Positions 1-64,000 of a stretch of 64,000 nt of DNA are shown one piece after another. Source of the DNA: Sandaracinus amylolyticus (GTDB taxonomy: Bacteria; Myxococcota_A; Polyangia; Polyangiales; Sandaracinaceae). Numbering within the stretch: position 1 is the first letter of the stretch; every line of letters begins with the position of its first letter. The notes beneath the pieces were generated by a model. The model was given only the letters and a program-made list of their open reading frames with translations. It had not been told where the DNA came from and did no database searches. The translations under genes and the position numbers were made by a program. Location of the stretch: NCBI RefSeq assembly GCF_021631985.1, contig NZ_CP070225.1, positions 4,216,001-4,280,000 on the forward strand, in the 5' to 3' direction.

Positions 1-368
1 CCGAGCTCGACGAACGCGCGCGAGAGCGCGATCGCGCGCTCCACCTCGAGCTCGAGCGCGCGGCGGACGTCCTCGGGGAAACGCACCGCACGGCGCAGCG
101 CGGGCAGGGTGCGATCGACGCGCTCGCGGAACCCGAGGAGCGCGTGCACCCGCGGCCGCTCGACGTGGCGCACGCCGAGCCCGCCTCCGCGCACCCCGCC
201 GAAGCCCGCTCCGAGCTCGATCTCGGCGCGCACGAGCGCTTCGATCCCGTCGAGGGCCTGGCCCGACTCGAGCGCGCGATCGGCCTCGCGGAGCGCGGCA
301 TCGACCACCTCGTCGGGCGCCGCCCCCACACGGAACGACGCGAGCGCCTCGTCCAGCGTGCTCGCCAT
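1..368 (-). CDS. Hypothetical protein, C-terminus cut by window edge
   Basis: An uninterrupted reading frame runs from an ATG (reverse strand, first base 368) to the window edge, giving at least 122 residues that begin MASTLDEALASFRVG. The product is Ala, Arg and Glu rich with helical heptad-like stretches and no signal peptide or membrane segment. I do not recognise a family. It is transcribed away from nothing obvious and lies about 50 bp beyond the 3' end of the hemerythrin-like gene, on the same strand and downstream of it, so the two could be co-transcribed. The frame is believable because the codon third positions are strongly G/C, as in the neighbouring genes. Confidence 0.6.
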   Translation of the reverse strand, partial: MASTLDEALASFRVGAAPDEVVDAALREADRALESGQALDGIEALVRAEIELGAGFGGVRGGGLGVRHVERPRVHALLGFRERVDRTLPALRRAVRFPEDVRRALELEVERAIALSRAFVEL

Positions 369-418
369 GAGGCGCGCGCTCTAGCACCTCGCGCGGGCAG
401 GGGCGAGAAGCGAGGTTC

Positions 419-841
419 TCAGCGCACCAGCGCGTCCACCACCGGATAGAGCTGCTTGTTCTCCGTCGCCATCCGGCGTCGCAACATCTCGAAGGTCTCC
501 AGCGTGGAGACCATGAACGCGCGCGGCTCGAGCGAGATCGCGTGCGCGCTCGACCAGCGCGCTTCGTACGCGTCGAAGCCCTCGTAGACGGGACCGAGCT
601 CGCGGACGAGGCGCACCGCGAGCTCGCGCACCTGCGGATCGTCGTGGCGCAGCAGCTCGGGATAGAGCGCGTCGTTCTCCATCGCCGCGTGCACCCTCAG
701 CTTCCCCGCGAATCGCGCGACGAGACGCCGGCAGAGCGACGCGTCCTGCTCGAGCACCTCGATGCGCAGGTGCGTGCCGATCTCCACCGCGAGCTCCTGG
801 AGCTCCTGGTGCTGCCTCCGGAACTGATCGCTTCGTCGCAT
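419..841 (-). CDS. Hemerythrin-like (HHE domain) protein
   Basis: A 140-residue soluble protein that looks like a single HHE four-helix bundle. The iron-binding type motifs visible are an early FRRQHQEL, then HAAMENDALYPEL in the middle, and ENKQLYP near the C-terminus, matching the spaced His and Glu ligands of the bacterial hemerythrin-like family. Such proteins bind a di-iron centre and sense or carry O2 or handle NO or iron; which of these applies here cannot be told. There is no extra domain, so it is a stand-alone module. It is divergent from the STAS-like gene at 991 across about 150 bp. A second, larger HHE protein lies at 3042-3767. Confidence 0.75.
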   Translation of the reverse strand: MRRSDQFRRQHQELQELAVEIGTHLRIEVLEQDASLCRRLVARFAGKLRVHAAMENDALYPELLRHDDPQVRELAVRLVRELGPVYEGFDAYEARWSSAHAISLEPRAFMVSTLETFEMLRRRMATENKQLYPVVDALVR

Positions 842-990
842 TCGCTCGCCCCCTCGACGAAGCTACGAGCGACGCCGCGCGGCGGATCGCGGATCGCGCG
901 GATCACCCGCGAAACAAGGGCGAAATCGCGACATGTAGCGCTCGTTCGCACCCGTTGACAGCGATCGATCGCGCGAAGAGTCTCGCCCCC

Positions 991-1452
991 ATGAGCCTGG
1001 GGGACGCGCTCGCAGCGCCGGTCGATCCGGCGCGCGAGAGGACTGGGATCCACGTCGCGATCGACACGTGGCCGCGCGTGCGGCTCACGTGGCCTGCCGG
1101 CGTTCGGCACGACGCGGAGGTCGCGGACGCACTGCACACGCTCGAGGCGATCGCGCAGCGAGGTCGGCCCTTCGTGCTGCTCGTCGACGCGCGCGACGCG
1201 CGGCCGCCGACGCCGGCGCAGCTCGGGATGATGCTCGATGCGATGCGCCGCATCGGTCCCGACGCGCGCTGCCTCGCGCACGCGGTGGTGACGCGATCGG
1301 CGCCGGTGCGCGCCTTCGTCGACTCGTTGCGGTGGATGCGCCTCACGCCCTCGGCGTGGGCGTACTTCGACGACGAGCCGAGCGCGATCGCGTGGCTCGC
1401 CGACGAGCAGCGCACGAACGTGCGCCGCCGCAGCGATCGCCCGCGCGCGTGA
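991..1452 (+). CDS. Hypothetical protein, SpoIIAA/STAS-like fold suggested
   Basis: About 153 residues from the ATG at 991 (MSLGDALAAP); a TTG at 955 in the same frame would add 12 residues but has no ribosome site. Visible are a beta-strand pattern (HVAID, RVRLTWPAG), then a helix and a hydrophobic strand FVLLVDARDA, as in small STAS/SpoIIAA-like proteins that follow activity of another component. No catalytic motif is seen. It ends directly against the convergent permease gene with no spacer (stop at 1450-1452, permease stop at 1453-1455). The family call is structural guesswork; hypothetical protein is the safe name. Confidence 0.6.
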   Translation: MSLGDALAAPVDPARERTGIHVAIDTWPRVRLTWPAGVRHDAEVADALHTLEAIAQRGRPFVLLVDARDARPPTPAQLGMMLDAMRRIGPDARCLAHAVVTRSAPVRAFVDSLRWMRLTPSAWAYFDDEPSAIAWLADEQRTNVRRRSDRPRA

Positions 1453-2946
1453 TCAGCCGCCGGTCTTCTTGCCGAGCACCGAGTTGCGCCAGCCGTACGC
1501 GAAGTAGAGCGCGAGGCCGATCACGAGCCACACCGCGAAACGCTCCCACGCCGTCGGGGGCAGGCCCGCCATCGTCCACAGGCACGCGACCGCACCGAGC
1601 GGCGCGACGACCCACACGAAGGGCACGCGGAACGGGCGCGGACGGTTCGGATCGACGACGCGCAGCACCATCACGCCGATGCAGACGAGCAGGAACGCGA
1701 AGAGCGTCCCGATGTTCGTGAGGTCGTACGTCGCGTCGTCGTCGGCGACGAGCGCGCCCACGCCCACGAGCACGCCGGTGAGGATCGTGAGCGTCCACGG
1801 CGTCTTGTACTTCGGGTGCACGTTCGCCATGCGCTTCGGGAGCAATCCGTCGCGCGCCATCGAGAGCAGGATGCGCGGCTGGCCGTACTGGAAGACGAGC
1901 AGCACCGCGCTCAGCGAGATCACCGCGCCCGCGGCGACGAGCCACTGCACGACCGGCAGGCCCGCGGTCTCGAGCGCATGCGCGAGCGGATCGGAGACGC
2001 GCATCGAGTCCCACGGCGCGAGGCCCGTCATGACCGCGCCGACGATCACGTAGATGACGGTGCAGATCGCGAGGCCCGCGAGGATGCCGATCGGCATGTT
2101 GCGCTGCGGGTCCTTCGTCTCCTCGGCCGCGGTCGAGATCGCGTCGAAGCCGATGTACGCGAAGAAGACGATCGCCGCGCCCTGGTGGATGCCGGTCCAT
2201 CCGTTGGGCGCGAACGGCGTGTAGTGCGCGGGGTCGATGTTCATCGCGCCCACGACGACGAAGAGCGCGAGCACGACGAGCTTCACGATGACCATGATCG
2301 TGTTGGCGCGCGCGCTCTCCTTCACGCCGATGAGGAGCAGCCCGGTGACGACGCCGACGATCAGGAACGCGGGCAGGTTGATCAGGATCGGGATGCCCGC
2401 GACGTGCGGTGCGGTCTCGAGCAGCGCGCGCACCTCGGGATGGCTGCTCGCCGCGACGTCGAAGTAGCCGTGGATGAGCCAGCCCGGCATGTGGATGCCG
2501 AAGCCCGAGAGCATCGAGTCGAGGTAGCCCGCCCACGCGATCGCGACCGCGACGTTGCCGACCGCGTACTCGAGGATGAGATCCCAGCCGATGATCCACG
2601 CGACGATCTCGCCGAGCGTCGCGTAGGCGTACGCGTACGCGCTGCCCGCCTGCGGGATCATCGACGCGAGCTCCGCGTAGCAGAGCGCCGCGAGGCCGCA
2701 GACGACGCCGAGCAGGATGAACGACACGACGACCGCGGGGCCCGCGCCGTAGCGCACGACCTCGCCGGTCTCGCGCACCTCGCCCGCGACCGCGGTGCCG
2801 ATCGAGCTGAAGATGCCCGCGCCGATCACCGCGCCGATCGCGAGGAAGATCAGATCGCGCGCGCCGAGCGCGCGATGCAGCGAGTGCGGGGAGTCGCCGG
2901 GCTCGAGGTCGGCGATCGGCTTGCGCGAGAGGAGACGCCTGAGCAT
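1453..2946 (-). CDS. APC-superfamily cationic amino-acid permease
   Basis: A roughly 497-residue integral membrane transporter with about 12 hydrophobic segments. The N-terminal part carries the family signature region LIFLAIGAVIGAGIF (the unwound first helix that binds the amino-acid backbone), and later segments include VVFFAYIGFDAIST followed by EETKDPQRNMP, typical of the CAT branch of amino acid-polyamine-organocation permeases. It would import amino acids, probably cationic, by proton or substrate coupling. I start at the ATG at 2946 (MLRRLLSRKPIADL) because upstream in-frame residues lack the cytoplasmic pattern and overlap the divergent gene. The gene has no partner subunit, as expected for this family. 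Confidence 0.88.
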   Translation of the reverse strand: MLRRLLSRKPIADLEPGDSPHSLHRALGARDLIFLAIGAVIGAGIFSSIGTAVAGEVRETGEVVRYGAGPAVVVSFILLGVVCGLAALCYAELASMIPQAGSAYAYAYATLGEIVAWIIGWDLILEYAVGNVAVAIAWAGYLDSMLSGFGIHMPGWLIHGYFDVAASSHPEVRALLETAPHVAGIPILINLPAFLIVGVVTGLLLIGVKESARANTIMVIVKLVVLALFVVVGAMNIDPAHYTPFAPNGWTGIHQGAAIVFFAYIGFDAISTAAEETKDPQRNMPIGILAGLAICTVIYVIVGAVMTGLAPWDSMRVSDPLAHALETAGLPVVQWLVAAGAVISLSAVLLVFQYGQPRILLSMARDGLLPKRMANVHPKYKTPWTLTILTGVLVGVGALVADDDATYDLTNIGTLFAFLLVCIGVMVLRVVDPNRPRPFRVPFVWVVAPLGAVACLWTMAGLPPTAWERFAVWLVIGLALYFAYGWRNSVLGKKTGG

Positions 2947-3041
2947 CGAGCCGCGCAGGATAACCGAGTGCGCAGATGTGCGGGTGAGCACCATCACGCG
3001 CACGGGGAGCGGCGTGGGGACCTGGAGCTCGGAGGAGATCC

Positions 3042-3767
3042 ATGCCGGCCGCACCCCTGGTCATCGGTCCCGAGACCTCGCTCCGCGAGCTCGCGCTGCG
3101 CGTCGAGGGCGCGTGGCGAGTGCTCGGCGAGCGCCACATCGACTACGCGGCCGCGAGCGCGAAGTCGCTGCGCGACGCGTGCGCGAGCGAGGGGTTCGAC
3201 GTCGCGCGGGTGATCGCGGAGCTCGAGTCGGAGCGCGCGCGGACGCGCGTGCACGGCGCGACGCGCGAGACGTGCTGGAGCGATCACGCGCCGTGGGAGC
3301 TCGTGGAGCACCTGCTCGACGCGCACCATCCGTTCACGTGGCGCGAGCTCGAGCGCATCGGCGCGGCGTTCGACGACGTGCTGCGCGAAGCGCGCAGCCG
3401 CGAGCTCGTGGAGCTGGCGGATCTGTTCGCGTCGCTGCGCACCGATCTCGAGCCGCACATGCGCAAGGAGGAGCGCGTGCTCTTTCCGTGGATCCTCTCG
3501 CTGCGCGTGCACGACGCGGAGGGCACCACGCCGCCCACGCCGCCCTTCGGTCATCCGCGCCATCCGGTGCGCGTGATGCGCGGCGAGCACGATGCCGCGA
3601 GCGAGATCATGGCGCGCATGCGGCACCTGACGCGCCGCTACACGCCGCCCGACACCGCGACGCCGCGCTGGCGCGCGCTCTACGAGGCGCTCGACGCGCT
3701 CGATCGCGATCTGGTCCGGCACGTCTCGCTCGAGAACGACGTGCTCTTCCCGATGATCGCGGGCTGA
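3042..3767 (+). CDS. RIC/ScdA/YtfE-like di-iron protein (DUF542 plus hemerythrin domain)
   Basis: A 241-residue protein with the two-part layout of iron-sulfur cluster repair proteins. A short N-terminal DUF542-type region (residues about 8-60) precedes a C-terminal HHE bundle with DHAPWELVEHLLDAHHPF, EPHMRKEERVLFP, MRGEHDAAS and HVSLENDVLFP. These supply the His and Glu ligands expected for the di-iron site. Family members repair Fe-S clusters or handle NO. Oddly, the N-terminal motif that normally reads DYCCGG is HIDYAAAS here (residues 32-39), so the conserved Cys pair is absent. The start is the ATG after a purine-rich GGAGGAGAT. It is divergent from the permease and convergent with the ABC ATPase gene. 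Confidence 0.8.
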   Translation: MPAAPLVIGPETSLRELALRVEGAWRVLGERHIDYAAASAKSLRDACASEGFDVARVIAELESERARTRVHGATRETCWSDHAPWELVEHLLDAHHPFTWRELERIGAAFDDVLREARSRELVELADLFASLRTDLEPHMRKEERVLFPWILSLRVHDAEGTTPPTPPFGHPRHPVRVMRGEHDAASEIMARMRHLTRRYTPPDTATPRWRALYEALDALDRDLVRHVSLENDVLFPMIAG

Positions 3768-3784
3768 GCGCTGCCCCTGGGAGC

Positions 3785-4537
3785 TCAGTCCTCGAGGCCG
3801 AGGAACGTGCGGGTGCGCGGATCGGTGGGGCGCGCGAGCACGTCACCGGGCGCGCCGTCCTCGATGACGTGGCCCTCGTAGAGCACGAGCGCGCGATCCG
3901 CGAGCTTCTCCGCGAAGCGCATCTCGTGGGTGACGATCACCAGCGTGAGCTTCGCTTCTTCGGTGAGCTGATCGAGGAGGTCGACGAGATCGCCGACGCG
4001 CTGGGGATCGAGCGCCGACGTGGGCTCGTCCATGAAGAGCACCTTGGGGTCCATCGCGAGGGCGCGCGCGATCGCGCAGCGCTGCTGCTCGCCGCCCGAC
4101 ATGCTGCGCGGCATCGCGCTCTCGCGGTGCGAGAGGCCGACCTTCGCGAGCAGCTCGCTCGCCCGCGCCCGCGCCTTCTCGGGCGCGTCACCGCGCACGT
4201 GGATCGGCGCCTCGCACACGTTCTCGAGCGCGGTGCGGTGCGGGAACAGGTGCCACTGCTGGAAGACCATGCCCGCCTGCGCGTGCAGCACCTTCAGCGC
4301 CGCCGCGTTCTTGCGCAGCGTGCCCGGCGCGAGGTGCGCGTCCGCGACGCGAACGCTCCCTCCCTCGAACGGCTCGAGCCCGATCATGCAGCGGAGCATC
4401 GTCGACTTGCCGCCGCCGCTCGGCCCGACGAGCGCGACCGCCTGGCCCGCCGCGATCTCGAACGAGATCTCGCGCAGGACCGTGCGCTCGCCGTAGCGCT
4501 TCACGATCTTCTTCACCTCGATCACGGGCGCGCTCAT
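3785..4537 (-). CDS. Polar amino-acid ABC transporter ATP-binding protein
   Basis: A 250-residue ABC ATPase of the GlnQ/HisP class. The Walker A is GPSGGGKS, the Q-loop region is MVFQQWHLFPH, the signature is SMSGGEQQR, Walker B is VLFMDEPTSALDP and the switch His sits in VIVTHEM. This length and the absence of a C-terminal regulatory domain fit polar amino-acid uptake (PAAT) systems. It energises import through the permease encoded just upstream: its ATG (MSAPVIEVKK) overlaps the permease stop codon by the four bases ATGA, so translation is likely coupled. The gene ends 17 bp from the convergent RIC-like gene. Confidence 0.93.
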   Translation of the reverse strand: MSAPVIEVKKIVKRYGERTVLREISFEIAAGQAVALVGPSGGGKSTMLRCMIGLEPFEGGSVRVADAHLAPGTLRKNAAALKVLHAQAGMVFQQWHLFPHRTALENVCEAPIHVRGDAPEKARARASELLAKVGLSHRESAMPRSMSGGEQQRCAIARALAMDPKVLFMDEPTSALDPQRVGDLVDLLDQLTEEAKLTLVIVTHEMRFAEKLADRALVLYEGHVIEDGAPGDVLARPTDPRTRTFLGLED

Positions 4538-6045
4538 CGCGACTCCTGTCTCGCGAGCTTCTGCTCGAGGTGCTGCGAGAGACGCGAGAGCGGATAGCTC
4601 ATCGCCATGTAGAACGCGGCGCAGAGCAGGCCGGGCAGGAGCCAGCTGCGCACGTCGATCGCGGTGATCGTCATCCGCTTCGTCAGCTCGACCACGGTGA
4701 TCACCGACACCAGCGAGCTGTCCTTGAGCAGCGCGATGAAGTCGTTGGTCACGCCGGGCAGCGCGATGCGGAACGCCTGCGGCACGACCACGCGGCGCAG
4801 CGCGAGCATCGTGCCCATGCCGAGCACCTTCGCGGCCTCCATCTGTCCCGGCGGGATCGCCTGGATGCCGGCGCGATAGATCTCCGCTTCGTACGCCGCG
4901 TAGTTGAGCCCGAGGCCGACCACCGCCGCGACCAGCGCGTCGGACTCGATCCCCGCGTGCCACCCGAGCGCGTGGCGCACCGAGGGCATGATCCCGAAGT
5001 AGAGCAGGTAGAGCTGCAGCAGCACCGGCGTGCCGCGGAAGAGCTCGACGTAGAACGTCGCGGGCACCGCCAGCCCACGCGGCCCGTACATGCGCGCGAG
5101 CGCGAGCAGCAGCCCGAGCCCGATCGCGAGCACCATCGCCGACGCGCTCACGAGCAGCGTGACGATCGCGCCCTGCAGGAAGAGCCACACGTGGTGCAGC
5201 GAGAAGTGCGCGTGGCCGTGCACGCGCAGCATCGCGCGCGTGTCGTCCTCGGTCCACGTCGCGAGGCGCCCCTGTCGCTCGTGGTCGATCTCCCAGCGCG
5301 AGAGGATGCGCCGCAGCTCGCCGCTCGCCGCGAGGCGCGCGATCGCCTGGTCGATCGCGTCGCGCAGATCGCCCTCGCCCTGGCGCGCCGCGACCGCGTA
5401 GAAGCCCTCGCCGCTGTCCTCGACGAGGCGCAGCGAGGGGCGCACGAGCCCGTATCGCGACGCGATGATGTCGTCGAGCAGCACCGCGTCGAGGCGGCCT
5501 CCCTCGAGATCGGCGTAGGGCTCCTCGACGCCCTCGTACGCGACGACCTCGACGCCCGCGGCGTTGAGCATGTCCCACGAGAACGAGCTCGCGAGCGTGC
5601 CCACGCGGCGCCCGCGCAGCGACTCGAGGTCCGTCACGCTGGTGTCCTCGGCGCGCGCGACGAGCTGCGCCGCGAACACGAAGTAGGGGCGCGTGAAGAG
5701 CACCGAGTCGGCACGTGATGGCGTGACCTCGAGCCCGTTCATCGCGACGTCGAACGAGCCGCGCTCGAGCGAGGGCACGAGGTTCGACCAGTCGTTCTGG
5801 ACGAACTGCGCGCGCACCCCCATCTCGCGCGCGATCGCGTCGGCGAGCTCGACCTCGAAGCCGATCAGCGTGCCCGGGCGCGCGGGGTCTTCGAACACGT
5901 AGGGCTCGCCGCCCTGCACGTCGCCGCCCCAGCGCAGCACGCCGGTCCGCCGCACCCGCTCGAGGCCCGACTCGCTCGGCTCGTCGCACGACGCGAGCAG
6001 CGCCGCGATCAGCGCCAGCCCGAGGAACGCCGGAGATCGCCGCAT
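4534..6045 (-). CDS. Fused substrate-binding lipoprotein and permease of a polar amino-acid ABC importer
   Basis: A 503-residue fusion. Residues 1-20 are a lipoprotein signal with lipobox LLASC. Residues about 30-265 form a type II periplasmic binding domain (GVLRWGGDVQGGEPYVFED, then FDVAMNGLEVTPSRAD). Residues about 285-495 are the GlnP/HisM-type membrane domain with the LFRGTPVLLQLYLLYFG segment and the EAA loop IPPGQMEAAKVLGMG. A tethered binding domain in cis to the translocator is known from Gram-positive GlnPQ systems and is less common in Gram-negative bacteria. Here it would leave the binding domain lipid-anchored and membrane-bound at once, or the lipobox Cys may be vestigial. The start is the ATG at 6045; an upstream ATG at 6072 would put extra polar residues before the signal. 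Confidence 0.9.
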   Translation of the reverse strand: MRRSPAFLGLALIAALLASCDEPSESGLERVRRTGVLRWGGDVQGGEPYVFEDPARPGTLIGFEVELADAIAREMGVRAQFVQNDWSNLVPSLERGSFDVAMNGLEVTPSRADSVLFTRPYFVFAAQLVARAEDTSVTDLESLRGRRVGTLASSFSWDMLNAAGVEVVAYEGVEEPYADLEGGRLDAVLLDDIIASRYGLVRPSLRLVEDSGEGFYAVAARQGEGDLRDAIDQAIARLAASGELRRILSRWEIDHERQGRLATWTEDDTRAMLRVHGHAHFSLHHVWLFLQGAIVTLLVSASAMVLAIGLGLLLALARMYGPRGLAVPATFYVELFRGTPVLLQLYLLYFGIMPSVRHALGWHAGIESDALVAAVVGLGLNYAAYEAEIYRAGIQAIPPGQMEAAKVLGMGTMLALRRVVVPQAFRIALPGVTNDFIALLKDSSLVSVITVVELTKRMTITAIDVRSWLLPGLLCAAFYMAMSYPLSRLSQHLEQKLARQESR

Positions 6046-6128
6046 CGTGGCGCGAGAGGTATCGCAGTCCACCAGCGCTGGGAAGAGGCCAGGGGCGGCT
6101 ATAGGACGGACCCAGGAGGAGACGATCG

Positions 6129-6734
6129 ATGATCACCGTCCACGGCAACCCGCACAGCACGTGCACGCGCAAGGTGCTCACCACGCTCGAGGAGAAGGGC
6201 GCGAGGTACGACCTGCGCGTCGTCGATCTCGCGACGAAGCAGCAGAAGTCGAGCGAGCACCTCGCGCGTCAGCCCTTCGGCGTGGTGCCGGTGCTCGATC
6301 ACGACGGATTCGAGATGTACGAGTCGCGCGCGATCGTCCGCTACCTCGATCGCGCGCTGCCGGGCGTCTCGCTCACGCCGAGCGACCTGCGCGACTACGC
6401 GCGCATGGAGCAGTTCGTGTCGATCGAGCAGTCGTACTTCAGCGGACCGAGCATCCAGCTGCTCTACCAGGCGCGCGGCGGACAGCCCGACGCGAAGATC
6501 GTCGACGAGAACCGCACGAAGCTCGCACACACCGCGGACGTGCTCGATCGCCGGCTCGGCGAGGCGAAGTACCTGGGCGGCGCTTCGTTCTCGCTCGGCG
6601 ACATCTCGTTCATGCCGTACTTCGCGCTGCTCGAGCGCCTCGGGCACGGCGACATCGCGTCCTCGCGCAAGAACGTGTCGCGCTGGTGGGCAGAGGTGTC
6701 GGCGCGAGAGAGCTGGAAGAAGGTGAGCGGCTGA
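6129..6734 (+). CDS. Glutathione S-transferase family protein
   Basis: A 201-residue cytosolic protein with an N-terminal thioredoxin-like domain (residues 1-80) and an all-helical C-terminal domain. Early residues HGNPHSTCTRKV hold the Ser/Thr position used to activate glutathione in the phi/theta-like classes, FGVVPVLDHDG contains the cis-Pro and YESRAIVRYL the glutathione gamma-glutamyl contact. The role is probably detoxification or stress; the substrate is unknown. A strong AGGAGGAG ribosome site precedes the ATG. The 83 bp divergent region before it holds a perfect ten-base palindrome (CCAGCGCTGG, 6072-6081) and a TATAGG box-like stretch that may serve as promoter. Confidence 0.88.
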   Translation: MITVHGNPHSTCTRKVLTTLEEKGARYDLRVVDLATKQQKSSEHLARQPFGVVPVLDHDGFEMYESRAIVRYLDRALPGVSLTPSDLRDYARMEQFVSIEQSYFSGPSIQLLYQARGGQPDAKIVDENRTKLAHTADVLDRRLGEAKYLGGASFSLGDISFMPYFALLERLGHGDIASSRKNVSRWWAEVSARESWKKVSG

Positions 6735-6743
6735 GCGAGGACC

Positions 6744-6777
6744 GCTACGGATTTCGTAGCGCTACGAAATCCGTAGC
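6744..6777. terminator. Perfect 34-bp double-hairpin palindrome, probable bidirectional terminator
   Basis: Two adjoining 17-base arms (6744-6760 and 6761-6777) are exact reverse complements, and each arm can itself fold as a GCTACG/CGTAGC hairpin around a five-base loop. It sits between the stop codons of the convergent GST gene and the gene at 6794, where a two-way terminator is expected. No T-tract follows. A close relative of the element is at 34810-34843. Confidence 0.6.
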
Positions 6778-6793
6778 AACGTCCGCCCCCCTC

Positions 6794-7360
6794 TCAGAAT
6801 TCGATCGCGCCGACGACCGGATGGCGCTCGACGAGCCCGATCACGAAGAGCACGAGACCGACGACCTGCGCGGACGTGATCGCGACGACCGCGCCCCACT
6901 CGCCCGCGAGGTCCTCGTGGAACGAGCCGCAGGTGTCGAACGCGACGAGGCTCACGAGGGCGCCCAGCGCCGGGAGCGCGGCGAGCGGGCGCGATCGCTC
7001 GCGGCACCAATCGCCGGTGCCGAACGACTGCCACACGACGTAGAGCAACGAGATCGTGTAGCCGGTCAGGAACGACGCGACGCCAGCACCGACCAAGCCG
7101 TGATCGATGGCTGTCTCGTCGGGCTCGTCCGCTTCGTCGCCCGGCGGGCCCGGCGCAGCAACCTCCGGCGCGGCGTCGAGCGCGAGGACGCAATTCTCGC
7201 CGTCCGCGCGCCAGCCCGATGGGCATCGTGGCGTGCCCTCGCAGGCTCGCGCGTCGCTCGACCACGTCTGCCCCGGCCAGCAACCCTCGACGCTTGGCTG
7301 CGCCCGCGCGGAGACGACTGCGAACGACGACACGAACGCGGCGAGCGCGAGGGTCCGCAT
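6794..7360 (-). CDS. Exported or membrane-anchored hypothetical protein
   Basis: A 188-residue protein with a cleavable-type signal peptide (MRTLALAAFVSSFAVVSARAQ) and then a short Cys-containing periplasmic section with CWPGQTW, CEGTPRCPSGW and ENCV. An acidic linker follows and then about three hydrophobic segments (around residues 110-130, 138-156 and 160-182) that should span the membrane. The Cys-x6-10-Cys pattern resembles short modules before membrane parts in myxobacterial proteins. I know no function. It is divergent from the acyl-CoA ligase gene and convergent with the GST gene. Confidence 0.65.
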   Translation of the reverse strand: MRTLALAAFVSSFAVVSARAQPSVEGCWPGQTWSSDARACEGTPRCPSGWRADGENCVLALDAAPEVAAPGPPGDEADEPDETAIDHGLVGAGVASFLTGYTISLLYVVWQSFGTGDWCRERSRPLAALPALGALVSLVAFDTCGSFHEDLAGEWGAVVAITSAQVVGLVLFVIGLVERHPVVGAIEF

Positions 7361-7407
7361 CCCGCGATGCTACGCGATCGGGCGGGGTCCTCGCGCGACG
7401 CTCGGCC

Positions 7408-7433
7408 TAACACCGCGACACCACGCGGTGTTA
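7408..7433. promoter_or_regulatory. 10-bp inverted repeat, candidate operator for the acyl-CoA ligase gene
   Basis: Arms TAACACCGCG (7408-7417) and CGCGGTGTTA (7424-7433) are exact inverted repeats around six bases. The dyad lies 43 bp before the ligase ATG and 48 bp before the divergent membrane-protein gene, so it could serve either promoter. Its size fits a TetR- or FadR-type dimer, but no regulator gene is adjacent. Confidence 0.5.
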
Positions 7434-7475
7434 CCATCGCGCGCTCTTCACCCGAACGAAACAGGGGGATTCTCG

Positions 7476-9008
7476 ATGACGCTGAACATCGCCACGCTGC
7501 TTCGCGAGAGCGCCAAGCGGTACGAGGCCAAGCCCGCGATGGTGCTGGGCGACGTCACCCTGCCCTACGCGATGCTGCACGGGATGGTGCAGCGCTTCGC
7601 GGGCGGGCTCGCCAAGCTCGGCGTGCACCGCGGGCAGCACGTCGCGCTGATGCTCCCGAACGTGCCGCACTTCACGATCGCGTACTACGGCGGTCACTAC
7701 GCCGGCACGCCGATCGTGCCGCTCAACGTGCTGCTCACCGCCGACGAGATCGCGTACCACCTCGACGACTCCGACGCGGTCGCGCTGGTCGTGTGGGAGG
7801 GCTTCCTGCCGCAGGCGCAGGCTGCGTTCGCGCGCACCGACTCGTGCAAGCACCTGATCGTGTGCAAGGCCGACCGCGCCGATCTCTCGGCGCCCGAGGG
7901 CGCGGTCAATTTCACCGCGCTCCTCACGAGCAGCGATCCCGTCACCGACGTCGCGCCGACGATGCCCGACGAGACCGCCGTCATCCTCTACACGTCGGGC
8001 ACGACGGGCCGTCCGAAGGGCGCGGAGCTCACGCACTTCAACCTCTTCTTCAACGCGCACTTCGTCCGCACGCAGCTGCTGCCGATCACGCACGAGACGA
8101 TCGCGCTCGGCGTGCTCCCGCTCTTCCACTCGTTCGGCCAGACCTGCATCCAGAACGCGACGCTCGCCGCGGGCGGCACCGTCGTGCTGATGCCGCGCTT
8201 CGATCCCGACGGCGCGATGCAGATCATGCAGAAGCACCGCGTGAACCTGTTCGCCGGCGTGCCGACGATGTTCTTCGCGCTGCTGCACCACCCCGAGTCC
8301 GCGAAGTACGACGTCGCGTCGCTGCGCCACTGCATCTCGGGCGGATCGGCGATGCCGGTCGAGGTGATGAAGGCGTTCGATCAGAAGTACGGCGTGAACA
8401 CGCTCGAGGGCTACGGCCTCAGCGAGACGTCGCCGGTCGCCTCGTTCAACACGCTCGACAAGCCGAAGAAGGCGGGCTCGATCGGCGTGCCGATCTGGGG
8501 CTGCGAGTTCCGCCTCGAGGACGATCAGGGCAACGTCGTCACCGAGAACGACAAGCCCGGTGAGATCTGCATCAAGGGCCACAACGTCATGAAGGGGTAC
8601 TGGAAGCGCCCCGAGGCGACGGCCGAGGCGATCAAGGACGGTTGGTTCCACTCGGGCGACGTCGCGACGCGCGACTCGGACGGCTACTACTTCATCGTCG
8701 ATCGCAAGAAGGACATGATCATCCGCGGCGGGTTCAACGTGTACCCGCGCGAGATCGAAGAGGTCCTCTACGCGCATCCCGCGGTCGCCGAGGCCGCGGT
8801 GATCGGCATCCCGCACGCGAGCCACGGCGAAGAGGTGAAGGCCGTGATCGCGAAGAAGGCGGGACACGAGTCGGTCACCGCCGAGGACGTGATCGCGTAC
8901 TGCAAGGAGCGCCTCGCCGCGTACAAGTACCCGCGCGTCGTCGAGTTCCGCGATGCGCTCCCGAAGGGCCCGACCGGGAAGATCCTGAAGCGCGAGCTCC
9001 GCACCTGA
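7476..9008 (+). CDS. Long-chain fatty acid (acyl)-CoA ligase
   Basis: A 510-residue member of the ANL adenylating family. The P-loop AMP motif is ILYTSGTTGRPKG, the adenine-binding motif is EGYGLSETSP, the hinge region is DGWFHSGDVATRDSDGYYF with DRKKDMIIRGGFNVYP after it, and the C-terminal catalytic lysine lies in GPTGKILKREL. The enzyme should activate a carboxylic acid as acyl-AMP and then form the CoA thioester; length and motifs suit medium/long-chain fatty acids. The start is the ATG following a GGGGG ribosome site. It is monocistronic, preceded by a dyad at 7408-7433 and followed by a convergent lipoprotein gene 51 bp away. Confidence 0.92.
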   Translation: MTLNIATLLRESAKRYEAKPAMVLGDVTLPYAMLHGMVQRFAGGLAKLGVHRGQHVALMLPNVPHFTIAYYGGHYAGTPIVPLNVLLTADEIAYHLDDSDAVALVVWEGFLPQAQAAFARTDSCKHLIVCKADRADLSAPEGAVNFTALLTSSDPVTDVAPTMPDETAVILYTSGTTGRPKGAELTHFNLFFNAHFVRTQLLPITHETIALGVLPLFHSFGQTCIQNATLAAGGTVVLMPRFDPDGAMQIMQKHRVNLFAGVPTMFFALLHHPESAKYDVASLRHCISGGSAMPVEVMKAFDQKYGVNTLEGYGLSETSPVASFNTLDKPKKAGSIGVPIWGCEFRLEDDQGNVVTENDKPGEICIKGHNVMKGYWKRPEATAEAIKDGWFHSGDVATRDSDGYYFIVDRKKDMIIRGGFNVYPREIEEVLYAHPAVAEAAVIGIPHASHGEEVKAVIAKKAGHESVTAEDVIAYCKERLAAYKYPRVVEFRDALPKGPTGKILKRELRT

Positions 9009-9059
9009 GCACGACGATCGCGGTGCCCGCGCCGGCGCGCGTGGGCACCGCGACGAACG

Positions 9060-10328
9060 TCAGTGGCAGGTCTCGACGTCGGGTGCGGGCGGCGCGTAGG
9101 GCAGCGTGGTGTTCCGCGTGACCGTCCAGCTGGGGGGCGCCGGCGGCAGCCCGAAGCCCGAGTCGCTGTAGAAGACGTTGTCGGTGATCGTCAGGTCCGA
9201 GATCGTCGTCGGGCTCACGATCGCGAGGCCGTTCGTGCCGCTGTAGTGGACCGTGCTCCCGACGATCCAGGCGCGATCGATGTCGTCGCCGGGCTCGTTG
9301 CCGAGCATGAACCCGGTGCCGACGAGCGTGCTCTCGCCGAGGTACGCGCGCGAGGACGAGCCGTGCACGCGCCAGTTGTGCTTGCCCGGGTTGGTGAGCG
9401 TCGAGCGCGCCACGACCGTGCGATCGGTCTCGTGGAAGCGGACCGTCGCTTCGGGGCCCGCCGAGCGCAGGACGCTGTGCGCGACGATCACGTCCTCGCT
9501 GAAGAGCGGCGCGACGAGCCCGGTGAACAGCGAGTAGCGCGCGGCGGTCACGTCGGCGCCGACGATCGCGATGCGACGACCGTGCAGGAAGAACGCGGTG
9601 TCGCTCGAGCGCACGGTCACACACTCGATGGTCACGTCGCTGACCATCAAGTGCTCCTGCGGCGTGTGCGGCGGGTTGTTGAAGTCGATCGGCAACCAGA
9701 TCTGGATCGTGTCGTAGCTGCCGCCCGAGATGCGGATGCGCTGCTGGCTCCAGTAGATCGTGAGCGCTTCGATCGACGCGTCGGGGTCGAGGATCACCTC
9801 CACGTCGGAGCCACGGATCGTGTAGAAGCCCGCGTGATCGCCGTGCACGCGGACGGTCACGTTCGAGAACGCATCGAGGGCGGCCCGCAGCTCGGAGTCG
9901 GTGTCGACGTCGATGACGCTCGTCGTGATCGGGAGCGCGGGCCAGGTGAGCTCCGCGAGCTCGGGCGGGAGCGCGCCGAGATCACGCGTCGCGCACGCGC
10001 ACGCGGGCTGGCCCGCGTCGGTCCCGGCGTCGATGACGATGGGCCCCCCATCCACGCCGGCATCGACGCCCGAATCGAGGGCTGCATCGACGCCGGCGTC
10101 GATCGCCGCGTCGACCCCGGCATCGATCGCCGCGTCGACACCGGCGTCGATCGCCGCGTCGATCTCGGTCGATGGACCCGCGTCCGTGTCGTCGCACGTC
10201 TCGGGCGCGGGCGTCGTGACGAGGCCGGCAGCGGGCTCGCCCTCGCAGCCGCCGGCGACGAGCACGACGAGGACCGCGACCGTGCGACGCACGACGCGGA
10301 CCGAGGCGAAGGGTCCAGTGGTCGACAT
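9060..10328 (-). CDS. Lipoprotein with Asp-Ala repeat linker and right-handed beta-helix type domain
   Basis: A 422-residue surface protein. A basic N-terminus and hydrophobic stretch end in a lipobox-like VVLVAGGCEG. Residues about 50-110 are a low-complexity linker built on IDAGVDAA repeats. The remainder has short strands with turn residues and recurring N/D-G motifs (VRVHGDHAGFYTIRG, RIRISGGSYD, VIVAHSVLRSAG, WIVGSTVHYSGTNG, LTITDNVFYSDSG), the look of a parallel beta-helix (pectate-lyase-like or NosD-like repeats). No catalytic residues can be assigned. Probable outer-membrane-anchored carbohydrate or surface binding protein. The start is uncertain by about 10-15 residues because MSTTGPFASVRVVRR is long for a signal n-region. 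Confidence 0.7.
   Translation of the reverse strand: MSTTGPFASVRVVRRTVAVLVVLVAGGCEGEPAAGLVTTPAPETCDDTDAGPSTEIDAAIDAGVDAAIDAGVDAAIDAGVDAALDSGVDAGVDGGPIVIDAGTDAGQPACACATRDLGALPPELAELTWPALPITTSVIDVDTDSELRAALDAFSNVTVRVHGDHAGFYTIRGSDVEVILDPDASIEALTIYWSQQRIRISGGSYDTIQIWLPIDFNNPPHTPQEHLMVSDVTIECVTVRSSDTAFFLHGRRIAIVGADVTAARYSLFTGLVAPLFSEDVIVAHSVLRSAGPEATVRFHETDRTVVARSTLTNPGKHNWRVHGSSSRAYLGESTLVGTGFMLGNEPGDDIDRAWIVGSTVHYSGTNGLAIVSPTTISDLTITDNVFYSDSGFGLPPAPPSWTVTRNTTLPYAPPAPDVETCH
10072..10167. repeat. 24-bp tandem repeat encoding an Asp-Ala linker
   Basis: Four consecutive 24-base units, the last three differing by only a few bases, lie inside the lipoprotein gene and encode an eight-residue Asp/Ala/Gly/Val/Ile unit. 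The period is a multiple of three, so unit gain or loss by slippage would vary linker length without changing frame. Confidence 0.7.
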
Positions 10329-10437
10329 GCGACCACATGTCGGCGCGCCTCGTGTTGGCCCAACGCTCCACGACGTGTTGACGCCGAGCGCACGGTCCCG
10401 TCGCGCGCGTCGAGCGTGCTAGAGCGTCTCGCCGCGC

Positions 10438-11274
10438 ATGGTCCGACAGGCGTCCACCGAGATCGACTATCGCGCGCGCATCACGCGCGCACAGCGCGCG
10501 ATCGAAGCACGGCTCGACGCGCCGCCCGGCCCGGCCGAGCTCGCGGAGCTCGCGGGCTTCTCGCTGCACCACTTCCCATCGCGTGTTCCGCGGCGTGGTC
10601 GGCGAGTCGGTCGAAGAGCACGCGCGCAGGCTCCGACTCGAGCGCGCGGCGCGGCGCCTTCGCGCGTCGGAGGTGCCGGTCGTGCAGATCGCGCTCGAGG
10701 CGGGCTACGGATCGCACGAGGCGTTCACGCGCGCGTTCCGCGATGTCTTCGGGATGCCGCCCTCGCGTTATCGCGGCGAGTCTCCGCTGCGCGTGGCCGG
10801 AGTGATCGAAGAGCGCTCCGTCGAGCTGCGCGACATCGAGCCCTTCGACGTCGTCGTGCGCCGTCACGTGGGCCCGTTCGACACGCTCGGCGAGGCGTTC
10901 GGGCACCTCTTCGGATGGGCCGCGACGCGCGGCGTGGTGCCCGGCGCAGCGCGCTCGATCGGGCTCTATCACGACGATCCGAGATCACCGCGCCCGATCG
11001 CCTGCGCAGCGACGTGGGCATCGAGACGTCGCTCGCGCCCGGGCCTGCGAGCGGCCTCGAGCGACACACGATCGCGGGCGGGCGCTACGCCGTCGCGCTG
11101 CACGTCGGACCGCACCACACGATCGGCCCGACCTATCTCGCGCTGCTCGGACGCTGGGCGCCCGCGGCACGCGCCGAGCTCGCGCCCGAGCCGGTGATCG
11201 AGCACTACCTGACGCCGCAGGACACGCCGCCCGACCAGCACCGCACCGAGGTCTGGATCCGGCTGCGCGCGTGA
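10438..11274 (+). pseudogene. AraC-family regulator with GyrI-like domain, two compensating frameshifts
   Basis: Conceptual product about 278 residues: an AraC-type double helix-turn-helix in the N-terminal 110 residues and a GyrI-like small-molecule-binding domain after it. Frame 1 begins MVRQASTEIDYRARI and runs to GFSLHHF; homology then continues in the next frame as HRVFRGVVGESVEEHARRL through VVRRHVGPFDTLG to IGLYHDDP. It then returns to frame 1 as EITAPDRLRSDVGIETS to the stop. The first break fits one extra C in the CCC at 10575-10577, the second fits one missing base near 10979-10981. Everything else is intact, so this is either recent decay or two sequence errors. It stands convergent with the M28 peptidase gene, three bases apart. 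Confidence 0.78.
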
Positions 11275-11277
11275 TCG

Positions 11278-12324
11278 CTACGGCGCATCGAGGATCTGCG
11301 CCGCGGCCGCGACCGTGACGCGCACGACGCGCGTCGCGAAGTCGAGATCGAGGTTCGCGGGGACGTCCGGCCCCGCGCCGCAGTGGTAGCTGTCGTACCG
11401 GAAGTTCGCGGTGTCGCTCAGCATCAGCCCCGGATACGCGCTCGCCCAGAACGACGCGTGATCGGAGCGACGCAGATCGGACGCGACCGGCGACGCGAGC
11501 ACCGACGCGGGCACGTCGAGGCGCACGAAGGGCAGCCCGATGCGATCGGCGTGCGCCTCGAGCGCGTCGATCGCGGCGCGGGATGCGGGATCGCCGATCG
11601 CTGCGATGAAATCGCCGCGCGACTCGTTCGCCTCGATCTCTCGCGCGGCCTGCGGGAAGAGCACGTCGATGCCCGTTGCGAGCCGCTGCGATCCCGGCGC
11701 GTCGCTGGTGTAGCCGATCATCTCGAGGACGAACGCGGCGTCGATCGTCTCGCCCGCGTCTCTCGCGCGCGCCGCGTGCGCGGTCGAGCCGATCAGCCCG
11801 CGCTCCTCTTCGTCCCAGCACGCGACGACGAGCGTCCGCGCGAACGAGCGCGACGCGAGCACGCGCGCGATCTCGAGCGCGCCCGCGACGCCGCTCGCGT
11901 TGTCGTCGGCGCCGTCGCAGCCCGCGACGTGGTCGTAGTGCGCGCCGACGATCACGCGGCGCTCGGGCGTGGTCGTCCCGACACGGGTGCCGATCACGTT
12001 GACGCCGGTGCCGTAGTCGTGTCGCTCGACCTCGAACCCGAGCGACTCGAGCCGTGTCGCGCAGAGGTCCTGCACCGCCTGCCAGTGGTCCGACGCCGGC
12101 TCGCGCGGGTGCGCGATCGCGACGAGATCGCGCTCGTAGCGGGAACGGTCGACGCAGCTCGCGAGCGCGAGCGGCTCGTCCTGCCCGCACGCCGGCAGCG
12201 GGCCCGCGTCACGTCCTCCGTCGCGACCGGCGTCGGTGCCCGCATCGATGCCAGCGTCCTCACGCATCGCGTCGCTCCCGCACGACACCACGAGCACGAG
12301 CCACACCACGCACGGCGCACGCAT
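11278..12324 (-). CDS. M28-family zinc aminopeptidase, lipoprotein
   Basis: A 348-residue secreted peptidase. The signal ends at lipobox VVSC (Cys15), followed by a Asp-Ala-Gly linker typical of this organism. The catalytic region shows GAHYDHV (His129 and Asp131), GADDNASG (metal Asp near 140), DEEERGLIGS with the general-base Glu, EMIGY and a C-terminal SDHASFW with the last metal His. These are the co-catalytic two-zinc ligands of M28 aminopeptidases. It should remove N-terminal residues from peptides at the cell surface or outside. It is convergent with the AraC-like gene, three bases between the two stop codons, and divergent from the VOC gene. Confidence 0.88.
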   Translation of the reverse strand: MRAPCVVWLVLVVSCGSDAMREDAGIDAGTDAGRDGGRDAGPLPACGQDEPLALASCVDRSRYERDLVAIAHPREPASDHWQAVQDLCATRLESLGFEVERHDYGTGVNVIGTRVGTTTPERRVIVGAHYDHVAGCDGADDNASGVAGALEIARVLASRSFARTLVVACWDEEERGLIGSTAHAARARDAGETIDAAFVLEMIGYTSDAPGSQRLATGIDVLFPQAAREIEANESRGDFIAAIGDPASRAAIDALEAHADRIGLPFVRLDVPASVLASPVASDLRRSDHASFWASAYPGLMLSDTANFRYDSYHCGAGPDVPANLDLDFATRVVRVTVAAAAQILDAP

Positions 12325-12452
12325 GACGCACGAGGACCACGCGCCGCGACGTCGTGCAAGCCCTCGCGCGACGGCCGCCGGGCTCGATGCGCACGGACGG
12401 TCAAGCGCCGCCTCCGCGGCGGTGCTCTCCTCGGGCGCAGGAGGACCCGACG

Positions 12453-12848
12453 ATGATCGATCACCTGAGCACCTACGCGACCGACTACGCCGCGACGAAG
12501 CGCTTCTACGATGCCGTGATGCCCGCGCTCGGCCACCGGTGCGTCATGGAGCTCACCGCGAGCTGGAACCCCGAGTGGCCCACGCAGCGCATGTGCGCGT
12601 ACGGCCCGGGCGACAAGCCGATCTACTGGATCATCGAGGCGCGCGCGTCGTCCACGCCGCGGCACATCGCGTTCGCCGCGCAGAGCCGCGCCGAGGTCGA
12701 TGCGTTCCATCGCCGCGGGCTCGAGACGGGCGCCGAGGATCACGGCGCGCCCGGCGTGCGCGCGCACTACCACCCGGCCTACTACGGCGGGTTCCTGCTC
12801 GACCCCGACGGCAACAACGTGGAAGCGGTCTGCCACACGCCCGGCTGA
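12453..12848 (+). CDS. VOC (glyoxalase/bleomycin-resistance) superfamily protein
   Basis: A 131-residue protein with the two beta-alpha-beta-beta-beta modules of the VOC fold. Visible metal-site-like residues are His4 in MIDHLST, His and Glu in PRHIAFAAQSRAE and the terminal Glu of DPDGNNVEAVCH. The family includes glyoxalases, dioxygenases and resistance proteins; the substrate cannot be told. I use the ATG at 12453, which follows a GGAGGACCCGACG ribosome site, rather than an earlier in-frame start that would add unrelated basic residues. Confidence 0.82.
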   Translation: MIDHLSTYATDYAATKRFYDAVMPALGHRCVMELTASWNPEWPTQRMCAYGPGDKPIYWIIEARASSTPRHIAFAAQSRAEVDAFHRRGLETGAEDHGAPGVRAHYHPAYYGGFLLDPDGNNVEAVCHTPG

Positions 12849-12862
12849 GGAGCGGAGAATTT

Positions 12863-13050
12863 CTGAGGAGAGCAGGAGGAGAAGGAAGACCAAGTGAATG
12901 GGTCTTCTGATCGACCGACTGAATCCGTCGCGCTCGACCGGGAGAATTCTCGGACGAAGCGGAAGGCCGAGCGAGGTCGATGGCTCGTCGAAGCGGCACC
13001 CACGGGTCTCGATCTCGCAGGATTCTCTCCTGATTTCCTGCTCTCCTCAG
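12863..13050. repeat. 14-bp inverted repeat bracketing a non-coding spacer
   Basis: CTGAGGAGAGCAGG at 12863-12876 and its exact reverse complement at 13037-13050 enclose about 160 bp with no convincing gene, between the VOC gene and the coiled-coil gene. The left flank is purine-rich and the right flank pyrimidine-rich. The arms could pair in RNA to give a long-range stem or be the ends of a small degenerate element; no target-site duplication was seen. Confidence 0.45.
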
Positions 13051-13063
13051 CGGAAACTCTCTC

Positions 13064-13675
13064 CTAAGAGGTCGCGCGCTGTGCGACGTCGCGCTGCACG
13101 TGCAGCACGCGGTTGCGCATCGCCTGCACCTGATCGCGCAGCGCGCTCGCCTCGCGCACCAGGTCCGGCCAGTTGCCATCGCGCGCGAGCCCCGCGATCG
13201 CCTCGGCCTCGGTGATCACCGAGTCCATGCGCCCGCGCACCTCGTTCAGCGCGGGGAGCAGCTCGTCCGCGCTCGCGCCCGCCGCCTGGCGCTCCGCGAC
13301 CTGCGCGACCGGCCCGTGCACCTCGCGCGCCGCCGCACCGAGCTTCGTGAACCGATCGAGCAGCGTCTGCAGCTCCGCCGCGCGCACTTGCATGCGCTTC
13401 GCCGCATCGAGCACGCGCTCCATGCTCGTCTGCTGCACGTCGCGCGCGCCGTTCATCGCGGCGAGGAGACTGCCGAGCAGGCCACCGAGGCGCTGCTCCG
13501 ACTCCGACGCGTCGGAGAGCAGCTTCTTGCTGCGCGCCAGCGTCTTCTCGGAGCTCACCTCGGTGCGCTGCAGCTCCGACGCGAGCCGCTCGTAGCGCTC
13601 GAGCTCGCGCTCGAACTCCTGCGCCGCCGCGGCCAGCGCACCCTCTGCCTTCTTCGCTCCCGTGCTCATCGACAC
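13064..13675 (-). CDS. Coiled-coil hypothetical protein
   Basis: About 203 residues, almost entirely predicted helix with heptad repeats rich in Leu, Ala, Glu and Arg (for example EFERELERYERLASELQ and RVLDAAKRMQVRAAEL). No signal peptide, membrane segment or catalytic motif. Either ATG of the pair MSMST may be used. It lies 38 bp beyond the 3' end of the hybrid kinase gene at 13713 on the same strand, so it may be the last gene of the kinase operon and could be a scaffold or sensor-array partner; that link is inference from order only. Confidence 0.65.
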   Translation of the reverse strand: MSMSTGAKKAEGALAAAAQEFERELERYERLASELQRTEVSSEKTLARSKKLLSDASESEQRLGGLLGSLLAAMNGARDVQQTSMERVLDAAKRMQVRAAELQTLLDRFTKLGAAAREVHGPVAQVAERQAAGASADELLPALNEVRGRMDSVITEAEAIAGLARDGNWPDLVREASALRDQVQAMRNRVLHVQRDVAQRATS

Positions 13676-13712
13676 GCTCCCTCGCCCGAGATCCTAAGCC
13701 CGGCGACGCGCG

Positions 13713-16258
13713 CTACGCGCCGCCGAACGAGCGACCCCCGAGGTTCGCGACGAGCGAGATCAGCTTCGAGAGATCCACCGGCTTCTCGACGTGCCGCTGG
13801 AACCCCGCCGAGAACGCTCGCTCCACGTCCTCGCTGCGCGCGTACGCGGTCAGCGCGACCGCCGGGGTGCGCCCGCCGCGCGACGCCGGGAGCTTGCGGA
13901 TCGCGCGGATCAGCGAGTACCCGTCGCGATCCGGCATGCCGATGTCGCTCACCAGCACGTCGGGGCACGCCGCCTCGAAGAGCGAGAGCGCCTCGCCCGC
14001 GCTCGACGCGCTGCGGACCTTCGCGCCACGCGCGACGAGCACCTCGGCCACGAGCGCGCGTGCATCCTCCTCGTCGTCGACCACGAGGACGTCGAGCCCG
14101 TCGAGCCGCACGTCGGGCGTTCCGTGCAGCACGACCGGCTCGCGATCGAGCCCGGTGACGCCGTGCGGCATCGTGGGACGCGAGCCGATCGGGAGCTCCA
14201 CGACGAACGTCGCGCCGCGCCCCATCCCCTCGCTCTTCGCGCGCACCGTCCCGCCGTGCGCGGCCGCGAGCTGCTTCACGATCGCGAGCCCGAGGCCGAG
14301 CCCACCGTGACGCCGCGTCGTCGATCCATCGGCCTGGCGGAACGGGTCGAACACGCGGGGCAGGAACGCGGGCTCGATGCCCTGGCCGCTGTCGATCACC
14401 TCGATGCACGCGACCTCGCCCTGACGCTTCGCGTGCAGCGCGACGCGCCCACCGCGCGGCGTGAACTTGATCGCGTTGGCGAGCAGGTTCCAGACGATCT
14501 GCTGGAGGCGCTCGGGGTCGCCGACGATCGTCACGTCCTGCGCGACGTCGACGTCGAGCGTGATCTCCTTCGTCTCCGCGCCCGGCCGCACCGACTCGAC
14601 CGCCGCGGAGAGCGGATCGGCGAGGTGCAGCGCGCGCGGCTCGAGACGCAGCTGGCCGCTGATGATGCGCGAGACGTCGAGCACGTCCTCGATGATCCGC
14701 GCCTGCGAGCGCGCGTTGCGCTCGATGATCGAGAGCGCGCGATCGAGCTCCGCGGGCGCCTGGGCGCGCGCGATCGCGGTCCATCCGATGATCGCGTTGA
14801 GCGGCGTGCGCAGCTCGTGCGAGACGGTCGCGAGGAACTCGTCCTTCGCGCGGTTCGCGACCTCCGCCTCCTGTCGCGCCGCGCGCTCGCTCTCGAGCAG
14901 GCGCGCGCGCTCGGACTGGTGGTGCTCGAGGTCCTGCCTCGCGCGCACCTGCGCGGTCACGTCGACCGCGAAGACGAGCAGCTCGTCGGTCGCGCCGATC
15001 GGCGTCCGCAGTCGCTGGGCCGTCACGTCGAGATAGCGGGTATCGGGCGGCTCGCCGGCCCTCCAGTCGACGACCAGCGGCAGCTCGCGAGAGCTCACCA
15101 TCTCACCCGAGCGGTACACGTGATCGAGCACCGCGAGCGCGGCCCCGGTCACGCCGAGCGTCGCGAGACGCACGCCCGCACGCCCCGCGTCGTTGAAGAA
15201 GTCCTTGAACGCCGGGTTCGCGAATTCGCACTGGTGATCGGGCCCGCGCGTGATCGCGATCAGCGCCGGCGACGCCTCGAGCACGTCGCGGAGGCGCGTG
15301 CGCTCCTCGTACTTCGCGACCGCCCACGACGCGCGCTCCGCGACCGCGAGGAAGAGCCGCTTGTCGCGCTGCGCGAACGCGCCGGTCTCGCTCGATGCGA
15401 CGAACGCGACGCCGAGCACCTCGCCGTCGTTCGTCAGTGGGACGCCGAAGATCGCGCGGGTGTCGCCGGTGCGGAACCACGGGCTCGCGACGATCGGCGA
15501 GCTCGCCGCTTCGCCGATCTCCCAGGGCTGTCCGGTCGCCGCGATGCGGCCCGCGAAGCCCTCGCCGATGCGCTCCGACGCGAGCGAGTGATCGTGCTGC
15601 GCGATGCGCCCGACCGCCGCGCGGAGGCGTAGATCGTCGCGCTGGCGCAGCAGGATCGCCGCCGAGTCCACCTCGTCGGTCGCGCCCGCGAAGATGTCGA
15701 GTAGCTCGTGGAGGAACGCGTCGAGATCGGAGCGCTCGAGCACCGCGGTCGCGATGCGCTCGAACGCGACGAGCCTGCGCACCGCTTCGTCGCGCTCCTC
15801 GGTGCGCAGCGCGAGCTGCGCGCGACGCACCTCTTCGCGCTGGCGGAAGAGGTCGACGAAGGCCTTCACCCGCGCGCGCAGGATGTCGGCGTCGAAGGGC
15901 TTCGTCATGTAGTCCGCGGCGCCCTTCGCGTAGCCACGCCGCGCGTAGAGCTCGTCGCGATGGATCGCCGTGAGGAAGATGATCGGCACCTCGCGGCCGT
16001 GCTCGAGCTTCCGGATGTGCTCGGCCACTTCGAAGCCGTCCATCTCGGGCATCTGCGCGTCGAGCAGCACGACCGCGAAGGGCTCGTTCGTCACGCGCTC
16101 GAGCGCCTCCCGCCCGTTGCGCGCCTCGACGAGGCGCACGCCGAGCGGGCTCAGCACCGCCGAGAGCGCGATCAGGTTCGCGGGGGTGTCGTCCACCAGC
16201 AGGACGCTGGGGCGGATCATGGCGAGCGGGTCGCCGTTGTTGGCGCGGAGGTCGGGCA

Positions 16259-16259
<1 letters not shown>
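13713..16259 (-). CDS. Hybrid histidine kinase: REC-GAF-PAS-HisKA-HATPase-REC
   Basis: About 848 residues, soluble. Domains in order: a receiver (residues 15-133, phospho-Asp in VVLLDAQMPEMDG), a GAF domain (about 173-320), a PAS domain (about 322-437), HisKA with [16 protein letters not shown] (about 470) carrying the phospho-His, HATPase with NLLANAIKFTPRGG and GLGLAIVKQL (about 583-690), and a C-terminal receiver with VLVSDIGMPDRDG (about 720-840). An N-terminal receiver ahead of a kinase suggests it takes input from another kinase. It starts with ATG at 16259 overlapping the upstream kinase's TGA as TGATG (a GTG at 16262 is also possible), so the two are translationally coupled and likely work in one relay. 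Confidence 0.92.
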
Positions 16260-21892
<5,633 letters not shown>

Positions 21893-22060
21893 CGGCTCCC
21901 TCCGAGTGACGCCCGGGCAGGCTGCGGAGAGCGTCCTCCGTCCTGCTCACGGGCTCCGAGGCGAGGGACCTAGCTCCCGCATCTGCGGCCACAACCCCCG
22001 CCGGGGCGCGGGCGCACGCCCACAGGTCAGGGGGGTTGTGACCCGGTTTCGAGTGCCCAG

Positions 22061-22534
22061 ATGGGCGACACCTGTAGCAACGCGCATCACCCCGCGGTCC
22101 TCGGCTCCGCCCCGACTGCCCGCACACCACCGGCAGCAGCTCTCCCAGTGGCATCCCAGAGCGGCATTCCCGACGACGTTTTCCGGTTCCTCGTCGAGCA
22201 CATCGTGTCGGTCGAGCAGCTGGAGATCCTCCTTCTGCTGCGGGCCCAGGCCGGGCGCGACTGGAATGCCGAGGAGGTCGCGAAGGAGCTGCGCGTCGCG
22301 GCGATCTCCGCGGGCAACCGGCTCACCGACCTCGCGGCGCGCGGCTTGCTGTCCGAGGTGAGCCCAGGGCGCTTCCGCTACGCGCCCGGAGATCCTGCGA
22401 TGCAGGCAGCGGTCGAGGGGCTCGCGAAGGTCTACCCGGAGCGCCGGGTGAGCGTCATCGAGATCATCTTCTCGAAGCCGAACGACGTCATCCGGACGTT
22501 CGCGGACGCGTTCAAGCTGCGGAGGGACAAGTGA
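22061..22534 (+). CDS. Winged-helix-like DNA-binding protein
   Basis: About 157 residues; the ATG at 22061 is the likely start, though the first 35 residues are unstructured. The core (EHIVSVEQLEILLLLRAQ through AEEVAKELRVAAISAGNRLTDLAARGLLSE to GRFRYAP) reads as a winged helix with the recognition helix in AAISAGNRLTDL. The C-terminus VIEIIFSKPNDVIRTFADAFKLR is amphipathic. It is the first gene of a three-gene operon with two small DUF5985-like membrane proteins, overlapping the second by GTGA. The operon is divergent from the poly-HAMP kinase across about 170 bp, so it may regulate or belong to that pathway. Confidence 0.75.
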   Translation: MGDTCSNAHHPAVLGSAPTARTPPAAALPVASQSGIPDDVFRFLVEHIVSVEQLEILLLLRAQAGRDWNAEEVAKELRVAAISAGNRLTDLAARGLLSEVSPGRFRYAPGDPAMQAAVEGLAKVYPERRVSVIEIIFSKPNDVIRTFADAFKLRRDK

Positions 22535-22800
22535 CGTCGATCGTGCCGGTCGTCGTGTACCTGCTGTGCGCCGCGACGAGCCTGATCTGCGCGGTCCTGC
22601 TCGTGCGCGGGTATCGCGCGAGCCGCACGCGCCTCCTGCTCTGGAGCAGCATCTGCTTCGTGAGCCTCGCGCTGAACAACATCCTGCTCTTCGTCGATTT
22701 CCTGCTCGGGCCCAACTACGACCTGTCGCTGTGGCGCACCGCGATCGCCGCGCTCGGGATGGCGATGTTGGTGTACGGACTGGTGTGGGAGGCGCGATGA
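22531..22800 (+). CDS. Small membrane protein, DUF5985-like (first of pair)
   Basis: An 89-residue protein with three hydrophobic segments (about 4-24, 35-55 and 67-85), starting at a GTG that overlaps the upstream stop codon (GTGA). The sequence pattern LICAVLLVRGYRASRTRLLLWSS with a small basic loop after the first helix, then FVSLALNNILLFVD, matches a small uncharacterised family that I know as DUF5985. It has a paralogue directly downstream, sharing the R-x-S-R-x-R/F-loop and length. Function unknown; the pair probably forms a heteromeric membrane complex. Confidence 0.7.
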   Translation: MTSIVPVVVYLLCAATSLICAVLLVRGYRASRTRLLLWSSICFVSLALNNILLFVDFLLGPNYDLSLWRTAIAALGMAMLVYGLVWEAR

Positions 22801-23066
22801 TCGAGCACCTGCGCGATCTGCTGTACGGCGCGCTCACGATGGCGAGCATCGTCGCCTCGCTCGCGTTCCTGCGCTTCTGGCGCGAGAGCCGCGATCGCTT
22901 CTTCGTGATGTTCGCGGCGGCGTTCGCGCTGCTCGCGGTGAACTGGGTCGCGGTCGCGTTCGTCCCGGCCGACTACGAGGCGCGCGCGCTCGTGTACCTC
23001 GTCCGCCTCAGCGCGTTCCTGATCATCATCGGCGCGATCGTCGACAAGAACCGCGCGTCGCAGTGA
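22797..23066 (+). CDS. Small membrane protein, DUF5985-like (second of pair)
   Basis: An 89-residue protein with three hydrophobic segments, starting at ATG overlapping the upstream stop (ATGA). It shares with the preceding protein the plan helix, basic loop (FWRESRDRFFVMF), helix, loop, helix (VRLSAFLIIIGAIVDKN). Tandem paralogues of one small membrane family in an operon with a winged-helix protein suggest a sensing or signalling unit, but this is inference. It ends 26 bp before the FUSC gene, which may share the transcript. Confidence 0.7.
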   Translation: MIEHLRDLLYGALTMASIVASLAFLRFWRESRDRFFVMFAAAFALLAVNWVAVAFVPADYEARALVYLVRLSAFLIIIGAIVDKNRASQ

Positions 23067-23092
23067 CCCCGCGAGCGCGCTAAGCCCCGGGC

Positions 23093-25105
23093 GTGCTCGC
23101 TCCGAGGTGGAACGCGCTGCGCGCGTGGGTGCCGGCACCGGTGCTCGCGATGGCGCCGGACCTCCAGAAAGGACTGCGCGCCGCGATCGCGACGCTGGGC
23201 CCCTTCCTGCTCGTCGACGTGCTGCACGACGAGGCGCTCGCGTGGACCGCGCTCGGCGGATGGCTGGGCACGCTGGCCGATCCCGGCGGGACGCGCGCCG
23301 CGCGGGCGCAGCTCGTGGTGGCGTTCGGGGCGCTCGGCGCGCTGGCGATCGCGATCGCCGAGCCCGCCGCGGGGCATGCCGGGATCGCCGCGGTCACGCT
23401 CGGCGTCGGGTGCTTCGGTGCGGCGCTGCTCGGAGCCCTCGGCGCGCCCGGCGCGACGCTCGGGACGCTGCTCGCGATCGTGATCGCGATCGCCGTCGTG
23501 CGGCCGAGCGCGACGCCGCTGCGGGACGCGGCGTTCTTCGCGGCGGGCTCCGCGCAGGCGCTGCTGCTCTCGACGGTCGTGTGGCCGATCGGGACGCACG
23601 TGCCGCTGCGACGCGCGGTCGCGCGGGTGCAGGACGCGCTCGCGGCCTACGCGGACGCGCTGCGCGAAGCGGGGCTCGCGAGCACGCCCGACGGAGACGC
23701 GTGGTGGTCGACGATCGCGCGCACCCATCGCCGCGCGTGTCGCGCGGCGATCGAGGACGCGCGCGCGATCGCGCTGGCGCTGCGGGCGCGGCGCGCGGGC
23801 ACGATGGCGATCGGCAGCGGCCTGCGCGCGCTGCTCGGCACGGCGGAGCAGGAGCTCGCGCTGCTCGTCACGCTCGGCGAGGAGATCGAAGCGGCGCCGC
23901 TCGACGCGCGCGGCCCGATCGCGGCGTCGCTCGCGCGCGCCGCCGAGACCAACCGCGCGATCGCGTCGTCGGTGGCGCGCGGCCTCGCGCCGGAGGTGCC
24001 GCCACCCGCGAGCACGACGACGCGGCTCGACGAGCTGCTGCACGACGTGGCCGAGATCGCGACCACCATCGATCGCCCGCGCGGCGCTGCCGATCCCGAT
24101 CTCGGCGTGCTGCCCGGAGGGCGCGGGGTGCGCGCGACGCTGATCGCGTTCCGGGATGCGCTCTCGCCGCGATCGATCGTGCTGCGCCACGCGGTGCGGG
24201 TGTCGTGCGCCGCGGCGCTCGCGGCGATCATCGGGCGCTACGTGTCGCCCGCGCACGCGCACTGGGTCGCGGTCACGACGATCGTCGTGCTGCAGCCCTA
24301 CCCCGGCGCGACGTGGAAGCGCGCGCTCGAGCGCGTCGCCGGCAGCGTTCTCGGCAGCGTCGTCGCGGTCGCGATCTCGCTCGCGACCCACGATCCGCGG
24401 GTGATCGGCGCGATCATGTTCCCGCTCTCCGTCGCGGCGGTCGCGACGCGCCCGCGCAGCTACCGCCTCTTCACGTTCTTCATCACGCCCGTGTTCGTGT
24501 TGCTCGCGGAGCAGTACCCGGGCGACTGGCACACCGCGCTCGCGCGCGCCGCGGACGCCGCGCTCGGTGGTCTCATCGGCGTGGTCGCCGCGTTCGCGAT
24601 CGCCCCGTCGTGGGAGCGCGAGCGCATGCCCGACGTGCTCGCGAGCACGGTGCGCGCCGTCGCGACCTACGCGCGCGCCACCTTCGACGTGTGGGTCGCG
24701 CCGCGCGAGACGAAGCACTCGCTCGGCGAGGCGCGGCGCACCGTCGCGATCGCGCTCGCGAACGCCGAGACCGCCCTCGAGCGGCTCCTCGCAGAGCCGC
24801 GGCGCGACGTTCGCGAGGCCTCGCTCCCGCTCGACGTCGTGACCTACGCGCGCCGCATCTCGGGCGCGATGACCGCGCTCGCCAGCACCGCGCTCGATCA
24901 TCCGCCGCCGCCCCAATCGGTCGGCGCGATCGCCGACTACGTCGTCACGTCGCTCGAGCGCATCGCGAGCGCGCTCGAAGCGCGCGAGCCGATCCCCGCG
25001 CTCCCGCCCGCGCCGAGCGTCGATCCCGCGCTCCCCGAGCCGATCCGCGCGCGCCTCGCGTCGGCCCTGCGGCACGTCGAGCTCCTCGCCGCATCGGGGA
25101 CGTGA
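23093..25105 (+). CDS. FUSC-family membrane transporter (aromatic acid exporter-like)
   Basis: A 670-residue protein with the two-block FUSC plan: an N-terminal membrane block (residues about 25-185 with several hydrophobic helices), a long soluble helical region (about 185-370), a second membrane block (about 375-520, with AHWVAVTTIVVLQPYPGATWKRALERVAGSVLG) and a soluble C-terminus. The motif ATWKRALERxxGSVLG is the hallmark of this family, whose members include AaeB and YccS-type exporters of aromatic acids. The cargo is unknown. Start taken at GTG 23093; a downstream ATG near residue 20 would also leave the first helix intact. Confidence 0.85.
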   Translation: MLAPRWNALRAWVPAPVLAMAPDLQKGLRAAIATLGPFLLVDVLHDEALAWTALGGWLGTLADPGGTRAARAQLVVAFGALGALAIAIAEPAAGHAGIAAVTLGVGCFGAALLGALGAPGATLGTLLAIVIAIAVVRPSATPLRDAAFFAAGSAQALLLSTVVWPIGTHVPLRRAVARVQDALAAYADALREAGLASTPDGDAWWSTIARTHRRACRAAIEDARAIALALRARRAGTMAIGSGLRALLGTAEQELALLVTLGEEIEAAPLDARGPIAASLARAAETNRAIASSVARGLAPEVPPPASTTTRLDELLHDVAEIATTIDRPRGAADPDLGVLPGGRGVRATLIAFRDALSPRSIVLRHAVRVSCAAALAAIIGRYVSPAHAHWVAVTTIVVLQPYPGATWKRALERVAGSVLGSVVAVAISLATHDPRVIGAIMFPLSVAAVATRPRSYRLFTFFITPVFVLLAEQYPGDWHTALARAADAALGGLIGVVAAFAIAPSWERERMPDVLASTVRAVATYARATFDVWVAPRETKHSLGEARRTVAIALANAETALERLLAEPRRDVREASLPLDVVTYARRISGAMTALASTALDHPPPPQSVGAIADYVVTSLERIASALEAREPIPALPPAPSVDPALPEPIRARLASALRHVELLAASGT

Positions 25106-25122
25106 TCCCGCGCCGCATCACC

Positions 25123-25176
25123 AAACCGTCAGGGTTGACTGGAACCGCGATCGAAAACAGGATCAGGTGACGGTTT
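25123..25176 (+). promoter_or_regulatory. Inverted repeat with embedded promoter-like hexamers, candidate TetR operator
   Basis: Arms AAACCGTCA (25123-25131) and TGACGGTTT (25168-25176) are exact inverted repeats 36 bp apart. Between them lie TTGACT (25135-25140) and, 17 bp on, CAGGAT (25158-25163), fair matches to a sigma-70 type promoter. The right arm ends seven bases before the TetR ATG. This arrangement suggests autoregulation of the TetR-oxygenase operon by the regulator. Confidence 0.6.
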
Positions 25177-25182
25177 CAGATC

Positions 25183-25848
25183 ATGTCGACCGACGAGCGC
25201 AGCCCGAAGAACGGACGCCGCACCCAGGCCGAGCGCTCCGCGACCACGCAGAGCGCGATCCTCGAGGCCACGCTCGAGTGCCTCGTCGATCTCGGTTACG
25301 CGCGCACCACGACGAGCGAGGTGGTCGAGCGCGCGGGCGTCTCGCGCGGCGCGATGCTGCACCACTACCCGGACAAGGCGTCGCTCGTGGCCGCGGCGGT
25401 CGCGTACCTCGTCGACAAGCGCATCGCCGAGCTGCGCGAGGCGCTCGAGCGCTTCCCGCAGGGGCCCGGCTACATCGACGCGATCGTCGATCATCTCTGG
25501 GAGCTCTTCTCGAGCCCGAGCTCGCAGGCCGTGCTCGAGATCACGCTCGCTGCGCGCACCGATCCCGAGCTCTTCGAGGTCTACGCGCCGCTCGCGCGCC
25601 GCTACGAAGAGGTGATCGCGCAGGCCTCGCGCGAGCTCTTCGCCGATCTCGCGCCCACGCCCGAGCTCTTCGAGGAGGGCCGCCGCGTGATCTTCCATCT
25701 GCTCCAGGGGCTCGCGCTCGCCGAGCTCGTCCGCGAGGACGATCGCGAGTCGAAGCGCGTGCTCGCCTACCTCAAGCAAGGTCTCGCGCTCGTGAGCGCG
25801 GCGTCGTCGAGGGCGTCGGGCTCGCGGGAGAGGAGGAAGCGAACGTGA
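25183..25848 (+). CDS. TetR-family transcriptional regulator
   Basis: A 221-residue regulator. The N-terminal helix-turn-helix covers residues about 20-65 with ILEATLECLVDLGYARTTT, then VVERAGVSRGAMLHHYPDK, which is a classic TetR recognition helix (S-R-G-A-M-L-H-H-Y). The C-terminal helical region is a ligand-binding domain of the AcrR type. It is the first gene of an operon: its stop overlaps the GTG start of the MpaB-like oxygenase gene. A strong dyad directly upstream suggests self-repression relieved by the oxygenase substrate or a related compound. Confidence 0.92.
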   Translation: MSTDERSPKNGRRTQAERSATTQSAILEATLECLVDLGYARTTTSEVVERAGVSRGAMLHHYPDKASLVAAAVAYLVDKRIAELREALERFPQGPGYIDAIVDHLWELFSSPSSQAVLEITLAARTDPELFEVYAPLARRYEEVIAQASRELFADLAPTPELFEEGRRVIFHLLQGLALAELVREDDRESKRVLAYLKQGLALVSAASSRASGSRERRKRT

Positions 25849-27071
25849 CCGCCATGCATCTCGTGCCGCTCGTTCCCGAAGAGCTCCCGACCCGCGTGTG
25901 CAACCTCGAGGCGATGCGGCGCACCCACGGCGCGTACGCCGACCTCTTCGTGCGCTGCTTCTCGGTCGGCGATCCGCTCGCCGACGCGGCGGTCGACGCG
26001 CTCGAGGCGCTCCCGCGCGCCGAGGGCAAGCGCGTGCTCGACGACGCGATCGAGCGCGCGGAGTACGCGAGCGCGCCGCCCGCGGTGCGCGCGCTCTTCG
26101 CTCACCTCGATGCGCCGCCGGCGTGGGTCGACGAGCGCGAGCTCGCACTCGGCGCGCGCACGTATCAGCGCACCGGCCTCTGCGGTCCGATGGTGCTCTC
26201 CGCGTTCTCGCTGATGCGTGGCTATCACTCGGCCGCGGCGGTGAAGCCGCTCGCGTTCACCGGGCGGCTCGATCAGATGGCGCGACGTCGTCTCGCCGAG
26301 ACCGGGCGCTTCCTCTTCGAGGTCTCGCAGGTCGGCGGGCTCGAGCGCGGGCGCGACGGATGGAAGACGTCGGTGCGCGTGCGGATGGTGCACGCGCACG
26401 TGCGGCGCATGCTCTCGCGCTCGGATCGCTGGGACGCGCGCGCGTGGGGCGTGCCGATCAACCAGGCCGACATGGCCGCGACGTCGCTCTCGTTCTCGGT
26501 GTCGGTGCTCTACGCGACGCGCATCATGGGCTTCCGCTACACGACCGAAGAAGCCGACTCGTTCATCCGCCTGTGGCGCTACGTGGGCTGGCTGAGCGGC
26601 GTCGATCCGGCGCTGCTCCCGTCGTCGGAGCGCGAGGCGATGGACGTCGCGCACATGATCGACGACATGCAGCCGGGCCCCGACGCGGACTCGATCGCGC
26701 TCGCGAACGCGCTGCGCAACGTCACGGGCAACCGCAAGGATCGCCCGATCGATCACCTCATCTCGCCGATCCTGCTGCGCTGGCACGACGCGATCACCCG
26801 CGCGACCGCGGGCGACGAGAAGGCGAACGACCTCGGCGTGCCCGACGGCTGGTTCCGCTATCTCGTGCCCGGAGGTCGGCTGATCATCGAGCCGATCGAG
26901 CGCGCGCGCGAGGCGATCCCCGGCGCGACGCGCCTGCTCTCGTGGGTCGGCAACCGCAGCCACGCGTTCGCGGTCCGCAAGGAGCTCGCGGGCCACGAGC
27001 CCACGTTCGCGCCCCCGCGCACCATCCCGTTCGCGGATCGCTTCCCGATCCTCGCGCGGGCTACGCCCTGA
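25845..27071 (+). CDS. MpaB / rubber oxygenase-like (DUF2236) protein
   Basis: About 408 residues starting at GTG 25845 after an AGAGGAGGAAG ribosome site, overlapping the TetR stop by GTGA; an ATG three codons on is an alternative. Residues about 75-330 carry the MpaB-type helical oxygenase fold, seen as LMRGYHSAAAVKPLAF, RLAETGRFLFEVSQ, VRVRMVHAHVRRML and PINQADMAATSLSFSVS. The spaced His/Arg residues there are the likely heme contacts known from latex-clearing protein. The substrate is unknown; a hydrophobic or isoprenoid compound is plausible. Pairing with a TetR gene fits substrate-induced expression. Confidence 0.82.
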   Translation: MTAMHLVPLVPEELPTRVCNLEAMRRTHGAYADLFVRCFSVGDPLADAAVDALEALPRAEGKRVLDDAIERAEYASAPPAVRALFAHLDAPPAWVDERELALGARTYQRTGLCGPMVLSAFSLMRGYHSAAAVKPLAFTGRLDQMARRRLAETGRFLFEVSQVGGLERGRDGWKTSVRVRMVHAHVRRMLSRSDRWDARAWGVPINQADMAATSLSFSVSVLYATRIMGFRYTTEEADSFIRLWRYVGWLSGVDPALLPSSEREAMDVAHMIDDMQPGPDADSIALANALRNVTGNRKDRPIDHLISPILLRWHDAITRATAGDEKANDLGVPDGWFRYLVPGGRLIIEPIERAREAIPGATRLLSWVGNRSHAFAVRKELAGHEPTFAPPRTIPFADRFPILARATP

Positions 27072-27238
27072 TGCGACCGCTCGCCCAGTCTGCGCGCCGC
27101 GAGATCGGTGCTCAGCGGCACGCTCGGCCGAGCACGGACCGGAGCGTAGCGGGATCTACGTGAGGACCGCGCGCAGGCGGAGCGTGACGATCAGCGCCGA
27201 GATCGCGGCGCGTCCTCGGCGCGCGACGAGCCCGTGCG

Positions 27239-28891
27239 TCACGGCCGCTTCTTCCGGCTGAGCCACATCGCGAGCACGGTGTGCGCGCCGCCCCAGGCGA
27301 GCGCCATCACGAAGAAGAGCCCGCTCGCGGTCCAGCTCCCCGCGGACGCGAGCCACGCGCTGCCCATCACCAGCGAGCCGACGACGAACCCGCTGTAGAT
27401 GCGCCGCCCGATCACGTCGAACGCCTGCGTGAGCGAGGGCTCGCGCACCCGCACCTCGAGCCGGCCGCGCCGGAGGTCCTCGAGGATCTCCTGCGCCTGC
27501 ATCGGGAACTCGGTCGCTGCGCTCGAGATGCGCGCGACGCTGCGCAGCAGCTCGGGCAGCATGCGCTCGGGCGAGTAGCGGTTCGCGAGCAGCCGCAAGA
27601 AGTACGGCTTCATCTCCTCGTAGAGATCGAAGTGGGGCGCGATCTCCTTGCCCACACCCTCGACGGTCATCAGCGCCTTGCCGACCATCAGGAAGTCGGG
27701 CGGGATCTCGATGCCGTACTTCGTCGCGCCCTGCACGAGGTCGCGGATCAGCGCGCTCACCTGGATGTCCGCGAGCTTCTTGCCGAGGTACTTCTCGGCC
27801 AGCATCGCGACCTCGGCCTCGAACGCCTGACGATCGACCTTCCGCGTGGGCGTGCCGATTGCGTAGAGCGCGTCGGCGATGCCGCGATAGTCCTCCTGCA
27901 CCGCGGCGACCATCAGATCGATCGTCTTGTCGCGGAGCTGCGGCGTGAGGCGACCGACGAGCCCGAGATCGATGAGCCCGATCACCGGCGCGTCGGCGAC
28001 GCCCATCAGGATCACGTTCCCGGGGTGCGGATCGGCGTGGAAGAAGCCGTCCTCGAAGATCGACTTGATGATGATCCCGAGCGTCGCGCGCGTGATCTTC
28101 TCGGGGTCGAAGCCCTGCGCGACCGCGTCGTAGACCTTGCGTCCCTCGAAGAACTCGAGCGCGAGCACACGCTTGCCCGAGGCCTCTCGATAGATCTTCG
28201 GGAAGCGCACCTCGGGGTGCCCCTCGAAGTTCTTCGCGAAACGGATCGCGTGATCGGCCTCGAGCCCGAAGTCGAGCTCCGCGGTGATCGCGCGATCGAA
28301 CTCGCTGACGAGCTTCACCGGCGAGTAGATGCGCGCGTCGGGGATCGAGCGCTCGACCGCCTGCGCGAGGATGTAGAGCAGCTCGACGTCGCGCTCGATG
28401 ACCGTCTTGATGCTCGGTCGCTGGACCTTCACCGCGACCTGACGCACCTGACCATCGCTCGTCCTGAGCTGCGCGCGATGCACCTGGCCGACCGACGCGG
28501 ACGCGAGCGGCACCGCGTCGAAGCTCTCGAAGATCTGATCGAGCGGCGAGCCGAGGTCGCTCTCGATCTGCTCCTTGATCGCCTCGTACGCGACGGGCGG
28601 CACCCGATCCTGGAGCTTCTTGAGCTCGATGATCACCTCGGGCGGGATCAGATCGGGGCGCGTCGAGACGATCTGCCCGAGCTTCACGAAGCTCGGACCG
28701 AGGTCCTGGATGACGAGGCGCACGCGCTCGCCGACCGACTGGTTGTTGCGCGCCTCCGACTTGCCGACGACGAGCGAGCCGAGGCTGGTGCGGGCGACGA
28801 TCTCACCGAACCCGTGTCGCACCAGGACCGCGACGATCTGGCGGAGGCGATCGAGATCGCGAACCGCGCTCAGCAGCGTGGGCGGAGCCAT
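27239..28891 (-). CDS. ABC1/AarF/UbiB atypical kinase family protein
   Basis: A 550-residue protein. The family's KxGQ motif is FVKLGQIVSTRPDLIP, the Ala-rich loop is ASASVGQVHRA, the ATP Lys lies in VAVKVQRP, the helix motif is ELDFGLEADH, the catalytic loop is HADPHPGN and the DxG-like metal motif is LIDLGLVG. Two hydrophobic C-terminal helices (about 495-545) anchor it to the membrane. Relatives support ubiquinone or other isoprenoid lipid biosynthesis by ATPase-like activity. It is monocistronic between convergent and same-strand neighbours. Confidence 0.92.
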   Translation of the reverse strand: MAPPTLLSAVRDLDRLRQIVAVLVRHGFGEIVARTSLGSLVVGKSEARNNQSVGERVRLVIQDLGPSFVKLGQIVSTRPDLIPPEVIIELKKLQDRVPPVAYEAIKEQIESDLGSPLDQIFESFDAVPLASASVGQVHRAQLRTSDGQVRQVAVKVQRPSIKTVIERDVELLYILAQAVERSIPDARIYSPVKLVSEFDRAITAELDFGLEADHAIRFAKNFEGHPEVRFPKIYREASGKRVLALEFFEGRKVYDAVAQGFDPEKITRATLGIIIKSIFEDGFFHADPHPGNVILMGVADAPVIGLIDLGLVGRLTPQLRDKTIDLMVAAVQEDYRGIADALYAIGTPTRKVDRQAFEAEVAMLAEKYLGKKLADIQVSALIRDLVQGATKYGIEIPPDFLMVGKALMTVEGVGKEIAPHFDLYEEMKPYFLRLLANRYSPERMLPELLRSVARISSAATEFPMQAQEILEDLRRGRLEVRVREPSLTQAFDVIGRRIYSGFVVGSLVMGSAWLASAGSWTASGLFFVMALAWGGAHTVLAMWLSRKKRP

Positions 28892-28910
28892 TCGGGCGCC
28901 GAGCGTAGCA

Positions 28911-29336
28911 TCACAGCTCCGGCAGCGGCGCCCGATCGGGCGCGACCCACACGCTGCGCGCGTGCGCCGTCATCAATCGCTCGCGCGAGTAGAAGCGCAG
29001 CGGTGCCTCGCGATCGAGCAGCGACGGGGACGCATCGAGGAAGGCGAGCGACGACTCGCATGCCCGCTCGCGACGCGCCGCCGCGACGAGCACGAGCCAC
29101 ACGCGCGTGAGCGTCTCGAAGTAGCCGCGCGCCGGCGTCTCCTCGAGGCCGTGCACCTCGTTCAGCCGGATGATCGCCGCGCGCATCCGCAGGTGCGCTT
29201 CGTCGAGCGACCATCGCGACAGGTGGAGCCACGCGACGCGCAGGTGCGCGCGGTGCGTCCACTGCGCGTGGGTCAGCGTCTTGCCGGTGAACGCGGCCCA
29301 GAGCGCCGCATCGTCGAGGCCGTCGCTCGCGTCCAT
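28911..29336 (-). CDS. Conserved small hypothetical protein
   Basis: A 141-residue soluble helical protein. The start FTGKTLTHAQWTHRAHLRVAW with the paired His residues, and ALIRLNEVHG-like AIIRLNEVHG with EETPARGYFETLTRVWL following, form a well-kept pattern that I have seen in unnamed bacterial proteins. The His-x-x-W-x-H-R-x-H cluster could bind metal. It lies 19 bp upstream of the ABC1 kinase start on the same strand, so the two may be co-transcribed. No function is assigned. Confidence 0.75.
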   Translation of the reverse strand: MDASDGLDDAALWAAFTGKTLTHAQWTHRAHLRVAWLHLSRWSLDEAHLRMRAAIIRLNEVHGLEETPARGYFETLTRVWLVLVAAARRERACESSLAFLDASPSLLDREAPLRFYSRERLMTAHARSVWVAPDRAPLPEL

Positions 29337-29360
29337 GCGCGAGCGCTTAGCACGAGGTCC

Positions 29361-29403
29361 GGGGCGCGGCGCCGTCGTCTGCCCTGCACGACGGCGCCGC
29401 CCC
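29361..29403. terminator. Strong GC-rich hairpin, possible terminator
   Basis: GGCGCCGTCGT (29368-29378) and ACGACGGCGCC (29388-29398) pair exactly around nine bases, and GGGGC/GCCCC extend the stem past a two-base bulge. It lies beyond the stop of the lipoprotein gene at 29484 (minus strand) and before the gene at 28911-29336. No T-tract follows, so intrinsic termination is uncertain. Confidence 0.5.
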
Positions 29404-29483
29404 GATCCTCACCCCCCACGGAAGCGGCCGAGCACTTCACGAGCGCGAGGTTCGCCCCCCTCCGCGCTCTTCCCGAGCGTCGA

Positions 29484-30368
29484 TCAGCTCGGGCAGCTCG
29501 AGGCCACCGTGAACGTGCGCGTCGTGGAGTTGAAGCGCCCGGGCACCGGCGTCCCGTCGGCGCCGCGCAGCTCGAGCGAGATCGAGTGCTCGCCCTCCTG
29601 CAGGTTCTCGATCCAGTGCGGCACCCACTGCGTGATGTCGCCTTCCTGGTCGTCGATGCGCCAGTGCACGCGGTTGCCGTCGGGCCCGATCTCGGTGTTC
29701 GTCAGGAAGAAGTCGAGCAGCACGCGCTCGCCCGCGGGATTGCAGCCCTTCGGTCGAGAGTACGTGAGCAGCGGCTGCGTCGCGTCGAACTCGAAGCCCT
29801 CGGTGCGCGTGCGGTAGTGGAACATCACCGCGCCGAACGCGCCCGCGTCCTTCACCGACTCGTGGTGGCCGCGGCTCGGGAACAGCCGCACCACGTGCGT
29901 GCCCTCGGCGAGATCGTGCCCGAGGTGCTGCTGCGAGAGCGCGTTGAGATCGAGCGGCTGACCGACGTCGCGGATCGCGATGTACGGCTCGTCGTCGATG
30001 ATGAGGTGCACGTGACGTCCCTGCGGCGCCTCGAGCGGCCAGTTCGTCACCTGCAGACGCACGATCGCGTTGCCGGTGCGGATCACCTGGTTCGCGCGCG
30101 GCTGCGTGATGCGCAGCGTCGGCGTCGCGCCTTCGATCGGCGTGTTCTCGCCCGCGACCACCGTGACCGGCGGCGGCGCCGGAGGCGGTGCTTCTTCGGC
30201 GCCGGCAGTGCCACCGCCGCCCTCCGACGCGGCGAGGCCCATCTCGTCCGCGCTGCGATCGGTCTGTGTCGGGCTCGGTGACTCGGCGCGTCGCTCACCG
30301 CCGCCGCACGCGATGCCGAGCATCATGCAGAGGCAGAGCAGGCTCCCTGTGAATCGTGTCGCTCGCAT
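29484..30368 (-). CDS. Lipoprotein, hypothetical (beta-rich)
   Basis: A 294-residue exported protein. The signal peptide ends in lipobox LGIAC (Cys21), followed by a Ser/Thr/Pro and Ala-rich disordered linker to about residue 75. The folded part has Ig-like strands (TLRITQPRANQVI, AIVRLQVTNWPLE, HVHLIIDDEPYIAI), a HVVRLFPSRGHHES segment and a terminal CPS. The second half repeats the strand pattern (VLLDFFLTNTEIG, RVHWRIDDQEGD, HSISLELRGADG), hinting at two similar domains. No catalytic motif; outer-membrane attachment is likely. A 12-bp inverted repeat sits 22-53 bases upstream of the ATG. Confidence 0.78.
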   Translation of the reverse strand: MRATRFTGSLLCLCMMLGIACGGGERRAESPSPTQTDRSADEMGLAASEGGGGTAGAEEAPPPAPPPVTVVAGENTPIEGATPTLRITQPRANQVIRTGNAIVRLQVTNWPLEAPQGRHVHLIIDDEPYIAIRDVGQPLDLNALSQQHLGHDLAEGTHVVRLFPSRGHHESVKDAGAFGAVMFHYRTRTEGFEFDATQPLLTYSRPKGCNPAGERVLLDFFLTNTEIGPDGNRVHWRIDDQEGDITQWVPHWIENLQEGEHSISLELRGADGTPVPGRFNSTTRTFTVASSCPS

Positions 30369-30389
30369 TGTCCCTCGTGTGGTCGTCTC

Positions 30390-30421
30390 GAGGTCGGGGC
30401 GAGACCGCGCGCCCCGACCTC
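30390..30421. promoter_or_regulatory. 12-bp inverted repeat in the leader of the lipoprotein gene
   Basis: GAGGTCGGGGCG (30390-30401) and CGCCCCGACCTC (30410-30421) are exact inverted repeats with an eight-base spacer, 22 bases before the lipoprotein ATG. It may be an operator or a leader hairpin; it also sits where the SDR transcript from 31467-30646 would need to end. Confidence 0.5.
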
Positions 30422-30645
30422 ACCTGGTTCCCCGGTCCTCCCGCGACAATGCCATCGCGGCAAGTGGATCGAGACCGAGGCCGAGGCCGAGCGACTCCGA
30501 ACCAATGCATCGCACCCGACGCACGCGCGGATCGATCTCGCGCGAAGCGCGTAGACGCGCGAAGCGCGCGACACGCGAGCGTCCGAGCCGCGCGAGCAGC
30601 GCGGATCGGACGGACCCACCCCCTCGCGCCTCTCGCCGAAACCCT

Positions 30646-31467
30646 TCAGACGAAGAAGTCAGGCATCAGCTTCGCAGAAGGATCGATCGCGTACTCGCTG
30701 AGATCGGTCTTGCCCACCGACGCGAGCACGTCGTCGTCGATGAAGAAGTTCCCGGTGCACTCGCGGCTCGGGCGCGTGAGGATCACGTACGCCGCGTCGC
30801 CCATGATCTCCGGCTTGCGCGAGCCGCGGATCATGTCGTCGCCGCCGAGCAGGTTCTGCACCGCCGCCGTCGCGATCGTCGTGCGCGGCCAGAGCGCGTT
30901 GAACGCGATGCCGCGGCCGCGGAACTCGCCCGCCATGCCGAGCACGCACATGCTCATGCCGAACTTCGCCATCGTGTACGCGACGTGCGGCGCGAACCAA
31001 CGCTCTTCCATGTTGAGCGGCGGCGAGAGGTTCAGGACGTGCGGGTTCGACGACTTGAGCAGGTGCGGGATGCACGCCTGCGAGCACACGAACGTGCCGC
31101 GCGTGTTGATCGAGTGCATCAGGTCGTAGCGCTTCATCTGCGTGTCGGGCGTGCCCGTCAGCGAGATCGCGCTCGCGTTGTTCACGAGCACGTCGATGCC
31201 GCCGAACGTCTCGACCGTCTTCTGCACCGCCGCCGCGACCGCGTTCTCGTCGCGGATGTCGCAGGCGATCGGGAGCGCCTTGCCGCCCGCCTTCTCGATC
31301 TCCTGGGCCGCCGTGTAGATCGTGCCCGGCAGCTTCGGGTGCGGCTCGGTCGTCTTCGCGACGATCGCCACGTTCGCGCCGTCGCGCGCGGCGCGCACGC
31401 CGATCGCCAGACCGATTCCGCGGCTCGCGCCGGTGATGAAGAGGGTCTTGCCCTTCAGATCCGCCAT
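30646..31467 (-). CDS. SDR-family NAD(P)-dependent oxidoreductase (HSDL2-like)
   Basis: A 273-residue Rossmann-fold enzyme. The cofactor motif is TGASRGIG (residues about 12-19), NNAS follows the fourth strand, and the catalytic Tyr-x-x-x-Lys is YTMAK with an upstream Ser in NLSPP. The sequence VAIVAKTTEPHPKLPGTIYTAA is characteristic of the hydroxysteroid dehydrogenase-like 2 branch. The substrate is unknown, possibly a lipid or fatty acyl derivative. The ATG at 31467 is chosen because residues upstream in frame do not fit the fold. The 277 bp beyond its stop have no other gene. Confidence 0.9.
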   Translation of the reverse strand: MADLKGKTLFITGASRGIGLAIGVRAARDGANVAIVAKTTEPHPKLPGTIYTAAQEIEKAGGKALPIACDIRDENAVAAAVQKTVETFGGIDVLVNNASAISLTGTPDTQMKRYDLMHSINTRGTFVCSQACIPHLLKSSNPHVLNLSPPLNMEERWFAPHVAYTMAKFGMSMCVLGMAGEFRGRGIAFNALWPRTTIATAAVQNLLGGDDMIRGSRKPEIMGDAAYVILTRPSRECTGNFFIDDDVLASVGKTDLSEYAIDPSAKLMPDFFV

Positions 31468-31519
31468 GACCTTCCCTTTCGTCGATTCGCGCTCTCGAGC
31501 AAAGAGCGCGCGCAGCCTA

Positions 31520-32770
31520 TCACTCGCGCGGCGCGAGCAGATCGGATGCCCGCCACGGCGTCCACGGCGGCACGAAGCGCGGACACTCACCGAGCACGCG
31601 CGGGATCTCCATCTCCGCGAAGCTCTCGCCCGCCTCGCGGTCGTAGCGCGCGTCACCGAGCACGATCGCGCGCTCCCCCTCGACGACGAAGGGCACGCGC
31701 GCGAACCGCATGAACGCACCTCCGTCGCAGCGCGACGCGATCGCGCGCAGCACGTCGAGCTCCGCCGAGAGCGTCGACTCGAGGTGCACCGCGCGATCGA
31801 GCTCGCGCGGCGCGCGCACCAGCGGCGCGGTGGTCTCGAGGCGCGGCATGCGCAGGCACGTGGTGACCGGCACGAGCTCCGGCCACGCGCTCACGCGCAT
31901 CACCCGGATCGCGTAGCGATCGCTCGCGCGATCGATCGACGTGACCACCGCCTCCCAGCACGGCGGCGCGGTCGGCATCGGCATGCGCGCGACGTCGACG
32001 ATCTCCTCGTCGGGCGCCTCGCGCTCGAGCGCCTCGCGAAGATGCGCCTCGCCGCGCTCGCCCGAGATCGCGAACGTCGCGAGCACGCCGAAACTGGTAC
32101 TCAGTGCCACGATCGGACGCCACCGCGCATCGACGCGATGCGTCACCGCGAGCACCAGCGCGCCCACGATCGTCGTGCCGAGCGCGAACGGCCACGCGAC
32201 GTACGACGCGGCGACCCACGGCAGCGCGAGGGTGATCGCGAGCACCACGCCCCACGCGATGCGCGCGCGCCTCGAGCGCGACGCGAGCATCGCCATCGGG
32301 ATCGTCGCCGCGAAGAAGAGCGGCTCGACGATGAAGATCGAGTCCGCCGCGATCCACCCGTTCGCGATCGGCCAGAACGGGTGCACCCCGTAGTTGTTCG
32401 AGAAGTCGAGGCAGAGGTGCCCGACCGCGCCGACCAGCGCGAGCGCGATCAGCCACGCGTGATCGGCGCGCGACCACACGACCTTCGCGCGCCGCGCCCA
32501 CATCCACGCGACGACGAGCGGCAGCAGCGCCATCAGCGGCGCGAGCGCCAGCGTGTGGGTGTGCCCGCGATGGTGCAGCAGGTACCCGAGCTTGCCCTCG
32601 GTGATCCACGAGTAGACGAAGTCGACGTCGGGCACGTTGTGCGCGCCCGCGCTCACCAACCACGCCGCGCGCGACCAGCGCGGATCGACGTCGTCACCGC
32701 GCGCGCGACGTGCCTGGACGACCAGCTCCGCGCAGACGATCCCCGCGAGCGAGTGCGTGAGGTTGTCCAA
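31520..32770 (-). CDS. YdjM-like membrane-bound metal-dependent hydrolase (DUF457)
   Basis: A 416-residue protein whose N-terminal 220 residues carry the DUF457 pattern: MDNLTHSLAG, then AGAHNVPDVDF, then LHHRGHTHTL and GHLCLDFSNNYGVHPFWP, with conserved His and Asp residues lining a membrane site, and about six hydrophobic helices. The C-terminal 200 residues are soluble and of unknown fold. Relatives are annotated as inner-membrane hydrolases without a defined substrate. The gene lies 15 bp from the following Cys-rich lipoprotein gene on the same strand. Confidence 0.82.
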   Translation of the reverse strand: MDNLTHSLAGIVCAELVVQARRARGDDVDPRWSRAAWLVSAGAHNVPDVDFVYSWITEGKLGYLLHHRGHTHTLALAPLMALLPLVVAWMWARRAKVVWSRADHAWLIALALVGAVGHLCLDFSNNYGVHPFWPIANGWIAADSIFIVEPLFFAATIPMAMLASRSRRARIAWGVVLAITLALPWVAASYVAWPFALGTTIVGALVLAVTHRVDARWRPIVALSTSFGVLATFAISGERGEAHLREALEREAPDEEIVDVARMPMPTAPPCWEAVVTSIDRASDRYAIRVMRVSAWPELVPVTTCLRMPRLETTAPLVRAPRELDRAVHLESTLSAELDVLRAIASRCDGGAFMRFARVPFVVEGERAIVLGDARYDREAGESFAEMEIPRVLGECPRFVPPWTPWRASDLLAPRE

Positions 32771-32785
32771 CCGCGCGCGGTCCGA

Positions 32786-33811
32786 TCAGAGGCAGACGAG
32801 GAACGGCAGCTGGCACACCGCGGGCGCGCAGCAGTCGGCCGTCGTCGTGCACGCCGAGAGCTGCGGTGCGCACCCGCCGCCGTCGACGCGCCCCGCATCG
32901 CGCGCGCCCGCATCGCGGCCCGCGTCCACACCGGCATCGCGCGCCGTCGCCTCGCAGGGCCCGTCCTCGACCCATCCGCACGTGTCGCTGCACCGCTGAG
33001 CGCGGGTCTCGCCCGCCGCGCAGTCCGCGCGATCGCGCCGCGTCGCACCGGGCACGCAGTCGCCGGTCTCGCCGGTGCACGCGCCCAGCTCCCACGCGCA
33101 GGTCGTCACGCAGCGCTCGGTGCGCGTGCCGCAGCGCCCGCACGGCATGGTGCGCGTGGAGCCCGCCACGCACTCGCCCTCGCCGCTGCACGGGTCGTAC
33201 TCCCACACGCCGCCGATCGTGCAGAACCGATCCTGCTCACCGCACATCCCGCACGTCACGGTCTCCGACGCACCGGGCGTCGGACAGCTGTCGTCCTCGC
33301 ACTCGCCGACCGCGACGTAGGTGCACGCGTCGTCGCACTCGACGGGGCGCGTCTCATCCGGGCCGCAGCCCTCCGACGTGCGCGTCTCGCTGCCGGGCGC
33401 GCACTCGCCCTCGCCGCTGCACGTGCCCGTCGCCTCCCACACGCACTCTGCGGTGCAGCGTGCGGTCTGCGTGCCGCACATCCCGCACGCGACCTCGTCC
33501 GTCGTGCCGGGCTCGCACTCACCGCCCTCGCCGCCGCAGGGCCCGTACGCCCACGTGCGCTCCGAGGTGCAGAAGCGCTGCGCCTGCCCGCATCGACCGC
33601 ACGACACGTCTTCGATCGCGCCCGGGGTGTCGCACGTCTCCGGCGCGCCCGCGTCGAAGGCTTGTTGGCCCGAGTCGGTCCGGACGACGGCAGCGTCGAT
33701 CCCGCCCGCGTCCTCCTCGACGACGGCGTCATCGTCGCCGCAGCCTGGAACGACGATCCACGAGAGCACCACGAGCGCACCGAGCGAGAGACGACCGAAC
33801 GACTGGTTCAC
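32786..33811 (-). CDS. Cys-rich repeat lipoprotein
   Basis: About 341 residues from GTG 33811; upstream in-frame residues overlap the next gene and lack a signal pattern. The signal ends in the lipobox-like VVPGC with an acidic Asp/Ala-rich linker. Residues about 55-290 are six or so 40-residue Cys modules, each with a C-G-x-C-G/C-G-M-C-G pair and a W/Y motif (RTWAYGPCG, CVWEATGTC, VWEYDPC), probably disulfide-stabilised. The C-terminus has another Asp-Ala-Gly linker and CTTTADCCAPAVC. These modules are familiar in myxobacterial surface proteins; ligand unknown. Confidence 0.78.
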   Translation of the reverse strand: MNQSFGRLSLGALVVLSWIVVPGCGDDDAVVEEDAGGIDAAVVRTDSGQQAFDAGAPETCDTPGAIEDVSCGRCGQAQRFCTSERTWAYGPCGGEGGECEPGTTDEVACGMCGTQTARCTAECVWEATGTCSGEGECAPGSETRTSEGCGPDETRPVECDDACTYVAVGECEDDSCPTPGASETVTCGMCGEQDRFCTIGGVWEYDPCSGEGECVAGSTRTMPCGRCGTRTERCVTTCAWELGACTGETGDCVPGATRRDRADCAAGETRAQRCSDTCGWVEDGPCEATARDAGVDAGRDAGARDAGRVDGGGCAPQLSACTTTADCCAPAVCQLPFLVCL

Positions 33812-33857
33812 GCGCGCGCCTCCGAAAGCGAGCCCGATGATACGCCGGGTCGCGCCT

Positions 33858-34754
33858 TCAGTGCCCCGCCCGCGCGTCATCGCCCTCGCGCGCCACCCCG
33901 AAGCTCATCGTCGCGGTGTTGCGCGCGATCCCGACCTCGCCGCGCGCATCGACGACGATCAGCCCGCCGCTGCCCGACACCCGCGCGCCGAAGCGCGCGA
34001 TCGACACGTCCGCCGCTTGCTGCGCGGTGAGACCGGCGCGCAGCAGATCACACACGTAGCGCGTGAGCCCGAAGCGATGGATCGCCTCGCCCTGCCCGGT
34101 CGCGGACGCGGCGCCCGACTCGTCGTCGGCGAACGTGCCCGCGCCGAGGATCGGGCTGTCCCCGACGCGCCCCACGCGCTTGCCCACCATGCCTCCGGTG
34201 CTCGTCGCCGCCGCGACGCGCCCCTCGCGATCACACGCGACCGCGCCCACCGTGCCCCCTGCCCAGCCGCGCTCGGCGCGCCCCGCGAGCACGGCGGCGA
34301 GCCGGTGTCGCGCCTTCTCGGTGATCATCGTGTCGGGATCGGCAGGCCCGAACCCGTGCGCGATCGCGAAGCGCGATGCGCCCTCGCTCGCGTAGAGCAC
34401 GTGCCGCCCTTCCTCGAGCACCGCGCGCGCGATGCGGATCGGGTTGTGGAACGGAGGCAGCGCGCACACCGCGCCGCCGCGCATCGTCGTGCCCTCCATC
34501 ACCGACGCGTCGAGCTCGATCGTGCCCGCCTCGGTGAGGCACGCGCCGGTGCCCGCGTTGTACTTCGGGTCGTCCTCGAGCACCTCGACCGCGCGCACCG
34601 CGGCCTCGAGCGCCGAGCCCGTCTCGAGCAGCACGCGCAGCCCCTCGGCGGCCGCGACGCGACATCCCTCCGCGTGCGCCGCGCGCGATGCCTCGGGCAC
34701 GTCCCCCGCGCCGCCGTGCACCACCACCACCGGAGCGATCGCCGTTCGTCCCAT
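33858..34754 (-). CDS. Isoaspartyl peptidase / L-asparaginase (N-terminal nucleophile, plant type)
   Basis: A 298-residue Ntn-hydrolase. The start VVVHGGAGDVP and YNAGTGACLT are class motifs, and the autocatalytic Thr (Thr168) lies in GWAGGTVGAVA, which is processed to give alpha and beta subunits. GGMVGKRVGRVGDSP follows, with the Arg that binds the substrate carboxylate, and the C-terminal SGSGGLIVVD. It should hydrolyse isoaspartyl dipeptides and asparagine, feeding nitrogen metabolism. No signal peptide. The gene is downstream of a hairpin (34810-34843) that separates it from the gene at 34845. Confidence 0.92.
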   Translation of the reverse strand: MGRTAIAPVVVVHGGAGDVPEASRAAHAEGCRVAAAEGLRVLLETGSALEAAVRAVEVLEDDPKYNAGTGACLTEAGTIELDASVMEGTTMRGGAVCALPPFHNPIRIARAVLEEGRHVLYASEGASRFAIAHGFGPADPDTMITEKARHRLAAVLAGRAERGWAGGTVGAVACDREGRVAAATSTGGMVGKRVGRVGDSPILGAGTFADDESGAASATGQGEAIHRFGLTRYVCDLLRAGLTAQQAADVSIARFGARVSGSGGLIVVDARGEVGIARNTATMSFGVAREGDDARAGH

Positions 34755-34809
34755 GCACGCGCGAAGATAGAACGCGAGCGGGCCCGCGATCGACGAGGAT
34801 CGCGGGCCC

Positions 34810-34843
34810 GCTACGAATTCCGTAGCGCTACGGATTCCGTAGC
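34810..34843. terminator. Tandem hairpin palindrome, probable terminator
   Basis: GCTACGAATTCCGTAGC (34810-34826) and GCTACGGATTCCGTAGC (34827-34843) form two adjoining hairpins or one longer, nearly perfect stem. It begins one base beyond the stop of the Cys-rich Kazal-containing gene (minus strand). It is a close relative of the palindrome at 6744-6777. Confidence 0.55.
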
Positions 34844-34844
34844 A

Positions 34845-36062
34845 TCAACACGCCGCGCCCTCGGGGATGCACGTGTAGACGGCGCCCTCGGGCGCGAGGC
34901 ACGCCTCGCACGAGTACCCGACCCCGCACCCCTCGCGACGGCAGTCGTAGGGACGGCAGCGATCGGCGGGCACGCACTCGCCCCAGCACGCTCCGCTCAC
35001 GCTGCGCACCTCGCCCTCGGGGCACGGACCGGGAAGCGCATCGCACGCGACGAGCATCGGATCGCACTCGGCGTAGCCGCCGCACGGGCCGCTGCTGAAC
35101 GCGCTCTGTCCGGCCGCCGCCGCGTAGCAGTCGTTGCGATAGGTGGTGCCGTCGCAGCCGCACACCGGCGCGGAGTCGATCGCCGCGCACGAGCTCGGGT
35201 CGGGGCGCTCGCGGCACACGCCGGGCGCGTCGAACGCGCCGCACATGTTCTCGAGCGTCCACGCGCAGTACTGGCCCTCGCCGCAGTCGACGGGCGTGGG
35301 GGTGAGGCCGCCGCACGCGACGGTGCTCGGGCACTCGCGGAACTCCCAGCCGCACGTGCCGTCGGCGGTGCGCAGGCAGCGTCCGGTGTTGCCGCCGATC
35401 GATCCGTCGGGGCACGTGATCGCCGGCGCGCCGGGCGCCGGACCGCACTCCGCGGGCTCGCACGCGTCACCGCGCGGACAGTCGACGATCTCCCAGCCGC
35501 ACGCGCCCGCCGCGTCGCGCAGGCAGCGACCGGTGAACCCACCGACGCGCCCGTCCTCGCAGATCCACGTCGCGACGTCCGGCGCGGGGCCGCACTCGCT
35601 GCTCGCGCAGGTGTCGTCGGGCTGACGGCAGCACGCGCCGCCTTCGATGCCGAAGCTCACCGAGCCCATCGAGGGCGTGCCGTCGGGGCAGAGGAAGTCC
35701 GCGCGGTGCGTGCTCCCGTCACCGGGATCACCGACGACGAAGCCGCCGCACGCCTCGCACTGATCGATCGTGAGCCACGTCGATGCGTCCTCCGGCGGCG
35801 TGCACTCCCCGGGATCGGGATCGGGACAATCACGGAACTCCCAGCCGCACTGCGATCCGCTCGCGATGCAGCGCCCGGTGTTGCCGCCGATCGATCCATC
35901 GGCGCACACGATCGCGGGCGCGCCCGACGGCGCGCCGCAGTCCTCGGGCTCGCACGTCCCCCCGATCGGCACCGGCTCGCCGCAACCGCGCGCGCCCATG
36001 AGCGCAGGCGCGAGGAGCAGGAGCGCAGGGCCCAGCGTCGTCCAGTGTCTCGTACGAGTCAT
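34845..36062 (-). CDS. Cys-rich exported protein with a Kazal-like module
   Basis: A 405-residue protein with a hydrophobic signal (LGPALLLLAPALMGARGC, with lipobox-like GARGC) and a GGGAGGA-type ribosome site before the ATG. Most of it is four or more Cys repeats with recurring CPDGSIGGNTGRC and CGWEFRDCP motifs. Around residues 285-345 VCGCDGTTYRNDCYAAAAG matches a Kazal-type serine protease inhibitor core. The C-terminus has further Cys-pairs (CGVGYSCEACL). Probable outer-membrane lipoprotein that binds or inhibits proteases; the ligand is not certain. Confidence 0.78.
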   Translation of the reverse strand: MTRTRHWTTLGPALLLLAPALMGARGCGEPVPIGGTCEPEDCGAPSGAPAIVCADGSIGGNTGRCIASGSQCGWEFRDCPDPDPGECTPPEDASTWLTIDQCEACGGFVVGDPGDGSTHRADFLCPDGTPSMGSVSFGIEGGACCRQPDDTCASSECGPAPDVATWICEDGRVGGFTGRCLRDAAGACGWEIVDCPRGDACEPAECGPAPGAPAITCPDGSIGGNTGRCLRTADGTCGWEFRECPSTVACGGLTPTPVDCGEGQYCAWTLENMCGAFDAPGVCRERPDPSSCAAIDSAPVCGCDGTTYRNDCYAAAAGQSAFSSGPCGGYAECDPMLVACDALPGPCPEGEVRSVSGACWGECVPADRCRPYDCRREGCGVGYSCEACLAPEGAVYTCIPEGAAC

Positions 36063-36182
36063 TCGTCCTCCCAAGCTGCTCTGAAGGGGCAATGACCGCG
36101 AGCTGCCGGGCCCGTCACGCGAAGTGCACGTCGTTGCGCGCGAGGGATCGCGAGGACATACCCGCTCGGCGGCGCAGGGGGG

Positions 36183-37256
36183 ATGCGAGCACACTGGTGG
36201 GGTCCGACGTTCGTGCTCGCGATCGTGCTCGGCAGCGCGACGGCGCCCCGCGCGCACGCGCAGCCGCGGACGATCGCGGACGTGCTCACGTGGAGCGCGC
36301 CGGTGGGCTGTCCCGATCGCGACGCGGTCGCGAGCGAGGTCGATCGCCTGCTCGGCGCGCATGCACGGCGCGATACCGAGATCCGGGTGCGCGCGACGAT
36401 CGAGCGGCGTGGCACCGAGCTCGAGCTCGAGGTGGTGACGATCACGCCGGAAGGCGAAGGTGCGCGCACGATCGGAGGCGCGTCGTGCGAGGCGCTCGCG
36501 CAGGCCGCGGCGCTGGTGATCGCGATGGCGATCGACCCCGACGCGGTCGCAGCGACAGAGGCCGAGCCCGAGACCGAGGCCGAGCCCGTGATCGACGAGA
36601 GCGCGACCCCGCCCATCGCACGGGCCGACACCGCCGCGGCGCTGGCGACACCGACGGTCGACGGCTCCGAGGACGAGCCCGCGCCCCGCGCCGGCCCTCC
36701 CGCGCGACCGCTCGACGTGCGCTTCGTCGCGAGCGCCCACGCGATCCTCGGCATCGGCCCGCTGCCATCGGTCTCACCCGGCGTGATGCTCGCGCTCGGC
36801 GTTCGCTTCGGCATCTTCGACGGAGGCGCGCTCGAGCTCTGGCTCGCTGGCTCCTTCCTCGGCGAGCAGGGCGCACAGCTCACCGACGAAGACCCACGCG
36901 GGGGCACCTTCGGGCTCGCCGCGGCGCGCCTCCGCGCGTGCGTTCCCCTCGAGGCCGCACCTCCGCTCCTCGAGCTCGCGCCCTGCCTCGCGATCGAAGG
37001 CGGCGCGATGTGGGGCCGCGGCGAGGGCGTGCCGATCATGCTCTCGGGGAGCGCACCCTGGGCCGCGATCGCGGTCGGTGGCGAAGCGCGGGTGTGGGTG
37101 GTCGGCCCGCTCGCGATCACCGTGCTCGCGGAGCTCCAGGTCCCGTTCGTCCCGCCCGCGTTCGACCTCGAGATCGACGGTGCGCCACGACGCGTGCACC
37201 GCGCCTCGGATGCCGGCGCGATCCTCGGCCTCGGCGCCCTGCTCCGCCTGCCCTGA
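36183..37256 (+). CDS. Exported hypothetical protein
   Basis: A 357-residue protein with a signal peptide (FVLAIVLGSATAPRAHAQ), then a soluble region with CPDRDAVASEVDRLL and AQAAALVIAMAIDPD, an acidic Glu-rich linker, and a C-terminal beta-rich part (VRFVASAHAILGIGPLP, LRACVPLEAAPPLLELAPCLAIEGG, VWVVGPLAITVLAELQVPF) that has the alternating pattern of an outer-membrane barrel or related strands. This plan is common in myxobacterial genomes and has no known function. The gene is 120 bp from the divergent Cys-rich gene and 46 bp from the ECF sigma gene. Confidence 0.72.
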   Translation: MRAHWWGPTFVLAIVLGSATAPRAHAQPRTIADVLTWSAPVGCPDRDAVASEVDRLLGAHARRDTEIRVRATIERRGTELELEVVTITPEGEGARTIGGASCEALAQAAALVIAMAIDPDAVAATEAEPETEAEPVIDESATPPIARADTAAALATPTVDGSEDEPAPRAGPPARPLDVRFVASAHAILGIGPLPSVSPGVMLALGVRFGIFDGGALELWLAGSFLGEQGAQLTDEDPRGGTFGLAAARLRACVPLEAAPPLLELAPCLAIEGGAMWGRGEGVPIMLSGSAPWAAIAVGGEARVWVVGPLAITVLAELQVPFVPPAFDLEIDGAPRRVHRASDAGAILGLGALLRLP

Positions 37257-37302
37257 AGTTCGCGTGACGGACCGGGCGCCCCCCGGACATTGTCGTGAGA
37301 GC

Positions 37303-37890
37303 ATGGCCTTCGTGTCCGCCACGAGCGCGCATCCGGTCGGCGTCGCGGAGCCCGCGAACGCGCCAGCGGACGTGCCCTCGTTCGACGAGGTCTACGACGC
37401 CCACGTCGACTTCCTCTGGCGCAGCGCGCGCGCGCTCGGCGTGCCGCCCACCGCGATCGACGACGTGCTGCAGGACGTGTTCGTCGTGGTGCACCGGCGC
37501 CTGCCCGAGTTCGAAGGGCGCGCCGCGATGCGCACCTGGCTCGCGCGCATCCTGGTGCGCGTCATCCAAGAGCATCGTCGTCGCTTCCGCCGCAAGCAGG
37601 ACCACGCCGAGCTCCCCGACGACGTCGTCGACGCGACGAGCGCCGGCCCGCACGAAGAGGTCGCGCGCGCCCAGGCGGTGCGCCTTCTCGGCGAGATCCT
37701 CTCCGCGATGACCGAGGAGCAGCGCACCGTGTTCGTGCTCGCCGAGATCGAGCAGATGCCCGTCCCCGAGATCGCGACGGCGCTCGACGTGAACGTGAAC
37801 ACCGTCTACTCGCGCCTGCGCCTCGCGCGCCGCGAGTACGAGCGACACCTCGCGCGCCTCCGCGCGAAGGATGCATGGAGGCAGCCGTGA
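37303..37890 (+). CDS. ECF RNA polymerase sigma factor
   Basis: A 195-residue sigma factor of the extracytoplasmic-function class. Region 2 is YDAHVDFLWRSARALG then DDVLQDVFVVVHRRL and RTWLARILVRVIQEH. Region 4 is MTEEQRTVFVLAEIEQMPV then ATALDVNVNTVYSRLRLAR, with the helix-turn-helix. The gene overlaps the next by 16 bases when the downstream ATG is used, or by GTGA if the later GTG is used, so the neighbour is a candidate anti-sigma factor. The regulon and inducing signal are unknown. It is preceded by the exported protein gene at 36183. Confidence 0.92.
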   Translation: MAFVSATSAHPVGVAEPANAPADVPSFDEVYDAHVDFLWRSARALGVPPTAIDDVLQDVFVVVHRRLPEFEGRAAMRTWLARILVRVIQEHRRRFRRKQDHAELPDDVVDATSAGPHEEVARAQAVRLLGEILSAMTEEQRTVFVLAEIEQMPVPEIATALDVNVNTVYSRLRLARREYERHLARLRAKDAWRQP

Positions 37891-38618
37891 ACGAGCGCGA
37901 GATCGATCGTTCGTTGATCGATGCAGCGCGCGAGGGCCTCGGTCCGAGCGCGGAGGAGCGCGCGCGCCTGCGCCGCGCCGTGGCGGCGACCATCGCCGGT
38001 GGTGCGGTCGCGGGCACGGCGGTCTCGGGCGCGGCCGCCAGCGCGACCGCCGCGAAGGCCGTCGCCGCGTGGAAGATCATCGCCGTCGCCGCGCTCGCCA
38101 CGACGCTCGTCGGCGGCGCTGCGATCACGGTGATCTCGTCGCGCACGCCCGAGCCCCCCCGCGCCAGCGATCCCGCGCCCCAGGCCGCGCCGGCCGTCGA
38201 CGATGGGATCGTCCTCGACCTCACTCCCCCCGATGCGCCCCCCACCGCCGAGCCCGAAGCACCGCAGATCGCGCCCGAGCCCGTCCCCGTCGATCCCCGC
38301 CCGCGCCCCCGCGCGAGCGCACCGCCGCCCGCCGCGCCCGACGCGCTCCTCGCCGAGACCGCGCTCCTCCGCGACGCACACCGCGCCCTGCGCGCGCACG
38401 ACGCGACGCGCGCCCTCGCGCTCCTCGACGATCACGCCGCGCGCTTCCCGCAGGGCACGCTTCGCGAGGAGCGCCTCGCCACCCGCGTCCTCGCGCTCTG
38501 CGAAGCCGGTCGCACCGACGCAGCGCGCACCGAGACCGCGCGCTTCCTCGCCGCTCACCCGCGCTCGATGCACGCCGCCCGCGTGCGCGCTGCGTGCGGC
38601 GCCGCACCCATCCAGTGA
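37875..38618 (+). CDS. Predicted anti-sigma-type membrane protein with TPR-like C-terminus
   Basis: About 247 residues from the ATG at 37875; a GTG at 37887 overlapping the sigma stop as GTGA is an equally good start. An N-terminal cytosolic part (MEAAVNEREIDRSLIDAAR) is followed by a hydrophobic helix around residues 66-90, a Pro/Ala-rich linker and a helical repeat region (ALLRDAHRALRAHDATRAL, RFPQGTLREERLATRVLAL, ALCEAGRTDAARTETA) of the TPR type. Membrane localisation plus the overlap with an ECF sigma gene make an anti-sigma role likely; the usual zinc-binding anti-sigma motif is missing, so this is inference. Confidence 0.72.
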   Translation: MEAAVNEREIDRSLIDAAREGLGPSAEERARLRRAVAATIAGGAVAGTAVSGAAASATAAKAVAAWKIIAVAALATTLVGGAAITVISSRTPEPPRASDPAPQAAPAVDDGIVLDLTPPDAPPTAEPEAPQIAPEPVPVDPRPRPRASAPPPAAPDALLAETALLRDAHRALRAHDATRALALLDDHAARFPQGTLREERLATRVLALCEAGRTDAARTETARFLAAHPRSMHAARVRAACGAAPIQ

Positions 38619-38661
38619 CCCTCGGTTGCCGCGCCGATCGTGCGGCGGCTAGCATCCGCCC

Positions 38662-39237
38662 ATGGACGGAACGGGGGCACCGTCGGCGGCGATCGCGTGC
38701 ATGTCGGGCGCGCTCGTCCTCGAGCACCGACGCATCCTGCAGGAGCTCTGCGGCGCGGCGCGCTTCGCCCGCGCGCTCGATCGGCTTCCAGCGGACGCGC
38801 GCCGCGAGTACGACGAGACCTCCGCGGTCTCGTGGCCGCGCGTGTCCACCGCAGAGCACATCATGCAGGCGGTCGCGGCCGAGCTCGCGCGTGATCCCGT
38901 CGAGCTCCACGAGCAGGTCTCGCGCACCGCGGTCGAGCGCACGCTCACCACGCTCTGGCGCCTGCTGCTCCGCTTCACGACCGACGAGGCGCTCGTCGCG
39001 CGCACGCCCCGCATCTACGCGCGCGCCCTCAACCGCGGCGAGCTCGTCCCCCGCGTCGTCGGCCCCGGTCGCGCCGAGATCCGCGTCGTCGGCTGGCCCG
39101 ACATCCCCGAGTTCTCCGCCCGCGGCATCCGGATCGCGATCGAGTCCGTGCTCCGCCTCGCGGGTCGGGATCAAGTGCGCGTCATCGCCGAGCCGGGCGC
39201 GCAGGGCCCGATCTTCCACGCGACCTGGATGCCGTGA
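38662..39237 (+). CDS. DUF2378-like hypothetical protein
   Basis: A 191-residue soluble protein. It has the two-part look of the myxobacterial DUF2378/TIGR02265 family: an N-terminal alpha-helical region around RVSTAEHIMQAVAAELARD, a central TTDEALVARTPRIYARALNRG and a C-terminal beta-strand pair (AEIRVVGWPDIPEF, FHATWMP). The similarity is by pattern, not by a strict motif. No catalytic residues or membrane segments are visible. It stands alone between the ECF partner gene and the PII promoter region. Confidence 0.65.
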   Translation: MDGTGAPSAAIACMSGALVLEHRRILQELCGAARFARALDRLPADARREYDETSAVSWPRVSTAEHIMQAVAAELARDPVELHEQVSRTAVERTLTTLWRLLLRFTTDEALVARTPRIYARALNRGELVPRVVGPGRAEIRVVGWPDIPEFSARGIRIAIESVLRLAGRDQVRVIAEPGAQGPIFHATWMP

Positions 39238-39757
<520 letters not shown>

Positions 39758-39836
39758 GCCAGAGCCCGAGTCCCGCAGCCCGTCCCCGCAGCATCTGCTC
39801 CAGAGAGCCACAGACCCGGAGAGAGAGAACCGACTT

Positions 39837-41252
<1,416 letters not shown>

Positions 41253-41276
41253 TCGCTGCCGCGATCGCGTAAGAAG

Positions 41277-41308
41277 ACGCCCTCCTCACGGGGGGCGTTT
41301 TCTTTTTG
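41277..41308 (+). terminator. Rho-independent terminator of glnBA
   Basis: A nine-base-pair stem (41277-41285 with 41290-41298, one G-T pair) and a TCAC loop are followed directly by TTTCTTTTT. This is the clearest intrinsic terminator in the window, 24 bp after the glnA stop. Confidence 0.9.
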
Positions 41309-41346
41309 TGCGCGAGGAGCACCGGAGCGGCGAGCCGATTCTTCTT

Positions 41347-42180
41347 ATGCGCGACGAGCATCGAGACACGAACCAGCGCAACTGGGACGAGCGCGCGCGC
41401 ATCCACGCGCGCTCGAAGCTCTACGACCTCGACGGGTTCGTCGCGGGCGCGCCCAGCATCTGGCTGCATCCATGCGAGCGTGTGGAGCTCGGGTCGGTCG
41501 AAGGCCGATCGGTGTGTCAGCTGCAGTGTCACCTCGGCGTCGAGACGCTCTCCTGGGCGCGGCTCGGCGCGTCGCGCGTGGTCGGGCTCGACTTCTCGCG
41601 CGATGCGATCGCGACCGCGCGTGATCTCGCCGAGCGCTGTGGGCTCGCGGATCGCGCGCGCTTCGTGGAGAGCGACGTGCACGACGCAGAGCGCGCGCTG
41701 GGCGACGAAGCGCCCTTCGACGTCGTGTACGTGAGCGTGGGCGCGATCTGCTGGCTCCCGTCGATCGCGCGGTGGGCGCGCATCGTGCGAGCGCTGCTGA
41801 AGCCGGGCGGCGTGCTCTACGTGCGCGAAGTGCACCCCATGATGAACGGCGTGTTCGAGCGCGACGGGAAGCTCGTGCTCGAAGGGCCCTACTTCGAGCG
41901 CGAGGAGCCGACGCGGTGGGACGACGGCACGACCTACACCGAGGGCCGGCCACAGCTCGAGAACGTCACGTCGTTCGAGTGGGCACACGGGCTCGGCGAG
42001 ATCGTGCAAGCGCTGCTCGACGTCGGGCTCGTGATCGAGATGCTGCACGAGCACCGGGACGCGAAGTACCAGCCCTTCGAGTCGATGACGCGCGGCGACG
42101 ACGGGCTCTGGCGTCTGCCCGAGGCGCACCGCGACTGGCTCCCGCTCACGTTCACACTGCGCGCGCGGCTGCCCGGGTGA
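41347..42180 (+). CDS. Class I SAM-dependent methyltransferase
   Basis: A 277-residue protein. The cofactor region reads VCQLQCHLGVETLSWARLGA, then VVGLDFSRDAI and ESDVHDA, which is motif I (with the LQCHxG variant of this subfamily) followed by the acidic ribose ligand and the adenine pocket. The second half carries FDVVYVSVGAICWLPSI and VLYVREVHPMM. A small-molecule methyltransferase is likely; the acceptor is unknown. The ATG at 41347 is used because it is closest to the ribosome site after the glnBA terminator; an upstream in-frame GTG at 41308 overlaps that terminator. Confidence 0.82.
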   Translation: MRDEHRDTNQRNWDERARIHARSKLYDLDGFVAGAPSIWLHPCERVELGSVEGRSVCQLQCHLGVETLSWARLGASRVVGLDFSRDAIATARDLAERCGLADRARFVESDVHDAERALGDEAPFDVVYVSVGAICWLPSIARWARIVRALLKPGGVLYVREVHPMMNGVFERDGKLVLEGPYFEREEPTRWDDGTTYTEGRPQLENVTSFEWAHGLGEIVQALLDVGLVIEMLHEHRDAKYQPFESMTRGDDGLWRLPEAHRDWLPLTFTLRARLPG

Positions 42181-42337
42181 CGTAAATACGCGTTTGACGG
42201 CCGCTTCCGGGCTCGCTTAGCATCCTCGTCGCCCCTCGCGCCCGCTGTCTTGGCGCCACACCAGCCCCGCACCGTCCTCCGAATCGCGAGAGAACGGCTC
42301 GAACCGAGCGGGGAGGCAGCGAGGGAACCCCGCACAC

Positions 42338-43213
42338 ATGCTCGCATCGCGCATCGCCGCCGAGACCCTGCGTTTCCTGCCGCGCAAGCGGATCAGCCGG
42401 GTCCTCGGCCGGATGGCGTCGGCGGGCGTCCCGGTCCCCCTGCTGCAGCGGGCGATCGACCTCTACGTACGCGCCTACGCCGTCGATCTCTCCGAGTGCG
42501 ACGTGCCGAGCGGCGGGTGGACGTCGTTCAACCAGTTCTTCACGCGCCCGCTGCGCGACGGCTGTCGCCCGATCGATCCCGATCCCGGCGCGATCGTCTC
42601 GCCCGCCGACGGGCTCGTCGAGGACTGCGGGACCATCGACGCGCGCGCGACGTTCCGCGTGAAGGGCCGCCCCTACGACGTCGGCGAGCTGCTCGGCGAC
42701 GAGCGCGATGCGTCGCGCTACGAGGGCGGCCGCTTCGCGATCATCTATCTCTCGCCGCGCGACTACCACCGCGTGCACGCGGCGGTCGAGGGCCCGGTTC
42801 GCGTGGTGCGCCACGTCGGCGGCACGCTGTTCCCGGTCAACAAGATCGGCCTCGAGCACGTCCCCGGGCTCTTCGCGAAGAACGAGCGCGTGGCGGTGTT
42901 CCAGGAGAGCCCGGTCCACGGCGAGGTCGCGACGATCCTGGTCGGCGCGATCGTGGTCGGCAGCGTGACGCTCACGTTCGATCCCGCGATGCGCACGAAC
43001 GACGGACCGCCGCGGGGTACGGTGCGCTACCTGCCGGGGCGCGAGCCCACGCTGGGCCGGGGCGACGAGCTGGGCGCGTTCCAGCTGGGATCCACGGTGA
43101 TCGTGCTGACCACGCGCCGCTCGGAGATCGAGCTCGCGGTCGAGCCGGGGACGCCGGTGCGGATGGGACAGGTGATCGCGCGACGCGTGCGCGGCGGGAG
43201 GAGCGTGTCGTGA
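42338..43213 (+). CDS. psd: Phosphatidylserine decarboxylase
   Basis: A 291-residue pro-enzyme that makes phosphatidylethanolamine from phosphatidylserine. The family region FNQFFTRPLRDGCRPID is near residue 65, the fold motifs IVSPADGLVE and SPRDYHRVHAAVEG carry conserved Asp and His, and the self-cleavage motif is LGST at about residues 250-253 (FQLGSTVIV), giving the pyruvoyl group. No strong membrane segment; the membrane contact is likely through the N-terminal helix. Its stop overlaps the GTG of the disordered-tail methyltransferase gene by GTGA, so the two are co-translated. Confidence 0.95.
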   Translation: MLASRIAAETLRFLPRKRISRVLGRMASAGVPVPLLQRAIDLYVRAYAVDLSECDVPSGGWTSFNQFFTRPLRDGCRPIDPDPGAIVSPADGLVEDCGTIDARATFRVKGRPYDVGELLGDERDASRYEGGRFAIIYLSPRDYHRVHAAVEGPVRVVRHVGGTLFPVNKIGLEHVPGLFAKNERVAVFQESPVHGEVATILVGAIVVGSVTLTFDPAMRTNDGPPRGTVRYLPGREPTLGRGDELGAFQLGSTVIVLTTRRSEIELAVEPGTPVRMGQVIARRVRGGRSVS

Positions 43214-45270
43214 CCGATCGCGAGCACGGCGACGGTCCGGACGGCACGGGCGAGGGGTCGAGCCCCGATGCCCTCGCGCTCGCAGGGCGCTCGTCGCGGC
43301 GTCGCACCGGACGACGTCGCTCGCTGCGCGTCCCGGTCGACGAGGTGCCGCGTCGTGGCAGCAGCCCGGACGGCGAGCTCGGATCGGCGGACGGTGCCGC
43401 GCCCGAAGAGCAGGATCCGTTCGCGCCGATGCCGACCGAGCGCACGCAGGTGAGCGCAGGGGTCGCGACGTCGTCGGAGCTCGGGATGGAGCTCGCAGAG
43501 GTCGATCTCGGGGAGGAGCTCGACACCGACGATCTCCAGGTCGACGACGAAGCGGGCGCCGGAGCGTCGACGCTGGACGGCGAGCCGACGCGGATCGCCG
43601 TCGCACCTGCGCTCGCGAGCCCGTCGACCGAGCCCGAGCTCGAGCGCGTGCGCGAGACCGATCCCGGTGCGCAACCCGCGATGACCGACCCGCCGCCGCC
43701 CCCGAGCCAGCCGCCCCCCGCCGACGAGCGAACCTCGCCCGGGATCACCCGCGCGGCCGACGAGGCGCGCACGTCGTCGATGCCCGGTCCGCAGCCCGCG
43801 GTGATCGTCTCGCGCGTGGTGGCGATCTCGACGCCTCCGCCGGCACCGTCACCGGTGCCTTCGCACGCCGCGGCGCCCACGCCCGCGTGGCCGGCGCACG
43901 ACGAGGAGCCGGAGCTCAGCATCAGCGAGAGCTTCGACGACCTCGAGGTCGACGTCGGCGACGACGAGCGCGACATGATGGCGGCGCTCGCCGACGACGA
44001 GCTCGACGACGATGCGATCGCGGACGATGCCATCGCGGATGATGCGATCGGCGACGAGTCGATCGGCGACGAGCCGGTCGTGCGCGCGCCCGAGGACGAC
44101 GTCGAGGTCTCGGCGGCCGAGCTCGAGCTGCCCGACGACGAGCTCACCGACGCGGCCAAGCCCCCGCCGCCCCCGGCGCGCGCCCAGCGCCCCGCCGAGG
44201 AGGAAGAGCTCGCCGCGGACGATCTCGAGGTCGAGGCCAGCGGCGAGACCGACTCGCTCGATCCCAAGAAGCGCTCTGCTCCGCCGCCGCCGCCCGACAA
44301 GCCGGGACGCGCCGCGCCGCCGCCGGCGCGCCCCGCCGCTGCAGCGCCCGCGGCCGCGCCTGCGAGCGCGCCCGCCACCACCAGCGCCGCCGAGCCCGCG
44401 GCCGAGCCCGCGCGCCGCTCGAAGAAGAAGGGCAACTGGTGGGAGGACTTCTTCAACGACGACTACCTCCGCACCGTGCCGCCGCCGAACCCGCGGCAGA
44501 TCGCGCGTCAGTGCGACTTCATCGAGGCGCGCCTCGCGCTGAAGGAAGGCTCGACGATCCTCGACGTCGGATGCGGGCTCGGCCTGCACGCGATCGAGCT
44601 CACGCGCCGCGGCTACCTCGTCGTCGGCCTCGACCTCTCGCTGCCGATGCTCTCGCGCGCCGCGGACGAGGCGCAGGATCAGGGCTTCCGCATCAACTTC
44701 CTCCACGCCGACATGCGGGAGATGAACTTCGACGGAGCGTTCGACGCCGTGCTCTGCTGGGGCACGACGTTCGGGTACTTCGACGACGATCAGAACCGCG
44801 GGGTCGTCGAGCGCCTGCACCGCGCGCTGCGCCCGAAGGGCAAGCTCTTGCTCGAGGTGGTCAACCGCGACTTCGTGGTGCCCAACCAGCCCAACCTCGT
44901 GTGGTTCGAGGGCGATGGCTGCGTCGTGATGGAAGAGACGCAGGCGAACTTCATCACGTCGCGCCTGACCGTGAAGCGCACCGTGATCCTCGACGACGGA
45001 CGGCAGCGCGACAACCAGTACTCGGTGCGGCTGTACTCGCTGCACGAGCTCGGCCAGATCCTCCACCAGCGCGCGTTCCGCGTGGTCGAGGTGTCGGGCC
45101 GCGAGGCGACGCCCGGCGTGTTCTTCGGCGCGGACTCGCCGAAGCTGATCATCCTCGCGGAGCGCCGCATCCAGCAGGCCGCACCGCCGCCCGCGCCGAA
45201 GAAGACCGGCAGCATGGACGCGGTCGACGCGCCGCTCACCGACTCGTCGGAGAGCGGCACCGAGAGCTGA
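43210..45270 (+). CDS. Class I methyltransferase with a very long disordered acidic/proline N-terminus
   Basis: A 686-residue protein, translationally coupled to psd. Residues about 1-410 have no folded domain: clusters of Asp/Glu (VDLGEELDTDDLQVDD, DDDAIADDAIADDAIGDE), Pro runs (PPPPPSQPPP, SAPPPPPDKPG) and Ala-Pro stretches. Residues about 415-650 form the methyltransferase, seen as WWEDFFNDDYLRTV, TILDVGCGLGLHAIEL (SAM motif I), VVGLDLSLPML, FLHADMREMNF and FDAVLCWGTTFGYF. Coupling to psd raises the chance of phosphatidylethanolamine methylation or another envelope lipid step, but this is inference. The acidic tail may tether the enzyme to partners. Confidence 0.88.
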   Translation: MTDREHGDGPDGTGEGSSPDALALAGRSSRRRTGRRRSLRVPVDEVPRRGSSPDGELGSADGAAPEEQDPFAPMPTERTQVSAGVATSSELGMELAEVDLGEELDTDDLQVDDEAGAGASTLDGEPTRIAVAPALASPSTEPELERVRETDPGAQPAMTDPPPPPSQPPPADERTSPGITRAADEARTSSMPGPQPAVIVSRVVAISTPPPAPSPVPSHAAAPTPAWPAHDEEPELSISESFDDLEVDVGDDERDMMAALADDELDDDAIADDAIADDAIGDESIGDEPVVRAPEDDVEVSAAELELPDDELTDAAKPPPPPARAQRPAEEEELAADDLEVEASGETDSLDPKKRSAPPPPPDKPGRAAPPPARPAAAAPAAAPASAPATTSAAEPAAEPARRSKKKGNWWEDFFNDDYLRTVPPPNPRQIARQCDFIEARLALKEGSTILDVGCGLGLHAIELTRRGYLVVGLDLSLPMLSRAADEAQDQGFRINFLHADMREMNFDGAFDAVLCWGTTFGYFDDDQNRGVVERLHRALRPKGKLLLEVVNRDFVVPNQPNLVWFEGDGCVVMEETQANFITSRLTVKRTVILDDGRQRDNQYSVRLYSLHELGQILHQRAFRVVEVSGREATPGVFFGADSPKLIILAERRIQQAAPPPAPKKTGSMDAVDAPLTDSSESGTES

Positions 45271-45873
45271 TCAGTCCGCGTCCGCCTCGAGCTCGTAGAG
45301 CGCGGAGCAGGGCAGCGTCGGGAAGCTGCCGCCGTGCACGATCAGCAGCGGGCTGCAGTCGGAGCCCACGACCGGCAGGACCTCGATGCGGTGCGACGCC
45401 TCGAAGCTCGGCCGCGCGCCCGCGCCTCCGTCGCCCTGCGTGCCGGCGTCGGGCACCCCGCCGTCGCTCGCGGGAGGGAGATCGCGGATCGTCCCCTCGA
45501 CGGTCTCGACCTGCGTGAGACGACAGCCGCGGATCCCGTTCACCGGATCTTCGGGCCACGCCTCGGTCTCGCTCGACGAGCGCACGCGGAACTCGCCGTC
45601 GTCCTCGATGGTGCCGAACACCGGCCCACCGCCCTGCATGCGCCACGTCAGCGTGTCGTGATCGCGCGCGAGGTCGACGCGGAACTCGAGCGGATCGATC
45701 GTGTCGAGCCCGGGCGCGCACCCGTTCTCGTCGAGCGTGCCGTGCACCTCGAAGCTGCCGATCGACGTGCCCGACGTGCTGTCGACGTCGCGACACGCGA
45801 GCACGAACGGCGTGCCCACGAGCGCGAAGACGACCACCAGAAGCGAAGCGACCCGGTGCCGCATCCCGCCCAC
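45271..45873 (-). CDS. Lipoprotein, hypothetical
   Basis: A 200-residue exported protein: signal peptide with lipobox VLAC (Cys27), then SFEVHGTLDENGCAPGL and a beta-rich body (FRVDLARDHDTLTWRMQGG, VFGTIEDDGEFRV) with paired Cys residues that may form a disulfide, an Asp/Gly-rich linker near residue 145 and a C-terminal IEVLPVVGSDCSPLLIV strand. No motif assigns a function. Its stop abuts the convergent methyltransferase stop with no spacer. Confidence 0.75.
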   Translation of the reverse strand: MGGMRHRVASLLVVVFALVGTPFVLACRDVDSTSGTSIGSFEVHGTLDENGCAPGLDTIDPLEFRVDLARDHDTLTWRMQGGGPVFGTIEDDGEFRVRSSSETEAWPEDPVNGIRGCRLTQVETVEGTIRDLPPASDGGVPDAGTQGDGGAGARPSFEASHRIEVLPVVGSDCSPLLIVHGGSFPTLPCSALYELEADAD

Positions 45874-45920
45874 GTACGGGCGAGCGCGTCACCGGGTCAA
45901 CTTTCGAGCAGCAACCGAGC

Positions 45921-47408
45921 TCAGCGCGCGCGGCGTCGACGATCGGCGGGCGCTTCTTCCGCGGGCGGCGGGCCCGCCTCTTCGGCGCATCCGTCTTCGT
46001 CCTCGAAGCCGTCGGCGTCCTCCGGCTGATCGGGGCACTGGTCGCCGTCGTCGGGCAGGTTGTCGCCGTCGAAGTCGGTCTCGGGGCAGCCGTCCTCGTC
46101 GCCGAAGCCGTCGGTGTCCTCGGGCTGATCGGGGCACTGATCGGCCGCGTCGTCGATGTTGTCGCGATCGCGATCGGCGTCGGGGCAGCCGTCGTCGTCG
46201 CGGTCGCCGTCCATGTCCTCCGCCTGCGTCGGACACGAGTCGTAGCCGTCGTGGATGCCGTCGCCGTCGGTGTCGAGGTCGGGGCAGCCGTCCTCGTCGG
46301 CGTCGCCGTCCATGTCCTCCGCCTCACTCGGGCAACGATCCGCGCTGTCGAGCAGGCCGTCCGAGTCGTTGTCGGGCTCCGGGCAGCCGTCGTCGTCGTG
46401 CCAGTCGTCGAGGTCCTCGCGATCCGCGGGGCACGAGTCCATCGCGTCGTCGATGCCGTCGCCGTCGTTGTCGGCGCGCTGCGGCGCCCACGCGAAGCCA
46501 CCGAGCACGCGGAACACCGGCACGCCGACGCCCGCGACGAGGCCCGCGCCACCGCCGAGCTCGAACACGACGTCGTCGACGCGCAGGCGACCGCCGAGCC
46601 GCGCCTCGAGCGGGTTCTCGTCGACCTGTCCGGAGAACGCGGTCGAGCCCTGGATCTCGCCGAACACCATCACGAGGGGCGTGATGTCGTAGCCGAACGC
46701 GAGGCCGTAGCTCAGCGCCGGGCCGGCGACAGTCGAGAAGAGCGTGTCGCCGTCGCGCCAGTAGCCGCCGATGTTGCCGGCGACGTGCACGCCCTGGTTG
46801 ACGTACTCGACGATCGCGTGGCCGCCGAAGCTCGGTTCTTCGTCGCCGACGTAGCGCCCTTCCGCGATGTGCACCGCGACCGGCGCGGTCACCCACGCCG
46901 CGAGGCCGAGGCGCAGGCCGCTCGCGTCGTCGAGCAGGTTCGCCTTCACGTGCAGTCGCGGATCGCCGAGCGTGAAGCCGCTGCCCGACGAGATCAGATC
47001 GCCGGGGCCCGAGGGGTTCGGGAACGCGTCGCCCTCGGTGAGCACGAGCGGCACGTTGAGGCCGATCTGGATGCGATTGAACAGCGCGATCGAGCCCCAG
47101 AGGTGCGCGGCCGCGGTGTACTGGACGACGTTCGCCTCGATGCCCGTGGTCTCGCAGCCCGCGTCGCCCGCTTCGCAGGTCGCGCTGTAGAGCGTGAAGG
47201 GCTCGTGCGCGTAGTCGAGCTGCAGGCCCGCAGCGCCCGCGACCTCGCCGCGTACCGCGGCGCCATCCACGCCGAAGTAGTTGTTCGGGCCTGGGGCCGG
47301 GTGGTAGCGGAGGACGCTGAACTCCCCCAATGGCTGAGCGGACGCGTGATCGGTCCACGCAGCGAGAAGACACGTGAGCGTGCCGACGACAGCGGCGATT
47401 CGGCGCAT
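45921..47408 (-). CDS. Outer-membrane beta-barrel-like protein with thrombospondin type 3 repeats
   Basis: A 495-residue protein: signal peptide (VVGTLTCLLAAWTDHASAQ), an N-terminal about 310 residues of alternating strands (for example FFGEIQG-like VMVFGEIQGSTAFSG and VVFELGGGAGLVAG) that read like an outer-membrane barrel, then five calcium-binding type repeats of the form DGDGIDDAMDSCPADREDLD, CPEPDNDSDGLLD, CPDLDTDGDGIHDG, CPDADRDRDNIDD and CPETDFDGDNLPD. It ends in EEAPADRRRRAR instead of the OmpA-like peptidoglycan-binding domain normally found after such repeats. A role in surface adhesion or periplasmic spacing is inferred. Start ATG 47408. Confidence 0.82.
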   Translation of the reverse strand: MRRIAAVVGTLTCLLAAWTDHASAQPLGEFSVLRYHPAPGPNNYFGVDGAAVRGEVAGAAGLQLDYAHEPFTLYSATCEAGDAGCETTGIEANVVQYTAAAHLWGSIALFNRIQIGLNVPLVLTEGDAFPNPSGPGDLISSGSGFTLGDPRLHVKANLLDDASGLRLGLAAWVTAPVAVHIAEGRYVGDEEPSFGGHAIVEYVNQGVHVAGNIGGYWRDGDTLFSTVAGPALSYGLAFGYDITPLVMVFGEIQGSTAFSGQVDENPLEARLGGRLRVDDVVFELGGGAGLVAGVGVPVFRVLGGFAWAPQRADNDGDGIDDAMDSCPADREDLDDWHDDDGCPEPDNDSDGLLDSADRCPSEAEDMDGDADEDGCPDLDTDGDGIHDGYDSCPTQAEDMDGDRDDDGCPDADRDRDNIDDAADQCPDQPEDTDGFGDEDGCPETDFDGDNLPDDGDQCPDQPEDADGFEDEDGCAEEAGPPPAEEAPADRRRRAR

Positions 47409-47724
47409 CGAGAGCTCCCCCAGTTGGTTCGAAGGGCGGGCGCAGCGCGCGCAGGAGCGGCGATCCGCGCGCGGAGCGAGTATCTCAGACCGCCACCGCG
47501 AAGAACAAGGTCGAAAACGCCGAGAGCGTTCGGATCCAGTATCGCTGTCAGGGAAGTCCCGCACAGGTGGCGCGCGAAATTTCGAGATCTGCGCGCGTGC
47601 GTGGTGCGCGATCAGGCGCGTCGCGGGGCCCTCGCGCATCCAGCGCCTGCTTGCGTGCTACGTCGGCGGGTGCCGAGGGGGACGGCGCATGATCGGCCCC
47701 TTCCGTCCACCCAGGAGGATCCGC
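47409..47724. other. Divergent intergenic region with two small dyads
   Basis: The 316 bp between the barrel-repeat gene (minus) and the lipoprotein gene (plus) have no supported gene. Two symmetrical spots stand out: AACGC-CGAGA-GCGTT at 47516-47530 and the perfect palindrome CGAAATTTCG at 47575-47584. Either could be an operator, as both promoters must lie here. An AGGAGGAT ribosome site serves the downstream ATG. Confidence 0.4.
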
Positions 47725-48921
47725 ATGCATCGCACAGCTCTCGTTCTCGCGTCGGCGCTCGCTGCTTGTGCGCCCGAGCAGCCTTCGACGGGGCTCTCGC
47801 TCCACCTCACGGCGACCGATGCCGAAGGGGCGACCTATCGACTGCGCGACGCGACGTTCGCGATCGCCGGACCGGAGACGACCAGCGCGTCGACCGAGAC
47901 CGATCCCGACGCGGCGACGATCTCGCTCGAGCTCGCGGCGGGCGCGTACACGGTCACGCTCGCGGACGGATGGCGGCTCGAGCGGGTCGGCGGCGGCGAG
48001 GCGACCGACGTGGCGGCGACGCTCGTCTCGCCGAACCCGGTGAGCGCGACCGTCGCGGCCGCAGCGACCACGCAGGTGCGGTTCCGCTTCGTGGTGAGCG
48101 GCGACGTCGTCGAGACGGGGCCGGGACAGCTCGACATCGGGATCGAGGTCGAGCGCGACACGGCGGGCGACGAGATCGTGCTCGGGCCCTGGGTCAGCGG
48201 CGCGGGCACCGAGCAGACGCTCTGCCTCGTGGTCGACGCGGGAGGCAGCGCGGGCAAGCGCGTGCGGGCGATCCACGTCACGCCGTCGCCGGGAACCTAC
48301 GAAGTCGAGATCTCCCGGACGACCGCGCCGGTCACCGAAGGCGCGACGACGTGCCCGGGAGACGTCGGGGCGGCGCCGCTCTTGGTCACGACGGCTTCGC
48401 CCGCGTCGCTCGTCCTGCCCGAGGACACCGAGCTCGTGCTCGCGCCGCACGAGCACATCAGGATCATGCAGCGCGTCGCGAACACCAGCGACGCCGACCT
48501 CGAAGCGTCGGTCCAGGTCGAGCTCGACGTGCTCGATCCCGGCGCGCCCGAGCGCGACGCGCTGGACGTCGCGCTGCTCTTCGACTGGATGATCGCCTGC
48601 CCCGCCCACACGACCTGCGCGGAGACCTCGTTCCACGCGATGCCGTCGGGCGCCGAGCTGATCGCGCTCACGACGCTGACGCGCTCGCGCGGCGACGCGA
48701 CGGTGCGCCACGCGGCGTCGGCCGCGGACGCGGCGGGCGTGCTGCTCCACGACGCGTTGGACTGGACCGCGCCCGGGACCACGATCGCCGCACCGCGGCT
48801 CACGTTCGGCGGCGAGGACGGCCTGCGGCTCACGTGCACGATCACGACCGGCGATTCGACGGTCACCGCCGGTCTGTCGAGCAGCGACGAGCTCTGCACC
48901 GCCCTCGCCTACTACCGCTGA
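47725..48921 (+). CDS. Lipoprotein, hypothetical (large exported)
   Basis: A 398-residue protein with a lipoprotein signal (MHRTALVLASALAACAPE, lipobox LAAC) and an AGGAGGA ribosome site. The body is beta-rich with repeated hydrophobic strands such as LSLHLTATDAEGATYRL, ISLELAAGAYTVTLADGW, VRFRFVVSGDVVE and LEASVQVELDVLD, with Cys pairs in CLVVD, TTCPGD and CPAHTTCAE. It looks like two or more immunoglobulin-like or jelly-roll domains. No catalytic or binding motif is evident. It is convergent with the big MopE-like gene eight bases away. Confidence 0.75.
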   Translation: MHRTALVLASALAACAPEQPSTGLSLHLTATDAEGATYRLRDATFAIAGPETTSASTETDPDAATISLELAAGAYTVTLADGWRLERVGGGEATDVAATLVSPNPVSATVAAAATTQVRFRFVVSGDVVETGPGQLDIGIEVERDTAGDEIVLGPWVSGAGTEQTLCLVVDAGGSAGKRVRAIHVTPSPGTYEVEISRTTAPVTEGATTCPGDVGAAPLLVTTASPASLVLPEDTELVLAPHEHIRIMQRVANTSDADLEASVQVELDVLDPGAPERDALDVALLFDWMIACPAHTTCAETSFHAMPSGAELIALTTLTRSRGDATVRHAASAADAAGVLLHDALDWTAPGTTIAAPRLTFGGEDGLRLTCTITTGDSTVTAGLSSSDELCTALAYYR

Positions 48922-48928
48922 TCGCGCC

Positions 48929-51900
48929 TCAGAAGCACACGTTGGATCGCTGGGCGCGCGTGTACGGGCCGGTGCCGACGATCGTGCCGTTGAGCTCGAC
49001 GCGCGCCATCGACACCGCGCCCCCGGTCGCGGCGCTGAACCCGATCTGGAAGGGCTCACCCGGCACGAGCTCGCGCGCGAGCGAGGGCGACGCGCACGGT
49101 GGATCGCACGCGCAGATCGATCCGCCGCACGACGAGGGCGAGGGCGCGACGTCGAGCGCGATCGGGCCGTTCACCGTGAAGCGCAGGCGCAGCCGCTCTT
49201 CGCTCGTGACGGTGCGCGGATCGTCCGGCGTGTACTCGATGAAGAGGCGCTGCGTGACGTCGCTCGACGACGTCGAGTCGAGGTGGCCCGCGGGCGGCGT
49301 CACCGTGCCGAGCACGGTCCGCATCCCGCCCGACTGCCGCACGACCTGCACCTGATCACTCTGGCTCGAGGGCGTGCCGGTGTAGTAGCGCCACTCGAAC
49401 ACGAGCCCGTCGCGGGTCGAGGGCACGCCGAGACCGCCGCCGATCGCCCCGAGATCGCCGCTTCCGTTGCGTCCGAGGATCACCGCCCAACCGTCCGCCG
49501 GGTACGTCGTCGGCGACGCGCTGCGACCCGCCGTGACTTCCGCGACGAAGCTCATCGGCCCCCAGCCGAGACGCCGCATCGCAGCGGGATTGTCGAGCCA
49601 GATCGCGCCCGCGTCGTTCGCTGCGCCGTTCACGAGCGTGTACGTGCGCGAGGTGATGGTCGTGCACGTGGTGATGGTCGAGGCCGCACGGAACGAGCTG
49701 CACGTGTAGAGGTCGGTGACGATGCCGTTCGCGAGGCTCGCGTCGGTCGTCGCCGAGTCGCCGTCGTCGTCGCAGTAGTTGCAGCTCTCCGCGCTCGCGT
49801 AGCAGGCGCTCTCGGTGAACGCGCTGCAGCTGTCGTTGCAGATCTGCTGGCCCGCGGTGCCGCAGGCGGTCGTGCAGTACGTGATCGCGTTGCGCGGGCA
49901 GAAGAAGCCGTTGTCGACGCTGCCATCGCCGTCGTCGTCGCAGCCGTTGCACGTCTCGGTCGCGGTGCAGTCGCTCCAGCCGCTGCAGTCCGCGAGACAG
50001 CGCTGGGTGCCGGTCACGCTGCCGCTGCCGCAGGCGCGCGTGCAGCTGCGGGTCTCGCCCAGGCGGCACGTGAAGCCGTCGTCCGCGGTGCCGTCGACGT
50101 CGTCGTCGCAGCCGTTGCAGATCTCGGTGCCGCGACAGGTCTGGCCGCCGAACGAACAGCTCCCGCTGCAGCTGCGCGTGCCGACGGTGCCGCAGCCGGT
50201 CACGCACGCGTGGCCGGTCGAGCTCTGGCGGCACTCGAACGCGTCGTCGATCGCGCCGTCGCAGTCGTCGTCGCTGCCGTTGCACGTCTCGGACGGAGGC
50301 GAGGGCGTGAACGTCTCGCTGGTGCAGCCCGCGTTGCACGCGTAGGTGCCCGCGACGCTGCCGCACGAGCCGTACGCGCCGGTGCCCGCGCGCACCGTGC
50401 CGAGCGCGCAGATCATCCCCGCGCCGTCGTCCGCCGCGGCGTCGCAGTCGTCGTCGCGCCCGTTGCACGCCTCGGTGGCGCCGGGGCGGATCGCGCTCGA
50501 GCTGTCGTTGCAGTCGCCGCCGCGGTTGGTGTAACCGAGCGGACAGAAGCCGTGCGCGCTACGCGTCGCGTCGCGGCACTGCGCGGTCGCGCTGCCGATG
50601 CCGTAGGTGTCGGCGTCGGCGTCGGGGAAGCAGCCGGTCGCGATCGTGCTCTCGTCGATCGTCGTGTCGCAGTCGTCGTCGATCGCGTTGCACGACTCGG
50701 TCGCCATCGGGCGCGCCGACGCGTTCGCGTCGTTGCAGTCACCGCCGGTCGTGGTCCATCCCGGCGGGCAGTAGCCCGCGCTCGCGCGCGTCGCGTCGCG
50801 ACACTGGCGCGTGGCCGCGCCCGCGCCGTATCCATCGCCGTCGCCGTCGCCGAGGCACGTCGTGACCACCGTGCCCTCGTCGGTGCGTCCGTCGCAGTCC
50901 TGATCGAGCCCGTCGCACACCTCGGCGCTCGACGAGACATCGCCCACGCAGCTGCCCCACGAGCCGCCGACGCAGATCTGCGATCCGATCGCGCACTCGC
51001 CGACGTTCGTGGGCGCGCCACCGCCGGGCCCGGTGCCGCAGTCGCGGCGCGCGCCGTCGGTGCACGTGCAGCCGGGATCGGTCGCGCCGTCGCAGTCGTC
51101 GTCGATCGCGTTGCACGAGTCGTGGCGCCCCGGATGGCGCGCGGCGTCGGTGTCGGCGCAGTCGCCGCCGAGCGTCACGTAGCCGCTCGGCGCAGTGCAG
51201 CCGGTGCTCGTCGTCGCGCCGCCGACGCCATCGCCGTCCTGATCGCGATGGAACGTGCGCAGCACGCCCTCGTCGGTGCGTCCGTCGCAGTCGTCGTCGG
51301 CGCCGTTGCACGACTCGATGCCGACCGGGCTCGCCGATGCGCGCGCGTCGTCGCAGTCGCCGCGGCGCTCGACGTACGACGCGCTCGGAGGGCCGCAGGT
51401 CGCGCCTGCGGTGTTCGCGGCGCCGCCGAATCCGTCGCCGTCGCCGTCGAGGTGGTAGACGCGACGCAAGCCCTCGTCGGTCGTGCCGTCGCAGTCGTCG
51501 TCGAGGTCGTTGCAGACCTCGGGCGATGCGGGGCTCACGCCGGCGCGCGCGTCGTCGCAGTCGAGCGTGTTCGAGGCCCAGCCCTCGGGGACGCTGCACG
51601 CGCTCGTGGTCACGCCCGAGGTCGCCGAGCCGTAGCCGTCGCCGTCGGTGTCCTCGTGGTAGGTGCGCAGCACGTGCTCGTCGACGCTCGCGTCGCAGTC
51701 GTTGTCGACTCCGTCGCAGAGCTCCTCGGTGGGACCGACCGCGCCGATGCACTCGCCGAAGATCCCTTCGACGCACACGCGGCGGCCCTCTTGGCACGCG
51801 CCCTCGCCGACGCCGCAGACCTCGGCGGCGCCGGGCGCGCACGGGCAGACCTCGTCCGCGACACCGTCGCAGTTGTTGTCGACGCGATCACACGCCTCGC

Positions 51901-52456
51901 CGGCGCGCGGGTTGATCAGGCTGTCGCCGTCGTTGCAGTCGTCGCCGCAGGTCGTGCCCTCGTCGTCCGCGTTGCAGCACGCCTCGGACGCGGAGCCGTC
52001 GCCGTCGTCGTCGACGAAGCCGAACGTCGCGGCGTTGCAGTCCTCGTCGTGCCCTGCCGCGTCGCAGACCTCGGTGTTGCCGGGGAAGCGGTTGCGATCG
52101 GTGTCGTCGCAGTCGTCGCCGCCGCAGTCGACCGCGATGCGACCATCGCCGTCGGCGTCGAGCGCGACCGGGCAGTCGGTCACGCAGCGTCGCGCTTCTT
52201 CTTCGCAGACGTAGCCGGGCTCGCACGCTTCGACGTAGGCGGGCACGCAGCCGCGCTGATCGGCGTCGGTGGCGCCGGGCATGCAGCGCTCTTCGCCGTC
52301 GCAGTACACGCCGTTCTGGCACTCGCGATCGAGCACGCAGAGGGCGGGGCCTCCGTCGGGCTCGAGGCCGCCGTCGACTGCGGTGTCGGGTGGCGGCGCT
52401 TCGCACGCGACGATCAGCACGAGGGCGAGCACCGCGACGCCACGAAGGTCGAGCAT
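48929..52456 (-). CDS. Giant MopE-like metal-binding lipoprotein with C-terminal lectin-like domain
   Basis: About 1175 residues: lipobox LIVAC near residue 18, an Asp/Gly linker, then a string of about a dozen repeats built on C-N/D-x-x-D-D/N-D-C-D-x-x-x-D-E-G (for example CNDLDDDCDGTTDEG, CNGADDDCDGRTDEG, CNAIDDDCDGATDPG), the motif of surface copper/calcium-binding MopE-type proteins. Aromatic positions such as YHEDTDGDGYG and YHLDGDGDGFGG recur. The last 180 residues (AGAIWLDNPAAMRRLGWG through DGLVFEWRYYTG) resemble an L-type lectin sandwich. It should be displayed on the outer surface for metal or glycan binding. ATG 52456 is chosen. Confidence 0.82.
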   Translation of the reverse strand: MLDLRGVAVLALVLIVACEAPPPDTAVDGGLEPDGGPALCVLDRECQNGVYCDGEERCMPGATDADQRGCVPAYVEACEPGYVCEEEARRCVTDCPVALDADGDGRIAVDCGGDDCDDTDRNRFPGNTEVCDAAGHDEDCNAATFGFVDDDGDGSASEACCNADDEGTTCGDDCNDGDSLINPRAGEACDRVDNNCDGVADEVCPCAPGAAEVCGVGEGACQEGRRVCVEGIFGECIGAVGPTEELCDGVDNDCDASVDEHVLRTYHEDTDGDGYGSATSGVTTSACSVPEGWASNTLDCDDARAGVSPASPEVCNDLDDDCDGTTDEGLRRVYHLDGDGDGFGGAANTAGATCGPPSASYVERRGDCDDARASASPVGIESCNGADDDCDGRTDEGVLRTFHRDQDGDGVGGATTSTGCTAPSGYVTLGGDCADTDAARHPGRHDSCNAIDDDCDGATDPGCTCTDGARRDCGTGPGGGAPTNVGECAIGSQICVGGSWGSCVGDVSSSAEVCDGLDQDCDGRTDEGTVVTTCLGDGDGDGYGAGAATRQCRDATRASAGYCPPGWTTTGGDCNDANASARPMATESCNAIDDDCDTTIDESTIATGCFPDADADTYGIGSATAQCRDATRSAHGFCPLGYTNRGGDCNDSSSAIRPGATEACNGRDDDCDAAADDGAGMICALGTVRAGTGAYGSCGSVAGTYACNAGCTSETFTPSPPSETCNGSDDDCDGAIDDAFECRQSSTGHACVTGCGTVGTRSCSGSCSFGGQTCRGTEICNGCDDDVDGTADDGFTCRLGETRSCTRACGSGSVTGTQRCLADCSGWSDCTATETCNGCDDDGDGSVDNGFFCPRNAITYCTTACGTAGQQICNDSCSAFTESACYASAESCNYCDDDGDSATTDASLANGIVTDLYTCSSFRAASTITTCTTITSRTYTLVNGAANDAGAIWLDNPAAMRRLGWGPMSFVAEVTAGRSASPTTYPADGWAVILGRNGSGDLGAIGGGLGVPSTRDGLVFEWRYYTGTPSSQSDQVQVVRQSGGMRTVLGTVTPPAGHLDSTSSSDVTQRLFIEYTPDDPRTVTSEERLRLRFTVNGPIALDVAPSPSSCGGSICACDPPCASPSLARELVPGEPFQIGFSAATGGAVSMARVELNGTIVGTGPYTRAQRSNVCF

Positions 52457-52680
52457 GGACGCGCCGCCTGAGCAGCGCGCGTACCACGCGCCCGTGTGCT
52501 CGAAATCGTGCAGAACGCACGCACCGCACGCGGGCGGCCCGCGGGCGCGCACGCGCGCGGCCCACGCGACCGCGGACGGTGGAGCGCGACGACTCCAGTC
52601 GTCGGATCGCGCGCTCGATTCCAACGCGCTCGGGCCTGAAAAACGCGACGACGGCGAGCGACAAGTCCTCGGTGCAGGAC

Positions 52681-54345
52681 ATGCAAACGGAGATGGGCGT
52701 GCGCCACGCTGTGCCCCTCGCCATCACGCTCCTCCTCGCTGCGCTGTCGGGCTGCGGCGACGAGCTGCCCATCGCGCGACCGCGTCCGACGGGACGCGTG
52801 ATCCCCGCGGTGCCAGAGCCGCTGCGACGGCTCTCGCGCGTCGAGCACGAACGAACGCTGCGCGACTTGTTCCCGGGCACCGCGCTGCCGGTGCTGGAGC
52901 TTCCGGTCGACACGACGCTCGATCGACTGGAGAACGACGCGCGCTCGCTCGGGCCCTCGCAGCTCGGGATCGCGCGGTACGAAGAGTCCGCACGCGCCGT
53001 GGCGAGCGCGGTGATGGCCGACGAGCGTGCGCGCGCGCGGATCCTCGCGTGCGACGCATGGTCCACGCCGAGCGAGCAGGAAGCGTGCATCGATGCGTTC
53101 GTGGACGGCTTCGCGATGCGCGCGCTGCGCAGGCCACTCAGCGAGGACGAGGCGGAGCGACTCCGCTCGCGCATGCGCGCGTGGACGATGCAGACCGACT
53201 TCCTCGGTGCGATCGAGCTCGCGGTGCAGATGCTCCTGCAGACGCCGAGCTTCCTCTATCGCACCGAGCCCGCGAGCGGCGACGACGTGATCGCGGTCGA
53301 CGGCTACGAGATGGCCAGTCGGCTCTCGTATGCGCTCTGGCAGTCGATGCCCGACGACGCGCTCTTCGAGGCAGCTGCGACCGGTGCGCTGTCGAGCGGT
53401 GAAGGCATCGAGCGAGAAGCCCGACGCATGATCTCCGACGCGCGCGCGGGGGACACGATCGTCGACTTCCATCGGCAGTGGCTCGATCTCGATCGCATCC
53501 TCGAGCCCGAGCACGCGGTGCGCGCGGAGGAGACGCGCAGCGACTGGGATGCGCGGACGCAGCGCGACGCGCACACCGAAGCGCTGCGCTTCGTGCGGCT
53601 CGCGCTGGTCGAGGGAGACGGCCGGCTCGCGTCGCTCCTCGAGAGCCCCGAGGCCGAGCTCAGCGGACGCCTCGCGCATCTCTACGACGTCGCGACCGAC
53701 CCTTCGTGGGCCGACGACGAGTGGCGTCGCGTGACGCTGCCCGAGGAACGACGCGCCGGCATCCTCACGCGCATCGCCGTGCTCGCGTCGCACGCGCACC
53801 CTGGCTACGCGTCTCCGCCGCTGCGCGGCAGCTTCGTGCTCGAGACGCTCCTCTGCGCGCCGCGCACGAGCCCACCCGCCGACGTCGATCTCTCGCAGCC
53901 GCGGCCGAGCGACGGAGATGGCCCACGCACCAACCGCGAGCTCTTCGCGCAGCGCACCAGCTCCGCGATGTGCCAGGGCTGTCATGCGCGGCTCGACGGC
54001 ATCGGCTTCAGCCTCGAGCACTACGACGCCGCCGGCGTGTGGCGCGACGTCGAGGTGGGCGTGGCGATCGACGCCGCGGGCGCGCTCCACGGCACCGACG
54101 TCGACGGGCCCTACCAAGGTGCGCTCGAGCTCTCGAGCCGGCTCGCGACGAGCCGCGACGTGCATGCGTGTTACACGCGCCGCTGGCTGCAATTCGTGCG
54201 CGGCAGGCCGGCGGACGCGAGCGAGCAGTTCCTCCTCGCGGAGCTGGAGGAGCGGTTCGCGGAGAGCGGCGGCGACGTGCGAGCGCTGATGCTCGCCATC
54301 GTCACGCACCCGAGCTTCGCGCGGCGCACGGCGGTGGGCGAATGA
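52681..54345 (+). CDS. DUF1592/DUF1588-type protein with c-heme motif
   Basis: About 554 residues: signal peptide with lipobox LSGC, then the DUF1587/1592 region LRRLSRVEHERTLRDLFPG, a long helical middle (VQMLLQTPSFLYRTEP, ASRLSYALWQSMPDD) and DUF1588 with RAGILTRIAVLASHAHP and the heme site MCQGCHARLDGIGFSLE (Cys-x-x-Cys-His). These domains occur together in Planctomycetes and Myxococcota proteins of unknown but probably redox and envelope-linked function. The gene overlaps the DUF1552 gene by ATGA. Start by ATG 52681 or 52693 is a guess, as neither has a good ribosome site. Confidence 0.87.
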   Translation: MQTEMGVRHAVPLAITLLLAALSGCGDELPIARPRPTGRVIPAVPEPLRRLSRVEHERTLRDLFPGTALPVLELPVDTTLDRLENDARSLGPSQLGIARYEESARAVASAVMADERARARILACDAWSTPSEQEACIDAFVDGFAMRALRRPLSEDEAERLRSRMRAWTMQTDFLGAIELAVQMLLQTPSFLYRTEPASGDDVIAVDGYEMASRLSYALWQSMPDDALFEAAATGALSSGEGIEREARRMISDARAGDTIVDFHRQWLDLDRILEPEHAVRAEETRSDWDARTQRDAHTEALRFVRLALVEGDGRLASLLESPEAELSGRLAHLYDVATDPSWADDEWRRVTLPEERRAGILTRIAVLASHAHPGYASPPLRGSFVLETLLCAPRTSPPADVDLSQPRPSDGDGPRTNRELFAQRTSSAMCQGCHARLDGIGFSLEHYDAAGVWRDVEVGVAIDAAGALHGTDVDGPYQGALELSSRLATSRDVHACYTRRWLQFVRGRPADASEQFLLAELEERFAESGGDVRALMLAIVTHPSFARRTAVGE

Positions 54346-55777
54346 CGACGATCCTCGATCGACGACGGTTCTTGCGCGCGATGGGTCTGTCGGCGCTCGC
54401 ATCGGCGGCGCTGGGGCGATCGACCGTGCACGCCGGGGACGACGAGCCACCGCCGCGACGCATCGTGTTCTTCTGCACGGGCCACGCGCACGTGTGGAAC
54501 GGCTGGCACGTCGCGCTCCCAGGGCTGCCCACCGATCGCACCGTGGAGCGCTCGCTGCTCGAGCTCTCGCGCGACGAGCTCAGCCCGGTGCTGCGGCCCT
54601 TCCACGCGATGCGCGATCGCGTGCTGCCGATCGAAGGAATCGCGCACACCTCGGTGCTCGGGGATCTCGCAGCGCTCGCCGGCCAGACCGGCGTCGATGG
54701 CAATCACCACAACGTCGCGATGGCGCATCTGCTCACGACGCGCATCGCGCAGCAGCGTGGGCCCGGGACGATCTGCATCGGCGGCGGGCGCTCGATCGAT
54801 CAGGAGATCGGCGCGCGCCTCGCGCAGCCCGGACGCTTCGACGCGTGCGTCTGGGGCGCCAACCACTGGATGCCGTACTCGTCCTCGGCGCGGGCCAGGC
54901 CGCGCCGCGCGTCGAAGATCCCGAGCGTGCCTACGCGGATCTGCTCGGTCTCTACGTGCCTCCGACCACCGACACGCCGCGCACGCGCGACGAGCGCATC
55001 CGCGCGCTCCGCGGGAGCGTGCTGGACGCGGTGGCGCGCGAGCACGAATTCATGCGCTCGCGCATGGGGCTCGAGGGCGCGCGCAAGCTCGAGCAGCACC
55101 GCGACATCGTTCGCGATCTCGAGCGCGCGCTCGGCATCGCGGTGCCGACACGCTGCGATCCCGCCTTCGAGTCGACGGGCCACGTGATCGACCAGTACTC
55201 GCGCCTCGCGACCCTGGCGCTCTCGTGCGATCTCACGCGCGTCGTCACGATCGTCCCGCCGATCCTCGAGCCCACGGAGTTCGGCTATCCGGCGAGCTCC
55301 GACGTGCACGGGCGCTTCGCCCACAGCTCGGTCGACGACGGGAGCGAGCCCTTCGATCCCGTGTCGGAGCGCGCGATGATCGACTACGGCATCTTCTATT
55401 CGCAGCGCTTCCTCGCGCTGCTGGAGATGCTCGACGCGGTCCCCGAGGGATCGGGGACGATGCTCGATCACACGACGGTCGTGTGGCTGACCGAGCTGGG
55501 CTCACCGACGCACCAACACGTCGACGCGTGCACGCTGATCGCGGGCGGCACCGACTTCTTCCGCACCGGTCGCTACGTGCGCTACGCGCGCGACGTGCGC
55601 GCCGCGATCGACTGGGCGGGGCGACCGCTCTCGCACGGGCCCGCGCTCTCGCAGCTCTTCGTGACGTTGCTGCGCAGCTTCGGCTGGGACGACGATCACT
55701 TCGGGATGCGCGAGGTGACGCGTCGCGACGGAAGCGCGATCGACGTGCGCGGGACACTCCGCGAGCTGCACGTCTGA
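54342..55777 (+). pseudogene. DUF1552 protein, single-base frameshift in the middle
   Basis: Conceptual product about 478 residues, a twin-arginine-exported partner (RRRFLRAMGLSALASAA) of the DUF1592 protein. Frame 1 runs from the start through FFCTGHAHVWNGWHVAL and GTICIGGGRSIDQEIG to ACVWGANHWMPYS; the remainder continues in another frame as LGAGQAAPRVEDPERAYADL through FGYPASSDVHGRFAHS to the stop at 55777. The break fits one missing base at about 54881-54882. All other family motifs are intact, including SDVHGRFAHSS and ELGSPTHQHVD. Either a sequence error or a recent mutation that disables the pair. Confidence 0.82.
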
Positions 55778-55860
55778 TCGCGTCGAACGTGAGGGCGCTC
55801 TTCGCGCGCCGCGCGTATGACGCACCGTGATCGTCGAGCCCGCGGTCGACTCGCGCTACC

Positions 55861-56754
55861 GTGCGCGCGGTGCAGGTCTTCCTCACCGGCGGCACCGGCT
55901 ACGTCGGCGCGCACCTCGCGCGCGCCCTGCTCGCGCGCGGCCACCGCCTCACGCTGCTCGCGCGCGACCCCGCGAAGATCCCGTCGTGGGCCGGCGCCGC
56001 GGACATCCGCTTCGTGCGCGGCGACCTGCGCGACGCCGCGTCCCTCGAGCCCGCGCTCCGCGGCCACCACGCGCTGATCCACAACGCGCTGATCTGGGAC
56101 GAGGAGCCCACCGAGCTCGATCTCGTCGATCCCCGCGCCACCATCGCGCTGCTGCACGCCGCCCAGCGCGCCGCCATCCCGCGCCTCCTCTACACGTCGT
56201 CGACCGCGGTCCACCGCCCGTTCCACGCCCGCATGAGCGCGTCCGATCCCCTCGCGCCCGCCGATTTCTACGGCGTCACCAAGGCGACCGGCGAGCTCGC
56301 GCTGTGGGCCGTCGCCCAGGCTCACGGCCTTCGCGGGACCGTGATCCGCCCCAGCGCCGTCGTCGGCGCGCCCGCGTTCCCCGGCGCACCGTTCAAGTCG
56401 GATCGGCGCCTCGAGAATCTCGTCGCGCGTGCCCGCCGCGGAGAGCGCTTGGTCGTGGCGCGCCACGACGCCCGCCAGTGGATCGCCGCATGCGATCTCG
56501 CCGAGCTCTACACCCGCGCCCTCGAGACGGATGCCGGCGGCACCATCCTCGCGGTCGCCCGCGACGTCGTGAGCTGGGAGGACATCGCCCGCGAGATCGT
56601 CCGCCGGGTCGGCACCGGCGAGGTCCACGTCGAAGACACCGGCCTCCCAGCCGATCCCTTCGTCTTCGACACCACCGACCTCGACCGCACCTTCGGCGTC
56701 ACGTTCGAAGCGCGAGCCGCCGTGATCGATCACATCGCGCACCTCACGCGGTGA
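55861..56754 (+). CDS. NAD(P)-dependent epimerase/dehydratase family (extended SDR)
   Basis: A 297-residue Rossmann enzyme. The nucleotide motif FLTGGTGYVGAHLARALL is at the N-terminus, an acidic-loop DIRFVRGDLRDAASL follows, a catalytic Ser sits in LYTSST and the Tyr-x-x-x-Lys is in YGVTK. The C-terminus (GGTILAVARDVVSWEDIA) is the substrate-binding part. It likely acts on a nucleotide sugar or related carbonyl; the substrate is not identified. The start is a GTG at 55861, with a second GTG three codons later. Confidence 0.88.
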   Translation: MRAVQVFLTGGTGYVGAHLARALLARGHRLTLLARDPAKIPSWAGAADIRFVRGDLRDAASLEPALRGHHALIHNALIWDEEPTELDLVDPRATIALLHAAQRAAIPRLLYTSSTAVHRPFHARMSASDPLAPADFYGVTKATGELALWAVAQAHGLRGTVIRPSAVVGAPAFPGAPFKSDRRLENLVARARRGERLVVARHDARQWIAACDLAELYTRALETDAGGTILAVARDVVSWEDIAREIVRRVGTGEVHVEDTGLPADPFVFDTTDLDRTFGVTFEARAAVIDHIAHLTR

Positions 56755-56854
56755 TCGAGCCGACGGCAGCCAGCTCGCCCACGTCTTCGAGCTCGCAACG
56801 CGCCGCAGGGCAGGGGATGTCACGGAGACGACCACTTCGGGCTCGGGCCGGCGC

Positions 56855-57739
56855 ATGATCGCGACGATGTCGCTACGCGGGCTCGTGCTCGTCCTCGCCT
56901 TCCATGCAGCGCTCGCGACGACGGCGAGCGCCCAGCGCACGTACCGGCACCCGCGCCCCGCGACGTCGCACCGCGAGCTCACCCCCGAGGAGATCGCGGA
57001 GCACGACTCCGAGATGGCGGCGCTCCAGGCACGCTGCGACGCGGTGGGGCGCGAGCAGTGTCTGGAGGAGGATCGCGCGCAGCGAGCAGCGCACCTGCGG
57101 GCCGTCACGCACGAGACGATCGCGATCGTCGGCGGGGCGCTCGCGGTGCTGGTGTTGTTCTTCTTCGTTCGGCGGTCGCCACGACGGCGGGCCGCGTCAC
57201 CAGCACCACCGGTCGAGCAGTGGGACCTCGCGGTGGTCGAGGTCGCGCTCGCGCGGGAGCACGTCGCGGCCGTGCGGCACGCGCTCGAGGAGATCCTCGC
57301 GTCGCGCCTCAATGCGCGCGACGTGCTCCCCGAGCTCGCGACCGCGCTCGCGCGCGCGCCGTGGACGCACGTCGCGCTCCGCCAGTACGCGAGGACCGAC
57401 GCGCCGGTCGCGGAGGAGCGCCACCGCGCGGTGCGCGCCGAGATCGCGGCGCGCGAGACGCTCGAGGTCCCGCCCGAGCCCGGCCGCGGCTATCGCGGCG
57501 AAGCGGCGCGCGAGGAGGAGGAGCACGCGCTCGTCTCCTTGATCGTCCTCACGCGCGCGGAGCTCCCGGACGCGATCGGAGCGCCTCCCGAAGCCGCGCG
57601 GCGCACGCTCGAGTCCCTCGCGCGCCGGCCATCGAGCGAGATCGTGCAGGTCGATCTCACGTGGTTCCCGCCCGGTGCCGGCGAGACGACGCCGACCCGC
57701 GATCTCGTGGCGCGCGCCCCGCGCCTGGTCCGGACCTGA
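56855..57739 (+). CDS. DUF1517-like membrane-anchored protein
   Basis: A 294-residue protein with a signal-like N-terminus (GLVLVLAFHAALATTASAQ), a short periplasmic part, a membrane helix around residues 90-108 (IAIVGGALAVLVLFFFV) and a cytosolic domain VEQWDLAVVEVALAREH, DVLPELATALARAPWTHVAL, EEEHALVSLIVLTRAELP and EIVQVDLTWFPPG. The last part matches DUF1517 (Tic-like/YgcG neighbours) by pattern. Function unknown; the tight Arg/Glu distribution suggests interaction with other proteins. It ends 36 bp from the convergent tonB gene. Confidence 0.7.
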   Translation: MIATMSLRGLVLVLAFHAALATTASAQRTYRHPRPATSHRELTPEEIAEHDSEMAALQARCDAVGREQCLEEDRAQRAAHLRAVTHETIAIVGGALAVLVLFFFVRRSPRRRAASPAPPVEQWDLAVVEVALAREHVAAVRHALEEILASRLNARDVLPELATALARAPWTHVALRQYARTDAPVAEERHRAVRAEIAARETLEVPPEPGRGYRGEAAREEEEHALVSLIVLTRAELPDAIGAPPEAARRTLESLARRPSSEIVQVDLTWFPPGAGETTPTRDLVARAPRLVRT

Positions 57740-57775
57740 GCGCGTTCCCGAAAGCGACCCGGACCCGGCCCCCGT

Positions 57776-58615
57776 TCAGAGCCCGACCGCGAACTCGCAC
57801 TCGAAGCTGGCGTCGGTCGCGACCGCGGCGCCGTCCTGCGCGAGCGGCGGATCCCAGCGCAGCTGCTGCACGGTGCGACGGCACGCCTCTGCGAAGCCCT
57901 GCGACGGCGGGGTCTCGCTGCGGGTGCGGAACCTCTGCACGCTCCCGTCCGGCATGATGCGGAAGCCGATCACCACGCGCCCTTCGATGCCGAGCTGACG
58001 CGCGCGCGGCGGATAGTTCCGCTGCAGCACCGCGTTCATGTCGCCCTGAGGGCTCGGGCGTCGCGACAGATCTGCGAGCGCGACCACGCGCGGTCCTTCG
58101 GGCGCCGCAGTGCCGGTGCCTCCGACCGCGCCGCCGCGACCGCCCTCGCGACGACGCCCGGTGACGACCGCGCCCGGCTGGCCGATCGGCCCGTCCATCG
58201 GCGCGCCGTTGCCGACCGGCATCGCGAACGTCTCGGCGCCCTCGTTGGTCAGCGTCTCGCCGGTGAAGTCCGCGATCGCCTCTTCGACGGGCGGCGGCTC
58301 TTCGCTCGGCGGCTCGGGCTGCGGGTCCGGCGTGGTCGGGCGCGGCTCGGTGCGCTCCACGCGACGCGGCTCGGGGCGCACCGGCTCGGGCTCGGGCTCC
58401 GGCGGCGGAGGCTCGGGCTCCTCGACCACCGGCTCGGGCTCCGGCTCGGGCAGGGGCTCCTCGATCGCGACGATCTCGATCATCTGCGGCTCGTTCGGGA
58501 TCAGGTCCCGCACGATCGGCAGCGCGATCAACACGACCGCGACGACGACGTGCGCGCCGATGCTGAGCACCAGCGCGCCGAACAGCCTCGCGAGCCCTGC
58601 CCCGCCGTCTCCCAA
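57776..58615 (-). CDS. tonB: TonB-family energy transducer
   Basis: A 279-residue protein: an N-terminal membrane helix (FGALVLSIGAHVVVAVVLIA, with the conserved SxxxH His of TonB), a Pro/Glu-rich periplasmic stalk, a Gly-rich stretch, and a C-terminal beta-alpha-beta region ending RVVIGFRIMPDGSVQRFRT and AFECEF-like ASFECEFAV, which contacts outer-membrane receptors. It should convert the ExbBD proton force into active transport. It is the last gene of the exbB-exbD-tonB operon, nine bases after exbD. Confidence 0.9.
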   Translation of the reverse strand: MGDGGAGLARLFGALVLSIGAHVVVAVVLIALPIVRDLIPNEPQMIEIVAIEEPLPEPEPEPVVEEPEPPPPEPEPEPVRPEPRRVERTEPRPTTPDPQPEPPSEEPPPVEEAIADFTGETLTNEGAETFAMPVGNGAPMDGPIGQPGAVVTGRRREGGRGGAVGGTGTAAPEGPRVVALADLSRRPSPQGDMNAVLQRNYPPRARQLGIEGRVVIGFRIMPDGSVQRFRTRSETPPSQGFAEACRRTVQQLRWDPPLAQDGAAVATDASFECEFAVGL

Positions 58616-58624
58616 GCGTCTCGA

Positions 58625-59062
58625 CTACTGCGCGAGGTCTTCGGGGCGGACGTTGATCGCGTAGCGCGTCACGCCCTCTTGGCGGAGCGAGTCGAGCACG
58701 TACACGAAGCGCGAGTGCTGGATGCGGCCGTCGGCCGCGATCGTCGCGCGCGACTCGTTGCGATCGGGGAGGCCCGCGACGTAGCGACGGATCGCCGGCC
58801 GGAAGGCCTCGTCGGAGATCGGCTGCGCGTCGATGTAGAGGTGCCCCTCCGAGTCGACCGACACCGCGAGCGTGCGCGGCGTCGTCGCCGACGAGTCCTC
58901 GGGCGTCGCCTGCGGCAGCTCCATCGGGATGCTGTGCGACACGATGTAGCTCGCGGTGACCATCAGGATGATCAGCAGCACGAGGACGACGTCGACGAGC
59001 GGCGTGACGTTGATCGAAGTGATCAGATCGTCGTCGCCACCACCACCGGTTCCACCGCCCAT
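58625..59062 (-). CDS. exbD: ExbD/TolR-type biopolymer transport protein
   Basis: A 145-residue single-helix protein with the critical Asp24 in NVTPLVDVVLVLLIIL, the proton-carrying residue, and a periplasmic domain (AVSVDSEGHLYIDAQPI, ESRATIAADGRIQHSRFVYV). It works with ExbB and TonB. The gene overlaps none but lies four bases after exbB; the order and spacing point to one transcript. TolR is an alternative, but the neighbouring TonB-type gene favours ExbD. Confidence 0.92.
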   Translation of the reverse strand: MGGGTGGGGDDDLITSINVTPLVDVVLVLLIILMVTASYIVSHSIPMELPQATPEDSSATTPRTLAVSVDSEGHLYIDAQPISDEAFRPAIRRYVAGLPDRNESRATIAADGRIQHSRFVYVLDSLRQEGVTRYAINVRPEDLAQ

Positions 59063-59066
59063 CGCG

Positions 59067-59726
59067 TCACTCCGCCGCGGCTTCCGCGACGCCGTTCTTA
59101 CGGCGCTCGGACTTGAGGAACGCCAGCACTTCCCTGCCCATCGCGTCGGCGCGCGTGAGGCGTGCCTTGATGATGCGCTGGAAGAGGTTGAAGAACGCGA
59201 CCGCGGGCAGCGCGACGAGCAGGCCGATCAGCGTCGCGACGAGCGCTTCACCGACCTCCGCCATCAGGCCCGCGCTGACCTGTCCCTGGCTCTCGTTGAG
59301 CTCGTGGAACGCGCGGATGATGCCGATGACGGTGCCGGCCAGCCCGACGAAGGGCGCGTTGTTGCCGACGGTGCCGAGGAACGCGAGGTTGCGCTCCATG
59401 TTCAGGCGCGAGATGGACGTCTGACCGTCCATGCGCTCTTCGGCCGTCTCCGCGCCGTCCTCGGCCGCGTCGAGCCCGGCGAGCGCGACCTGCGCCTCCA
59501 CGCTCCGTGATTGCCGCATGCGGGTGCGCGCGGCGTCGACGTCGTTGGAGCGGAGCTTCGCGAGCAGGTCGCTCTTGAGCTTCGCGATGTCGTCGCGCGA
59601 GACGAAGAGGTAGTACGCGCGCTCGAGAATGATCGCCAAGCCCACGATCGACAGCAGCACGAGCAGCCACATGACCCACGTGGCCCCGAGCATCGCGAAG
59701 GCGGTGAGGCGTTCCTGGATGTCCAT
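59067..59726 (-). CDS. exbB: ExbB/TolQ-type proton channel protein
   Basis: A 219-residue membrane protein with the family's first helix WVMWLLVLLSIVGLAIILE, the second pair around residues 115-145 (NAPFVGLAGTVIGIIRAFHEL) and the third in GEALVATLIGLLVALPAVAFFN. The GLAGTVIGI motif is typical. Together with ExbD it forms the proton pore that powers TonB. It is the first gene of the operon; a cluster of dyads including a Nur-like box lies 85-113 bases upstream. Confidence 0.92.
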   Translation of the reverse strand: MDIQERLTAFAMLGATWVMWLLVLLSIVGLAIILERAYYLFVSRDDIAKLKSDLLAKLRSNDVDAARTRMRQSRSVEAQVALAGLDAAEDGAETAEERMDGQTSISRLNMERNLAFLGTVGNNAPFVGLAGTVIGIIRAFHELNESQGQVSAGLMAEVGEALVATLIGLLVALPAVAFFNLFQRIIKARLTRADAMGREVLAFLKSERRKNGVAEAAAE

Positions 59727-59774
59727 TCGGGCGAGATCCTGAGGTAAAAGGGCGCGAGAAGCCGCGGAACCCTA

Positions 59775-59839
59775 CGAGAGGTGCATTGCAGACGCAACCA
59801 ACATTGAGAATGCAATGTGGTTGCAGAACGCGTCTCTCG
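59775..59839 (-). promoter_or_regulatory. Dyad cluster with a Nur/Fur-like box upstream of exbB
   Basis: TGCAA-N5-TTGCA at 59811-59825 is a perfect inverted repeat resembling the nickel regulator Nur's box (tTGCaa-N5-ttGCAA, 10 of 12 positions). It lies in a larger imperfect dyad (GCAACCAACATTG 59794-59806 with CAATGTGGTTGC 59813-59824), and outer arms CGAGAG/CTCTCG close at 59775-59780 and 59834-59839. The motif GCATTGCA and its near complement recur at 59783-59790. The gene it would control is exbB at 59726. Confidence 0.5.
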
Positions 59840-59847
59840 GCCAGCTA

Positions 59848-59869
59848 TTCCCGAACGTCGTTCCGGGAA
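59848..59869. other. Small hairpin upstream of exbB
   Basis: TTCCCGAAC (59848-59856) pairs with GTTC-c-GGGAA (59860-59869) around a three-base loop with one bulge. It lies beyond the 3' end of the small HTH gene at 59999 and ahead of the dyad cluster, so it could be that gene's terminator or part of the exbB control region. No T-tract. Confidence 0.4.
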
Positions 59870-59998
59870 CGCCTCACACGACTCCGCAGATGGGATCTTG
59901 GTCCAGCGGGAGTGCTCGCTGGTGGCGGGCCCGGACGGCAGCGTGCGGCGCACGCGGACGGGAGGGCTCTGCGCCGACGAGCCGTTTTTGGACACCTC

Positions 59999-60259
59999 TC
60001 AGCTGCGCCCGAGCTCGCGCGCGACCAGGCGCCAGACGTCGCTGACCGAATCGATCTCGAGACGCACGCAGGCGACGCGCAGCGCGGCCGCGGCGAGCGA
60101 CGGGTCGACCCCGAGCTGCGCCGGAAGCGCTTCGGGCGCGACGCCCGCGAGCGAGAGCGCGATCACGCGCCGCTCGATGTCGTTGAGCCCGACCCTCGCT
60201 GCGAGATGCGCCACGACGCGCTCCGCAGCCGCCCCGTCTCCGTGCGTGCTCGCCCCCAT
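59999..60259 (-). CDS. Small LuxR-type helix-turn-helix protein
   Basis: About 86 residues from ATG 60259. The central part GLNDIERRVIALSLAGVAPEALPAQLG, with VDPSLAAAALRVACVRLEIDS after it, follows the LuxR/NarL C-terminal DNA-binding pattern, with the recognition helix in PSLAAAALRVACVRL. There is no receiver or sensor domain, so it would be a free-standing DNA-binding module. It lies about 110 bp beyond the sugar ABC permease gene and is not strongly supported by codon pattern alone; treat as a likely but small gene. Confidence 0.55.
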   Translation of the reverse strand: MGASTHGDGAAAERVVAHLAARVGLNDIERRVIALSLAGVAPEALPAQLGVDPSLAAAALRVACVRLEIDSVSDVWRLVARELGRS

Positions 60260-60370
60260 GATCAACAAGTGGCGAGCCGCGCGCGAACCGGCTCAGGATT
60301 CTCTTGTCACCTCCGGCCATCGACGGGCCAGGTGCACGTCCTCGAACGGAGATCGCCTCGAACGGAGATC

Positions 60371-61216
60371 TCAGCCCTTCACGCCGCCCGCGGTGAGGCC
60401 GCCGACGAGCTGCCGTTGCAGCGCGTAGAAGAGCGCCATCACCGGGATCGAGACGACGATCGCGCCCGCCGCGAAGTGACCGAAGTTGGAGTCGTACTCG
60501 CTCGCGTAGCCGTTCAGGAGGATCGGCAGCGTGTAGAGGTCCTGCGAGGTCAGGAACGTCGCGGCGAGGATGAACTCGTTCCACGCGGTCATGAACGCGA
60601 AGAGCGCGGTCACCGCGAGCGCGGGGCGCGCGGCGGGGAGCACGACGCGGAAGAACGCGCCGGCGCGCGTCGCGCCATCGACCATCGCGGCCTCTTCGAG
60701 GTCGCGCGGGATCGCGTCGAACGCGCCTCGCAGCTGGAAGATCGCGAAGGGCACCGCGCTCGTCGCGTAGACGAGGACGAGGCCGGTGCGGGTGTCGAGC
60801 AGGTTCGACGCGTCGAGCAGCAGGTAGAGCGGGATCGACGCGGCGACGCCGGGGAACATCTGCGTCGCGAGGAGCGTGCGGGTCGCGCCGCGCGCGCCGA
60901 CGAACTCGAAGCGCGAGAGCGCGTACGCAGCGGGCGTCGCGATCGCGATCGCGACGAGCGCGGTCGCAGCGCTCACGACGACGCTGTTGAGCAGCTGCAG
61001 CGCGAAGAGCCAGCGCCCTTCGTGCACGCGCATCACGACCGCCTCGAAGTGCTCGAGCGAGGGCTCGGTGGGCCACGGCAGGATGCGCCCACCGGTGGTC
61101 GCGCCGCTCGAGAGCGCCTGCGAGACGACCCACGTGACGGGATAGAGCGCGAACAGCACCGCGACCCAGAGGACGAGGTGCACCGCGAGCTCGCGGCCCA
61201 GCGCACGCGCCCTCAT
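60371..61216 (-). CDS. Sugar ABC transporter permease (MalG type)
   Basis: A 281-residue integral membrane protein with six hydrophobic segments and the EAA loop LEEAAMVDGATRAGAFFRVVLP, whose spacing and the C-terminal QRQLVGGLTAGGVKG are typical of MalG-type permeases. It pairs with the permease half of the upstream fusion protein. Its ATG overlaps that gene's stop by ATGA. The cargo is likely an oligosaccharide or maltose-like sugar. Confidence 0.93.
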   Translation of the reverse strand: MRARALGRELAVHLVLWVAVLFALYPVTWVVSQALSSGATTGGRILPWPTEPSLEHFEAVVMRVHEGRWLFALQLLNSVVVSAATALVAIAIATPAAYALSRFEFVGARGATRTLLATQMFPGVAASIPLYLLLDASNLLDTRTGLVLVYATSAVPFAIFQLRGAFDAIPRDLEEAAMVDGATRAGAFFRVVLPAARPALAVTALFAFMTAWNEFILAATFLTSQDLYTLPILLNGYASEYDSNFGHFAAGAIVVSIPVMALFYALQRQLVGGLTAGGVKG

Positions 61217-63450
61217 CGCGCGCCCTCCTTCGCGCTGCCCGAGCCCGGCAGCGCGCGCGTGCCGAAGTAGAGCAACAAGAAGATCAACACCGCGTACGCC
61301 GCGGCGTAGCCGTACTGATGGCCGCGGGTGAACGCCCAGCGATAGGCCTCGCTCACCAGGATCTCGGTGGTGCCGTCGGGCTCGCCCGCGCTCACGAGGT
61401 ACACGACGTTGAACATGTTGAACGTCCACACCGCGCCCATCGCGACCGCGGGCGCGAGCGAAGGACGCAGCAGCGGGAGCGTGACGAAGCGGAACTGCTG
61501 CCAGCGCGTCGCGCCGTCGACCTCGGCCGCTTCGTAGAGGTCCTTGGGGATCGCGGTGAGCGCGCCGAGCGTGACGACCATCATGAACGGGAAGCCGAGC
61601 CACACGTTCGTCGTGACGTTCGCCGCGAACGCGGTGGACCAGCGCGCGAACCAGGAGATCGGCGGGGCGCCGAGCGCCTCGAGCATCGCGTTCACCGCGC
61701 CGAACTGCCGATGGAACATGCCGCGCCACGCGAGCGCGGTGACGTAGCTCGGCACCGCCCACGGCAGCACGAGCAGTACGCGGTAGAGGCCCTTGAAGCG
61801 CAGGGTCGATCGATTGAGCAGCAGCGCGAGCGCGACGCCGATCGCGACGTGCAGCGAGATGTTCGCCGCGGTCCAGAGCACGGTCACGACGAGCACCGCC
61901 CAGAACGATCCGTGGCCGAGCAGATCGCCGCCGCGCACCGTGATGATGTCGACGTAGTTCGAGAGGCCGACGTAGTGGAGGTCGCGCCCGTGGCCCGCGA
62001 AGAAGCTCGTGCCCGCGCCGACGACGAGCGGGAGGATCACGAGGATGCCGACCGTGATCGCGGCGTGCGCGACCCACGCGTAGGCAGGCATCGAGCGGCG
62101 CAGCGCGACGCGGAACATCGGGTCGCGCGCGCGACGCACCATCGAGAAGACCATCGCGAGCAGCACCAGGCCGAACGCGAGCAGGCCGGTCGAGGGATCG
62201 CGCGGCGCGGGAGGCTCGCGGGTCTCGTCGTCGAAGCGGTGCTGGCCTTGGGCGAGCGCTTCGTCGATCACGATCTCGCCGCGCAGAACGTTGCGGAGCG
62301 CGCGCTCCGCGGGGACGAACACCGCGCGCATGTTCGGGTGCGTCGGCGTGATGCGCGCGTGCGACGCGGCCTCGCGGAACGCGACGAGGCGGGTGTCGCG
62401 TGCGACCTCGGGATCGCTCCACACGCTGCGGGTCGCGACGACGTGGCCGCCGTGGATCGCGCGGAGGCGCGCGGCCTCGGGCGTCGCGAGGAAGACCGCG
62501 AGCGAGCGAGCCGCATCGAGATCGCGCGCGCCCTCGGCGACGAACGCCGCTTCGATGGTCGCGAACGCGCGCATCGGCTCGCCGTCGGCGCCGCGCACGA
62601 TCGGGAGCGGGCGCACCGACCACTGCAGATCGGTCGGGAGATCGCTCGCGAACCACGGGCCGCTGATCGCCGTCGCGGCGCGCCCGCTGCGGAAGAGATC
62701 ACGCACCAGCTCGTACGAGGTCTCCTCGGGGATCGTGCGGGTGCGCAGCAGTCGAAGGAGGTGATCGAGCGCGCGCTCGGTGCGCGGTCCGACGAACGCG
62801 TAGGTGCCGTCGGGCTCGAGCAGGCCGCCGCCGTACGCATGGAGCAGCGACGCGAACTGGTACGCGTCGTCGGCGTCCCACGCGAGCGGGAACGAGCCCT
62901 CGGGCAGCGTCGCGCGCAGCGCTTCGAGATCCTCGAGCGACTCGATGGTGCGATCGCCGAGCAGCGCGTCGTTGACGAAGAGCGCGGCGCTCTTGAGCTG
63001 CAGCGGCACGCCGTAGAGCGCGCCGTCGATCGTCAGCGCGTCGAGGTGTGCGCGCTCGAGCTCGGCGCCTGCTCGAAGCGATCGGTCGAGCTCCGCACCC
63101 AGCGGCTGGACCAGGTGCGACGAAACGTATGAGCTCAAACGATCGTGCGCGTCGACGAACACGTCGGGGCCGCGCTGCACCGGGATCGCGGACTCGAGCT
63201 TCGACGCGTACGCGCCGAACGGGACCGCGAGCATCTCGACACGGGTGCCGCGATGGCGCTGCTCGAACGCGTCCACCGCCGCGCGCAGGCCGCGCTCCTC
63301 GCGCTCGCCATAGGAGTGCCAGAGCGTGATCGTCGTCGTCTGGCCTCGCGCGGACGACACCCAGGTCAGCGTGACGCCCGCGATCAGAGCGAGCGCTGCC
63401 GTGAGCGCGGCCGAGAGCACCGCGCGCGTCTGGGTCCTCCGCCAGCTCAT
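61213..63450 (-). CDS. Fused sugar-binding protein and MalF-type ABC permease
   Basis: A 745-residue protein. Residues about 1-35 are a signal or anchor helix ([21 protein letters not shown]). Residues about 36-395 form a type I solute-binding domain ([46 protein letters not shown]). Residues about 410-735 have seven to eight hydrophobic segments and the EAA loop [22 protein letters not shown], the MalF-type permease. Fusion of binding protein and permease removes the need for a free periplasmic partner. It is overlapped by the ATPase gene stop (ATGA) upstream. The substrate could be maltose or a related sugar; the Asp/Glu-rich binding pocket cannot be read. Confidence 0.92.
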
Positions 63451-64000
63451 GAGAGCGTTCGCTCGGAGTCCGGATCGAAGAGGTGGAGAGAGCCCTGCGC
63501 GATGTCGAGCGCGAGGGTGTCGCCGGGGCGCGCGGCGCGCGCGCGATCACCTTCGAGGCGCGCGACGAACGGATGCGCGCCGACCTTGCCGTGCGCGTAG
63601 GCCTCGAAGCCCATCGCCTCGATCACCTCGACGCGCAGCAGGATGTCGGCGTGGCCGTTCGCGCTGGGCAGCACGTCGTGCGGGCGCACGCCGGCGAGCA
63701 CGTTCTTGCTCGCGATGCGATCGTTCTGCGGGAGCTGCGCGTCGAGCCCGTCGGCGCGGATGCGGCCGTCGACGATCTCGCCGGGCACGAAGTTCATCGC
63801 GGGCGAGCCGAGGAACGACGCGACGAAGCGCGAGCGCGGCTTCGCGTAGACCTCGAGCGGCGCGCCGATCTGCTCGACGTGGCCCGACTTCAGCACGACG
63901 AGCCGGTCGGCGAGCGTCATCGCCTCGACCTGATCGTGCGTGACGTAGATCATCGTCGCGCCCTGCCCTTGCTCCTTCAGCCGAGCGTGCAGGCGCTTGA
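63447..64000 (-). CDS. Sugar ABC transporter ATP-binding protein (MalK/UgpC type), N-terminus off the window
   Basis: The C-terminal part (at least 184 residues) of an ABC ATPase. It has the switch-His region [20 protein letters not shown] preceded by LHARLKEQG, a typical MalK D-loop continuation [17 protein letters not shown] and then OB-like strands [10 protein letters not shown] and [18 protein letters not shown]. The catalytic Walker A and signature lie beyond the edge. Its stop overlaps the start of the fused binding/permease gene (ATGA), making this the first known gene of the three-gene operon seen here. Confidence 0.93.

Follow-up and report, generated by a model that had tools for sequence, protein, structure and literature searches.

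At the locus described here, a short operon with two genes for small membrane proteins faces the gene for a large soluble histidine kinase, which raises the question of whether the two sides belong to one signalling unit and what such a unit might sense. The window that we analysed is a stretch of 64,000 nucleotides (G000:C1:4216001-4280000) from a complete, 11-Mb myxobacterial genome whose only DUF5985 genes are the two in this operon. The original prediction had described three tightly overlapped genes with GTGA and ATGA junctions, and both 4-nt overlaps were located, at 22531-22534 between the genes for the winged-helix protein (WH) and DUF5985-A and at 22797-22800 between those for DUF5985-A and DUF5985-B (A and B below). 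Two other details had to be revised. The gap between kinase and triplet had been put at about 170 bp. In an alignment with the congeneric genome G177, which also has indels upstream, neither ATG 22061 nor the frame behind it is conserved, but GTG 22148 and the codons downstream of it are; GTG 22148 rather than ATG 22061 is therefore the probable start of the WH gene. With this start, the divergent gap is probably about 255 bp. The kinase side had been read as one gene, but a second hybrid kinase gene that overlaps the first by 4 nt had been missed (Table 1). A FUSC-family transporter gene lies at 23093-25105 on the same strand as the triplet, 27 bp past DUF5985-B; a FUSC cluster also adjoins the triplet in Novosphingobium, where it is convergent, and such a neighbour is not general.

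Table 1. Features of the locus, in positions of the window
Feature	Position	Strand	Evidence
WH, winged-helix protein, 128 aa	22148..22534	+	AF2 model, pLDDT 88; profile matches to PDB chains of ArsR/MarR fold; probable start from the G177 alignment
DUF5985-A, three-TM membrane protein, 89 aa	22531..22800	+	PF19447, E 1e-28; TM prediction; AF2 model, pLDDT 92
DUF5985-B, three-TM paralogue, 89 aa, subfamily distinct from A	22797..23066	+	PF19447, E 9.5e-24; A/B identities
Poly-HAMP hybrid histidine kinase, 12 HAMP-GAF-HisKA-HATPase-REC, no TM	16259..21892	-	Pfam domains; hydropathy
Second hybrid histidine kinase, REC-GAF-PAS-HisKA-HATPase-REC	13713..16262	-	Pfam domains; like the neighbour in other genomes
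Divergent intergenic region between kinase pair and triplet	21893..22147		
Inverted repeat CACAACCCCC-N31-GGGGGTTGTG, weak candidate operator	21990..22040		

The proteins themselves largely agree with what had been predicted. The divergent kinase is a poly-HAMP protein of 1877 aa, with 12 matches to HAMP where more than five N-terminal copies define group III kinases, and with GAF, HisKA, HATPase and REC domains in the same chain; no segment of it exceeded the threshold for a TM helix in a hydropathy scan. Both membrane proteins have three predicted TM segments and match PF19447 far above its curated cut-off of 27.3 bits (99.9 bits for A and 84.0 for B), as expected of the paralogous three-helix pair that had been proposed, and the AF2 model of A consists of three long helices. 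The first loop, between TM1 and TM2, is positive in both, so under the positive-inside rule A and B would share one topology, with this loop and the C-termini in the cytoplasm. The family is indeed little known: Pfam lists DUF5985 without a function, and a search of open literature comprising 5.39 million papers found no text on DUF5985 or PF19447.

To learn whether the three genes belong together, we scanned 84,980 species genomes with a profile of DUF5985-A, which gave 278 relatives, and kept the best 80 of these, from about 15 phyla; WH, A and B at the 80 loci were called with profiles built in this analysis. At 77 of these best 80 of 278 loci, WH, A and B follow one another in the same order and on the same strand, with gaps that are mostly between -8 and +12 nt. 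The three exceptions are one locus at a contig edge and two in which WH was initially undetected; WH was recovered with an improved profile in one of them (L045), while none was found in the other (L040) even with that profile. WH-DUF5985-A-DUF5985-B is thus a conserved three-gene unit, nearly invariant in at least 14 bacterial phyla and far beyond chance, and the distances of the three proteins are intercorrelated (0.50-0.65 among ten diverged representatives). A and B are only 16-20% identical to each other, while each type retains 43-54% identity between distant genomes and across phyla, which indicates an old duplicated pair that has been kept together and not a recent tandem copy. Within the Myxococcota, 15 of 377 genomes have DUF5985 above the cut-off. 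There are also some singular neighbourhoods: plasmid p2 of Azospirillum brasilense (L014) has a WH gene without adjacent DUF5985 genes, beside a TrkH potassium uptake gene, and a gene for an MscS-type mechanosensitive channel lies near the triplet at L023, L033 and L040, Pfam-checked only in L023.

We then asked how often the triplet has a poly-HAMP kinase within 10 kb, counting flanks as full when each side extends for 5 kb or more (55 of the 80 loci). Such a kinase was found at 26 of the best 80 of 278 loci (21 of the 55 with full flanks), or about one third to two fifths of those sampled, against about 0.4 expected from the two poly-HAMP genes of the window genome. The linkage occurs in Myxococcota, in Alpha-, Beta- and Gammaproteobacteria and in one Acidobacteriota MAG, and a second hybrid kinase usually accompanies the first. 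The arrangement varies: the kinase is divergent in the window and in Caulobacter, Sphingomonas, Steroidobacter and Sphingobium, upstream on the same strand in Polyangium, Azospirillum, Nitrospirillum and Hyalangium, and downstream on the same strand in Hyphomicrobium, while on alphaproteobacterial plasmids all five genes run in one direction (poly-HAMP kinase, second hybrid kinase, WH, A, B). The triplet is 12-80 nt from the kinase pair in several lineages. The original prediction had named an absence of conserved linkage in other genomes as evidence against it; since the linkage recurs across loci and gene orders, this is not what the survey found.

The association is nevertheless not uniform. 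Three Polyangium-group genomes (G339, G367, G369) have two detected poly-HAMP kinases each (HAMP_2 model, E up to 1e-6), and six of the six adjoin a triplet, but in G347 and G213 triplets and poly-HAMP kinases are at separate places, and G267 has a triplet with no poly-HAMP match in the genome. The triplet-less poly-HAMP kinases of G347 and G213 (L149, L150, L151) also adjoin a second hybrid kinase, so the kinase pair also occurs where no triplet is linked to it. The window genome's own second poly-HAMP kinase (about 643000-657400 of G000:C1; L146, L147) has 8 HAMP repeats and is followed by a hybrid kinase; it has no triplet and is about 6.5 kb from one of three otsA genes. Across the full set of 37 linked loci, the distances of kinase and triplet were correlated (r 0.85-0.88), but this correlation vanished on thinning to ten representatives and therefore reflects near-duplicates. 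As the kinase distances do not track those of the triplet after thinning, the association was probably assembled repeatedly. A search for natural DUF5985-kinase fusions found none, and two weak matches in frames of 558 and 588 aa were to unrelated membrane proteins.

A second partner of the triplet is otsA, the gene for trehalose-6-phosphate synthase, whose identity was Pfam-checked on four examples. It lies near the triplet at 13 of the best 80 of 278 loci (12 of the 55 with full flanks), which is 16-22% of the sample against an expectation of about 0.5, and at four further Myxococcota loci; the two partners occur together at none of the 80. At two Bradyrhizobium loci, in the record 'Frankia' RB7 and in Hyphomicrobium, otsA follows the triplet on the same strand after 0-111 nt; it precedes the triplet by 133 nt in a Verrucomicrobiota MAG and is convergent at 25 nt in G368, while some other copies are 2-9 kb away. 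The triplet/otsA locus of 'Frankia sp. RB7' (L070) groups with Bradyrhizobium in the tree, and this record is probably mislabelled or contaminated. Near a triplet in G365, an otsBA-like fusion frame (L136:2769-5270) opens with a stretch like the start of WH (E 7e-5), which is possibly the remnant of a second WH gene that preceded otsBA.

Roughly 40-50% of the sampled loci, again the best 80 of 278, have neither partner nearby. No third recurrent neighbour stands out at these loci, and no antiporter or lysis partner recurs, which suggests that the module can work without a poly-HAMP kinase. In a tree built from 101 concatenated triplets, both labels are clustered, and well-supported branches require at least nine changes of the poly-HAMP label and at least seven of the otsA label, so the partnerships have been gained or lost repeatedly. 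The triplet is a coherent autonomous module that has repeatedly been joined to one of two partners, and not part of one fixed five-gene system. The proposal of a single signalling unit thus stands for the intact triplet and its conserved linkage, but not as WH, membrane pair and one kinase, given that the triplet is self-standing across the best 80 of 278 relatives. Similarly, the suggestion of an undescribed combination agrees with the lack of any description of DUF5985, but the kinase is usually paired and otsA is an alternative to it.

What, then, does the module do? Our main reading, to which we would give a probability of about 0.45, is that the triplet is a conserved signalling module in which A and B are the membrane sensor and WH is their cytosolic partner, coupled at this locus to a soluble kinase pair and responding to an osmotic or desiccation type of stress. 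Always encoded together, A and B would most likely form a small hetero-oligomeric sensor, to which WH, acting as a local regulator, may dock by its C-terminal tail. The kinase pair, which is of the group III or AskB-AskC type and lacks its own membrane sensor, would receive its envelope input from A and B, much as the original prediction had the small membrane pair sense and the kinase relay; the two hybrid kinases would then form a phosphorelay with WH or another factor as the output. Elsewhere, the same module may be coupled directly to otsA. We favour osmotic or desiccation-type stress as the common theme because both partners independently point to it, and, from its repeated position beside giant soluble stress-type kinases or otsA, the triplet is probably a stress-sensing module that has not been described before. 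A broader version, in which it would be a widespread, undescribed plug-in membrane sensor of osmotic or envelope stress, is possible but somewhat doubtful; in some lineages it would give soluble group III-type kinases the membrane input that they lack, and in others it would drive trehalose synthesis (otsA) directly. Either would be a first functional lead for DUF5985.

The role of WH is where the strongest competing explanation enters. The predicted winged helix stood as a fold, since the AF2 model shows one with additional C-terminal helices and a profile match links it to HlyU/ArsR-type PDB chains at 9e-7, the nearest being ArsR/MarR-type proteins; no Pfam family, however, matched it above the cut-off. 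MarR_2 gave 12.4 bits where 27 are needed, the curated cut-offs of MarR (PF12802/PF01047) were not reached, and only 15 of 72 relatives matched MarR_2 at E up to 0.01. WH therefore shares the winged-helix core of MarR/ArsR regulators such as HlyU, but it falls below their curated Pfam cut-offs and has an extra conserved C-terminal tail, FADAF-x-[LI]-[RK]-K. This tail is its most conserved segment and is poorly ordered in the model, while conservation is lowest in the recognition helix. The helix-turn-helix region is slightly acidic on average (-0.7) and not basic, which makes DNA binding by WH uncertain. Such a pattern of conservation fits a fixed protein partner combined with varied DNA targets or with none.

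The intergenic region gave little sign of a conserved target. The inverted repeat CACAACCCCC-N31-GGGGGTTGTG occurs once in the genome and its arms are kept in G177, but it was equalled by 6 of 100 shuffles and is absent from other divergent loci, and we regard it as a weak candidate that does not qualify as a conserved operator. No sigma-70 promoters or terminators were found in 21850-23150. Because the ots genes of Bradyrhizobium diazoefficiens act under EcfG (PMC8092242), we also searched the DNA in front of the alphaproteobacterial triplets for a sigma-EcfG motif, which was present in 1 of 27 cases and not enriched.

WH might also be read as a protein adaptor instead of a transcription factor, one that links A and B to the kinases or to OtsA in a module that would work post-translationally. 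The acidic helix-turn-helix region, the variable recognition helix, the conserved tail and the absence of a visible conserved operator all speak for this, and in Myxococcus xanthus the Ask kinases bind partner proteins directly, both one another and the regulators MrpC and FruA (PMC7643160). We consider it unlikely all the same, as the fold and the best PDB matches are those of DNA-binding ArsR/MarR-type regulators, and a regulator that acts on varied targets would also be expected to vary in its recognition helix.

A reading of the triplet as an independent cassette for stress protection or regulation, which accumulates in stress-gene neighbourhoods and is not directly coupled to the kinases, is less probable still. 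The many loci that stand alone, the two different partners and the uncoupled distances of kinase and triplet after thinning would suit such a cassette, but its adjacency to the kinase pair or to a downstream otsA is very tight and resembles a transcription unit in several lineages, it recurs in several gene orders, and it extends to every detected poly-HAMP kinase in the three Polyangium-group genomes.

The sequence of A has no match in the PDB and Foldseek returned nothing below E 0.8 for it; its model superposes on NuoK/MrpC-type three-helix subunits with Z of about 10 (rmsd 2.2-3.0 over 81-85 residues), a likeness that we treat as uninformative since unrelated helical bundles reach comparable values and a Z under about 13 may mean a mere common arrangement. 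Among DUF5985-B proteins, 16 of 65 weakly match the membrane sensor domain MASE3 (best E 3.8e-5), which would fit a sensor role although the similarity may be compositional, and B also weakly matches Phage_holin_2. That A and B are small NuoK/Mrp-like or holin-like transport or pore subunits, with WH as a local repressor and the kinase as an unrelated neighbour, could appeal to the superposition and the holin match, but given the low Z, the Foldseek result and the lack of a recurrent antiporter or lysis partner where kinase and otsA are both missing, we think it very improbable.

Our preferred reading, a membrane sensor coupled here to a soluble kinase pair, can be set beside several known systems. 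A and B are clear members of Pfam DUF5985 (PF19447), but that entry carries no function, whereas we find an obligate A-B pairing and a WH partner. In fungi, kinases of group III serve the osmotic HOG pathway (e.g. PMC3846623). Nik1, Os-1 and TcsC resemble the window kinase in being poly-HAMP proteins with HisKA-HATPase-REC and no TM helix, but the fungal output runs via Ypd1 and Hog1. To our knowledge, these fungal kinases have no small membrane partner genes. The osmotic-stress system OsaA/OsaB of Streptomyces coelicolor likewise has a soluble hybrid kinase with many HAMP domains, the 1829-aa OsaA with more than ten (PMC9739842), but OsaB is a response regulator with REC and a coiled coil; none lies beside the window kinase, which adjoins a complete hybrid kinase that has HisKA and HATPase. 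M. xanthus AskB is a poly-HAMP hybrid kinase with another hybrid kinase, AskC, encoded immediately downstream, and the Ask kinases mediate responses to ambruticin and glycerol (PMC7643160). The window shares with AskB-AskC (and AskA) the large soluble poly-HAMP hybrid kinase and the adjoining downstream second one, but no WH-DUF5985 triplet is described there, and the likeness is one of gene arrangement. The authors of that study discussed that an osmosensing membrane receptor would be needed to pass the signal on and identified no Sln1-like protein (PMC7643160). Soluble poly-HAMP kinases such as Nik1, OsaA and Ask are tied to osmotic stress, and the triplet is a candidate for their missing membrane component.
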